NCBI GenBank assembly: GCA_037974665.1
Contig: CM075783.1
Coordinates: 17,454,762 to 17,518,761, forward strand
Direction of reading: 5' to 3'
Length of the DNA stretch: 64,000 nt
Source of the DNA: Ehretia macrophylla
Taxonomy: Eukaryota > Streptophyta > Magnoliopsida > Boraginales > Ehretiaceae
Shown here: positions 1 to 64,000 of the stretch, piece by piece
Position numbering within the stretch: position 1 is the stretch's first letter
How the letters are laid out: every line of letters begins with the position of its first letter
Translations under genes and position numbers: made by a program
Notes under the pieces: model-generated
What the model was told of the DNA's origin: nothing
The model's input: only the letters and a program-made list of their open reading frames with translations
Databases searched by the model: none

Positions 1-1278
1 GATGGGAAAATCTGGAGATAACAAGTGGGAAGTGCAATTCTGAAATAAATACTTAACTATTCTTTATATCTTAATTTTCTTTCCTTTTAACTTTTCTTCT
101 TCTTTTTTTTTTTTCTTTTCTCTTTGATTTTTCCTTTCTCCTTCTTCGTCCCACTTAGAGGTGACATCTGAGGAGGGCCAATATAGGCCTAGTTCAGCCC
201 AACATACGAAAATTCGAGTCCAACTCAACTCGGTTGATTGTGGGCTCGACTCGTCCCAGTCCATTTGAGCCCAAACCCAGTTCAGCCCAACCCAACTCAA
301 AGCACGACTCAACTCGGAACCCAACCTAACTCGAGCCCAGTACAGGCCCAGCTCAAGCCCAAATAAGGTCCAACTCAAGATCAAATAAGACCAATCTTGA
401 GCCCAACTCGGGCCCAGTACAAATTAAGCACAATTTGAGCTCACTTATTAAAATAAATTAAAATTCTATATTTTATGCATGCAATGCAAGTCGTAGTAAC
501 TATTTTTTTTAAAAAACAAACTAGTAAGTCGTAGTAATTATATTTTTTGACAAACTAATAAGAAAAAGTAGCAAATGTATTTTTTAAGTTAATATTAAAT
601 GACTTGTTATCAAACTTTTTTTTAGGGTACAATTTTTTTTTTTTACAATTTTTATAATTGTGCATATTTTCTATAAATACTTAGTGATAATGCTTTAGTC
701 ACTTAGAGTCTGTTTGGCCTAACTTTAAGACACTTAAAAATACTTTTTAGGAGTTTAAAAGCTCAAACTCACATGTTTGGCCTATTTTTAAAGCACTTTT
801 AAGTAAAAGCCAAATCCCAAAAAAGCAAAAATATAGAAGCTCAAAATCGGAGCTTCTTAGAAAAGGCTTCTGCAAAGCTCTTTTACAAAATGCGGAAAGT
901 TTTTTTTTTATTCTAAAAAATACCCCTTCATATTTTTTTAAAATCCAACAATACCCTTTAAAGTTTTTCATACGTTCATTACCCTAATCTGTCACTCAAG
1001 TCCTCTGTTGTCGGAATCGTACAATTCGATACGATTCAACGAAGAATCAATACGAATCGAATGAGAGAATCGTTAATCAATGTGAATCGTATGTGAATCG
1101 TACCGAATCATACGATTCACTAAATCGTTCCCGATTCAATCGTTTGCGATTCAGACCACACTCACAAACTACACCATATATGATGAAGTTGATGTGATTT
1201 TAGCGTCTATCGGCTCCAGGTGAACTGCTTCAGATTTAAACAAAAAAAAAAGATTGAAATAAGATCAAACTCAATGAA

Positions 1279-1572
1279 ATGAAGCTATATTTGTATGTTA
1301 CTATTTGTTATGTTTTTTTTTTTTTGTAATTTTACCTTGGATAGCAATATTCATGTCAGTCGACACATTGACTGTATCACAGTCTATTCTTTCTAATGAG
1401 ACCTTAATATCAGTAAACAAGGTGTTCCAGCTAGGGTTCTTCAGTCCTGGCAATTCCAAAAAGCTCTATTTGGGCATATGGTTCAATATCAACCCAAATC
1501 AAATCGTGTGGATCGCGAACAGACGAACTCCACTCAATAATATTTCTGGTGTTGTTAGAATTGGAAATGATG
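1279..1572 (+). pseudogene. G-type lectin S-receptor-like kinase, 5' fragment
   Basis: The reading frame from about 1305 gives a hydrophobic leader and then DTLTVSQSILSNETLISV, FQLGFFSPGNSKKLYLGIWF and QIVWIANRRTPLNNISG. This is the start of the B-lectin domain of S-domain receptor-like kinases, which are plasma-membrane receptors with an extracellular lectin region. An ATG at 1279 begins a leader-like peptide in another frame. The frame would have to change across the T-run at 1312-1325 to reach the lectin frame, so the copy is probably frameshifted there. Homology stops after RIGNDG near 1572, where antisense vicilin sequence begins. Only about 75 lectin-domain residues are present, and the PAN, transmembrane and kinase parts are absent. 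Confidence 0.8.
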
Positions 1573-2070
1573 GTGCACCAGATGATGAAGATGATGGCAA
1601 AATAATAGACTCACGCTGAGCATTGATTATATTCCTAAGCCTTTCCTCACTGACTCCATATGCAGCTGCCATTTCAAGTCCCCACATGGTTTCCAGGAGT
1701 GAGCTTGCCCTTACTAAGAACTGTGGCCGGTTCTTGTGCACCAAGGTTGTGAAACCGAAGAACTCAAAGGAGCCAGATGTTGATGCAATTTGGCACAATG
1801 GGAAGTAGCGTGGCACCCAAAAGACAATGCCTTGGTGAACTTTCGCCCTCATCGCCAGTGTTCCGTTAGGATATACTATCTGGATGGTACCAGTTCCTCT
1901 CAACACAATACCGTACTCTATTGCTGTTGGATTGATATGTGGTGCCATCATTGATCCCTACATTGAACAAGCAATGCAATGATGTTTTAATACTTGTTTA
2001 CACATAAATGATGATGACAGATTCTGAATTGCATTACAAATTATGAAATTTAAGCAGATGAAAGATGTTT
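1565..2070 (-). pseudogene. Vicilin-like cupin fragment (captured, antisense)
   Basis: Read on the minus strand from about 1957 the peptide is GSMMAPHINPTAIEYGIVL, GTGTIQIVYPNGTLAMRA, VFWVPRYFPLCQIAST, FFGFTTLVHKNRPQFLV, then AAYGVSEERLRNIINAQRE. This matches the second cupin barrel of vicilin-like seed proteins. On the minus strand the coding part is preceded by TTGCTTGTTCAATGTAG, a good 3' splice site, and 1958-2070 reads as intron. The fragment was therefore copied from genomic DNA, not from mRNA. It lies antisense inside the S-domain exon. About 130 codons are open, so it is not heavily decayed. It lacks the first cupin and any promoter that I can recognise. Confidence 0.8.
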
Positions 2071-2211
2071 ACTCTTCTGGACAAAACAGAAAGGATCGTC
2101 TGGTCTTCCAGCATCCAGATTAATATGTCATCAAAGCGTAGCACTGTCGCGCAACTTTTAGACTCTGGAAATCTTGTTTTGAGAGACGGCAAAATTGTTG
2201 CAAGATAGTGA
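2071..2211 (+). pseudogene. S-domain lectin fragment, continuation
   Basis: The frame starting at 2074 reads LLDKTERIVWSSSIQI, STVAQLLDSGNLVLRDGK. This is the segment that follows RIGNDG in S-domain receptor-like kinases. The vicilin piece thus sits exactly between two adjoining parts of one lectin exon. A stop follows soon after the lectin segment, and no further receptor sequence is seen before the subterminal hAT repeats. Confidence 0.75.
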
Positions 2212-3479
2212 TTATTAGAAAAGTAAAAAAAACATATATTAATATTCATTTAAAAGAAGAATTTCAACTAAAAACTATTAATAGAAATATAATATATCAA
2301 ATTAATCTAGTTTTAAATTTGTAACCAAATCGATACGATTCACGATTCGATATGATTCACGAATTAAAAAAATGACATTTCGATTCACGATACAGTTCAC
2401 GATTCGACAACTATGCTTAAGTCGTTGTCTCTCATATTTTAACATTTTTGTCTTCCAAAGAAGAAGAACATACTAGTAAAAAAGATCAAATTATCATCCT
2501 TCTCCCTTTGAGGTACGCCCCACATTGCTTCTTTTAGTACTTGAAAATTGTATTATATTGTGTTGTATTTGAAAATCTCTTGAATTAGTTTTGTAGACTT
2601 TTGTGTGTGTATATATATATATATATATATACTATTGTTATTCAGATTATTACTTTCTTTTCGTTTTATGTGTGTGTGTGTGTCAATTATTCAGATTATG
2701 ATGTATGGTAAAGTTAACTATTGAATTCGTTCTTTGTATGTTTAGTGTCAGTGTTTCTCAATAAGCAACATGGATGGGACCTGTTTGTTTTAGAGAGCAC
2801 TTCACTAATGTAGGAAAGGAGGATAAAAATCCATGTACTATGATCTGCAACTATTAGAATGAAGGTCTTCTGCTTTTTAATTTCTCCAACGCTCAAATTT
2901 ATGTGGTTAAAGGATGTTCAATTGTAAGCAATAATTGCAAGTATCATACAAATTATGCGTCCAGCTAATCGTCGAAATACTAAAGATCATACAGTTTACA
3001 AGTAGCATGCAAAAAAATTTATTCTATCCTGTTACCTTGTTATATAGAGGTGGAAATTTATTTGTATAAACAAAAGGAATGATGATTTCCTAATTGCAAA
3101 ATAAAAACTTTTGTTTTTTATCTCAAATATGTAGGATCCAAAACTCTTTTAATATTATTTTTCTATTTGGTGTTAGGTGTCTTTTTCTATGGTGAAGCCA
3201 TTTTTTTCTTTGCAATTAGTGAAACAGTTTAATAGATTCAACTTTGTCCTTTTCGATATTTTAGAACCCACAACACTTTTATAGTAACAGGCCAAACAAG
3301 TTCACAGACAGTAAATAATACTTTTGACATGATAAGACCAAACAATCAATAACTTTTATTCAACAGCACTTTAACGAAAACTCTAGGCTGAAGCATGTAG
3401 AAATGGCTTAGTTGTGGAACGAAGAAATCGAACTATTGTAGAAATGACTTGATGCATGTTGAAAGGTATTGACCTACCT

Positions 3480-3790
3480 GGCACATTCTATAGGCTGAAG
3501 CAGTCAACACAGCAGTATACATCCTCAATCGGTGCTCAACCAGGGCACTCAATGATAAGACTCCTAATGAGGATTATTATGGTACGAAACTTTCTGTGTC
3601 ACATTTAAGAAAATTTGGGTGTGAGTGTTTTGTACACGTTCCAAATGAAAATAGAAAGAAATTGGATGACAAGAGCAAGAAGGGCTTTTTCTTGGGATAA
3701 AGTGAAGAGTCTAAAGCATACAAATTATATTATGTAGAGGCTAAGAAGGTGATCATAAGCCGAGATGTAGTACATATTGTACAACATGTT
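3480..3790 (+). mobile_element. Ty1/copia integrase-region fragment
   Basis: Translated pieces AVYILNRCSTRALNDKTP, SVSHLRKFGCECFVHVP, KKLDDKSKKGFFLG and ESKAYKLYYVEAKKVIISRD match the C-terminal part of copia integrase. It is an old broken fragment with more than one break. No LTR, primer site or reverse transcriptase is seen next to it. Its left edge is close to the point where duplicated block A ends, so it may mark the breakpoint. Confidence 0.75.
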
Positions 3791-3935
3791 TGACACTTTT
3801 ATTAAGGAATCTCGTGATAGGGACAACCTGTTTGACACTCTATGATGAAAGGGCTTTCCTTTCATTTGGAGTGAAAGGAAATAAGGAATCTCATTCACAG
3901 TGGTACAACCTGTTTGACACTTTTATTAAGATTGA
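3781..3935. repeat. Three short direct repeats
   Basis: ACAACCTGTTTGACACT occurs at 3823-3839 and 3905-3921, with a one-base variant at 3781-3797. Two of the three are followed by TTTTATTAAG. The spacing is irregular (about 42 and 82 bp), so this is not a regular tandem array. It links the copia fragment to the 3' flank of the DC1 remnant. Confidence 0.7.
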
Positions 3936-4097
3936 TAATTAATAAGTACATATTGTGACTCAGGAAAAAAAATACAATAAAGGACAATAATATTCTACAA
4001 TATTAATCAATTTCGTGATTTTTCAGATCATTCATTATACATTGAGAAAAAAAGAAAAAGAAAGAAAGTTCATTCATTATACATTAGATCAGATTCA

Positions 4098-4691
4098 TTA
4101 ACATTTCATCTGAAAGGATTCTGCGATAATGTTTTTCCTAAGTGGACTCCTTGGGACTGGAATAGACAATTTCTCGAACACATGGCCTGCAGAGGTTAAA
4201 ATAGCAAGGTTCACATTCAAAGGCATCTCGTATCCTTCCAAATCATCACCACATTTGTCATAACAAAATTTATATTTAACTTCCCTCACATAGGTGAGAG
4301 GATGTGGGTGATACTCATCAATTTGAAGCTTACCCCCAAACTTCATTTTAAGAGCCTTTCCAAGTCTAGGAATGCATTTAAGATGAAAGGAATTGTCGCA
4401 TTCACGACAATAATATAACTAGTACTTGCGATGGATTTCTTCTTCACAAATGTCACAAATAAATTCATCAGGATGATAATAAAAGGGTGGAAAGCTCAGT
4501 ATGAGTGGGTGTTTATCCCATCTTTGTCTTACAATGCGAGGTAACATTGTGCATTGCATTGCCAAATTGTATTCACAAGTCTTGCAACTGAAGAACATTT
4601 CTGTATGGTTGTAATTACAGGCGTTCCATAACAGCTTCTGTGGAGATTCGATTCGAACAAGGAGGTGATTTTTACTTCTCGTGTCCACCAA
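4098..4691 (-). pseudogene. DC1-domain protein, C-terminal remnant
   Basis: Minus-strand translation gives KLLWNACNYNHTEMFFSC, KTCEYNLAMQCTMLPRIV, DEFICDICEEEIHRKY, then LYYCRECDNSFHLKCIPRLG and KFGGKLQIDEYHPHPLTYV, YDKCGDDLEGYEM. These are the Cys/His-rich DC1 (C1-like) zinc-binding repeats of a large plant family of mostly uncharacterised proteins. Both halves share one frame, interrupted by an in-frame TAG at 4419-4421 where the family usually has Trp (KYW). After YEM the zinc ligands of the last repeat are lost. No ATG of its own is present, so it looks like the 3' end of a longer gene. That gene may be the one whose N-terminal part is at 8601-9290. AT-rich sequence at 3930-4097 resembles the 3' flank of the DC1 remnant near 26.6 kb. 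Confidence 0.8.
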
Positions 4692-4800
4692 GTGATACCA
4701 ATTAAGTACATGATTCTTACTTTTCTTGTTGATGAAGTGATACCAAGTGTATAATTCTTACTTTCCGCATTGATTAAGTGATACCAAGATAGTAACCTGT
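4690..4800. repeat. Tandem repeat, three units of 41-45 bp
   Basis: Units begin with AAGTGATACCAA at about 4690, 4735 and 4776, each followed by a variant of GTATAATTCTTACTTTTC. One edge overlaps the DC1 coding remnant, so the array seems to have grown from the coding sequence itself. Confidence 0.7.
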
Positions 4801-4834
4801 TATTGAGCAAAATACTTTTAAGTGGTGAACTCAT

Positions 4835-6184
4835 TTGGAATTATTCAATCGTACAATTCAAAGCAAAAGCTGGAAGAATGGGTAAGACAGAAGAATGAAA
4901 TCTCTTTTTTTTTTTCTTATATTTTTTTTTGGTTTGAGGAAGGCTAAATCAATTTGATTTTTCTATAATTTCATTATCTACAATTTCACGCAATAACATC
5001 CTGATTAGTGTTATCTGTCTCCAACTATCATCTATGGATTACATTATCTTACTAAACCAACTTTTTAACTATGGTTAAAAAATATTAAATACCAATAATA
5101 AACTACTATATTTAACAAAATAAATATGAAAGCCATATAATTTTCAAAAAAAAAAAAAAACAAAAAAGAAAGCAAGATGTACAATTCTGTTCCAACTTCA
5201 CCATTGAAACTTTTTTTTTTTTTAAAAAAAAAAAGCTCGCCATGGTTTAGAACATACAATTCCTAAATAAAAAATAAAAAAATATATCAAATGACCACTT
5301 TTTTGGCATGTGCTTTAATTGTAGGCAAAATGCACAATATATCTAGTGTCAACCTCACACAACAATGGCGAAGATGGCTGAATTAAGTTGAGTTGAAGTT
5401 TTCTTCTTTAATTTTCTTCTTAATTGAAGCTTCAATAGTTCTGACCAAAAATAAAAAATAAAATAAAAGAAAAGCTTGAATGGTGAAGTTGGAGCAGAAT
5501 CGTATGTCTTATTTAATATATATATATATTTGAGAACGTATGTTCTTTGGAGCAGAATGGTTTTCTTTTTCTCTTTCCGGAATTATATGGCTTCCATATC
5601 TGTAATGCTAAATATGGTAGTTAGTTTTGGTATTTAATACTTCCTAACCACAGTTGGAATGCTAAACTAGCACGATGAATATTGCATGGAATTAATGATA
5701 ATACAATTGTAGAGGAGCCAAATCTGGTTTAAAGCAGGTTATTCGACAATCTTTTTGGAGAAGTTTTTGTTATTTTTCTCTTTTTGGTGACACGGAGCCT
5801 AAAAAACTACCCAGCAATGAGATAAAATTTGAAGATGATGAATCAAGGATCACAAAGAGCCATGGCCGTTCACATTACACTTAAAGTGGACGGCCAGAAA
5901 CAACAGAAAAGATTATGATCAGAGCTTCAAGCCATTTTTTACATCATATCGACAAGGCTGCTAGCTTTTGAAAAATATCACTGCAAGTAAAGATAAAAGT
6001 AAAAATTAAAAAAAAAAACTTTTGGAATTAGACGGGTGTACTCAATAATTATATTATTAGAATATACACTTGTTGCGAATCGAAAAATTATAAAATTCTA
6101 AACTACTTTATAAGATTTTGAATTACTCCACGTAACACGTATTAGTTTTAGGATAGAATTACCGTGATTCTTAATTAACAGATA
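4835..6184. other. AT-rich stretch, no gene recognised
   Basis: No coding match is seen on either strand. It holds A and T runs (5141-5165, 5211-5234) and a short inverted repeat at 5864-5897 (GGCCGTTCAC against GTGGACGGCC, 12-14 bp loop). It lies between pieces that look like parts of one DC1 gene and may include old intron, linker or inserted DNA. Confidence 0.4.
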
Positions 6185-6498
6185 TCACAATACAGTAAAG
6201 CCAAGCGTAATTCTATAAAACAAATCTGCTTGAGAGAGAAAGTGGGTCATGAGAAGGGGAGCTTTCTTGAAATATCCAAGGGAACATATTATTATTATCA
6301 CATAAGAAGTACGTACATTGAAATAGTATTTGAGCACTTTAGGATGTTGTAGTCTAAGCCAGTTGGAACTCTTTTGTTGCACATTTTACACTTTAATCTT
6401 ATTTGGTATCCATGACTGAGGAATAGATGGAACACATGTCTGCTGTTGCATGCGCTAATGTTAGTTGATAGCTCGATGTAAGCTATGGTTTGCATCAA
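6185..6498 (-). pseudogene. Possible DC1-domain fragment
   Basis: Minus-strand pieces HVFHLFLSHGYQIRLKCK, MCNKRVPTGLDYNILKCSN and, in another frame, PWIFQESSPSHDPLSLSS have the spacing of a decayed DC1 repeat: HPL, then CxxC, then YxCxxC. It lies on the same strand as, and between, the clear DC1 N-terminal and C-terminal remnants. It may be the middle of the same gene. The frame is broken and several zinc ligands are missing, so the call is tentative. Confidence 0.45.
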
Positions 6499-6540
6499 AG
6501 ACGACTACATATTTCACAGACTGTTAGTATTAATGTGAGC

Positions 6541-6756
6541 ACATAAGAAATTATTGATTGGACTATATATAATTTCTCTTCTTGTGTTTTCTGATCTAAT
6601 GTTAAGTTGTTGGCTAAGTAATATTCTTGATGGGTTGTATATTGTTGCACATAAGAAATTATTGATTGGAGTACATATAATTTCTCTTCTCTTGTGTTTT
6701 CTATCTAATGTTAAGTTGTTGGCAAAGTAAAATTCTTTGATCGTCTATATACTGTT
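6541..6756. repeat. 108-bp tandem duplication
   Basis: ACATAAGAAATTATTGATTG starts at 6541 and again at 6649. The units share nearly all of their length, including GTTAAGTTGTTGGC, with a few substitutions and small indels. No coding sequence is seen in it. Confidence 0.8.
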
Positions 6757-7459
6757 GCCTTAAAGAACTCATATGATATAGCTATTTTCCTTATATGAAA
6801 TATCAAATATGCTTCTTGGATATTTGATGGTTATTCTTTATTATCTTTCTCGTATCAACTTCCTAATAACATTAATATTGTTCTTAAATCTTTTCATCAT
6901 CAATGAATACTTTTATGTCGTGTATATGCTATGGATAATCCTTCTCATTGCATTTGTCAGAACTTTTGTGCTTATATTGATAACAAATAGTTCAATTGTA
7001 TTGTAAAATATTTCATAACATTCAAGTGCAAAATTGAGCAATTTTTATTATTTGGCCAAGACATAAACAAGTTGCATTCCTCTTTCATTCTCCACACTTG
7101 CTTGGTGCTCATTTGTGATCTTCAATTTTATTTCATTTTCGGAATAGTTTCTTCCATTTTCGACAATTATGAGCTCATAAAAAAAAAGAGAAAAATCTAA
7201 AAAAAAAATACATATGCTAGTTCTTTGGAGAACTCGTTCATTTAAAAAGGTAACTTATTACTAACAAGAATTAGTCCTTTGAAATACACACTTGTTAAAA
7301 AAACATTTATAGTATAACTACCCTTTAGATTTCTTAACTTCATCCTTCCAACATGGATATTGGCGGTTCTCTTGCAAATGCAACACTTTTGTTTATGTAA
7401 CTCAAATCAAATAAAAGGCAAATCTATCAAATTTGATCAACCAGTAACGAGTAATCCTA
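6757..7459. other. AT-rich stretch, no gene recognised
   Basis: A short hydrophobic frame at 6809-7006 is explained by AT-rich composition. Nothing matches a family I know. The right part may be decayed interior of the neighbouring gypsy remnant, but no motif supports that. Confidence 0.35.
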
Positions 7460-8329
7460 ATATGGGCGAATTTAGTTAAGGAGATGCAAAAAGTAGAACT
7501 TTAAGATCTCGACTTAAGATTTTGGGGTGTTTCCCAACGAATTTCTGTCTGAATTTTTGTAGGATCCATTGCGAGATCCGTTGAAGAAAATTATATGCCC
7601 CACATATTCAATTTGACATTTTCCGAAAGTGCACTTGGACTATTTGGCAAAGAATTGATGTGTTAGGAGGATGTGGAGTACTTGCACAAGATGTTGAAGA
7701 TGTGGCTAGATGTATAGACGAGGATGTCATCAAAGAAGGCCAAAATACACTTTTGAAGCAAAGGCATGAATGTATCATTCATCATTGATTGAAATTTAGA
7801 TGGAGCGTTACTTAATCGAATGAAATCACTAAGAACTCATAACGGCCGCATAAGTCCTAAAAGCAGTTTTATGAGTATCTTGTGGTTTCACACAGGTTTG
7901 GTGGTAACTGGATCGAATGTCAAGCTTAGAAAAGAATTGAGCACCATGTAGTTCATCAAGCAATTCATCGACCATGGGGATAGGAAATCGATCCTTAACG
8001 ATCACGACATTAAGACTTCTTTTTAACAAGCAATACCAGTGATGAGAAAGGGATCAACTGGGTCTAATGATGCCATCAGTATCTGAATATGAAGGCGAAG
8101 GTATGGATCCTTTAGGTGCATTGGGATTGACGGATTTTTCGTTTGGATTGCTTGGACAATCTTCCATAACATTGCTGTAACGTGGCAGTGATGTAACAAT
8201 GCAAAAATGTTGCCGAACAGATTATGAATGTTGAGGTGGAGAGGATGATGTGTTGCTTGATTTGTTGATAGCAGCGAAGAAAATAATGATAAAGACGAGA
8301 TGCAAGCAACTCGGGTTACCGAGACGGTA

Positions 8330-8341
8330 GCTCTGATACCA
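8330..8341 (-). other. Primer-binding site (initiator tRNA-Met type)
   Basis: On the minus strand TGGTATCAGAGC follows the LTR immediately, as in many plant LTR elements primed by initiator tRNA-Met. Confidence 0.8.
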
Positions 8342-8600
8342 TGTTGTTGGATTAGAAAAAGATGCAAAGAGAAGAGATGAACAAAAGAGAATTAAAGTAC
8401 ATCTTGATTGTATTTGATGTTTTTGTTGTGACATGTGTTCTGTTTACAAATTAAGAGGGTGTTTATATATATATATAGGCTAACTTGAAGTTACTTACCT
8501 TAGTGCTTATAAGTTTACACACATGAGAGATACTAGTGATTCTAACACTAGCACCTAATTACATTATAATCATTAAGGATATATGCTATATTCTAATACA
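8342..8600 (-). repeat. LTR of the gypsy remnant
   Basis: A 259-bp TG...CA unit directly adjoining the primer-binding site. It contains an AT-rich TATA-like run at 8466-8480 and ends at the DC1 coding sequence. CTTGA (8601-8605) would be the target-site copy, but its partner was not found. Confidence 0.7.
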
Positions 8601-9290
8601 CTTGAGATGGACAAAGTATCTACAAGAACCATAATAGTAAACCCAATTCTTTTTGTATAGTCTTTTACAACAAACATCACAATTTTTTTTCCCGTCACGT
8701 CGGTATTCTTCTGGATAACAATAAGCTAAGAAGAGAGGGTGAGGATGGTCCTTGTACACCAAGGTGCTTGGAAGTGATCCACAAGTCTTGTGGATCCAGA
8801 ATGAGCATTTAGTGCAACAATACGACTCATCTTCCTCTTTAATGTCGCAAGCATCACACTTAAATAAAGCACTTTTTTGCTGGAGTCTTAGGGGGTGCAC
8901 ATGGCCGGTGTGTTTGTAAGTACCGAAAGGGCTAGTTTGTTGCAATATGGTCCATGGAGCACATAAAACACCTGCATCAAACTCACACATGGAACAGTGA
9001 TAGGTGAAACCTTTCCATGCTTTTAGACAAATATTGCATATACACCCTGATGACAAATAAGGCGACTCGTCAAAGAGTTGAAGTGGGTGTTCTGGATGCA
9101 TTGGATGCTTAATCTCTAATGGTAATTCTGCACAGGATTTATGGAGAAAGACTTTACATTCGCTGCAACAAAAGGTTAAACCCAAGACTGGTTGTTGGCA
9201 ACCGTAACAAACATCATTGACGCTATGATCTTCTTGGAATTCCTTGAGGGCAAGCGGATGCTTCTCATGGCTAAAATGATTGATCTCCAT
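8586..9290 (-). CDS. DC1-domain protein, N-terminal part, cut by an LTR
   Basis: An open frame of 234 residues starts at an ATG at 9290. It holds four Cys/His-rich DC1 repeats: CYGCQQPVLGLTFCCSEC with FLHKSC (about residues 28-53), ICNICLKAWKGFTYHC (about 83-98), CDACDIKEEDESYCCTKC with WIHKTC (about 142-170), and CDVCCKRLYKKNWVYY with FVHLKC (about 205-231). The repeats bind zinc; family members are often 500-700 residues long and their roles are mostly unknown. From 8600 down the frame enters the LTR, and only IRI and a stop are added. The C-terminal repeats expected of a full protein are missing here but resemble those at 4098-4691. One zinc ligand of repeat four looks replaced (YYYGSC where YYC is usual). 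The frame has no other stop, so a short protein could be made, but a pseudogene is more likely. Confidence 0.75.
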   Translation of the reverse strand: MEINHFSHEKHPLALKEFQEDHSVNDVCYGCQQPVLGLTFCCSECKVFLHKSCAELPLEIKHPMHPEHPLQLFDESPYLSSGCICNICLKAWKGFTYHCSMCEFDAGVLCAPWTILQQTSPFGTYKHTGHVHPLRLQQKSALFKCDACDIKEEDESYCCTKCSFWIHKTCGSLPSTLVYKDHPHPLFLAYCYPEEYRRDGKKNCDVCCKRLYKKNWVYYYGSCRYFVHLKCIRI

Positions 9291-9687
9291 TCTCTCTCGT
9301 TCTCTATTTTCACTGTTTTCCTTTCTCGCAATTCAAATGCTGAGAATGCAAGCTTATGAGAGTAATGACCCTAAATATAATATAATAGATGAAAGCCAAA
9401 TGCAAAATGTGGGAGAGAATAAGCGAATAATTTTAAGTGTTCACAAAGTGATGCGAGATCTTACTTTTCTTCAGCCATCGATAAGAATCCTTACATTTCG
9501 TGAATACCAAGTAGCAATAATTATTGCCTCTGCACTAAGTTAACTCGCCGCAAAAGCTAGAAAAATGGGTTATGGAGGAGAATGAGCCATAATAAAATAA
9601 AAATTGTTTAGTTGTACTTTGCATTGGCCACGTAGATAAATAATTAAAAGACCTTAGTAGCACCTGGTAGTTGCCAACTAGATGCCA
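9291..9687. other. Upstream region of the DC1 gene
   Basis: This is the 5' flank of the minus-strand DC1 frame. It has a CT-rich tract next to the start (9291-9330) and an AATATAATATAATAG stretch near 9373-9388 that could supply a TATA element for the minus strand. A plus-strand frame at 9280-9543 overlaps it and matches nothing I know. The promoter reading is inference. Confidence 0.35.
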
Positions 9688-11780
9688 GATGGGAAAATCT
9701 GGAGATAACAAGTGGGAAGTGCAATTCTGAAATAAATACCTAACTATTCTTTATATCTTAATTTTCTTTCCTTTTAACTTTTCTTGTTCTTTTTTTTTTC
9801 TTTTTCATTTTATTTTCTTTTCGATTTTTCCTTTCTCCTTCTTCCTTCCACTTAGAGGTGGCATCTGGGTTGAACCGATACATGCCCAACTCAGTCCAAC
9901 ACACGAAAATTCGAGTCCAACTCAACTCGGTTGATTGTAGGCTCGACTCGTCCTAACCCACCATCTTTATGTGGGCCGAGTTAGGTCACATAATTTTTGA
10001 CCTAACCAATTTGAACCCAGACCCACCTCAGCCAGCCTAGCTCGGAGCCCAACCTAACTTGAGCCCAGTACAGGCCAGCTCAAGCCCAAATAAGACCCAG
10101 CTCAAGCTTAGATAAGACCAATCTTGAGCCCAACTCAGGCCCAGCACAAATTAAGTACAATTTGAGCTCACTTATTAAAATAAATTAAAATTTTATACTT
10201 TATGCATGCAATGCAAGTCGCAGTAATTATATTTTTTGACAAACTAATAAGAAAAAGTAGCAAATGTATTTTTTAAGTTAATATTAAATGACTTGTTATC
10301 AATCTTTTTTTATAATATTGCAAGATTGCAACTTGCAACTTTAAGTCCCTTCACACAATTTTTTAAAAAAGATTTTATGTACATTTTTTTTTTTACAATT
10401 TTTATAATTGTGCATATAATTGTTTTTATAAATACTTAGTGACAGTGCTTTAGTCATTTAGAGTATGTTTGGCTAAACTTTTAGACCTTTAAAAGTACTT
10501 TTTAGGAGTTTAGAAGCTCAAACTCACATGTTTGACTCATTTTTTAAAGCACTTTTAGGTAAAAGCCAAAATCCAAAAAAGTAAAAATATAGAAGCTCAA
10601 AATCGGAGCTTTTTAGAATAGGCTTCTACGAAGTTCTTTTTACAAAATGCGGGAAGGTTTTTTTTTCTTTTTTTTTTTTCTCAAAAATACCATTTCATTT
10701 TTTTTTTTAAATCTAACATTACCCTTTAAAGTTTTTCATACGTTCATTACCCTAATCTGTCACTCAAGTCGTTGTCTCTCATATTTTAACATTTTTGTCT
10801 TCCAAAGAAGAAGAACATACTAGTAAAGAAGATTAAATTTTCATCTTCTCTCTGTAAGGTACGCCCCACATCGCTTCTTTTAGTACTTAAAAATTGTATT
10901 ATTTTGTGTTGTATTTGAAAATCCCTTGAATTATTTTTATAGACTTTTGTATATATATATATATATATATATATACATACTATTGTTATTCAGATTATCA
11001 CTTTCTTTTCCTTTTATGTGTGTGTGTGTGTCAATTATTCAGATTATGACGTATCGTAAAGTTAACTATTGAATTCGTTCTTTGTATGTTTAGTGTCAGT
11101 GTTTCTCAATAAGCAACATGGATGGGACCTGTTTGTTTTAGAGAGCACTTCACTAATGTAGGAAAGGAGGATAAAAATCCATGTACATATGATCTGAAAC
11201 TACTAGAATGAAGGTCTTGTGCTACGACTGCTCTTTAATTTCTCAAGCACTCAAAGTTATGTGGTTAAAGGATGTTCAACTGTAATTAGCAATAATTGCA
11301 AGTATCATACAAATTATGCGTCCAGCTAATCGTCGAAATACTAAAGATCATACAGTTTACAAGTAGCATGCAAAAATTTTCTTCTATCCTGTTACCTTGT
11401 TATATAGGGGTGGAAATTTATTTGTATAAAGAAAAGGAATGATGATTTCCTAATTGCAATATATATATATATATATATATTTTTTAATCTAAAATATGTA
11501 GGATCCAAAACTCTCTTAATATTATTTTTCTATTTGGTGTTAGGTGTCTTTTTCTACGTGAAGCCATTTTTTTCTTTGCAATTAGTGAAACAGTTTAATA
11601 GATTCGACTTTGTCCTTTTGGTTAATTTTAGAACCCATGACTCTTTTATAGTAACATACTAAATAGGTTCACAGACAGTAAATAATACTTTTGACATGAT
11701 AAGGCTAAACAGTTAACGACTTTTGTTCAACAACACTTTAACAAAAACTCTACTGTTAAAAGCTCTACTAGTCAAAAGCT
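9688..11780. repeat. Duplicated block, copy B
   Basis: Same order and orientation as block A (1-3385) but without the 1.4-kb hAT insertion. It preserves the empty target site at 10763-10770. The match begins right after the DC1 upstream region, which suggests that block A may also follow a DC1 gene lying outside the window. Confidence 0.85.
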
Positions 11781-11809
11781 AAACTTTCACAACTAGGCCA
11801 AACAAAGCC
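10461..11809. mobile_element. PIF/Harbinger-like element
   Basis: It starts GAGTATGTTTGGC and ends with the inverse of GGCTTTGTTTGGCC, between TTA triplets at 10458-10460 and 11810-11812. TTA target duplications and a TTTGG-type terminus fit Tourist/PIF-Harbinger elements. It is 1349 bp with no coding region seen. (AT)n runs lie near 10951-10975 and 11458-11480, and a (TG)n run near 11017-11031. Confidence 0.7.
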
Positions 11810-12358
11810 TTAGTATATTTAATTTTATTTTATTACAAGTTTACAGCATTATATATAACTATGTTCATGAAAGAATAACATCTTTTATGACAATTACATT
11901 CATCAGAAGTTTGAAACCATCTTATGTACTTTGAAAAACAGAGGTATGTAATTTGTAACTATTGTCAGTATCAATTTATATTTCTATGTAAATTTAGAGC
12001 TCATACACTTGTAAGATACATTTTATCTCAACAACCAAATGTCTTAAATTATTTCAATTCTGAAGTAGTTATTCAACTACCGCCACCGCTAAACCCACTA
12101 CCACTACCAACAGGCCCAATATTTGTACAAGGAGCATAACAAAATGGATAACTTTTGCACTAACTTTTCTCAAATGTTTATGTAATGTTTTATTTTTATG
12201 TTTGTATGACTAATGTATTTGTATCTCATTAACTTGTAGTTTGTTATGTAATGTCTTATTATTTATATTAATTGTTAATGTTATTAATTAACTTGTATAT
12301 TGTCTCGTTAATAGTTAAATTAACTTTCTTTAAAAAAATTAAGTTTAAATTTTATTTT

Positions 12359-12731
12359 GGGTTAATACTACTTTTAGTCCCTTATCTTTGCCCTCATTGA
12401 CACTTTGGTCCCTTATCTTCAAAAGTGCTACTTTTCAGTCCCTTATCTTTTAAATTTAGGACACCGTTAGTCCTATTTGCTAAATCCGTTAATTTTTGGA
12501 CTAAAATAGCACGTGTGCGGCACACTTCGGACCAAATTACCCTTGCAAATTGGGGGAAAAATCACATGTGCCGCGCACGTGCTATTTCCGTCCAAAAATT
12601 AACAGATTTAGCACATAGGACTAAGGGTGTCACAAATTTAAAAGATAAGGGACTAAAAAGTAGTACTTTTGAAGATAAATCACCAAAGTGTCAATGAGAG
12701 TAAAGATAAGGGACTAAAAGTGGTATTAACC
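12359..12731. mobile_element. Foldback MITE with long inverted repeats
   Basis: The left arm begins GGTTAATACTACTTTTAGTC and the right arm ends with its near-complement. Arms of about 150 bp each, with repeated AGTCCCTTATCTTT motifs, pair across a short GC-richer centre. This form is usual for Mutator-type foldback MITEs with 9-bp target duplications. Both flanks are T-rich (around TTTTATTTT), so the duplication cannot be fixed with certainty. Confidence 0.75.
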
Positions 12732-12776
12732 TTTTTATTTTTTTAATTATTAATTCAACTATCCAATCCAAGTAAC

Positions 12777-12782
<6 letters not shown>

Positions 12783-12827
<45 letters not shown>
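12783..12827. repeat. (AT)n microsatellite
   Basis: About 22 uninterrupted AT dinucleotides within the hAT-like element, between the foldback MITE and the CACTA element. Confidence 0.95.
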
Positions 12828-12831
<4 letters not shown>

Positions 12832-12997
12832 ACGCTAATCACAAAAAAATAGGTTGACCCATCCTAGCCCAGCCTAGCTCGTGATTCGTGGTAGCGGGCT
12901 CGTGGGCCGAATTGAGTCATATATTATGAGAAATGAGCCCATGCTAACTCAACCCACTAAATATCTGTGCTGAACTGGGTTCATTTTTCTCAACCCA

Positions 12998-14250
12998 TAC
13001 TACCACATTTTTTATTTTAGGCAACATTTGAAAACCATTGTCAAAAAGCTAAAAACCATTGCAAATGGTTTTACGCAATGGTTTTCTTACTATTGAATTT
13101 GTTCTCGTTGTCTATTCTTTATTGCAACGGTTTTTTGTAAATAAGTAGTAATAGTAAAAAAACCATTGCAATAGATTCTTTTAGCAACGATTTTTTTTAA
13201 AGACTACATGATAAATGTTCTACTATTTGCGACGGTTTTCTTGCACAACAACAACGATTTTTAATACTTTTTGTGACAATTTTTACTAGTTATTGCAATG
13301 GTTTTTAAAAGTATAAGCAACGGTAAAATTACCGTTGCAAGTTTGTCTTTCTAAAAATAATATATATGCATGAGATTCTCTTTCGTTTTTTTAATGAGTT
13401 GCATTTGGATATATTTTTCTAAATAGGTAGCAATGAGACTCGAACCCAGAACCCTTTGATATTCAACTTTATAATTATGTTCCTAACTATCTCATCTAAA
13501 AGTAAAGTTGTTAGAGAGAAGTATATTTTATTCATTATTATCTTTAATAGTCAATATATTTTATTCATTTATTATCTTTAATCGTCAATACTTTTGTAAA
13601 AAAATTTTAAAAATATAAATAATAGTTTTTATACTTGCTTTGCTATTTTCTAAACTTGCAATCATTTTTTTACTAGTCGACAGTAATATGGAACTAAAAA
13701 GCAATAAAGTCTCAATTTTGGCAAAAATTGAAAAAAATCAGGGGGTAAAAAAGAGAACTAAATTGCTCAACTTTTTTTTTTTTGTATCTTTTCAAATAAT
13801 TGATTACGATAGTTTCTCATTTTCAATGAATTAACCACAAATTTCTTCGTGAATAAAATATCTCAAGACGTCTCACTAAATAAACATCTAATAAGCAATG
13901 GTTTTTGTGCGTTGCATTTAATCCCATAATTTTACCTACCGTTGCAAAAATAAATAAATAAAATAAGCAACACTTAATGAAGTGTTGCATATCCTAGATT
14001 CTAAAATGTTTAGAAGTAATAGTAACAAAACTGTTGCAAAAGTCTTTATTTAAGTTGCAACTAGGTTATAATTTAACAATCCGTTGCAGAATATGAATGG
14101 AATAAGTAACACTTAACAAAAAGCATTGCATATCACAAATATTCCAATAGTTTGATGAACTTAAAAAAATCGTTGCAACAAATTACCTATGACAACGATT
14201 TTTTTACTTGTTTAGCTAGAACATTGCAAGAAATAAAAAATGTGGTAGTG
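12998..14250. mobile_element. Short CACTA element
   Basis: The right end, read inward, is CACTACCACATTTTTTATTT. The left end is TACTACCACATTTTTTATTT, so only the first base of CACTA is changed. CCA triplets flank it (12995-12997 and 14251-14253), the 3-bp duplication expected for CACTA. The interior carries many scattered GCAACGGTTTT/AACCATTGCAA motifs in both orientations, like subterminal CACTA repeats that fill the whole element. At 1253 bp it has no transposase. Confidence 0.85.
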
Positions 14251-14305
14251 CCACAATTCGGCCGGGCTGTGACGGACTGGCCCAAATGTCACCTCTACTC
14301 CCACT

Positions 14306-15457
14306 TCATCTTCATTCTTCTGCCAATACCACCACTCGGTTTTCTCCTACTATCTTGTCTTACCTCAAGGTTATTGTAAAATATTTTTAATGAGTAACAC
14401 GCTGCACATTAAGGAGGAACAATTAATTTCTCTAAATACGCGAGGCACTAATGCTATCATAACTAAATCCTTGATTCAATGCTTAGTAAGTAGTGGATAA
14501 CAGAGCATCTACAACAATTAATACATAGCAAAATTTATTCTCCAAACTCATAAATATGTAGTATAATCTCCCAACATATGAAAAGGATTATAAGTCTTAA
14601 AACAAAATACTGAAATAATTTATAAGTCCAGACTAAAACAATAAAATATCCATCACTTGTTAGCTCACAAGATCACCTCTACTCAATATCAAGTTCTAGA
14701 AATCTCTATCACAACCAAGCCAAGTTCAAAGTCTACTTCTCACCTTCTGGAACGAAATATTTTCAAACAAATTTGAGATACGAATTTTAGTAAGAAGCGA
14801 TCCATAAGAAAAAAAACTCTTGGGACCTTCAAACAAAATAGCTAAATAATATCTTAATCAAAATTTTCCAAAATTTTAAATGTCATATGTCAAGGTAATA
14901 TGCAATTTATGTAGGGTTCCAAAAATTAATCGCATTTAAACACTCAACTTTTCAAACACCCGAGTTCAAAGTTCGAAAAAGTCAAAGACAAAGTCCAGAA
15001 ATCTAGTTGTGCTTATAGATGGGTAGCACCCTTTTGATGCATTGTTTAATAGGTCCAAAACCACCAAAGGCCCCAAAACAATTCTGATTCTTATAATAAT
15101 GCACCACCTCTGAGTTCCCACCAATAGAGTTCTCTCAATTCATAGTGCTTCTTTTTAAACTTCAAATATCAATAGTCCATACCAAGGTTACATAGTCATA
15201 TATTGCCTGAACATAGGTTTTAAATGCCAAAGTATTCTCAATAAATGATTTAAAGTCATTTAAAGTTTTACTCCTAATTTTTTTTCCTTTATTCACATTT
15301 CTAAAATTATTCAATTCTCTTTTCTTTAAAAAAAAAGGCTAACCAAAAACAAGTTCTAAAATAAATTTATTTAAAAATCTATTAACATTGAATATAATAA
15401 GATTCCAACAAAACACACAAAAGAAAATATGTAATAAATAATATACCCTTTTTCATT
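14306..15457. other. Unassigned stretch, possibly old LTR sequence
   Basis: No coding match on either strand. Its style (long AC-rich, AT-rich tracts without frames) resembles the minus-oriented LTRs farther right, and the sequence continues at 22395-22688 and 25191 once later insertions are removed. No LTR termini could be found, so this is inference. Confidence 0.3.
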
Positions 15458-15477
15458 AAAAAAAATGAAACCAATGC

Positions 15478-16022
15478 AATCAAGAATCGACTCCTTACTA
15501 AAGACTGTCTTCTTTCATGGGGAGTAATTGACAATGATGTGTGCTCATTATGTAATATTTTGTCGGAGGAGCGCAATCATTGATTTCGAGATTGTGGAGT
15601 TATTAGAAGAATTTGGATTTGGGGATTGAAGCTAGCGTTGTTGCTTGGGATGTTTCTAGATTGGGATAATTTGGGTGATTGAGTGAAGTCGATTTGTGTG
15701 GGAGAAGATTTGTAAGCTTCGATTATGAGGTTACTTTGTTGTGGCATTGTCTATGCAATTTGGAGGGAGAAAAACTACAGAATCTATAGAAATTTTTTTG
15801 CTTATGAGGAATCTATTATTGAAAATATTAGGCAGTCTATTAGACTTAAATTGAGTGTTAGTAAACCTTTCAGAAGGAGAATTATTAACGTTGAACTTTG
15901 TAATAGATAGAAACTGGATGAGGTATACCTTACCAGTAGATAGTTTTGGTTAGGACCTTTGTAATTCATCTTTTGAGTTGAACTTTAATGATATACTTTG
16001 ATTTCTTAGCAAAAAATAAAAT
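15478..16022 (+). mobile_element. 5'-truncated LINE, 3' end with zf-RVT
   Basis: The translation shows KNRLLTKDCLLSWGVIDNDV, CSLCNILSEERNH, FRDCGV, RRIWIWGLKLAL and, in a second frame at 15725-15910, GIVYAIWREKNYRIYRNFF. This is the zf-RVT region at the C-terminal end of plant L1-type ORF2. The frame is broken at least once and there is a stop at the expected HLFF. It ends in an A-rich tail (16014-16022) and is flanked by direct repeats AAAAAATGAAACCAATGC at 15460-15477 and 16023-16040. Confidence 0.85.
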
Positions 16023-16227
16023 AAAAAATGAAACCAATGCTCACAAATCAGTGAGCTCACAACCGCTCTTGACTACATGCTTTTCTCTCTCTTGGAGCTT
16101 TGTCTCTCAATGGTAAGAAAGTCATAGAACCTTGGTTCATCAGATTGGAAAACCACCATTGAGGATCTTTCTTGAGCTCTTGAACCTTATTTTTTTCCAT
16201 TAATCTTCATCGTTGCAGGCCCTTCTC

Positions 16228-18193
16228 ATGGAGGAGGACCCAAAAATTCTGACTAAAGGACCCATGGTTGGTCTCGTTCACCTTGACTGTGAAGGTAGCA
16301 AAGATTTTAGAGGAGGTAAGAAGGCCAAAACCATCATCTTTCCAATGCAACAGGTACCTTCGTCTACACCTATGGAGGACAACATCAACTCCCATAGTGG
16401 CGAAGGAACATCCTCACAGCCAACGCAACAGGTACCTTCACCTACTCATATGGAGAATAGCATCAACTCTCATGGCGGCGAAAGACCTTCCGCTAGCCGC
16501 TGAACTAGAAAGGTATTTTTGGTAAGAAATCTGATTATATGGCATCTGAGGATGGTTTGGTGGATGATGTCCCTGACTTTGATGATATTGGTTCGGATTG
16601 TGAAGGTGAATGCTCTGACGATGATGAAGGAAAAGATGAAGTAGTACCCCACCTTTTTCTGTCACAGGAGGAAAAAAAGGAGATGCGCAATCCATGACTA
16701 AACGCTCTTATCATCAAACTGATAGGGAAAACGGTAAGTTTTCATTTTTTAGCCTCTCGCCTCAGTAAACTGTGGTCTATTCAAGGGAGGTTCAGCTTGG
16801 TCGACATGGGATTTAGGTTATTTTTTGTCAGATTCTCATCTATCTCAGACTATGAACACATTCTTATTGGCGGTCCGTGGATGCTTATGGACCATTATTT
16901 GACAATACGTCAATGGGAACCTTATTTTCACCCAGAAATTGCAAACACCACCACCTCAATGTCAATTTAGGTTCGCTTTTCGGGAGTTCCGATGGAGCTC
17001 TATAAGGTAAACATTCTAACCAAAATGGGAAATTTAATTGGAAAAACTTTAAAAGTTGATAAATTGACAGGTGATCGCTCGAGAGGGAGATTTGCTAGAG
17101 TTGCGCTTTAGGTTGACCTTGCTAAACCACTGTTGTCGAGGATTCATATTAAGGATGACTACTATCAACGAATTGAATACGAAGGGATCCATTTTATTTG
17201 TTTTAATTGTGGATTATATGGTCATAAGAAAGATCACTGCCCAAAAACAAATCCTCAACAAGATAGTACAAGTAGAGATAAAGGGAAAACTGTAGAAAAC
17301 TCTCAAGGAAAAATGCAGCGATTTACCGAGACCCCAGTTAATTAGGATCCAATGATTGACTTTGGAGAATGGATGATGGTTCAATGCAAGACTACGAGAA
17401 GAATGGGACAAGGTGGTCAGAAGAATTCCGAAATAGGGAAGGCTAACTCATCTGATCAAAACCAAGAAAACAAAGCTCCAAAGAAGCCAGTCAACAACTT
17501 TTCCTTAACAAACGCAGCTTCAGGGTCAAGATTTAATATCTTTAACAAAAGTCAGGATATGGATGGTAGAGAAAATCAGGAAGATTCGGGCAGAAATGGA
17601 AGTTTTCAGTTTTTAGTCGGGAATGAGGAAAAAAGTAAATCAGACAAATCGTTTGTTAACAAAAGTAGAGAAAGCAGAAGACATCAAAAGAACAAAGCTA
17701 CAACCAATAAGGTATATGTTACTAATGCTAACTGTGTGAATGATTGTGAGGTTGTCACTGGTCCTAGTGCCGCATGTCATAACAATAAGGCAAAAGAACA
17801 AAATAAAACTATAGCGGCTGAAAATAGCAATAGTAAATCTGATGATGAACGTAAACATTTGGTTGTGAATGATCTTTCATTTGAGGACCGAAAATTATTT
17901 GGAGTGACTCATGGTAATAGTAGAATTGTTGATGGCAAGGGATAGAACTTTTCTATTATTGTTAAACCAATGCATCAGGATCATCCATATTCACTTGAAG
18001 ATCAGGATACTGATGTTCATTCTCCTCAATTACAAGGAAGATAACGGGATAATCTCTTATCTCAGTTGGATTGTCCTTTGGAGGAGGCCATTGGTTCTGG
18101 TCGAGAAAGGGGCAAGGAAATGAAACCGAGTATTCTTGAGGTTGATTTGCATCCTATTGGTGGTTCCAACCACCCTTACCAAGATGGTTGTTA
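16228..18193 (+). pseudogene. LINE ORF1 (DUF4283 and CCHC zinc knuckle)
   Basis: The ATG at 16228 begins MEEDPKILTKGPMVGLVHLD. An acidic segment around 16540-16640 (DDVPDFDDIGSDCEGECSDD) follows in another frame. DUF4283, the RNA-binding part of plant L1 ORF1, spans about 16690-17130: LIIKLIGKTVSFHFLASRLS, VDMGFRLFFVRFSSISDYEH, GGPWMLMDHYLTIRQWEPYF. The knuckle CFNCGLYGHKKDHC is at about 17195-17240. A polar tail continues to about 18193. The frame changes between the first part and DUF4283, and in-frame stops occur at a Trp-like site before DUF4283 (TGA, about 16696), inside DUF4283, at 17343-17345 and at 17943-17945. ORF1 proteins coat the element RNA; this one is broken. Confidence 0.85.
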
Positions 18194-18241
18194 ATGTCGC
18201 ACAACTTTGTCAGTAATCCTTTCTGGTTGGGATGTCTTTCT

Positions 18242-21200
18242 ATGGGTCTGAAGATTTTGGTTTGGAATTGTCGTGGAGCTACGCGAGAGTCTTTTCACCA
18301 AGTTCTGATTGATTTGGTGTGTCAGCATAAACCTTGGATCATGATTACTCTGGAACCGAGAATAAGTGGAGAAATAGCTAATAAAGTGATCAAGTCTCTG
18401 TGTATGTCGTGCTCTTATAGAGTTGAAGCTAATGGTTTTTTCGGAGGTATTTGGATCTTATGGAATAATGACTTTGTTAATTTGGAGTTGGTTTCTGCAA
18501 GGAATCAAGTGATTAATGTTCTTGTCTCGATGAATGGCATTCATAAATGGCTCATCTCGACAGTGTATGCTAGTCCATATGAAGCTCTACGTACTAACCT
18601 GTGGGATGCCCTTAGAGAAGCATCTTCTTCGCTTCACATTCCTTGGATAGTAACTGGTGATTTCAATCAAGTTGCTCACCCAGATGACAAACAGGGTGGC
18701 GTTGGAGGTTTTTCTAGAAAGATGAAGCAATTTGATAAATGGCAGAATGATTGCAAACTCTTGGACTTGGGTTTTGTCGGGCCTCGTTTTACTTGGTCCG
18801 ATTCTTCGGACTCGGGTTAAAGGATCATGGAGCGCTTGGATCGGGGTTATGTTAGCACTGAGTGGAACTTCTTATTTCTGAATACTTGTGTTCATCATAT
18901 CCCTCGCATTTGCTCAGATCATCTTCCCATTTTGGTGGACGTTTGTGGTTTGAATCAAGGGAGTTACTCCCCCGTCCCTTTCGTTTTGAACTTGCTTGGT
19001 ATACCCATGCTAATTTCTTTGATTTTGTAGGAAACAACTAGAAGGCTAATGCTGGTAACATTAAAGAAGCTTTGGATGACATCTCATTTAAACTTCAAGC
19101 TTGAAACAAGACAACTTTCGGAAATATTCATGCTAACAAAAGAAAACTTATTGCTCGGATTAAAGGGATTCAAAGAAGTTTACAGATGAGATATAACTCT
19201 TCGTTGCTTAGATTGGAAAAAACCTTGAGAGAAGAGTATGAGGATATCTTGGCACAAGAAGAACTATTTTGGTTTCAAAAGTCTAGAAAAAAGTGGATCT
19301 TTTCGGGTGATAGGAATACAAAATTCTATCACCTTTCTACCATTATTAGGAGGAGGAAAAATGCTATTGTCAAACTCAAAGACGACGATGGGAATTGGGT
19401 TCAGGAGGCTAACAAGTTGAGAGATATGACGTTTAGTTACTTGAAATCTTTGTACACAGCTACTAACCAGGTTCCCCTCTCTTTCTCTAGTGCTTGTTTT
19501 AATGATATTCATCACTTGGATTTTATTGCTCTTGGTAACCCGATTGAGGAGGATAAAATTCGGGGTGCTCTCTTCCAAATGGATGCTTCTAAAGCTCTGG
19601 GTCCGGATGGCCTTTCTGCGGGGTTTTTTCAGAAGTGTTGGCCTACAACTAAAGACCTCCTCTGCAATATGGTAAAAGAAGTATTTTCTTCTAGAATTTT
19701 GCCTTATGGTGTGAACCACACTCTAATCCACCTTATTCCTAAGATTAAGAACCTGAAATCTATCAAGCAATTTTGGCCTATCAGTCTTATCAATGTTGTA
19801 GTGAAGTTGATTTCCAAAGTTGTGGTGAATAGACTTCGTCCTCTCCTCCAAGACTGGATCTCTCCTTGTTAGAGTAGTTTTATACTTGGGCACTTCACAA
19901 GTGACATTATTATCCTTGCCCAGGAAGTGATCCATGCCATGAAAAAGAAACAAGGAAAAACAGGTATGATGGCTATCAAACTTGATCTTGAAAAGGCCTA
20001 TGATAAGCTCAATTAGGCTTTCATTAAAGACACTCTTCAGCAGCTCCACCTCCTGGATAATTGGGTCAACCTCATCATGTCGTCTTTCAAAACGGATTTG
20101 GTTTGTCTTTTATGGAACGGTACCTTCTCGTCGACACGAGGAATTCGTCAAGGGGATCCTCTTTTCCCTTATATTTTTATTCTTTGCTTTGAAAGACTTT
20201 CACAGATTATTACTCGGGATGTCAATGACAAGAATTGGAAAGCAATTCGGATTTGTCATGCGGGTACCCCTATCTCCCATCTTTTCTTTGCTGATGATCT
20301 TCTTTTGTTTGCAAAGGCGTCGCCCAACCAAATGGAGAACATTTTGAACATTCTTGAGAGCTTTTGCAAGGAGTCTGGACAAACCATAAATGCAGCAAAG
20401 TCGTCTATTTTTTTTCTCCCGAAATATTGATAAAAATCTTGTTAATTTGATGTGCAGATCCTACGGATTCCAGGCCTCGGATGACTTGAGAACTTATTTG
20501 GGCGTCTCTCTGCTTCACAAGCGGGTTTGCCAAGGTACCTACAAGTATATCCTGACCAAGATCCAGACTAAAGTTGCGGGGTGGAAGCAGAAAGTCTTGT
20601 CCTTCACTAGTCGTGTTACCCTTTCAAAAGCTGCTCTTGCCGCGCTGCCAACCTATTCTATGCAAGTGATGGCTCTCCCTGTTCAGACTTGTAAAGAGAT
20701 TGATAAAATCCAACGCAATTTTATTTGGGGATCAACGGAGGTTCAACGTCATATTCATTGGTTGGCCTGGGAGTCTATCTATTGTCCGAAGTCTGAAGGA
20801 GGTTTGGCTCTTTGTATGGCTAGAAGTACTAATGAAGCCATGCTTGCCAAGCTTGGATGAAAAATTCTTAATGAGCCGGAGCTGTTTTGGGTCCAAATTC
20901 TGAAGGAGAAATATTTCTCTAATAATTTGTTGTCCTATGAAGGCAAGAACTCTGAGTCCAAGGTTTGCAAAGATATCATCAAAGGGAGAGACACTCTGAA
21001 GCAGGGGATTAAATGGATTCTTTGTAATGGTTGTACAACAAGATTCTGGCTAGACCTTTGGGTGGGAGAAGATATTCTGTTCAACATGGCACTTTATCAC
21101 ATTCCTGAAGGGATGATACATTTTACAGTTGATCGCTTTGTGCATGGGAATGGCGATTGGAATTGGGCTATCTTCTAGCACTTTCTCCCATACCCTCTTC

Positions 21201-22330
21201 TTTTGCAGATTTCTAATTTGAAATGTTATCCTGAGGATTCTCGTGATGATTTTATCAGTTGGAAGCATGATGCTAACAGCTCTTTTTTTGTGAGCACGAC
21301 CATTGTGTATAACTAAAACACCCACTTGGACTCGGATATTAAATGGGAGGAGCTTTGAAAACTGCCTTGTCCCCAAAGAATCGTTATTTTTTTTTGTGGC
21401 AGACAGCCCACCAGCGAATAGCTTCTAGATTTGAGCTTAGCAAGAGAGGTATACTATTTGATGCAAGGTGTGTTTGTTGTGGTTCTTCGTGTGAAGATAC
21501 AGTGTATGCCCTTCGATCGTGCCCTTATGCCCGTCATATTTGGGAACGCCTCCTCCCAAACTCCCTTCGTAATGGGTTATTCACTATGGATTGGAATGCA
21601 TGGATCAATATAAATATTTGTTCTAGAGATGTTTGTTTTGGTGTTAGGTAGAAATGCATCTTCGTGGCTGCCAGTTAGGAGATTTGGAGGTTGCGTAATA
21701 ATTACATCTTCAAAGGGGAAATAAGGAAACCTCTTGGTGTGATTGTTAGCCAGATTATTAAGAATGCGCATAAGTATGTAGAAGCTTGGAGGTCTCACGA
21801 CAGCCACCAGCTCCACACTATGAGGGATATCATGATTGGATGGGAAAAGCCAAACATGGGTTATAAGTTAAACATTTATGGTTGTTCGAAGGGCAATCCT
21901 GGAGTTGCATGGGCGGGTGGTCTCTTCCGCGATGTAGATGGAAGATGGATGTCGGGTTTTGGCTTCAACCTGGGCATTGCAAGCAACAATAGAGCAGAGT
22001 TTTTGGCGTTAGAGAAAGGTCTTCGCAGGGCGGAACAACTTGGGCTTTATCATCTTTCCATTGAGACTGACTCCCGTTTTATCTGTAACTTGCTTAAAAA
22101 GGGACCTGACTACAATAGCCCATTCAAGATTACGGTGGAGAATTGTATGGAGATTTTGGATAGGCACGATGGTTATCGAGTTTTCCATACTTTTCATGAA
22201 GCTAATGGTTGAACTGACTAGATTGCTAACTATAGTCTCCATCAACCTCTTGGATCATTTTTATTGGATCGACCTCCAGATATTCTCCAGACTCTGATTG
22301 AGAAGGATAGGACGAGTTTCAAATCCCGTT
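18242..22330 (+). pseudogene. LINE ORF2 (endonuclease, reverse transcriptase, RNase H)
   Basis: The ATG at 18242 starts MGLKILVWNCRGATRES. The apurinic-type endonuclease runs to about 18960 (VTGDFNQVAHPDD, CSDHLPILVDVCG). Reverse transcriptase lies at about 19550-20430, with ALGPDGLSAGFF, MAIKLDLEKAYDKLN, GIRQGDPLFPYIF and the catalytic FADDLLLFA near 20288. A connector region follows (20390-21180), then zf-RVT at about 21380-21560 (CVCCGSSCEDTVYALRSC) and RNase H at about 21860-22300 (SKGNPGVAWAGGLFRD, NNRAEFLAL, IETDSR). Stops include 18818-18820, 19870-19872 and 20014-20016, and the frame changes near 18970, after 20400 and around 21350. In RNase H the first catalytic Asp appears replaced (NIYGCSKGNPG where NTDG is usual). 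It copied LINE RNA by target-primed reverse transcription; this copy is dead. Confidence 0.9.
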
Positions 22331-22394
22331 GAGTTGTTCATTCGTCTTAGGCTTTGCCTCCTTTTCAACCAAAAAAAAAAATCAGTGAGCTCAC

Positions 22395-22688
22395 TATTCA
22401 TGAACAGTGACGCAATCACTTTTCACAAACAGTTATGTACTGTAACTGTTCTAATCATTTTTATCTTTTTAAGTAAAACTTCCTTTTTTCTTTCTTTTGT
22501 TTTTTCAGAATCTTTCATGCCCAACACCTTTTTTCCTCACGCAGTTCAACTCAAACATATTACATACGAAATTGTATAAAAAAAAATTCAAATATGTCTA
22601 AAATAATTTCAAGACTAAATAGTCACAAAATCCCAAAAGTATAAGCAAAATAAGAAAAAATAATAAGACAAAGTTCGAAGGTAAAGAT
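22395..22688. other. No gene seen
   Basis: AT-rich sequence between the LINE and the solo LTR. It includes CATGAACAGTGACG and is the continuation of 14306-16060 before the insertions. Last bases AAGAT (22684-22688) are one copy of the solo LTR target site. Confidence 0.4.
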
Positions 22689-25185
22689 TGTCATGCCCCG
22701 ACCCAACCCCCAAACTAAAGGTTAAGTATGGACCCGACACACGGACAGAGTCTCCCCTGTACCGTGGACTTTCTGAAAACCTGTAAACTTACAAATAAGG
22801 TAACTACAAGGTAAACAAACTTTTCATGACTATATATATATAAAGATTCAAGGCCATCCAAGCCTTGAAGCAAATAACAGTTCTAATACCACACAAGCAT
22901 GCAAGAACTTTGTTTACAACATAGTCTAGTAGCCATGACATTCTAGGATATCATTAAAACATAATTAAAAGATAAAACATTTCTACCATAAGCCATTCAC
23001 TCCCAAGCATGCAAGGAAATAAAAGCAGGAATAAAAGTTATTACAAGACATGGGCTTCCAATTCGACACCACAATCTACTATCCTTCAACTTTACACCAC
23101 AAGCATATACATAGCCCTTAGGCCACAAAATAGGACATAAGATAAACAGTTGAGCCTTCCACATAGCAGCAAGAATTTAAACCACCTCAAGCTATCAAGC
23201 ACAGCAACTAAGGTAAAGGATCAGTCTGAACTTCCTCTTCCGCAACTAACTCAACAAGCTGGGGATCACCCTCAGCGTCTCCTGAAACATATATCGAGGT
23301 GTAAGCAACCACTGTTGCCCAGTGAGGGATATAGTCCCGGGGCGTGCAATGCAATAGATAATACAATTATACAACACTAACACTTAGACAATTAAAGAAA
23401 CAATGATAACTTAAATAACCACACATTTAAAGGATACATTTCACAAAACCCCTATACACCAATCTTCACTGGTCTTCATTCACGATCCACGAACCACTAG
23501 CATGATCACGATAAGCCGGCATAACCCCAAACACTCCAATGGGTGTACTCCAGATGTACCCCGATAATCCTACGACCCAACATCCCCTGGAAATCTCCGG
23601 ACCAGGCGAATAAGGGACTAGAGCACGGAGTTTGAATATCCACTGGCAAGCCCTCTACCGCGCAGCCGATATTCAACACATCCGCCCCTGACACTATGGT
23701 TGCGCAACTACTATGCAATGCACTTAACAATGGCAAGATAATAGCAATAATACAAGCATTAACACATAGCAGGATCAACAAAGGAGGGTGACTTCGATGC
23801 AATTAGAATAGAACAATTATATAAGCAAATATGCATTTTTACAAAGAGACATATGCAAGATAAGTATAGAATCATACTAAAAGCTCCAAATCAACTTGAA
23901 ACCACATATAAACACTCACGAAGTAATGCCATGGGTTTAGAAGTGTGAGTCAACCGAAATTGCACCTAAACCCCTTTGTTTTTCAAACTATTTCTCTTCC
24001 AAACCAAAGTTAATGATCTCATTTCAAAGGAAAACTCTCCCAAACCTCTAACTAACTCTCAAGGAACCCTCTCAACCCTCTAATTCATTCAAATGCTCGC
24101 GATTACCCCGAAAGCCCCAAATTCCCTCTTATGGCTTTAAACTACACATACCTTATCCGGGCTTCAAACAAAGGTTTTCAAAGCTTCTATAGCACCTAGG
24201 TAGCCTAAGAATACTAGAAGTGAAGCCCGAATCCACCTGGATTCGCATTAACCCCGAAAGCCCTTTGTTAAAGTCGAGTATTTTACGTTTTATGTGTTTT
24301 TAGAACAATGCAAGTGCACAGGGATATTATACTACCTTCACTAGCACCTAAGGCATCTATTAGAAGCATTGAATCTAGTTAAAATGCGCGATTTCACAAA
24401 ACCCTAGAATTTCCGTCACTATTCACCCTAAAAATCAAACTAACGATTCTAACCGTTTAAAAAGTGAAACGATGGCTCAAATGTGTTCCCTAGCATTCAT
24501 ATACATGGTATAATAGCATAGATAATCAATACAATAGCATTTGAACACATTTTCAACAAATCAAGAAAATAGCAACTATTTAGAAATGCGAAAATAAGCC
24601 GTGAAATCCCTCACCAATGCGCGTAGGAGCACCTAGGAAGCTTGCAAACACCTTACACTAGTTGCTCAAGGCTTGGCTAGGCTTGGATTGAAGAGTTGAT
24701 GATGAAAAATTTCTTCCAAAGAGCAAGAAGGGCTGTCGGGTTTCTGCCCTGTTTTTTCAGCTTTTATTTTTTTTTCTTTTCCATTTTATGAGCTTTAGTT
24801 GATATTTAAGGTGCATGGTTGGGTGGGGTCAAGTTTGGGTGTTTAAGTGGTCAATTATAATACGTGTAGTAAGCTTAAAACGAGCCTAAAGTGAAACATG
24901 TATGCTAGTTAATTAAAACTCTAAGTTAGTTACGTAATACTATTCATTGAACTACTAAAATCATTTTCTAAACGAGCTCTCCTATCGCTTCTAGCTCAAT
25001 TGCTCATTTTTCCCACTACTCTAACAATTAATATGATTTAATAAAAATGCTAATTCGTTAATAGTATGAAGTTTAAAAATAGAGTGAATAGTAATTTAAG
25101 AAGGCAGTTAATAATGCACAGAAGGAAATGCGCAAACAAGGGATGCAACAGTAATTGAATGCATGGCTAAATCTCAGGCGTCACA
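22689..25185 (-). mobile_element. Solo LTR, Tekay/Del-like group
   Basis: A 2497-bp TG...CA unit flanked by AAGAT at 22684-22688 and 25186-25190, with no primer site or internal region beside it, so it is a solo LTR. On the minus strand it ends GGGTTGGGTCGGGGCATGAC plus A, like the other LTRs at 62915 and 62954. A dyad at 23628-23680 (GAGTTTGAATATC against GATATTCAACAC) lies 0.97 kb from that end, as in the relatives. Age cannot be taken from a single LTR. Confidence 0.85.
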
Positions 25186-25209
25186 AAGATCATCCACTTA
25201 CCTCCAAAT

Positions 25210-25360
25210 GGTAGTCCACTCGAGCCAAGCTTGTCTGATGGTAGTCTGTTCGAGCCAAGCTTGCCTAGCGGTAGTCCGCTCAAACTAAGCTTAGCCAATA
25301 GTAGTCCACACGAGCCAAGTTTTCTTAAAGGTAGGCCGCTTCTTTAGCTTAACAAAGTAA
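25210..25360. repeat. 30-bp minisatellite, about five units
   Basis: GGTAGTCC-type unit starts recur at 25210, 25240, 25270, 25300 and 25330, exactly 30 bp apart, each followed by a variant of CGAGCCAAGCTTGCC. A looser continuation with GGTAGGTC/GTAGGTTGG runs to about 25450. A 30-bp period keeps frame, but no convincing protein is seen. Confidence 0.85.
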
Positions 25361-25930
25361 GAAGTCAAACCACCTCTTGCGGTAGGTCACTCTTTCAACT
25401 TGGCAAAGAAAGATATCAAGTTATTGCCTACAGTAGGTTGGTCCTTCAAAGTAAGAAAGAGAACAAGTTGTCGCTCGCTTAGAACAACTCCAACTTAGCC
25501 AAAGTAGATAGTCAAACAAAAAAAATTGCTCTAACCTTTCTTTCTCCCTCGCCAAAATCCCAAGCTCGCCAATTGATTTTCATTTGCTAGCTAGAAGTGG
25601 CGAGCAAATCAAGCTCGCCATTGCCTTTATTTTGGTCAAACGACATATCTATTTTGTTGTTTGTTTTGTTTTGTTTGCTTGTTTGGTTTTTTTGGTCTTT
25701 AAGATGTTTATTTTATTTTATTTAATTGATGAGCCAGCATGAAAAAGAGGGTGAAGTAGATAATATGCAATTGTTGTGTACTTCGAGTTCAAAACCTCAA
25801 TCCGTTGGTAATATTTTATTATAAGTTTAAAAATTATTATAATCTTGTGTCTCGAATTTTCTAATTTATATAACTAATAATAATAATAATAATATTTAAC
25901 AACTTAAATTACATAATATTACAATATTTG
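25361..25930. other. No gene seen; simple repeats
   Basis: It contains GGCGAG/CTCGCC motifs in both orientations (25550-25625), a TTTG-rich run (25655-25690) and (AAT)n at 25866-25890. No frame matches a known family. Confidence 0.4.
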
Positions 25931-25933
25931 TTA

Positions 25934-26240
25934 GGCCAACTCCAAGCTTCGCTATATTTTTCTCTAGGGGTTCAATATTTTAGTTTCATTCCAACAGTTT
26001 CCATACATTTAGTAAATTCCTTATTTTAAGAAATTCCTATTTTAGTTTCACTCTAATTATTTCCCTATTTTAAAAGCTCTCTACTTTTATTTACTCCACA
26101 TGTGGAGATGTGGATATAGGTTTAGAGATTTGTTATTACATTTTCACATGTAGTGATAATATGATTTGGATATAGCGATTCTCTAAAACTTCCCTACATA
26201 TAGAGTAAAATAAGAAATAGGGAATGAGTTAGAGATGGCT
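25934..26240. mobile_element. Tourist-like MITE
   Basis: The ends GGCCAACTCCAA and, inverted, AGCCATCTCTAA lie between TTA triplets at 25931-25933 and 26241-26243. The 307-bp AT-rich interior with CTATTTTA-like motifs in both orientations fits a PIF/Harbinger-type MITE. Confidence 0.7.
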
Positions 26241-26689
26241 TTAGAACATAGTTGTTAATAATTAAAAATAAAAAATAAAAAAGATTGTTGAATAATAAGT
26301 TTAGATAAAATATGAAGAGTAATTAGAGCAAAAGTAAAAGACCATATACTTCACAAACAGTAAGTATTATGAGCTCATACATGCATTGCCCAACAAAATA
26401 CGTTGGCTATCATTTATTTCTCATAATCATCGACCTCTTCACGATCTTGATTGTTTTATGGATACAAACATGTAATTATCTTGTGTACTTAAATAAGAAA
26501 AAATAAGAAAACGTAAGGGGCATTATAATGATAAATACATACAAACGTAAAGGGCACAATAGAACTCTTTTATTAAGATTAATAGTAAATACATATTGCG
26601 ATCGAGAAAAAAAAAAGACAAAATAATGATACAGGAAAAATCAATTTCATGATTTTTTGAATCATTTATTATAAGCATTAGTACAGATT

Positions 26690-27102
26690 CCCAAACTCTT
26701 AATTTACTTTCATCTGAAACGGCTCTATGCTTTTCCCAATTGGACTTCTTAGGACTGGAATCGACGATCTTCAATATATATTTGAAATTCATTTAGTTCT
26801 ATCCGAAAGGATTTCCTCACTATGCTATTCAAGATTGGACTCCTCACCACTAGACTCTTCAATCTCGCTATGCCCTTCTGGACTAGATTCCCCGCTTCTT
26901 GAATTGATAATCCCCAAAATACATGGCGCGCGGGCAGAGGTATAAATAGCAAGTTTCACATTCAAAACCTATCTGTCTTCCCAAATTATAACCACATTTG
27001 TCATAACATAATTTATATTTAACTTTTCTCACAAAGATGAGAGGATGTGGGTATACTCATCAATTTGAAGTTTACCCCCAAACTTAAATTTAGGATCATT
27101 GC
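26690..27102 (-). pseudogene. DC1-domain protein, C-terminal remnant (second gene)
   Basis: On the minus strand KFKFGGKLQIDEYTH is followed by decayed DC1 sequence (VLNVKLAIYTSA) and an acidic tail (SSPEGHSEIEESSGEESNLE), ending with SIPVLRSPIGKSIEPFQMK. It parallels the remnant at 4098-4346 (KFGGKLQIDEYHPHP, SIPVPRSPLRKNIIAESFQM), so the two are paralogues. Their AT-rich 3' flanks also correspond (26560-26690 against 3930-4097). The acidic tail is an insertion relative to the first copy. Several frames are needed to read it. The coding sequence ends at 27102, where a CACTA element begins; the rest of the gene was not found to the right of that element. Confidence 0.7.
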
Positions 27103-27124
27103 CACTACAAAAAAAAATTGCTTT

Positions 27125-27660
27125 AGGTGACGGTAAAAAAATGCCTCCATGTCGTCACCAAAAGGGTATTGTCGACGGTTGACGACAGCATGGAGATGAT
27201 TTTTGACTGTCGCCAAAAGTATTGTTGCCAATTTGTTGCGCCGTTACCAATTCCTTACTTTTGGCGACGGCCTTTTAATCCGACACCAAATTCGTCTCTG
27301 AATCATTTCCCAAAAGTGTCATCTCCACACCGTCGCCAAAAAATGTCATCTCCAAACCGTCTTCAAAAACATGGTGTCTCCATTACGTCTCCAAGCCATC
27401 TCCCAAAAAACCCGTCTCCATTCCGTCTCCAACCTGTCCCCAAAAACATGTCGTCTCTATTTCGTTTCCAAACCATCTCCAAAAAACCCATCTCGAATCC
27501 ATCTCCAAAAACATGCCATCTTTATTCCGTCTCCGAGCTGTCTCTAAAAAAAACCGTCTCCATTCCGTCTCTAAACCGTCTCCATTCCGTCTCTAAACCG
27601 TCTCTAAATAAATTCCGTCTCCAAAATGTCATCGCAAAATTCTGTCACCATGTCGTCGCC
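27125..27660. repeat. CACTA left subterminal repeats
   Basis: Many copies of CCGTCTCCA/CCATCTCCAAAAA at irregular 15-40 bp spacing follow GTCGTCACCAAAAG-type motifs. Such arrays bind the CACTA-encoded TNPA-like protein. A plus-strand frame through it (27127-27711) is an artefact of the repeats. Confidence 0.8.
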
Positions 27661-27900
27661 AATCTCGAAATTATTATTATTATTATTATTATTTTCATAA
27701 AAAATCTTTAAATGTTATTTGAAATTATTAATTATTAATTATTTATTTGTTAAAACCAGATATAATGCTCAAACATGTAATTGAAATTATTGTACATTTA
27801 TATTGAAAAGTATATTGTACCATGCAATTAAAAAGAACAAATCCTAAATGTAATTAAACAAACTCTTTGTATATTTTAACATATCATAAAAACAGGAAAA

Positions 27901-29592
27901 TTATTCTTCAGTTCCATCACCGGATTGAGGCGAATCCTGATGAGTAGGTGGCATCGTAAGCATCTTTGTCAGTAGTGCAATCTGTGCCCGCAGTTCTCTG
28001 AGTTTTGCATTGTTTTCATCTTGAAGTCGTTGAAGCCGCTCATTCTGTTCTTGTTGCATTTTACGCAATTCCTCATTCTCGGAGCATTGTAGATCAATCT
28101 TCTCATTCAAGGGTATTGTGGCCCTACCAACAACTTGCAGTATCTCTATCTCTGTGCTCTGTCATCTGCCTAGTGGGTTGTAGTATACAGACCCAACAGA
28201 AGCAGAAGACTCGACCCCATATATGCACCCTCTGTTGAGTTTGCCCACAGCCTGCAAAAGGAGTGCATCATAATCTATCGGTGTCGCATTGAATCAGCCT
28301 CAGACGAAACTGTGGCCTGCTGTACTAGTTCTTCATATTCAGCCTTTTAATTAGATTTAAGACATAATAATTTTAGAAATTTCATTGGTAAATATCAACA
28401 TTTTGGTTATTTATTTACTATTATCAACAAATTACACATACCATGGTGTGTTCTGCCCTAGGGTCTGTGAATGGCCTGTCGGGATCCTTGTAATGAGCCC
28501 TTGCGAAAATATTCACCCAAGTCATTAGTCCCCTCCCGCTCCTCTGCCTACAAATTTTCATGCACCAAAACATAACAAAAACATTTATGATGGGTGAAAT
28601 AATTGAAGTTAATTACGACACATCATTCATTAAATTTTCCTTCATACATACCAATCTCCTTGCAGCCTCTTCATAAGGGATAGGTCCCAAATGATGTGGA
28701 GATGGTTGGTGCAATCGGTTATCCGAGTTTCGCTGTGAAATTGCCCGCCATTATGGGGTATCCGACCTTTCTTTCAACAGATCCCATGTGGCATCGCCCA
28801 ACCACTTCGGCTTCTTATTACATGTCCGTCCTTTATTAAAGAGGTCACACATAAGATTCTCAGCTTTGAAATCGAACATTCGACGAAACGCGGCTTCTTC
28901 ACTGGGGAATCACTTGTAGACCCTTTGCGACCAATAATTAATTAATATAACATATTATTTCAACATAATCAACACAATGATTATAACAAATAACATTCCA
29001 TAATATCTACACATATTTATCATACCTGAAAATTAGCGAACCACCTATCCCTAACCTCATCAGGGACCTCACTCCAACTCGGTCAAGGCTTAGAATACCG
29101 GGCGTTCATTGCTCTAGTGACTTCTTTAGTTACTTCGTATGGTGTCCATCTAAACATGATCAAAACAAAAAGTTGGATATTAAAAATCCATAACATGGAG
29201 GACCAGCGGGATAAGGATATCCATGGAAAAAATACAAAATCAAATACTTACCCACCATCATCGAATGTCAAATGTGTACGTCTATCAACCTGTCACGCTA
29301 CGTATGCATCGTGCGACGAGAACCCATAATATTGCCATGGCTTTATCCCTGCAGGTCGTTCTTGAGCTGCGATTGATGACTCAGGTTGTTCAGGAATTGG
29401 TGCAGATTGAGCCATAGGGTCGGGCTCAGCCGCGCCATATACGTTGACTTGTAAATCCTCTAAACCTTGTCTGAGGCCGGACGATAATGTGGAAGGGGAA
29501 GACCTCTCATGTGGTGACAATGAAACGTGAACAGGCATATGTCCTGATGCAGCGTCAATGGGAGCTCCCGACGTACTAGTATAAGTATGTAG
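27901..29592 (-). pseudogene. CACTA Ptta/En-Spm protein gene, main exons
   Basis: On the minus strand the first exon here (about 29592-29240) reads YTSTSGAPIDAASGHMPVHV, RQGLEDLQVNVYG, and QVDRRTHLTFDDG before a GTAAGT donor. Next come PSWSEVPDEVRDRWFANFQ (about 29090-29035), YKWFPSEEAAFRRMFDFKAE and KKPKWLGDATWDLLKE to PIPYEEAARR (about 28930-28660). Then RSGRGLMTWVNIFARAHYKD, PDRPFTDPRAEHTM (28553-28445, with TTGTAG acceptor and GTATGT donor), and a last coiled-coil exon CSENEELRKMQQEQNERLQR with stop at 27901. This is the plant transposase Ptta/En-Spm family, encoded by CACTA elements. In-frame stops are seen at 28751-28753 and after DAYVA near 29290. The N-terminal exon lies across the inserted LTR block at 41088-41172. 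Confidence 0.75.
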
Positions 29593-32500
29593 TCTAACAC
29601 CCCGATCTCTCAAGAGACTGGAGTTCCCAATTCTGTTCCCAAGGCATGAGAAACGAGAAGAAACGGACGGAGTCTTCCCTCTTTATAGGACTATCCAAAA
29701 CCTATAAATAATATTTATAATCACAAAACTATGATCTAACTTCATTCCTTCATCTCCTCCACCAAAATTATCTCATACAACAAATTGCTCAAGGCTATCC
29801 GAGCCTTGGAACTCAACGAAGGTTCACAACAAGCATACAATCGACAGTTATCAAGTTCAATTCACACACGCATGCAAGCTAACTAGAAAATAAGGTAATT
29901 CTTATAGTTATTACATGCCCGTAATATTAGAAGACTAAAACACACTTCTTTACAATACCACATAATTATATACAAAACTTCTTATGACATAGACTTTATT
30001 ACAAGATAAACTTCACATTTAATTTACATATGCTACCGATAACACGCCAGCTACCTTAACTTCACAACCAATCTTAGAACTCGTGCCGCCAATCTTTGCT
30101 ATGCCTAAAACATGTTAGGGCGATGAATGAGCATACTAATCACGTATGCCTAGTGTGGGAGAGGTCACATAATGGGGAGTCTCCATAAGGTCTCGTGCAA
30201 TGCAGATAACATCAAAATCACACACAAGCACACAAAACTAGATAACACGCATACACACAAGTCTAGACATCACGCAAGCACACAAACTATAAAGCACACA
30301 AGTACACAAAACAAGATAATACACAAGCACCCGAACTATAGCACCCAAATATAACTAACACATAGGTGTCATTTACAGTATATGATCATATTTCAAGTAA
30401 CAAGAGACCGAATAACACTTAATAATCAAGTATCACATATTTAAAAAGGATATAGTTCCACGAAGTCTCGATCCACGAACCACGAACCATGATCTTTAAG
30501 CAAGTACCGGCAAATCCCTTATTCCTCTAAATAGGGTACTCCTGATGTACCCTGATCCTACGACCCTTTCTCCTGAGGTAGGTTCATATGCCCCAACGAG
30601 GTGAACCGCCTTTGGGGTAGTGGAGTATACTCAGCGAGAGAAAGGGAATAGGCATCATGGTAGTCAAGGGAGCACGGTAAACCCGATACCGCCCGTGTTT
30701 CTCAACACTACCATGTCCAAAAAGGTTGCACAACCCCGAGTCAAGATCACCAGAATCAAGAATATCAAAGATCACATAAGAGGGACGATAAAGTAGGCCG
30801 CCCTCGCAATTAAACATAAATAACATGAGAAAACACAAGATAACCAGTAAATAGTACATGTAAACTTTATCAATTACTAATCATACAATCTAGAAACAAT
30901 AAAATAAGTTAAGATGCACAAAAGAGATGAAGACTCCCTTACCTTTACCAAACCTGTAATGGTATAGCTTGGACTTACTCCAAACCTCTTTGAATCCGCT
31001 CAAATGTGCAAACCCCTAGTTATTCATATAAGTGTAACACTTTAGCAATTGACTATAGAAGGTTTAACATCTTCTACATCCTAGATTCTATATCATATGC
31101 TTTATTTCATTGTAACTTAATTAAACATCATAGTTTCGTAACAACATAGAAGCATTTACTAATATATAAAGTCAAGCTAACTACAACTAACCAAAATTGT
31201 ACTTAACATATAAACTAAATGTCAACTGTACAAGTGGACTCAACTAACATGCAATGGTTAACATCTTTACATTTAACTTACATTCTAATTAATTCTTCAA
31301 ACATTCAATACAAGTTTCCAAGTGCAAAATTAATACCGCAAGCTCAATTAAAACATTTTCCAATCCCTCTAACAGAAGCTCAAATTAATCAATTCGTTTA
31401 CCTAGGCTATTGAACTCCAAACTATCTGATTTTTATGTATAAACGTAGATCTTCAAGTGTAGTTAATTTTAAGTTCAAACGGTGCTCAATTCTAAGTTAA
31501 TTTCCAAAAGTTATAACCCTTACCGTGCAACTACACATAGCTGGGCAGAACCAACGATTTTTTAGCTACTTTTCAGAAATGATGTGATCAGAGGGCTAAA
31601 ACGTTAGAATTAGTCTTAGTCTTAGAAATCATCATTTTCTCTAAACTTCCTGATCTAGCTAGTGTACAAATTTCATTAATTTTCGAACATGTTTACTATG
31701 TCAAAAGAGCTTCGAATGGCAATGGCAGTGGACTGTCCGAATCAGGGTTTTGCTTGTTTATCAACTTTTCCTGTTGTTTTCTTACATTTAGCTAACTATG
31801 ATCAATACTCTAGCATGTATAATATTCTTACACTTTATTTAGACATTATTACAAACACTTAACCTACACCATTAAGTTAGTTTTACCAAAATCTTCAACT
31901 ACATCCAAAACACATATATAAACTAGTAACACCAGCATTAGAGGAGTTATACACCATGTTTCACACTAAACAACTAACCAATCATGAGTTTCAAGTTTCT
32001 TTAACCATTAACTACAACATAACATAAACCATATAGCAATATAATTAACATCAAATCTGGCTTCACTAATCCTATATGGCCACTTTATGATGCAACTAAA
32101 TGCCATGAAATCACATTTTTAAGCATGTTAACACAAAAGCACCGAAAAGCCTCTTTAGTGATTTGAACTACAACTACCTAATCTGATTAACAATTAAGCG
32201 TCATAATTACATTTTAAGAGCTTTCTAACACTTCTAAGACTAACTACATAATCAAACGAATCAAATTCAACACTTCGTTCCAAAGCCCTCTTTGTAATTC
32301 AAGCTATAATTCCAATTCTAACTAGGTTATATCTATTCTTATGATACATATAGCATTCTCGAGGGTTAAAGCAACTATTAGAAGCAATAAAATAATTAAA
32401 AATGCAAAAACCCCAAAATTCGCAGGTTAGTCACTGTTCATCATCTTTCCCAAGTCTCCAAACTTAATTTTCAACCATAAAATTCTTCAAATAACTATAA

Positions 32501-33020
32501 AAGAATGTTCTATGATCATAATAAAGGCTAATTTAATCATAGATAGGCATATATAATCAAGATATATCAAATCACAAAATTTACATAAATGTAACCTAAC
32601 TTTAAAAGCTCAAAAATATGCATCTCTCACCACTAAACAAGAAGTAGAAGCTTGGAGATGGCTTTGCTAGGCTCAAGAGCACTAAAATCAGGCTTGGAAT
32701 AGATGAAATTGGTGAAAACTAACAATTTTCTTCTTCTTTTTTTTTTTGTTCCTGACTCACGGGTGTGGGGAGAGGGTTTTGAGCTAATTTTTTTTTTTTG
32801 TTTGGTATATAATGGGTTATAAGAGTTAAAAATGGTTCATGGGTCAAGGGTTTGGATTATTGGGTCAAATGGTTTGGTTAGGTAGTTTTAATCCAAGTCA
32901 AAGGAAGCTAAATGAAAAAAAACCCAAAATGCTGAATTTTTTTACTATTCATTACGACATACAAAATATTTTTTCTACCTGCCTTCCCAGCGTGCTATGC
33001 AAGTAATTCAAATTTTCTCA
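29593..33020 (-). mobile_element. LTR, Tekay/Del-like group, probably solo
   Basis: On the minus strand it ends CGGGGTGTTAGA, a variant of the GGGGTGTTACA terminus at 44133. Its interior closely parallels the solo LTR at 57542-60906: GGAGACTCCCC, CCCTAACATGTTTTAGGCAT and a stem-loop (30656-30715) are shared. Length near 3.4 kb fits. The start of the LTR (right edge) is unclear and no matching target duplication was found. It is an old copy with an unclear junction to the Athila LTR. Confidence 0.65.
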
Positions 33021-33030
33021 TGCCTCTTAC

Positions 33031-34199
33031 ATGACAAGTAATAAAGTGATAAGTAAAGATCGTTCCCACGAGGACTGTGATTACTAAGTACTGAAATTGA
33101 TTTAGCTCTAACTTTATTTGAACAATCACGAATTGAGAATTTGTAACTAATTACTAAAGAAATTATAGAACTTATAAGAGAAATAGCAACTAACACAATT
33201 ACGAAATTAACAAAAGATGGTAATTCAATAATTAAAAGACTCTAAGGAATTCGATTTCACCAAGATTAATCCTATTTGAAACTAGTGATTAAAATCAATT
33301 GACGCCTATTCCTTACGTTGCCAGTAATTTCGCTAAGGTAGATATTAATCTTTCTCAAGTATCAATAACCTATTCCAATAAGAAAACTAACTACATCTTT
33401 GTGATAACTGTGAACTTATGGAACACATTAAGCCCTATAAATTCAAATGCTGCACTAGATCTCATAACTATCTCTAGCTTATGATGATTTAATGGTATTT
33501 CATACGTAGTCTAATTTAGTTATTAGTTCTCAGTCTCAAACTAAATCATGACTTATGTAATTGTTGATCAGGCAACCACAAGCGTTAAATTCAGCATAAA
33601 AACGCAAATATGAAATAGTTCATCAATGAATTAATACCAAAAGCATCAAATATTCAAAATTCGGCTACATCGTAGCCCTAGAAAAATAGCTTAGAACATA
33701 ATCATGAAAATAAATAAAATTCCAATTGTAACGTAAAACATGATAACATAGATAGAGAAAACTAGGATTTGAAGAAGAATTGGAGCAGAAGTCCGTCTCC
33801 GGATCGTTCCTCCATCTTCATCTCGTCACTCCTCTCTTCCTCTCCCTCTGTAATCTTGCTTTTTCTCCCATCTTGCTGGCTATCCCCTTCTCTCGTTTTT
33901 ATCCTTTTATTTCATAGGGTTTCTTTCTTTTCTTGCCAATTTACAAAACTGCCTTTAATTTTCCTGCGATGCTGCGCAGCTGCGCTACTTCTATTTGTTT
34001 TTCAATTTCTCCACAAATTGTATAGAAGCCAACAAATGTCTCTTTAATATTTGCCTCAAACTCATATTGTCTCTTGGAAATTACCTACAATGCAAATCAA
34101 AGACAAAACTAATCAAATTGCTCATAAATTACTCAAAAACTAACAAAGCTTAAGTGAAAATGTGCTGAAATCATATATCAATAATACACCAAACAAACA
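33031..34199 (-). repeat. Athila LTR, 3' copy
   Basis: Matches 39900-41087 in the same orientation, sharing GACAAGTAATAAAGTGATAA-type sequence, CGTTCCCACGAGGACTG and a GCGCAGCTGCGC palindrome (near 33976). Its left edge does not match the other LTR and may be truncated. Confidence 0.7.
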
Positions 34200-37045
34200 C
34201 CCCCAAACTTAAGCTTTGATTGTCCTCAAGCAAAAGACACAACTAAAGAAAAAAACAACCTAAAAACTAACGGCTCGACACAATATAACTCATAAAAGCA
34301 ATGCTGTAGGATAGTAAATCTTCACGGCCTCAATAGCTTTTTCCCAACTCAAGAGGTGACTTACAATCACAAGCATGAGAAATCTCAACTTCACATAAGT
34401 CTCATTTTACTTCCAATCCCCCAACTCAGTGTGTGAATAGTCTCTATCCTAATCAATTGTACATGGATGAGTTTATGCAAGCTAAGTGAATTTTCAATGT
34501 AAATCTGTTATATTCAATCACTTAGGACTTCATAGGATCACTTTTAATGTCACTCTCCACTAATATAAGTTAATCATCGCATTAAAGATTAGAAGGACTT
34601 TTCATTTGGTTGTAACGTGTGGCTAGGTTCAAGGTAGGATAATGGATATAATAAATAGCTAAACTACCTATAAGCACACAACTATTCGAGGATGTTCAAT
34701 GGAGCACATGTCAACTCTACTTCGTACCACCACAATTATTCAACATATCTCTTTTCTTTCTTATTTCATTTCACTTCCTCAACATGCATCCACAACATTA
34801 ACAAAACACATAAAGAGTCCACACTTCCCCGAACTTGCATTTTGATATTAACTACAAGGAGTGTGACTCTTCTCTTTTTTTTCTCAATATTTCATTTTTT
34901 TCTGAAACAAAACAACACATCAACAAATCATCAAACCTCCCATCATTCAATACAGAACAATCATATGTTACAAGTAGGAGGGTCATAATATGGGGAAATC
35001 AAACCTGACAAGTTAAGGAAGATATTGTAAGTTGCATAAGAAAGAAAAGGTTGTCTTAGGCTCCAGGGGTGAACTAGGGATATTCAATTATTACAAATGT
35101 TGGCTTGAAAGGCTCAAACGATCCAAAGATGACCTAAATCATTTCTCTAATGCTATGCAACCTAGGATTTCATCTCGAGTGGCAATCAAGCAAGTTCTAA
35201 AGTCCTATACTCATTTTTCTATTCACTTAAACTCACATAATCCTTCTCTAAGCAACAACATAACTAGGTGAGGCTAAGTGCGCAATAAGTGAGGATTTTT
35301 CGTAAAACAAAACTATGCTTCAGTCAATTATGCTCATTACCATCATATACTTCTTACGCTACTCATCATCGGCCTATTTCTTATCTTTCTAGCATCACTT
35401 TCAACATTTTGGTTTTTTTTTTGTTTTCAAATTTTTCTGATTTTTTTTAAAACATAATAAAAATAACAAAACACACAAAAATAAAAACACATAATATGAA
35501 TACTAAAAGAACAAGTTCATAGAGGAAAATACATAACAACCACCCCCAAACTTGGAAATAGAAAATAACTAAAACACATAACACAAAGAAAAAACACATA
35601 ACACAAAACTCATTAAGACAAGTTCACAATACAAATAATGAGACGCCACCCCTAAACTTTAAAGAAAAACATTGTCCTCAATGTGAAAATACAAAATAAA
35701 ATAAATCAGAGGACTTTCCTGAATAGTCTCTACAGTCATTGAGCGTCCGGGATGTAGTCATTGCTACTATAACTTCAGCCAAGGAACATAGTGGAAGTAG
35801 AATTTACCCAACAAACACAAAATAAGTTCAAGAACGAACACAACCAAACTCTTGCACTCCTATCTGAATGCCGCAAGATTCCAATTATTCTGTGTACTTT
35901 GTTGAGACTTGAACAAACAGTTATCAAATCTGGAACCTCTCCACCCAACAGATACAACTCACCAATACCCCCAATCAGCAAAATTTCATCACAACCCATA
36001 AAGCACAAGTATACCTAATAACACAAAATAAGGATTTTTTTTCAATGCCCTTCGCGCAATTCTGTAACAAGATTTGTCTTCCTTTTTTTTCTCTGTTACA
36101 ATCCAGTAACGCACATCAAAAAGTAGTACTCACCAAAACATGAAGGTTCTTAGTCGCTGCTTGTGAGACTCCACCGTCAACGCTTGTGTGGTGCAAATGA
36201 GCACTAGGGGGGCTTCAGCTATGAGTAAGTAGGAGAAACTAGTGGGTGACGTAAGAGGAATGGTGAGGTGATAAAGAGAGAGAGTGAGGTGGTTGTTGTC
36301 TCCATTGCTCTGGTGTCGTCGTCGGTAGAAGCTCATCGGTGTAGGTATGGTGGGTGTGGTGGTGTCGTCTATGGGGTGGTAGGAGAGAGAAAGAGAGTGA
36401 CTGAAATGTGAGAGAGCGTGATAGAGAGAGATTTGAGATTTGGTTGTTGTCGAGAGAGATCTGATGGTTTGGGTTTCAATGATTTAGGTTGAGAAATATC
36501 TAATGGTTTGGGTGGTAATAGGGCTTAGGGTTTAGAGAGAAAGAAATGATTTGTGTTTGGGTGTTGATGGTGGCGATTGAGAGATGGAGAATGATTTTCT
36601 TTTAATTTTTGATTTTTTTTTTAACGTCAAACAAAAAGACGCCAGTGCAGCTGCGCTATTTTTTAGTGCAACAATGCTGCTTCAAAAACGTAACTTTTAA
36701 CAGCATCAGCGCAGCTGCGCTACATTTTGGTGCAACAACACTACTTTCACAGCTCTATTTTTTCTTACTTTTCTCTTCAACACACGCATCTCCCTTAATC
36801 CAAACACCATTATTTGCACATTTTATCCCTAAATTGACTTGGTAGAATTTCTCTTTGACTTGTCTTCCCCCAAACTTGTTCTTGAACCTATCATGATAAT
36901 AAAAATTAACAATTAACTACGACAATTATAACTCAAAAATTAACTAAAAACAATTAAAACTATTAAATCAAGAAAAGTGAAAAAATTCGGGTTGCCTCCC
37001 GAAAAGAGCTTGTTTTAACGTCGACAGCCCGACGGAGCTATTGCT
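34200..37045 (-). other. Athila 3' non-coding region
   Basis: Between the integrase piece and the 3' LTR no gene is recognised. Athila elements often carry a long region here. It holds GA-rich and GGT-rich stretches (36200-36560), and GCAGCTGCGCT motifs at about 36648 and 36712 that recur in the LTRs. Confidence 0.5.
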
Positions 37046-39613
37046 TCATGATGAGTTGAGGTGGACAACGGTCTTGTGTTTGTCAAACTCATCATCCCAA
37101 TAAGCCTTCAACCGTTGTTCGTTAACCTTGAACGTCCCTTTCTTTGAATGATTTATTTCAACAGCTCCATAGGGAAACACCTTCGTTACAACAAAAGGAC
37201 CAGACCATCTTGACTTGCGTTTTCCAGGAAGTCGTGGGTTATAAAGAAGTATTTGTTGCCCAGGTGAGAAATGTTTTCCCAAAATAGGTTCATTATGCCA
37301 CTCTTTTGTCATCTCCTTGTAACTTTTTGCATTCTCATCTTCTTTATCACATAATTTTTCCCGCTCATTCAATTGCAACGATTCTTTCTCACCCACTGCT
37401 CGCACACCTATATTTAGTTGTTTAGCAGACCACTATTCTTTGTGTTCCAATCCCACCGGAATAAAAGAACCATCTTGTAACAAGCTAGCCTCTAAGGGAT
37501 CTAATTGACCCCTATGGTTAGACACTATAGCTTTTACGGTATCAATGTGAAAATAACTATCACTCACTTCTAGGTACTTGTAAGATTTGAACACATTAAA
37601 GGTTATCTCTTCATCTTGTACTTGCAATTTAAGCTCACCCTTTCGAACATCAATAAGTGCTCCTCCAATTGCAAGGAAAGGTCTTCCAAGAATGATAGGA
37701 ATTTCCCTGTCTTCTTCCATATCAAGTACTATAAAATCTGCAGGAAAGATGAATTTATTGACTTTGACAAGCACATCTTCAATGATTCCCCTCTGATGAT
37801 TTAGTGAGCGATTAGCTAACTGTAATATTACAGTTATGGGTCTTGCCTCTCCTAAACTAAGCTTCTTGAAAATAGACAAAGGCATTAAATTAATACTAGT
37901 ACCTAAATCACACAAAGCTTGCTCAAAAACAACATTGCCAATTTCACATAGAATAGTAAAACTCCATGGATCTTTGAGTTTTTGTGGTAGCTTCTTTTGT
38001 AGAATAGCGCGACACTCTTCAATAAGTGCAATTGTCTCATAATCTCCAAGCTTCCTCTTATTCGAAAGGATGTCCTTCATAAATTTCACATAACTCGGCA
38101 TTTGTTCAAGCGCATCCACAAATGGAATATTAATGTGAAGCTTCTTAAAGACTTCAAGAAATTTAGCAAATTGCTTATCAAATTTATTTTTCTGCAATCG
38201 TTGAGGGAATGGCACAACCACATGTAGCTCCTTCATAGGTTGTGGCTGAGCTTCTAATTTCTCTTCATCTTTCGCCTTATTATTGGCTTCACTTTTCTCA
38301 ACCTTCTTGGTTCTCACTGGCTCCTCTAATTCTTTGCTGCTTCTCAAAGTGATTGCTTTGCAATGCTCCATGCCATCTCTTTTGGGATTTACCTCTGAAG
38401 TACTAGGTAAACTTCCTTTTTGTCTTTCAGAAAACAAAGTAGCCATTTGAGTAAATTGCACCTCTAAATTTCTGATTTGTGCAGATTGGATTTGGAAGTT
38501 TGTCCTAGTTTTATTCATAAACTGAGTCAGCAAATTCACCAACTGGGCCAATGCATCTTCCAAGTTTACCTTATTCTCTGGTGATGGGTTATTCTGCTCA
38601 GGCTGCAACATATTCTGATTATTTATCCAAGATAGATTAGGATGGTAACTCAATCTTGGATAATATCTGTTGGGATATTGATTGTGTTGCTGCCCATTAA
38701 AGTTCCGCACATACAGTGCTTGTTATGTTGTGCCTTGCACAAATGGATTGCCAACTTGATATTCTGTACTATAATGTGGACCACAACAAAACTCGCACAC
38801 TACTGCCGCTTAGACAACATTAGCAGTTACTTGATTATTTTGCATCTGTTTCGCGAGATTGTCAATTTTTGCTGCCAAAGCAGTTATAGCATCAATCTCA
38901 TGGATCCCAGCTATCTTCTTTGGTATGATTCTCTCGCTCGACCACTGCTGATTGTTTAAGACAATATCCTCAAGCAACGCATAAGCTTCATCTGCTGTCT
39001 TGTTCATTAAAGCTTCTCCTACTAATGCATCAATCAAAGTTCTTGTGGTGCTAATCAGCCCATTGTAAAAAATGTGAACTTGCATCCACCTAGGTACACC
39101 ATGATTAGGACACGACCTCAACAACGCCTTATACCTTTCCCATGCTTTACACAAAGTTTTTCCTTCATGTTGTGCAAAATTATTGATTTCTATGTGCAGC
39201 TTCACTGTCTTTCCAGGTGGAAAAAATCTTAACAAAAACTTGTGCACCAAATCCTCCTATGTAGTGATTGAATCTGAAGGCAGTGAGTTCAACCATTCCT
39301 TAGCTTGATCCCTCAAAAAGAAAGGAAACAAGCGAAGGCGCAGAGCTTCATTAGTGACTCCATTGTACTTAACAGTTCCGCAGACTTCTAGAAAATTCAC
39401 GATGTGTTGATTAGGATCTTCAGAAGGCAGTCCATGGAACTGGATATTCTGAATCAACTGTAGCGTCACTGTCTTCAAGTCAAAATTATTCGCCTGAATC
39501 GTTGGCCTTCTAATCACAGGTTGAATTCTAGTGGGTGGCAAAGCATAGTCTCGCAGTGTTCTAGGTAGATTTTCCTGGTTATTTTCACCTTGTACTTGTA
39601 CTATTTGAGCCAT
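37046..39613 (-). pseudogene. Athila gag-protease region and integrase piece
   Basis: Starting at an ATG at 39613, MAQIVQVQGENNQENLPRTL and LRDYALPPTRIQP, FRDQAKEWLNSLPS and GKTLCKAWERYKALLRSCPN are Athila-type gag. Downstream, YVKFMKDILSNKRKLGDYET, ALCDLGTSINLMPLSIFKKL and IPIILGRPFLAIGGALIDV are protease-like. The last part, LYNPRLPGKRKSRWSGPFVV, is the integrase C-terminal end. The region is a fossil with more than one break. Confidence 0.8.
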
Positions 39614-39843
39614 GTTTTCCTGTAGGTGGTGGGTAATAGCTTTTTGTCCCTTTCTATTCTTTCGACAAGTTCGCTCTATCTCAAGATCAAAAGGCAACAA
39701 ATTGCTCCCTCCCAACTTACACATGCACCTAACGGAATATGTTCTTGAAACACACGTAACGAAAATAAGAGAACAAAACAAAACAAACTAAAATCCAAAG
39801 TAAAATCAAAGCTATTTGGTATCGATATTAATAATGACACAGT

Positions 39844-39860
39844 CGCCGACAACAGCGCCA
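39844..39860 (-). other. Primer-binding site (tRNA-Asp type)
   Basis: On the minus strand TGGCGCTGTTGTCGGCG resembles the 3' end complement of tRNA-Asp used by Athila elements. It lies 6 bp inside the 5' LTR. Confidence 0.7.
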
Positions 39861-39866
39861 AAAACT

Positions 39867-41087
39867 TGTTGTATGATTTCTAACGCAAGTGCACGTATCG
39901 CAACAAGTAATAAAGTGATAAGTAAAGATCGTTCCCACGAGGACTGTAATTACTAAGTATCGAAATTGATTTAACTCTAACTTTATTTGGACAATCATGA
40001 ATTGAGAATTTGTAACTAATTACTTACAAAATTATAGAACTTATAAGAGAAATAGCAACTAAGACAATTACGAAATTAATAAAAGATGGTAATTCAATAA
40101 TTAAAAGACTCTAGGGATTTCGATTTCACCAAAATTAATCATATTTGAAACTAGTGATTTAAATCAATTGATGCCTATTCTTAACGTTGCTAGCAATTTC
40201 GCTAAGGTAAATATTAATCTTTCTCAAGCATCAATAACCAATCCCAATAAGCAAGCTAACTACATCTCTGTGATAACTGTGAACTTATGGAACGCATTAA
40301 GCCCTAGAAATTCAAATGCTGCACTAGATCTCATAACTATCTCTAGCTTATGACAATTTAATGGTATTTAATACGTTGTCTAATTTAGTTATCACTTCTC
40401 AGTCTCAAATGAAATCAAGACTCATGTAATTGTTGATCAAGCAACCACAAGCATTAAACTCAGCATAAAATACTAAACGCAAATATGAAATAGTTCATCA
40501 ATGAATTAAAACCAAAAGCATCAAATATTCAAAATTCAGCTACATCGTAACCCTAGAAAAATAGTTTAGAACATAATCATGAAAATAAATAAAATTCCAA
40601 TTGTAACGTAAAACATGATAACAAAGATAAAGAAAACTAGGATTTGGAGAAGAATTGGGGCAGAAGTCCGTCTCCGGATCGTTCCTCCATCTTCAACTCG
40701 CGAATCCTCTTTCTCTCTCCCTCTGGAACGTTGCTTTTTCTCTCCTCTTGATGGTTGCCGACTTCTCACGTTTTTCTCCTTTTATTTCATAGGGTTTCTT
40801 TCTTTTCTTGCCAATTTACAAAATTGCCCTTAATTTTCCTGCGATGCTACGCAGCTGCGCTATGACTGCGCTACTTCTATTTGTTCTTCAATTCCTCCAC
40901 AAATTGCTAAAATCCAATCCTTTGCAATTTCTCTTCAATCTTTGCTTCAAAACTCAGATTGTCTCTTGAAAATTACTTACAATGCAAATCAAAGACAAAA
41001 CTAATCAAATTGCTCATAAATTACTCAAAAACTAACAAAATTTAAGTGAAAAGGTGTTGAAATACTATATAAATAATACACCCAACA
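39867..41087 (-). repeat. Athila LTR, 5' copy
   Basis: 1221 bp from TGTTG to CAACA, next to the primer site. On its outer side it meets CACTA coding sequence (41088), where GTCCA would be the target-site copy. Confidence 0.75.
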
Positions 41088-41172
41088 GTCCACGGCCTGC
41101 ACTGTCACTTAATGGCCCCGTCCCGAGGAATCGTCTAATTCCACTTGAAGAGTTATCTTTACCTGCAGCCAT
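41088..41172 (-). pseudogene. CACTA Ptta gene, N-terminal exon
   Basis: The minus-strand ATG at 41172 gives MAAGKDNSSSGIRRFLGTGP and LSDSAGRG, then the LTR block begins. Coding resumes at 29592 with YTSTSGAPID. The start is judged from the Met, the low-complexity N-terminus usual for this family, and the lack of coding farther upstream. Confidence 0.6.
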
Positions 41173-41332
41173 GTTTGTTTTTCTACAAATACAAATAATA
41201 AATTAAAAGGTAATTGCTACACACATTAATAGATAGATAAACATGATCTAGTGATTTAACAATAAATTGTTTTCATCATTCCGTAAATAAGTCAAATATG
41301 TCAACATGATTGTTACATAATAAACAAACTAA

Positions 41333-41452
41333 CTAAATATCATCTTCATCCTCATCATCAGCGTCATCATCATCACCGTCATCATCATCGTCATCATCAT
41401 CATCATCTTCATCTTGTTCATCATTATCATCATCATCATCTTCTTCATCTTC

Positions 41453-41497
<45 letters not shown>

Positions 41498-41578
41498 TTC
41501 TTCTTCTTCTTCTTTAGTCTCATCGTCCTCTTGCTGAGCATCATGTTGAGCATGTAAATCATTAATATATTCGCTCAA
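41333..41578 (-). other. Highly acidic frame from a (TCA)n tract
   Basis: A minus-strand frame of about 80 residues begins MSEYINDLHAQHDAQQEDDE and then is almost only Asp and Glu, encoded by a (TCA/TCT)n tract at 41341-41515. It lies inside the CACTA element upstream of the Ptta N-terminal exon. Acidic tails occur in CACTA TNP2 proteins, so it may be the last trace of one. Equally, it may be a microsatellite that happens to be open. Confidence 0.45.
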
Positions 41579-41589
41579 TCTTTATAGGG

Positions 41590-42115
41590 ACTGGACAAGA
41601 TGGGTCTCCATGGAAATAGACCAGTTCGTCTCCATTTTGTAACTGGGCCTCTCCAAATGGAGACAGCCCAGTTCGTTCCCAAAATGGAGACTGCCTGAGC
41701 CGTCTCCATTTTGGAGCGTTGGGCCTCTCCCCATAGAGACAGACCGAGCTGTCTCCATTTGAAGCGCTAGGCCTCTCCATATGGAAATGGCCTAGTCTGT
41801 CTCCAAAACCCGTCTCCATTTTAGAGCGCTAGGCCTCTCCAAATGGAGACGGCCTAGTTCGTCTCCAAAATGGAGACGGACCGAGTCGTCTCCATTTTGG
41901 AGCGCTGGGCCTCTCCCCATGGAGATGGCCCATTTCATTTCTAAAATGTCGTCTCATTTTGTAGAATCCCGCTAGGCCTTCTCCAAAAGGAGACTACCCA
42001 AGTCGTGTCCATCTGGAAGCCCAATTATCCAAATGGAGATGGCTAAAAAATAGAGACGGATCGGGTCGTCTCCATTTGGTGACGGCCTATAACTTCCGTC
42101 TCTAGTTTTTTTTTG
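41590..42115. repeat. CACTA right subterminal repeats
   Basis: Alternating motifs GTCTCCATTTTGGAGCGCT and GGCCTCTCCAAATGGAGAC form a series of dyads with a period near 110 bp. They share the GTCTCCA core with the left array. Confidence 0.8.
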
Positions 42116-42121
42116 TTAGAA

Positions 42122-42717
42122 TTATTTAAGATAATAAAATTTTACATATTAGAATATATTAGTTCAAAATTTATAAAAACATGTGAAAATACTATATGAT
42201 TTTTAATTTTTTTGACCTTTTATCAAACTACAAATTATTGAATTAGTAGTTATTTTTTTGTAACTAAAATGCTTATAAAAATACAATGTAAATGAAGTTA
42301 ATTCATTAATAATTCCACAAAATTGATTATGAACCAAAAATTTACTACTACGTAGTAATTTTGAAAATTGGATAAGTAATAAATAATTATTTTATATTTT
42401 ATATTTAAATCTTATATTAATTATATTTTTATTACTTCTCAATTTACATAGAATATTAATAAACCGCTTATATTATTGAATTAGTTCTCAATTAGGATCA
42501 TATATCTAATGTCAAAGTTATAGAATTTCAAAAAAAAATTAATAATCCATAAATATTATATAATTAATTATATAAACACAATAATTTAAATAGTTATTAA
42601 AAGAATAAAAGTGTTGAATTAAACAAATAGTAAACTAATGTAGTTGTATATAAATAAAATATGTTATAATTCTAAAAGCATGTTTTATAATTAAACAGCT
42701 TAAGTTGAATTTTAAAA
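42122..42717. other. Very AT-rich spacer
   Basis: No frame or repeat family is recognised. The sequence is mostly A and T with short TAATTATAT-type runs. Confidence 0.5.
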
Positions 42718-43271
42718 ACTTTTATCAATGTCGTCAAGTCGCGTCACCATTATTCTTTATCACGGGAATTGAACTGTATCATTGCTCAATCTTGTTGTTA
42801 GTACGATATGAAAAAAATTGTACATACCACGGTACAAAAGATAATGAAATACCAGGGCCCCGTTTTGGAAGTGACATGGCGTGAGTAGGTTTTGAATGCA
42901 ATGTGTTAGCGTGCACGCCATGTTCCCAATTATTTGACATAACGACATCCCTGTATTTCTGTCTCCAAGAAAAATATTTTTTTCTTCTTTATTATAATTA
43001 ACGTATACATCATCATAACAACCAAAACTTTTATCAATGTCGTCAAGTCCATTGATTAATATTATTCGTCACGGGCTGTCAGATGGACCATTGATCAATC
43101 TTGTCATTAGTACGATAAGAACATCATATACGCTACTACGGGGCAGAAGGTCGTCTGAACTGGTAGGCCCCGTTTTGCATAGTAGATGACTTCAGCAGCT
43201 TTTAAATCTCCAAAGTAGCGTGCACGCCATGTCCTCAATTATTTGACCCATTGATGACCAGTGGTACACAG
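42718..43271. repeat. 309-bp tandem duplication, unknown identity
   Basis: Two units start at 42718 and 43027. Shared islands are CTTTTATCAATGTCGTCAAG, CAATCTTGT, TTAGTACGAT, GGCCCCGTTTTG and AGCGTGCACGCCATGT, all at the same 309-bp offset. The last contains the 10-bp palindrome GCGTGCACGC. Between the islands the units have diverged. No protein is encoded. It is not part of the elements on either side. Confidence 0.8.
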
Positions 43272-46101
43272 TCACGTGCTCGCGAACCATTCGTGTGAGA
43301 CCCCGTATCGAGCCCATGTGCATTTTATAGCATTTCATGTATTTTTGCATAATTTAATATGCATTTATATTAGTTAATATGTATTTACATAGTTTAACAT
43401 GTCTTCATCTCATTTTAAGTGCATTATATTTATTAAGTACATTTACGTATTTTTAATATCGTAGGCACTAATTAAATTATGCCACATCACAATAGCTAAC
43501 TAAAACAATTACATTTGAACTAAATGACACACTAGCAAAACATGAGTAAGTTGAGGGGCATTCTTGTCTTTTGGCAAATCAAGAAAATATCCCACCTAAC
43601 TTAAAACACCTAAACTAAGCTAAACACATACACATACACACAAAAAAAAAATACAGTACTCATACACACACACACGATCAAACTATTAGGAAGAGAGAAA
43701 AAAGATGAAAGAAAAGGGAAATAAGAGAAGAAAGAAGAAAGAAGGAAGAAAATGAAGAACAAGACATATTCAGCCATTTTCTTGCTTCTAGGTGTGATGT
43801 CGGGGAATTTCATCACATCTATTAAATAACAGTTGCAAAATTACTTGAGTATTTTATGTGCATTTTCTTTTTTGTTTAATTGCTTTACTATTGGGCACTA
43901 TTCATAAGAAATTTGACTGTCTTAAATGCTTGATTTAATATTTTTCCTAGATAGTATAACCAATAAAAAGAATCGAAAACTTGTAGTTTTGGATTTGGGA
44001 GACCAGGAATATGCATTTGAAAAATGATTTGTACTTCGTGTGAATAGTGTCACGTAAGTATAACACTAGTTTTAGCTAATTGTCAATTAAGTGGAGTTTT
44101 AACTTAGTTTGACCATTAATTAGGAGCATTTGTGTAACACCCCGATCCCTCTCGAAACCGGAGCCCCAAACCCAAAACCTAAGGCACGAAACACGAGGAA
44201 AAACAAACAGAGGCTCCCCTGTTTATAAGGTTAATTAAAAACATGCAAGCAGCAAGTACGGCCATAATAAGACACCCCAACTTCAACCATCCCACTTTTC
44301 CCAATCTCAAGGCCATCCGAGCCTTAGTCAGAAAAACATAACCACACGAGCATGCAATCAAAAGACAATAAAGTCTATCTTTAGTTATTACATGCCAATT
44401 AAGACACTAACTATTCAAGACTACAACTTTAATTACAACCTACAAAATCTATCATTAATACATACAGGATCTCAAAGGTCTCAAAATAAAACATAATATA
44501 ATAACACACATCTTCAAAGGGATTCAACCTTAGCAAGATAAGCAATCAGCAACACAACACTCAAGATAGTTGTTCTAACTGCACCTATAACATGTTAAAA
44601 TGAGGAATGAGTAACCAAAGTTACAGTGAGGGAGGTGATGCAGCATATCGGGCGTGCAACATGTTATGCAACAAAGATAGCCATATATATAACACAAAGT
44701 AACAAGACTAGATAGACAAGTATTTAACCACATATAAAAAGGATACGGTTCAACTTGTCTTCAATCATGAGCCACGAGCCAAGATCTTGAAGCAAGTGCC
44801 GGCAAAACCCTTATTCCTCCAAAATGGGATACTCTGGATGTACCTCGATCCTACGACCCTTTCTCCTGAAGTAGGTCCGTATGCCCAGTAGGTGAACCAC
44901 GCCTCTAGGGTAGTGGAGTATACTCAGCGAGAGAAAGGGAATAGGCACCATGGTAGTCGAGAAAGCAAGACAAGCCCGATGCCGCCCGTGTTTCTTGATG
45001 CTACCATGTTTGAAAAGGTTGCGCAACCCCGAGACAAGATCACGAGAAACATGAATATCAAATCACGTAAGAGGAATGACAAAGTAGGTCGCACTCGTAG
45101 TTAATCACAAATAATACGAAAAGACTCAAGATAGCAAGTAAAATAATACATATAAACTTTATCAATTACTAAATAATTTAATTTAGAAACAATAAATCAA
45201 GTTAAGATGTACAGAAGAGATGAAGACTCCTTTACCTTGGATTAAGTCAAGAATCCCCTCATACCTTCTCCAATTACATGCATTATAGCTATAATTCAAA
45301 TAGAATTCATAATTAAGAACAAGTTAGATTTGATTGCAGTTAAACTAACACATACTCTTTAAGGTTAACTTTAAGTCTACTTTAAGATCTCTAATATGCA
45401 CTACATTACCTTAGCAACATGACATATCTTGATAATGCTTGTTAATTCACTTAGCTTGCATTCCCTATCGAACATTCCACATAACATACACAGGGTTCCA
45501 ACAATCTACATTCACTAAGCAATACTAGTTACACTAAGTTAAAGCAAGAATTCTAACATTACAATCATTCATATTCAAGCAACATTTTCTAGTTTAACAT
45601 AAAGCACAAAGAAAAGTTAAGGCGCTTTAGTTGACAATTACACTTTACTCAATCTAACTACATTTTGTTAACTCTTAACTACAATTAAAACTCAAGAAAA
45701 TAGCATTCAAACCAAGCATAACACAAAATACATTAAAGGCACTAGATAGTATGCTTTAATATTACACTTTAGTTACTAAGTTATAACATGCTAATTACTC
45801 AATGACAACTCAACTAAATCATGTTCAAACTTCTAACAACATTGCACTAAATTACTTTTACTACATAAATAACTATTATGACACTCCTTAATTCATGAAT
45901 CTTGCATTCGTTCTCAAACATCTCATTAAGTACATACAGGGTTCTAAAGCATTTAACTTCGCTAGGAGCATTATTTACATTCATTAAACTAAGATTACCA
46001 AGTCAAACCATCCAAAGCACTAAAATCACTTAACTTAATTTACAAGAGTTGACCACATTCTTGAGTTTCCTAACTTGCAATAAAAACCCTCTCATAGCTA
46101 A

Positions 46102-48479
46102 TGTGAAACCCCACTTTCTTGCTTATCTCGTTTTACGTGCTATACCTCGTTTTTCGTGCATATGACCAGTTTATGTGCTATAGGACCTAGAAAGTTATAA
46201 TTTTGATTTCAATACTCCTAATACGTGCTAAATGTGCATTCATGAAATTTTCATCAAAAACGGAGTCAGAAATTTTATCGTCGATTTTCAGTGAATAGTG
46301 TTTTCGAAACACGTCCGCTATAATTTTGAAACTGGTCTTTTTAACCCTTCTAGACCTAGTCCACGGACTTTAATAGACCTGTGTTTGATGAAAATGGTTT
46401 TAAAATCGGCTTAAGAATTTATTAGGGTTTTTACACCGACTTTTGCGAAAATCGAGTTTTAAGCCGACTCGGGTGAAATTGTTGGATTGTAAAACTTCTT
46501 GTCATCTAAAAATAATCCACTTGAGATATCTTGGGGGCTTGCATAATTATTTTTAACTTGGTGAGCAATAAAATGCAATTAAAGTCATTAAAAACACAAA
46601 AATACCTATTTAAACTAACTTTGACCTTGCATTTTTTAATTGACCAAACTTTAAATTATATACTATCACCTACACACACTCACACAACACAAAACAAACT
46701 CCACAAACACACACATTGCCGTGAGAAAGAGGGAGAAAAAGAGAAGAGAAAACTCAAGCTTTTCAATCCAATTTTTCAAAGAAAAACCTAGTTTTTGTCC
46801 GTAGAACTTCGCACCGACTTGGATTCTGCTTGTTGGGCACGCATAGCACGCATTCCTAGGCTTATATCGCATCTAAGGTGAGAGAAAAATTCTAGATCTC
46901 AAAATGTCATTTTTGTGTTTTTGCGTATAAATGAAGATTGAACCGTTAGAATTGAAATCTGATGATAGATTATTGCTCCTTGCATGCTAGGGATCATTAT
47001 ATACTAATACTACGAATTTCTGTCGGATGTAGCATAATTTTTATTTTCCGGGTATTTAATTTTGAATAAAATGTTCAAAGTTGATTTAATTGAGTTGTGT
47101 TGATCGAAATCGATTGCCGTCAATTTCTAAATACTTGATAATTACGTGTTAGCGCTGTTGTAATGCCGAATTTTCGATTACATTGTTCGTGTGAAAATCC
47201 GGAAAATCCAGCCATGACATCTTAGGATTTTAGGGTTATCGGGCATGATTTGGAGGTGTTATGGTGGATTTCCGAGAGGGCTAATGTAGTAGGTTGAATG
47301 GGTGAGTGATAGGAACTGATTTGGCAATGTTTGGATTAGTAGATTGTAAGTTATGAATTTTAGAAGTTTAGGTTGTCATTCTTTAATTTCTTGAACGATG
47401 CCTTTAGATGGTTGGGTAGTGTTCGAGTGATGAATGGTGAGTTGTTGATGAGTAATTTAGAGTTTAATTTTGTATATTATGCATGTCCGGTTAGATGGCC
47501 TACTTTGTCATCTAACTACGTTGTTTGTTGTTTAATTTAATATTGATGTTATATTGATGTTATTGATTAATTATTATTGAATGCAGGAATCGGGCACTCT
47601 TGTTGCTGATCTCCCAATTGATTGATTGATTGATTGATGATTGATGATTATGGAGTCTTGGTATGTGTGTGCCACCTCTCGGGCAGCGTCGGGCTGTCGG
47701 GTTGATAACGGCATGACTGCCATAGGCTACCCCCAGCTCGCATGATGGAGGTGTCATGGAGGGAGGGGCTAGTGAGGTACCTCGGGTGCGTGAGTAATGG
47801 GGAGTTATAAGAAGAACGGTTGAGATCGTGATGGCGTTTGGAGCTACACCAAATAGAGTATCCTTATTGATTGGTTATATAGTTATGTGATGATAGCATT
47901 ATTTATGTTGTTGTGTGTTTACTTGCTCAAAGGACTAAATCCAAGGAGCGTAGTGAATACTGTCGAGATCTATCGGATCCTCACTGGGCTTATGTATATA
48001 AGCTCACTCTCTATTATTGCATGTTTTCAGGTGTACTTTCACAAGATTACGGGTACGTGCCTCCTGAAGAGGAGAATGTGGAAAACGTGCCTTTCGTGGA
48101 TGAGTCATATGTCCCTGAGTCTTATCCATGATTCTATGTTATTAAACGTCATGTATATTAGCTTAATAGACTTTTATATGCTTTACGGTTAAGTTGTTAG
48201 ATGGGTCTCAACTTATTTTTGAAATGTATAATAAAGTTGAGGTATTGTATGTTATGTTGGAACGGAGGCAGATAACGAAGACTGATTATTGTATACTACG
48301 GTTATGTTGTATGTTGTTATGCTGTTAAGGAGTTGTTGTATGTATGGTTATGGAATTTTGAATGTTTAATGTTATTTTCGAGGTTGGTTTAGAACCTCGG
48401 TAATCTATTTACTGTCGTTACTGCCGAAATTCCGTTGCGTCCTGACTGATCGTAGGTGGGGTCGAGTTGGGGCGTGACA
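46102..48479 (+). repeat. Tekay 5' LTR
   Basis: 2378 bp, TGTGAAACCCC to GGGGCGTGACA. It contains a CA-rich tract (46668-46710), a GA-rich tract, and an ATTGATTGATTG run near 47617. Adjacent PBS begins 8 bp inside. Confidence 0.95.
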
Positions 48480-48486
48480 GTTTAAG

Positions 48487-48498
48487 TGGTATCAGAGC
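48487..48498 (+). other. Tekay primer-binding site
   Basis: TGGTATCAGAGC, the initiator tRNA-Met type, 7 bp after the 5' LTR. Confidence 0.9.
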
Positions 48499-48748
48499 TC
48501 ATGTTAGTTGTCAGCCGGGGTATTCTCGGAATGTGGGTAATGGTCTTAGCATGGAATATGTATGAAAAGAAAGAAAAGTGAAATATGTGATAATATGATT
48601 AAGTGATAAGTGATTATATGATTAAAGTGCTTATGTGATTATGTGATCAATTTGTTTATGTGTTTTATATGAGTTTGTTATTTATGTGTTAATAGTTGTT
48701 TATAACCTGTCTACGTGCTATAACTGTGCTAACTCTTTGATTAGTAGA

Positions 48749-51700
48749 ATGGCCGGTCGACCGAGAACCAGAGGTAGGCCTGAGATGGTTGATGAGACTC
48801 CGAGTAACGTGGCACCGGGCCGTGACGGGGGTGATGACCGATTAGGAGCAGCTATGGAGCGGATTGCAGAGTTAGTGGCTAGTCAGGCACAGTTATTAGC
48901 AGGGCAGGCTGCCCAGAATCAGGCTATGCAGGCTCAGCTTCTGAATATTCAGGGTGGTAACCACGGGCGTGGTACCCTGAAGGAGTTTTTAGGATATCAC
49001 CCACCGAGATTTCAGGGGGAGCCGGATGATAGGAAGGCGGAGGCATGGATTAGCAAGTTGGAGAAGATTTATGATCCACTTGACTATACTGATGAGCAGA
49101 AAGTCTCTTTTGCCGTGTATTTGTTAGATGACGAGGCAGAGGAGTGGTGGCGCACGGTAAGGACTAGCTGGGCGGCACAGGGTATTCCTTATGTTTGGGG
49201 TACCTTTCTGATGGCTTTCCGAGCAAAGTATGTCCCGAGGATTTGCAGGGAACGGAGAGAGGCCGAGTTTCTAGCCTTGGTCCAGGGAGATGCTACAGTG
49301 GCTCAATATGAGGCCACATTTACTCGATTGTCCCGGTATGCACCGGAGTATGTGGCAGACGAGGAGCGGAGGACTCGCAGGTTTATGTTGGGGTTGCGGC
49401 CCGAGATTCAGGATGTGATGGCTCTGAATCGATATGATATTTTCACTGAGGCTTTTGATGCAGCTTCTAGGTTAGAGAAGAGGAAAGGGGATCAGATTGT
49501 CTCCAGTCAGCCTAGTAAGAGGCCGTATCAGCCACAGGGCCAGCAGGTTATATATAGGCCTCCAGTACAGCAGGTTGTCTACAGGCCACCAGCCCAGCAG
49601 GGTTCTTATAGGCCACAGGGTCAGCAGAGTTACTATCGGCCTCAGTTTCAGCAGAGGCCATATCAGGTTCAGACTCAGTATAGGCCAGCCCAGTCTCAGG
49701 GTCAGTATAGGCCTAGTGTGGTGAGACCTCAGCAGCAGGCTGTATCAGCTGCTTCATCAGCTTCTGGTTATTCTAGGGGCAGTGTTAGTGCCACATCATC
49801 GCAGTGTAATTACTGCAAGCGCCCAGGGCATGTAGAGTCCGACTGCAGGGTAAAGGCAGGGACATGTTTGGGTTGTGGTAGCAGCGAGCATAGGGCGAAG
49901 GATTGCCCTAAATATGCGAGGACTGAGGGTCGAGCAGCGACTCAGGGTTACCAGGGTAGGCCTACGGGCAGTGTACCACAGCAGCAACGGGTTCAGGCTC
50001 GGGCTTATGCAGTTGACTTAGAGGAGATGCCTGAGGAGACTGCAGTTGTGGAAGGTAACTTCCTTATACTTGATCAACTTGTTAAAGTGTTGATTGATTC
50101 TGGTGCTACGCATTCTTTCATTACTCCTGCTTGTGTGCAACGTGTTAAATTGCAACCTGAAAGATTGCCTTATGTGGTTGAAATTAGTACCTTTTTGACT
50201 GATAAGTATGTTACTGGCTTAGTATGTAAGGATTGTATAATACATGTTAAGGGGCATAATTTTCCTTCGGACCTTATTTTATTTCCTATCCGGGGGTATG
50301 ATGTTATCTTGGGTATGGATTGGCTTTCTAAGTATGATGCCCAGTTGAACTGTAGAACCAAGGTAGTACTGTTTCGTTTGCCAGATCAGCCAGTAGTTGA
50401 GGTAGCGGGTAACCGGGGTGCTAAGACGAGTTTTGTTATCTCAGCAACTAAAGCCGTTAAGTTGGTGAGTAAGGGGTGTTCGGGTTATCTAGCTTATTTG
50501 ATCAACAAGCCATCTGATAAGCTACAGCTAGAGGAAGTCCCTATTATCCGGGAATATCCTAATGTATTTCCCGAGGAGTTGCCAGGGTTGCCGCCTGAGA
50601 GGGATATAGAGTTTGTGATTAATCTTGTTCCCGGTACTCAACCTATTTCTAAATCGGCGTACCGGATGGCACCAGCTGAGTTGAAGGAGTTGAAGACTCA
50701 GTTACAGGAGTTATTGAAGAAAGGATTCATTCAACAGAGTTCTTCACCTTGGGAAGCTCCAGTCTTATTTGTGAAGAAGAAGGATGGTACTTTGAGGTTA
50801 TGTATAGATTACCGTGGTTTGAATCAGGTGACAATCAAGAATAAATATCCTTTGCCACTGATTGATGAGTTGTTTGATCAACTTCAGGGAGCCAAAGTCT
50901 ACTCTAAGTTTGATTTGAGGCAGGGGCAGCTTCGGATTCGTACGGAGGATGTTCCGAAGTCTGCCTTCAGAACTCGGTACGGGCATTATGAGTTTGTTGT
51001 TATGCCCTTTGGTTTGACTAATGCACCGGCAGCATTCATGGATCTTATGCATCGAGTTTTTCAGCCGTACTTGGACCAGTTCGTGGTGATTTTTATTGAT
51101 GATATCTTGGTCTATTCTAAATCTGAATCGGAGCACGAGCAACATCTACGGCTTGTATTAGAGAAGTTGCAGGAGCATCAGTTGTTTGCCAAGTTCAGCA
51201 AATGTGAATTTTGGCTGCAACGGATTTCTTTTCTTGGCCATGTTATTACGCAGAGCGGTATTTCTGTAGATCCCACTAAGATTGAATCGGTGATGTCTTG
51301 GAAGCGGCCAGAGAGTGTTACTGATGTCCGTAGTTTTCTTGGCTTGGCGGGTTATTACCGTAGGTTTGTCAAGGACTTCTCAAAGATTGCGGGGCCACTA
51401 TCTAAGTTGACTCAGAAACGGACTATCTTTAATTGGGACGAGAAGTGTGAGAGTGGATTTCAGGAGTTGAAAAAGAGGTTGACTACCGCTCCAGTACTTG
51501 CTCTACCAGAGGGGACCGATAATATGGTCATTTACAGTGATGCGTCCAAGGAGGGCTTGGGATGTGTTCTTATGCAGGATGGCCGAGTTATTGCCTATGC
51601 TTCTCGAAAGTTGAAGCCTTATGAGGTGAATTATCCTACTCATGATCTTGAGTTGGCAGCAGTTGTCTTCGCACTGAAAAAGTGGCGTCATTATCTGTGG

Positions 51701-53566
51701 GGCAGTAAGTTCGAGATTTTCACTGATCATAAGAGTCTAAAGTATTTATTCTCACAGAAAGAGTTGAATATGCGCCAGCGGAGGTGGATGGAGCTTGTTG
51801 GAGGGTATAATGGTTCTTTCAATTATCTGCCTGGCAAGGCAAATGTTGTAGCATATGCTCTTAGTAGGAAGGCAAGTATTTCTTGTTTAGCTGTCAAGAA
51901 GTGGGAAGTTCTGGAGGAATTCACTTATTGGAGACCAGAGTTGACTCAGGTTGGCGTGATGTGTTCACATCTCCGTATTCAGCCTTTATTGTTGTCTCAG
52001 ATCAGGGAAGCTCAGCAGCTTGATGTTAACCTTCAGAAGATCAAGGATCAGATTTCGGATGATCAGTCTGACTTTAAAGTGCATGAGGATGGTATTCTTC
52101 GGTTTCGGAACAGGGTTTGTGTTCCCGATGAACCGGGCTTGAGACGAGGTATTCTGGAGGAAGCTCATAATTCTAAATATACTATTCATCCCGGTGGAAC
52201 CAAGATGTATCGGGATTTGAAACAGCATTACTGGTGGAACAACATGAAGAGGGAGGTTGCTCAGTTTGTGTCTAGATGTTTGACTTGTCAGAGGGTGAAA
52301 GCCGAGCATCAACGACCTGCAGGGTTGCTTCAGCCGTTGGCTATACCAGAGTGGAAATGGGAGCATATTACGATGGACTTCGTCACTGGTTTGCCTAGAT
52401 CACCGAGGGGTAATGATGCAGTTTGGGTTGTCGTGGATCGTTTGACGAAGACAGCTCATTTTATTGCAATGAGGATGGGAGATGAGGTTACAAAGTTGAC
52501 GGATCTTTATCTGGATCAGATTGTTAGACTTCACGGGATTCCATCTAGTATTGTCTCTGATCGAGATCCTCGATTTACTTCTCGTTTGTGGGAGAAACTT
52601 CAGGAGACCTTAGGTACTCAGTTGAACTTCAGTACCGCGTATCATCCACAGACCGACGGTCAGTCTGAGCGGACTATTCAGATTGTGGAAGATATGCTTA
52701 GGGCTTGTGTTCTGGACTTCGGGAAGAACTGGGAGAAACATCTACCACTTACCGAGTTTGCCTATAACAATAGTTATCAAACTACTATTGGGATGGCACA
52801 TTTTGCAGCTTTTTACGGTCATAAGTGCCGTTCACCTTTATATTGGGACGAGGTAGGAGAGATGAAGACTATTGATCCGACTATCATGCCAGAATTTCTT
52901 GAGAAGATCGAGAATGTTCAGTTGATCAGTCAGAGAATGCTTACGGCGCAGAGTAGATTCAAGAGTTATGCTGATAAGCGTCGTCGAGACTTGGAGTTTG
53001 CAGTTGGAGATCGGGTTTTCTTGAGATTGTCTCCTCGAAAGGGGTTTGTTCGTTATGGTAAAGGTGGTAAGCTGAGTCCGAGATTTGTTGGACCGTTTGA
53101 GATTACTGGCAGGGTTGGTAAGTTGGCATATCGGTTGGCTTTACCGGAGAACTTCTCTAATGTCCACGATGTGTTTCACGTGTCTAATTTGCGGAAATAC
53201 AATCCGGATCCTTCTCATATTCTTGAGCCAGAGCCGTTACAGCTTCGAGAGAATTTGACTTATGACGAGCGTCCGATTCGTATTCTAGATCAGATGGACC
53301 GAGAGTTGAGGTCGAAGAGGATTCCGATGGTTAAGGTGTTGTGGAAGCATCACGGCATTGAGGAAGCTACGTGGGAGAGACGAGATCAGATGCAGCAGCA
53401 ATACCCAGATCTTTTCTGTACATCATGTAAGAATTTCGAGGGCGAAATTTCTATAAGGGGGGGAGAATGTGAAACCCCACTTTCTTGCTTATCTCGTTTT
53501 ACGTGCTATACCTCGTTTTTCATGCATATGACCAGTTTATGTGTTATAGGACCTAGAAAGTTATAA
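48749..53566 (+). CDS. Tekay/Del gag-pol polyprotein
   Basis: A single frame of about 1605 residues from the ATG at 48749 ([13 protein letters not shown]); the frame is open a little farther upstream, but this Met fits the family start. Parts in order: gag (about residues 70-260), a Gln/Pro/Tyr-rich linker, two CCHC knuckles (about 350-385), aspartic protease ([10 protein letters not shown], about 445), reverse transcriptase (about 620-800), RNase H (about 925-1040), integrase zinc-binding and core (about 1140-1330), and a chromodomain-like C-terminal end (about 1505-1560). In this lineage the chromodomain is thought to guide integration into heterochromatin. The frame runs through the polypurine tract into the 3' LTR before its stop. 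It is the only long open frame in the window. Confidence 0.93.
53453..53467 (+). other. Tekay polypurine tract
   Basis: AAGGGGGGGAGAA-type purine run directly before the 3' LTR; it primes plus-strand synthesis in LTR elements. Confidence 0.85.
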
Positions 53567-55849
53567 TTTTGATTTCAATACTCCTAATACGTGCTAAATG
53601 TGCATTCATGAAATTTTCATAAAAAACGGAGTCAGGAATTTTATCGTCGATTTTTAGTGAATAGTGTTTTCGAAACACGTCCGCTATAATTTTGAAACTG
53701 GTCTTTTTAACCCTTCTAGACCTAGTCCACGGACTTTAATAGACCTGTGTTTGATGAAAATGGTTTTAAAATCGGCTTAAGAATTTATTAGGGTTTTTAT
53801 ACCGACTTTTGCAAAAATCGAGTTTTAAGCCGACTCGGGTGAAATTGTTGGATTGTAAAACTTCTTGTCACCTAAAAATAATCCACTTGAGATATCTTGG
53901 GGGGGGGGGTTGCATAATTATTTTTAACTTGGTGAGCAATAAAATGCAATTAAAGTCATTAAAACACAAAAATACCTATTTAAACTAACTTTGACCTTGC
54001 ATTTTTTAATTGACCAAGCTTTAAATTATATACTATCACCTACACACACTCACACAACACAAAACACAATCCACAAACACACACATTGCCGTGAGAAAGA
54101 GGGAGAAAAAGAGAAGAGAAAACTCAAGCTTTTCAATCCAATTTTTCAAAGAAAAACCTAGTTTTTGTCCGTAGAACTTCGCACCGACTTGGATTCTGCT
54201 TGTTGGGCACGCATAGCACGCATTCCTAGGCTTATATCGCATCTAAGGTGAGAGAAAAATTCTAGATCTCAAAATGTCATTTTTGTGTTTTTGCGTATAA
54301 ATGAAGATTGAACCGTTAGAATTGAAATTTGATGATAGATTATTGCTCCTTGCATGCTAGGGATCATTATATACTAATACTACGAATTTCTGTCGGATGT
54401 AGCATAATTTTTATTTTCCGGGTATTTAATTTTGAATAAAATGTTCAAAGTTGATTTAATTGAGTTGTGTTGATCGAAATCGATTGCCGTCGATTTCTAA
54501 ATACTTGATAATTACGTGTTAGCGCTGTTGTAATGCCGAATTTTTGATTACATTGTTCGTGTGAAAATCCGGAAAATCCAGCCATGACATCTTAGGATTT
54601 TAGGGTTATCGGGCATGATTTGGAGGTGTTATGGTGGATTTCCGAGAGGGCTAATGTAGTAGGTTGAATGGGTGAGTGATAGGAACTGATTTGGCAATGT
54701 TTGGATTAGTAGATTGTAAGTTATGAATTTTAGAAGTTTAGGTTGTCATTCTTTAATTTCTTGAACGATGCCTTTAGATGGTTGGGTAGTGTTCGAGTGA
54801 TGAATGGTGAGTTGTTGATGAGTAATTTAGAGTTTAATTTTGTATATTATGCATGTCCGGTTAGATGGCCTACTTTGTCATCTAACTACGTTGTTTGTTG
54901 TTTAATTTAATATTGATGTTATATTGATGTTATTGATTAATTATTATTGAATGCGGGAATCGGGCACTCTTGTTGCTGATCTCCCAATTGATTGATTGAT
55001 TGATTGATGATTGATGATTATGGAGTCTTGGTATGTGTGTGCCACATCTCGGGCAGCGTCGGGCTGTCGGGTTGATAACGGCATGACTGCCATAGGCTAC
55101 CCCCAGCTCGCATGATGGAGGTGTCATGGAGGGAGGGGCTAGTGAGGTACCTCGGGTGCGTGAGTAATGGGGAGTTATAAGAAGAACGGTTGAGATCGTG
55201 ATGGCGTTTGGAGCTACACCAAATAGAGTATCCTTATTGATTGGTTATATAGTTATGTGATGATAGCATTATTTATGTTGTTGTGTGTTTACTTGCTCAA
55301 AGGACTAAATCCAAGGAGCGTAGTGAATACTGTCGAGATCTATCGGATCCTCACTGGGCTTATGTATATAAGCTCACTCTCTATTATTGCATGTTTTCAG
55401 GTGTACTTTCACAAGATTACGGGTACGTGCCTCCTGAAGAGGAGAATGTGAAAAACGTGCCTTTCGTGGATGAGTCATATGTCCCTGAGTCTTATCCATG
55501 ATTCTATGTTATTAAACGTCATGTATATTAGCTTAATAGACTTTTATATGCTTTACGGTTAAGTTGTTAGATGGGTCTCAACTTATTTTTGAAATGTATA
55601 ATAAAGTTGAGGTATTGTATGTTATGTTGGAACGGAGGCAGATAACGAAGACTGATTATTGTATACTACGGTTATGTTGTATGTTGTTATGCTGTTAAGG
55701 AGTTGTTGTATGTATGGTTATGGAATTTTGAATGTTTAATGTTATTTACGAGGTTGGTTTAGAACCTCGGTAATCTATTTACTGTCGTTACTGCCGAAAT
55801 TCCGTTGCGTCCTGACTGATCGTAGGTGGGGTCGAGTTGGGGCGTGACA
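53468..55849 (+). repeat. Tekay 3' LTR
   Basis: 2382 bp, nearly identical to 46102-48479. A longer G run near 53901-53910 is one of the few indels between the two. Confidence 0.95.
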
Positions 55850-56796
55850 GCTAATACTAGCATTCATGGAACTACTCTTTCTCTTGATTCACTAGATGGC
55901 AAGTAATTATCTCTAATTCAATTGAGCATTCACACATAACCACCATCATCACCATTAAGCTTGTTACTACCTAAAATTGCTCATTATTCACTAGAACCAA
56001 TCATCAAGGCATCTTAAACCTGTAGCAAGATAAGTTGAAATTCTAGTCTACATTGGCTTGAATTTGCTTCTTTGGTTACCAGCATAATTGTTCTCCAAAA
56101 ATTTGGAAACTCCACAAAAATGTAGCTCATTGAATGTGGATAGGTTAAGCCTCAAACAGATCTCAATTCGGAGTTATATTCAATGAGATATGGCCTCTAC
56201 AAAATCATCACGCAATCTGCCCTTCACCAGCATGAGAATCCAAATGCTACTGTAAAGGCCCAATAACTACCCCTTAACGACATAATTAAATCTTGAGACA
56301 AAAAGATAAATTGTTCCCATAGGTCTTGGCTACAATATATCCAAAATTCAGCCATTTTTTACAACGTTTGCTAGGTCAAACTGTCTCTGTAATCTAGTCG
56401 CGTAACCTGTCAGAAAATTCAGAATCTTGCACTACTCATGTTTTAGCTATTTCTTGCTTCCTTGGCATACTACCATTATTTCTCACTATATATATGATGT
56501 ACACCACTCTCTTTGACATATATACAAACACTTGGTCTTCAACAATTAACCAAAGAAGCCAACTTCAACTACAACTAAAGGCTAGCAATTCATGCATTAG
56601 AAAGCTACCACAACATTTCATACACTAAATACCTCATTAAACATGCATTACAAGCTTCATGTTCACTTATCTACACATGGCATACATGTATATACAACAA
56701 AATATCAGCCAAGGATGCAAGCATAGATGAATCCTCACCTTAAGTTAAAGAATTTGCACACAAACAAGCTCAAAATTACCTTTTCTTCCTTCCTTT

Positions 56797-56945
56797 CTTC
56801 TTCTTCTTCTTCTTCTTCTTCTTCTTCTTTTTTTTCTTCTTTTTTTTCTTCTTCTTCTTTCTTGTATGTGTTTAAACGTGTTGTGTGTGTGTGTGTGTGT
56901 TTTATTTTTGTGTGTGTTTTGTGTGCTTGTGTGTGTTGTAGTATA
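56797..56945. repeat. (CTT)n and (GT)n tracts in the solo LTR
   Basis: A (CTT)n-rich tract at 56797-56865 and a (GT)n-rich tract at 56880-56940. Equivalent GA/CA tracts occur in the other LTRs of this group (43620-43760, 46668-46750), so the arrangement is a family feature rather than a chance microsatellite. Frames read through it on both strands are artefacts. Confidence 0.8.
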
Positions 56946-57541
56946 TTAGTAGGTGTAAATTTTAAAAAAAGGCCCAAATGACCAACATGCCCTTCTACTA
57001 AATGTTATTAACTAGTTTGCCATTCCAGTTTAATTCTAACTAATTTAGTTGCTCCAATTCCTAATTATCTACGTTAATTATTTTCTACAATTACTACGAT
57101 TTTCCAAAGTGTTTGGGAAGTCCCGAAATTGCACGTAAAATGAGAATTATGCACATTAACCAATTAAATGTGCCTACTTACATAAAAAAAAAGCATTTAT
57201 ATTGATGCAATACATGTTAATAGATGAAATTTCTTGTTAAATTAGATGTATGCACATAGTTTGAGATAAATGCACGTTAAATGAAATAGATGCACATAAT
57301 CCAAAAATATGATATTTTATGCAAACGAATATACGTCAATAATTAAAGTAGACATATAAATATATGCACATCAATAAAATAATTATATGGACGGGTCAGG
57401 GTATTACAATTTGACTTAGGCTAATTACATATACTTATACATATACTCCATATACAATACATACATGCAATTTACTTATCAAAACAAAAGCAAAAATTCC
57501 CAAAATACACCCGAAACCCGATGGCCCTAGGAGAGAAAAAG

Positions 57542-60500
57542 TGTGACGACCCAGACCTAGCATATAGCATACAATACATATTTGCATATATTTATATGGT
57601 ACTTTAAAAGTTTATTTATGATTAAGTGAATAACTTAATTTAATTCATTCATTAATAGTACTATCTATTATATTTTCGAAATACATATGAATAGAGTTTA
57701 GTAAAATTAAATAAGGTAACTATTTTAATATTATAATTATTAGAATTTATTATTTTGTATTTAAATGCTAGATTCCATTATTTTTCATTAATTGTTTAAA
57801 TAACCCGAGCCCGAACATGAAACTTTTTTTTTTTCTAAATTCTATATTTTTTCCTTAATACTTGCTATTTTAGATGCATACATCCATTGAGTTTGCGTGC
57901 ATATTATATCGGGATCAACGAGAAAAAAATATGTAAGTGAACGTAATGAATAGTAAAAATTTTCAGCAATTTTTCACTTAGAATACTTGACCCATTTGGC
58001 ATAAAACTTGATTCATATGCATTAATTTAACCCACAACTAAACCCATAAACCCATATATCATTTATTATACACTTATAATAGCTAAAAATGCTCAAAATA
58101 AGCCAAAAATTCCTAAAAATAACCAAAAAAATCCTATTACGGGAATATTTTTTTTTTTTTTTTACAAATTTTGCTCAATTTGATCTTCCAAACTCTTCTA
58201 AAGGATTTCAAACCATCAAAAAGCTTCTCCTTTGCTCCTACATCTTTAATTTGGTGAGGGAGTTACATAATTTTTATGTTTTAAGTTTATGTCAATTGTT
58301 TAAAATTCTTGAATTGTTGATTGTAGCTATGTTAATTGTTATTGATGCTTGCTATACAATATATAAAGCCTATAGAACTCTCTTTTATAGCTTGATAACA
58401 ATCTCTATGGTTGAAAGCTTGATTTGCACAAAGAATATGATGAATAGTGATGAAATTTAGGGTTTTGATATAAGTTGTTATTTAGAGTGAATTGATGCTT
58501 CTTTTAGGTGCTCTAGACATTAATGAAACTAGTTAGAAGCTCAAGTGAAGTTAAATTGCCCAAATTTGAGTTAAAATACAAAATTAGCTAACTTTTAAAA
58601 GGGGGTTTTTTCATGAAATGCAATCTGGGCACGTTTGGACTTTAGATTAGGTATCCTTGGGGCATGGAAGCACTTTTGGTGCTTTCATTGCTTTAAATTG
58701 GAGTTCAGATAGGGTAGTTATAGTTAAAACCTACTCGGGGCCTTCCCGATCTTTTTTCTCCAAAGCGGGTTTTCAGAACTTGGATGGGTGACTTTTGGTA
58801 TTCTTAGGAGCGTGGTACGATTATAGGATTGTGGCCTTAAATTTCGTATAGAAGAAGAATTGTATAGTTATCAAAGGGAAAAATGTGAGAAATAGATGCT
58901 TTTGTGCTTGCATGAGTTTGTAGATGCTTGATATGTGTCAAAATGCTTGTCTAAGTTATATTCAAGTTAGTTAAAGAGTTTCGTGAAAAAGTATGATAAT
59001 TGTCCTTTTTGTTTATATGGTTACTTAGGACACATGTTAAGTTAAAGCATATTTAGGTGGCATTTTGTTAAAGATGGAATTCTAATAGATATTGTATGCT
59101 AAATGAGTGGAACTATAAATTAACTAACATGATGGATAATTTATAAATGTGTAGTTAATTTTCTTCGTTAGATTAAAGAGTTGTTTTAGAGTTATTCGTA
59201 TGATTGCTGAGGCTATGTGGCAATATGAGATACGCAAGTGATTATATATATAACCTCTATTTTTGTGGATTGAGTTAAGCAATAGTTAAGTTAGAAATTA
59301 ATATAGTTAATTGTTAAAATGCTAAACTTATATGAACACGCGACGGTACATGTCCAAGCTAGTTCGAGGAGGTTGGAGTAATCGGAGCTATTTTCTTGCA
59401 TATTTAGTTGGATCCAAGGTGAGGGATTCATCTTATGTGGCAATATAATTGGTTATTTATTTTATAACTAGTATGGATATCATGTTACTAATAGGTATTT
59501 GAATAATTATAGTTAAATTTCCAATATTTTGTTTGGTTTGCTTATTAGCTATTTTGTTAGGAATGAGTTATTCTTCATAATATTGCTATATTTGATTGTT
59601 GGTTGGGTTATATATGTTGTTCGGGTGGGGTTAACCTACTTTACTATCCTCCCTATTTGATATCAGTTTAATTCTCGTGATTCGTTCGTATTTGATATTT
59701 AGGGTTGCGCAACCTTTTCGGGCATGGTAGTGTCAAGTAACATAGGCGGTATCGGGCTTGCCGTGCTCCTTCGGCTACGATGGTTTCTTAGTCCCTTTCT
59801 CACTGAGGCATACTCCCCTACCCTAGAGGCTTGCTTCACCTCGTTGGGGCATACAGACCTACCTCGGGAGATATAGGTCGTAGGATTGGGGTAGATCTGA
59901 TACCCTATTTGGAGGAATAAGGGGTTTACTGACATTTGTTTAAAGATCATGGTTCATGGTTCATGGATTGAGACTTCATGGAATCGTATCCTTTTTAAAT
60001 ATGTGATACTTGATTATTAAGTGTTATTCAGTCTCTTGTTACTTGAAATATGGTTATATATTTTACATGATACCTGTGTGTTAGTTATATTTGGGTACTA
60101 TAGTTCAGGTACTTGTGTGTTATCTCGTTTTGTGTACTTGCGTAGTTGCTAGTTCGTTTGCTCGTGTGTTATCTTGGCTTGTATACTTGTGTGCTTTATA
60201 GTTCGTGTGCTTGCGTGATGTCTAGACTAGGGTGTATGCGTGTTATCTAGTCTTGTGTACTTGTGTGTGATCTTGATACTATTTGCATTGTAGGAGACCT
60301 TATGGAGACTCCCCGTTATATGACATCTCCCTCACTGGGCATACGTGGTTAGTATGCTAATTCATCGCCCTAACATGTTTTAGGCATAGCAGAGATTAAT
60401 AGCACGAGTTCCGAGATTAGCTGTGAAGTTGAGTTAACTAGCATGTTATCGGTAGCATATATAAATTAAATGTGAAGTTTATCTTGTAATAAAGTCTGTG

Positions 60501-60906
60501 TCAGAAGAAGTTTTGTACGTAATTATGTGGTATTGTAGAGATGTGTATTTTAGCCTTCTAATATTATTGGCATGTAATAACTATAAGAATTACCTTATTG
60601 TCTAGTTAGCTTGCATTCATGTGTGAATTGAACTTGATAATTGTCGACTGTATGCTTGTTGTGAACCTTTGTTGAGTTTCAAGGCTCAGATGACCTTGAA
60701 GAGTTTGTTGTTTGTATTGGTGTCATGGGGCGGTAATTGTGAAGGAGTTGCTTCGTGGTTATAGCCTATGTGCAGGTATCGGATAGTCCTATAAACAGGA
60801 GAGACTCCGTCTGTTTTTCTTAAATTTTTGTGTCCGGGTTTGGATATAGGTTGAGAATAGCATGATTAATAGGAGTTCTAGTTCCGTGAGGGATCGGGGT
60901 GCTACA
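57542..60906 (+). mobile_element. Solo LTR, Tekay/Del-like
   Basis: 3365 bp, from TGTGACGACCC to GATCGGGGTGCTACA, with a perfect AAAAG duplication at 57537-57541 and 60907-60911 and no primer site after it. It is inserted in the older LTR 43294-62915. Its stem-loop is at 59723-59783. It is closest to the LTR at 29593-33020. Confidence 0.88.
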
Positions 60907-62921
60907 AAAAGGGAGAGAATTTCTTCACCAAGCATTGGAATTGATCTCTTGGCTTAGCTTTGGAAGGGTTTTGGAGCATTTTGGAGCTTATGCAACTAGT
61001 TTACAACTACAAAATTGTGAGGGAGTTACATTTGTTTGAATTTAAAGTTTGTCATCCTTTTAAATTTTGTGATTTGTTAGAATTAGCTATTGAAATGCTT
61101 AAATATGGTGTTAAATATGATTTATATGTTGTTTGGACTATGCTTGAGTAGCTTATTAGTAGATTCCATGGTTGAAGCTTGAGATTGCATGAAGAAGATG
61201 ATGAATAGTGCCAAAATTTAGGGTTTTGATAAAAATTGCTAATTAGATTGAATTAAGGCTTCAATTAAGTGTTTTAGACATTAGTGAAACTAGTTAGAAG
61301 CTCACGTGAAGTTAAATTGCTCGAATTTGAGTTAAATTGCAAAATTGGCTAACTTTTAAAAGGGGGGTTTTTCACGAAAGATAATCCGGGCTCATTTGGA
61401 CTTTGGATTAGATATCCTTGGGGCATGGAAGCACTATTGGTGCTTTCATTGTGATAAATTGGGGTCTGGATAGGGTAGGTGTAGTTAGAATTCGCTCGGG
61501 GTCTTCCCGAACTTTTATCTCCAAAGCGGGTTTTTAGGGCTTAGGTAGGTGTCTTTTGGCCTCCCTAGGGATATAAAATGATTGGTTTGTGAATTTGATA
61601 TCTTGGATTTTGAGTGGGAGAAGAATTGTCTAACGATCAAAGGGAAAAATGTAAGAGTTAATGCCTTTGTGTTTATATGAACTTGTAAATGCTTGTTAGG
61701 CATTTATATGCATGTTAAAGCTATATATTTAAGCTATATATGGAGTTTTGTGGGAAATATGATATTTGCCTCTTTTGTGATTATATAGTTATTTCGTGTA
61801 TAATTGCTTATATTATGATTAATTGCGAGGGCGGCTTACTTTGTCGTCCCTCTTACGTGTTATTTGATGTTCTTGATTCTCGTGGACTTGTTTCGGGGTT
61901 GCGCAATATTTTCGGACATGGAAGCGTCAAGAAACACGGGCGGCATCGAGCTTGCCGTGTTCCCTCGACTATCATGGTGCCTATTTATTTTCTCTCACTG
62001 AGTATACTCCACTACCCCAGATGTGTGGTTTACCTTGTTGGGGCATATGGACCTATCTCAAGAGAAAGGATCGTAGGATCGGGGTACATCCGGAGTACCC
62101 CATTTGGAGGAATAAAGGATTTGGTGGTAATTGTTTGAAGATTGTGGCTCGTGGTTTGAGACTGAAGACATGAAGTGGAACCGTATCCTTTTTTTATATG
62201 GTTAAATACTTGTCTATTTGATCTTGTTGCTTGTGTTATATATATATGACTATCTTTGTTGCATATTATGTTGCACGTCCCGGTATGCTGCATCACCTCC
62301 CTCGCTGGGCAACACTATTTCTCACTCCTCATTTAACATGTTTCAGGAGAAGCTGTGGTAGATCCCCAACTAGTAGGGGTAGTAGAAGAAGAAAAAGTAC
62401 AAGTTGAACAACTCTCGTGACTTTCTTGTGTGTTAAGGTTGATTAAATTGTGCAGCTTGTGTGAAGATATTGTTTGGTGTTCTATTGAGACCATGTGGTC
62501 TTGTATATATTAGGTGGATGTAACAAGTTGCAATATTGTATGAATAATAGTAAAGTAGATGGCATGTAATGATTGGTTCTAGTTTTACTTTCTCTTATTG
62601 CATGCTTGTATATTGATAGTAGAGGGTTGAACTTGGCTTGTCATTGTGACTTACTATTTTTGGTTAAAGTTTAGAATTATCTTGCACGCTTGTATGTGAT
62701 TTAGATTTTAAGGTATCAAGACTCGGTTAGTCTTGGAAAGTTGTTTGGTTATTATTAATATGGAAGTTGAGTTGTATGAAGTGTTTGCTAGTTGCCTCGG
62801 GACTTGTATGTGACTATATGCAAGTAACCAGTTTGTCCACAGTACAGAGGAGAGTCTGTCCATATGACGGGTCCGGACTTGACTTGTAGCATGGGGTTGG
62901 GTTTGGGGCGTTACATTTAGG

Positions 62922-62933
62922 TGGTATCATAGC
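62922..62933 (+). other. Primer-binding site of the outer LTR
   Basis: TGGTATCATAGC, one base from the usual initiator tRNA-Met site, 6 bp after the LTR end at 62915. It shows that 43294-62915 is a 5' LTR and not a solo LTR at the time of insertion. Confidence 0.75.
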
Positions 62934-62953
62934 TATTTGAATGCATGAAGCTA

Positions 62954-64000
62954 TGTAACGCCCCGAACCCAACCCAACGTTAAAGTCAGGATCGGACCCG
63001 TCACTCGAACAGAGTCTCCTCTGTACCAAGGACAAAACTGTTTCCTGTAAACATTCACTCAAGACATTGAACTATAACAACAACTTATCTTTTAATATCA
63101 TCAAAGCCCAAAACACAATCACAAGGCCATCCGAGCCTTTGAGCAACCACATTTTACTTAAGCACACAAGCATGCAAGATAAGTTGGATTTAACCATATG
63201 TAGTTAAATACAATATAAGTTATAAGTTCCATATGTAGATCAATAAACACTCCAAGCATGCAAGAGAAATTAAAATCTAGAATTCATTATTACAATCCAA
63301 CAACTTTCTTTAACATTATAGTCCACAACTACTAGACATATACACAAGACTCCAAGGTCTCAAAATACATTAATAACAAGAACTCCACACAAGTAGCACA
63401 TAATATCCACCTTAGCACACAAAGTCAAGGATTCTGATCTACGTGAACTTCTTCTTCTTCTTCTACTTCTAACAGCTAGGGATTCACCTCAGCTTTTCCT
63501 GAAACATTTCAAATGAGGAGTGAGCAACAAAGTTTCCCAGCGAGGGAGGTGATGCAACATGCCAACGTGCAATATGATATGCAAACACAAGAAAACATAT
63601 ACAAGTCACATAAACTAACAAGACAATAAGCCAAACAATTGATCACTTTAAAAAGGATATGGTTCCACTTCCAAGTCTTCATCCACGAGCCACAAACCAC
63701 GAGCATCATGAACATGCCAGCAAACCCCAAACACCAACAATTAGGATACTCCGGATGTATCCCGATCCTATGACCCTTTCTCCCGAGGTAGGTCCATGCC
63801 TAGCAGGTGAACCACGCCTCTGGGGTAGTGGAGTATGCCTTAGCGAGAAAGGGAATAGGCACCATAGTAGTCGAGGGAGCACGGCAAGCCCGACGCCGCC
63901 CGTGTTTCTCGACGCTACCATGTTCGAAAAGATTGCGCAATCCCAAGACAAGACACAAGCATTCAAGAAATCACATAACACGTATACGGGACGATAAAGT
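62954..64000 (-). mobile_element. LTR in reverse orientation, runs off the window
   Basis: Starts TGTAACGCCCCGAACCC at 62954, after AGCTA (62949-62953) as possible target site. Read on the minus strand it is the 3' end of an LTR of the same subfamily as 43294-62915, with a stem-loop at 63863-63922. Whether a full element or a solo LTR follows cannot be seen. Confidence 0.75.

Follow-up and report, generated by a model that had tools for sequence, protein, structure and literature searches.

A hAT-type element with nested fragments of three host genes in Ehretia macrophylla

The window analysed here, a stretch of 64,000 nucleotides from Ehretia macrophylla (C20:17454762-17518761), belongs to a 1.58-Gb assembly in 20 contigs, which was the genome searched throughout. 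At positions 1003-2415 it contains a non-autonomous hAT-type element of 1,413 bp, whose parts and surroundings are arranged as follows:

995..1002, no strand: 5' target site duplication CTCAAGTC, equal to the empty site at 10763-10770
1003..1013, plus strand: 5' terminal inverted repeat CTCTGTTGTCG, from the sequence and the terminal alignment
1003..1172, plus strand: 5' terminal and subterminal region with GATTC/GAATC arrays, common to sister elements with other cargo
1174..1213, plus strand: subtilase remnant, the oldest capture seen; the subtilase is continuous in 5/5 printed C-type elements and in L097
1214..1573, plus strand: first part of the second capture, from the beginning of an S-domain receptor-kinase exon (sequence upstream, the ATG region and the initial part of B_lectin), matching the C6 genes L029-L033
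1499..1951, minus strand: putative 150-aa chimeric open frame, running from the cupin exon into antisense S-domain
1574..2073, minus strand: vicilin-like cupin fragment in antisense, the third capture; donor at C19:1944396 (L028), 93% identity
1958..2072, minus strand: captured cupin intron with GT...AG intact, from the alignment with the donor
2074..2190, plus strand: remaining S-domain fragment (B_lectin, PF01453), second part of the second capture
2191..2415, plus strand: 3' terminal and subterminal region, beginning at the AAAATTG junction, common to sister elements
2405..2415, plus strand: 3' terminal inverted repeat CGACAACTATG
2416..2423, no strand: 3' target site duplication CTTAAGTC, with one mismatch to CTCAAGTC
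10763..10770, no strand: empty site in a paralogous block downstream that is without the element, from self-comparison

The boundaries of the element follow from a BLAST self-comparison of the window's first 14 kb. Two collinear matches were obtained, 1-1002 with 9688-10770 and 2416-3385 with 10763-11752, and their overlap of exactly 8 bp (10763-10770) corresponds to the target, thereby providing an exact empty site. The terminal repeats, CTCTGTTGTCG and CATAGTTGTCG, are imperfect and match at 8/11 positions (9/11 in their CAC form), and GATTC/GAATC arrays were seen at both ends. The element thus combines the features of hAT transposons: an 8-bp duplication, short terminal repeats and repeated subterminal motifs. 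The target duplication of hAT elements has the consensus nTnnnnAn. The base pattern at 22 loci of the family fits this consensus, with T at position 2 in 19/22 and A at position 7 in 16/22; these loci were picked for clean duplications, imperfect ones being left out except that of the window, and two of them share both the identical 8 bp and the contig, so that the 22 are not necessarily all independent. No transposase domain was found in the frames of the window element that were searched. Elsewhere in the window, at 7159-7171, another match to the 3' end lacks a subterminal array and was dismissed as a chance match. The initial annotation had described a small hAT element on the basis of its ends, 8-bp duplication, subterminal arrays and empty site, and each of these features was confirmed, the duplication with its single mismatch.

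Three host genes contributed to the interior, and their donors lie on different contigs, C6 (S-domain), C19 (cupin) and C7 (subtilase). The S-domain piece, which the cupin insert divides into two parts (1214-1573 and 2074-2190), matches B_lectin (PF01453) with an E value of 1.5e-7, 0.1 bit under the Pfam cut-off. Its donors are genes of receptor-kinase type that form a cluster on C6 at 54.97-55.51 Mb, and in these the start of the main exon including the ATG region is matched; the donor frame itself contains B_lectin at 1e-34 together with S-locus and PAN domains. The majority sequence of the element copies differs by 3.0% from the closest of these donors. The antisense fragment matches Cupin_1 (PF00190, E 2.2e-17) and comprises the complete last intron and most of the last exon of its donor, from which the copy majority differs at eight coding bases, four of them replacements. 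A paralogue on C17 matches the fragment at 82%. Since the whole last intron is present with its GT and AG, DNA was copied rather than mRNA. The name “vicilin” is owed to the upstream exon of the donor gene, for which vicilin is the best PDB match; the captured fragment by itself is slightly closer to prunin, an 11S globulin.

The third and smallest piece is a 40-bp remnant (1174-1213) that ends in the 5-bp motif ATTGG (ATCGG in the window), which is also found in the S-domain donor. We take this remnant to be derived from a subtilase, mainly on account of the subtilase motif and the reading of L097; the Pfam match, with E 0.034, is weak and falls short of the cut-off. The gene form is represented by L097 on C7, which is without the 5' end of the element in the 475 bp fetched. 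L095 and L096 were considered as subtilase donors and rejected, as both proved to be additional elements of the family. The initial annotation had reported that the element captured parts of two host genes unrelated to each other, an S-domain receptor-kinase lectin and a vicilin-like cupin. Both captures stand, the first with its donors on C6 and the second as a cupin with its donor on C19, but the older subtilase piece had been missed and the splitting of the S-domain by the cupin had gone unmentioned. As a non-autonomous element with host sequence copied from genes elsewhere, the window element is a Pack-hAT.

This composite arrangement is not confined to the window. A search of the genome with the whole element (40 scored of 1,487 candidates) revealed at least 17 copies with both the S-domain and the cupin cargo, including that of the window; among the 16 others, 14 are near-complete and two are cut at query position 1177. 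Among the 40 scored candidates, S-domain and cupin sequences were adjacent only inside elements, their donors lying apart on C6 and C19. One of the 17 copies has lost its 5' end and two have lost their 3' end. All 14 two-ended copies are flanked by 8-bp duplications within 0-2 mismatches (10 identical, two with one mismatch, the window's among them, and two with two), as are 3/3 copies that carry the S-domain without the cupin. Neither outcome that would have refuted the initial annotation, the two fragments joined outside any element or 8-bp repeats missing from other copies, was thus observed among the candidates scored. Flanking DNA is common to three sets of copies only (L011/L018, L014/L021 and L022/L023/L024), which are therefore segmental duplicates, leaving 13 independent insertions of the both-cargo element. 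The cargo junctions are the same across these 13 insertions. The element was mobile after capture. Single copies diverge from the copy majority by 1.3-4.7%, the window copy being the most diverged.

The order in which the cargo was acquired can be read from elements that preserve earlier states. In the three S-only elements (L025-L027) and in all five fetched donor genes (from eight places on C6), the stretch AAACTTGAT(A/C) is kept at the position that is occupied by the cupin in 17/17 both-cargo copies. Absence of the cupin is consequently the ancestral state, and about 10 bp of S-domain sequence gave way to the insert. The same reasoning places the subtilase before the S-domain: in 5/5 printed C-type elements, as well as in L097, the subtilase runs on past the point at which the S-domain of the window family begins (a sixth member of the C-type cluster, the recombinant L067, was left out of the printed set). 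Elements with the subtilase and without the S-domain thus survive in the same genome. In a tree of the S-domain sequences, the S-only copies are placed between the donors and the both-cargo copies, a position that is weakly supported (0.77). Each later capture is nested in an earlier one, and the series runs from subtilase through S-domain to antisense cupin.

The capture junctions were read by eye from the printed sequence. At the 5' junction of the S-domain, the 5 bp ATTGG are common to acceptor, donor and product. At its 3' junction AAAA is common, with 4 bp shared with donor L029 and 3 bp (AAA) with L030, and an additional 14 bp were lost beside the shared bases. The 5' junction of the cupin shares the 3 bp TGG, a reading that supposes the subsequent loss of 3 bp and a single substitution; its 3' junction shares 0-1 bp and shows little or no microhomology. 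In a simple model, the chance of at least 5, 4 or 3 shared bp is approximately 0.008, 0.024 and 0.07, respectively. No target duplication was found around either the S-domain or the cupin fragment. Because only about 10 bp were replaced, target duplications are missing and three of the four S-domain and cupin junctions share 3-5 bp with the donor, templated gap-filling repair is the favoured explanation. The window element is probably one copy of a gene-carrying hAT-type family that was built by successive nested captures through templated repair and multiplied by an outside transposase. In this model, a break inside the element would have been repaired by copying DNA of an unlinked gene, once per capture, either by templated gap filling or by template switching, as happens when synthesis-dependent repair is interrupted or in microhomology-mediated repair. 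Each capture landed inside the previous one, first the subtilase, then the S-domain receptor kinase and finally the antisense cupin, and the finished element multiplied, for which a hAT transposase from another source would have been responsible.

Two other routes into the element are touched by the same observations. Fusion of neighbouring elements, in which two copies flank host gene DNA and the transposase uses the outer ends while the inner ends are lost, has been proposed for Pack-CACTA elements and extended to other Pack-TYPE families, hATs among them, in the account of Gisby and Catoni (2022; PMC8903248), where a maize Pack-PIF family provides a stepwise two-gene series. In the present genome, an element with the same 3' end (L123) lies approximately 16 kb from an S-domain donor place on C6, so that element and donor may once have been close, and interior stretches that are common to several cargo types could point to a composite ancestor. 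However, both later captures lie strictly within earlier cargo, and the cupin interrupts the S-domain with the loss of only about 10 bp. All 16 other both-cargo copies align with the window element over a single long stretch, so that none of them shows additional inner ends. The donor sequences retrieved (5.5 kb for L028 and 3.5 kb each for L029-L033) match the cargo only, with no match to the element's ends and hence no flanking copies. Neighbour fusion is accordingly regarded as an unlikely origin of this family. Arrival of the cupin or the S-domain piece within another inserting transposon, or as a processed copy, is less probable by far and can be almost disregarded: pieces of Ty3-type retroelements do occur as cargo of sister elements, indicating that the family takes up transposon DNA, but neither fragment is bordered by a target duplication, acceptor bases were lost, the cupin intron was kept and the fragments match unlinked genes.

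Templated repair can also be considered in the light of the sister elements, which have the same ends and different cargo and form a Pack-hAT lineage. With the joined 5' and 3' ends as query, 40 copies were scored of 1,657 candidates, and none of these 40 gave the match across the joint that an empty progenitor would show. Thirty sister loci were fetched, some of which had been fetched before under other numbers, and the 5' end was readable in 27. Their cargo falls into clusters of seven loci with EF-hand, seven with a Ty3-type integrase end, six with subtilase, including a recombinant with the Ty3 type, and six with PF14476 “petal formation-expressed”, in addition to one singleton, the names being based on Pfam searches of one member per kind. 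Exact matches to the 3' end added seven loci, for four of which the 5' terminus lies outside or partly outside the fetched stretch: three have BRCT-domain cargo (Pfam on one member), two gene-like cargo, one PF14476 and one a mixture of Ty3 and subtilase. The cargo of the C-type elements has a second component, which matches L098-L100. A glucan-synthase-like label was considered for L123 and L129; neither Pfam and NCBIfam searches with a frame of L129 nor a PDB search with a short piece of L123 supported this label. With its two captured genes, the initial annotation understated the case, given three nested captures and sister elements with other cargo.

Four of the cargo types share their 5' start and nearly share their 3' point; such sites are not predicted by random breaks and count against the repair model. 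More tentatively, and with somewhat less confidence than would be needed to prefer it, the lineage may be viewed as a serial gene trap, in which a recurrent break inside the element, between AAACTGC and TATTAGC in the sister elements, was refilled with DNA of unlinked genes, giving at least four different cargoes before the nested captures took place. If true, this would constitute direct sequence evidence that gene capture by plant hATs proceeds through templated gap filling, at a position in the interior that is favoured for breaks, and not through neighbour fusion.

The wider distribution of these ends was assessed with a 3'-end pattern that differs by two bases from the gene-carrying lineage. 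It occurs at 860 places with up to two mismatches (reversed control, 0), and a further count gave 487; neither number counts the gene-carrying lineage alone, and the 860 places span both lineages. About 14 of 20 exact matches, sampled among the first 100 listed and biased by the exact pattern being two bases off the gene-carrying lineage, belong to an element of approximately 550-640 bp with a different interior, 10 of which were aligned. This shorter element was considered as the missing progenitor and rejected, as it represents a sister family with similar ends and a different interior. Genes of hAT type are abundant (877 candidates, 150 scored). For 20 of the 150 scored genes the 1 kb downstream was compared, and none of these genes had matching ends; the matches obtained are weak, up to 28 bp long and confined to AT-rich sequence in the interior of the 3' region, without reaching its end. 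A comparison by eye of the first 100 listed 3'-end places with the hAT gene list likewise yielded no partner.

The cargo itself appears to be neutral passenger DNA, as far as can be judged from the substitutions among copies. In the cupin exon part, 68 replacements were observed against 73.3 expected under neutrality (P 0.11) and five stops against 5.4 (P 0.55), with P 0.08 for replacements plus stops, in a test that pools unique changes among the copies and does not take their tree into account. The exon part shows no significant constraint, and a function of the chimeric cupin frame is unsupported. If the cargo were functional and selected, it might encode a cupin/antisense-lectin chimera or a secreted lectin in truncated form, or it might be a source of antisense RNA or siRNA acting on S-domain and storage-protein genes. 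Indeed, the cupin frame is open over at least 150 aa in 13/17 copies, a lectin frame of 144 aa with its start codon is preserved in one of the three S-only copies, and the opposed orientation of the fragments could in principle yield double-stranded RNA. Nevertheless, neither replacements nor stops in the cupin exon part fall significantly short of the neutral expectation, and the S-domain frame of the window copy starts late, leaving 88 aa; a selected function of the cargo is therefore very unlikely.

Gene capture by plant hATs is already known, and the value of the present family lies in its use as a test case for the mechanism of capture. It is still argued whether cut-and-paste transposons of plants acquire genes by neighbour fusion or by repair-type copying, and a 2026 review, in the part available, still allows for an undiscovered mechanism in the case of unlinked genes (PMC13317346). 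Here, ancestral, intermediate and final forms exist together with the donors in one genome, and the junctions can be read with the states before and after capture. The family further illustrates that single hAT copies can stack unrelated gene fragments, from which chimeric genes or antisense transcripts might arise, even though the cargo in this case looks neutral. The view in the initial annotation that gene capture is less often reported for hATs, and that two genes in one element are notable, somewhat overstated the novelty, as capture by plant hATs has been published for several species (PMC2528002; PMC3260210; PMC8903248). Within the excerpts of the open-licence literature that were available, no hAT family was found in which captures are nested three deep and the intermediates survive.

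Several known systems share individual properties with this family. In grapevine, the members of Hatvine-6 have common ends and a variable interior that often matches genic and non-genic host DNA; in contrast to the elements examined here, in which none was seen, they share transposase coding sequence, according to the portion of that study considered (Benjak et al., 2008; PMC2528002). In maize, two Ds2 and nine Ds-l4 elements with gene fragments were described in a study whose abstract regards gene capture as a rare event among hATs (Du et al., 2011; PMC3260210). These elements resemble the present ones in their conserved ends and variable filler, which is sometimes gene DNA with introns, and differ in that the available excerpts of the study describe no ordered series of nested captures (PMC3260210). 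For metazoan Pack-TIRs, microhomology at one or more breakpoints was reported in 67.6% of cases, with a median of 2 bp, and gap filling was assigned mainly to single-copy cases, with template switching followed by transposition, the FoSTeST model, for multicopy ones (Tan et al., 2021; PMC8277862). Junction microhomology, gap filling or template switching, and multiplication by transposition are thus points of likeness; the Pack-TIRs are from animals, however, and for plant Pack-MULEs either model is called worth exploring in the sections of that work considered (PMC8277862). Close counterparts are also the Pack-hATs known in maize and rice, which are likewise non-autonomous, generate 8-bp duplications, contain pieces of host genes and have relatives with and without the insert, as far as the account at hand describes them (Gisby and Catoni, 2022; PMC8903248). 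The family described here differs from them in that two unlinked genes are nested in an older capture with the intermediates still present, and its junctions favour repair-type copying over the neighbour fusion preferred in that account.

The duplicated block of the window comprises positions 1-3385 and 9688-11752 and adjoins an open frame, the first of the following features, the other two being labeled by eye:

8586-9290, Cys/His-rich open frame beside the duplicated block, presumably DC1-like
17352-22212, run of open frames resembling a LINE-type non-LTR retroelement
48749-53566, uninterrupted open frame of 1,605 aa resembling a Ty3-type polyprotein

Along the well-aligned part of the block, divergence is highly uneven and ranges from ~2 to 11% per 200 bp.

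Two further copies of the element (L014 and L021; C1:97.89 and 97.91 Mb) lie within one segmental duplication, where they share an identical target site and have flanks that are ~96-97% identical. Despite this similarity of the flanks, the element interiors differ by 6.2%, which hints that gene conversion with another copy has taken place. In two other loci (L067 and positions 1-1350 of L124), the cargo combines Ty3-type and subtilase-type pieces. Such mixed cargo suggests that sister elements, i.e., elements with the same ends and other cargo, recombined with one another or that template switching occurred between them.

Among the loci L103-L122, a short element about 550-640 bp long is common. 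It has a 5' end of ~160 bp and a 3' end of 175-200 bp in common with the gene-carrying lineage, whereas its interior is different. Another element (L123, C6:55404541-55406161), fetched as a stretch without the 5' end, matches the gene-carrying lineage in its 3' end but carries different cargo. This element is located within the S-domain receptor-kinase cluster on C6, ~16 kb from one of the S-domain donor places, and its position bears on the question of whether capture is biased toward nearby genes.
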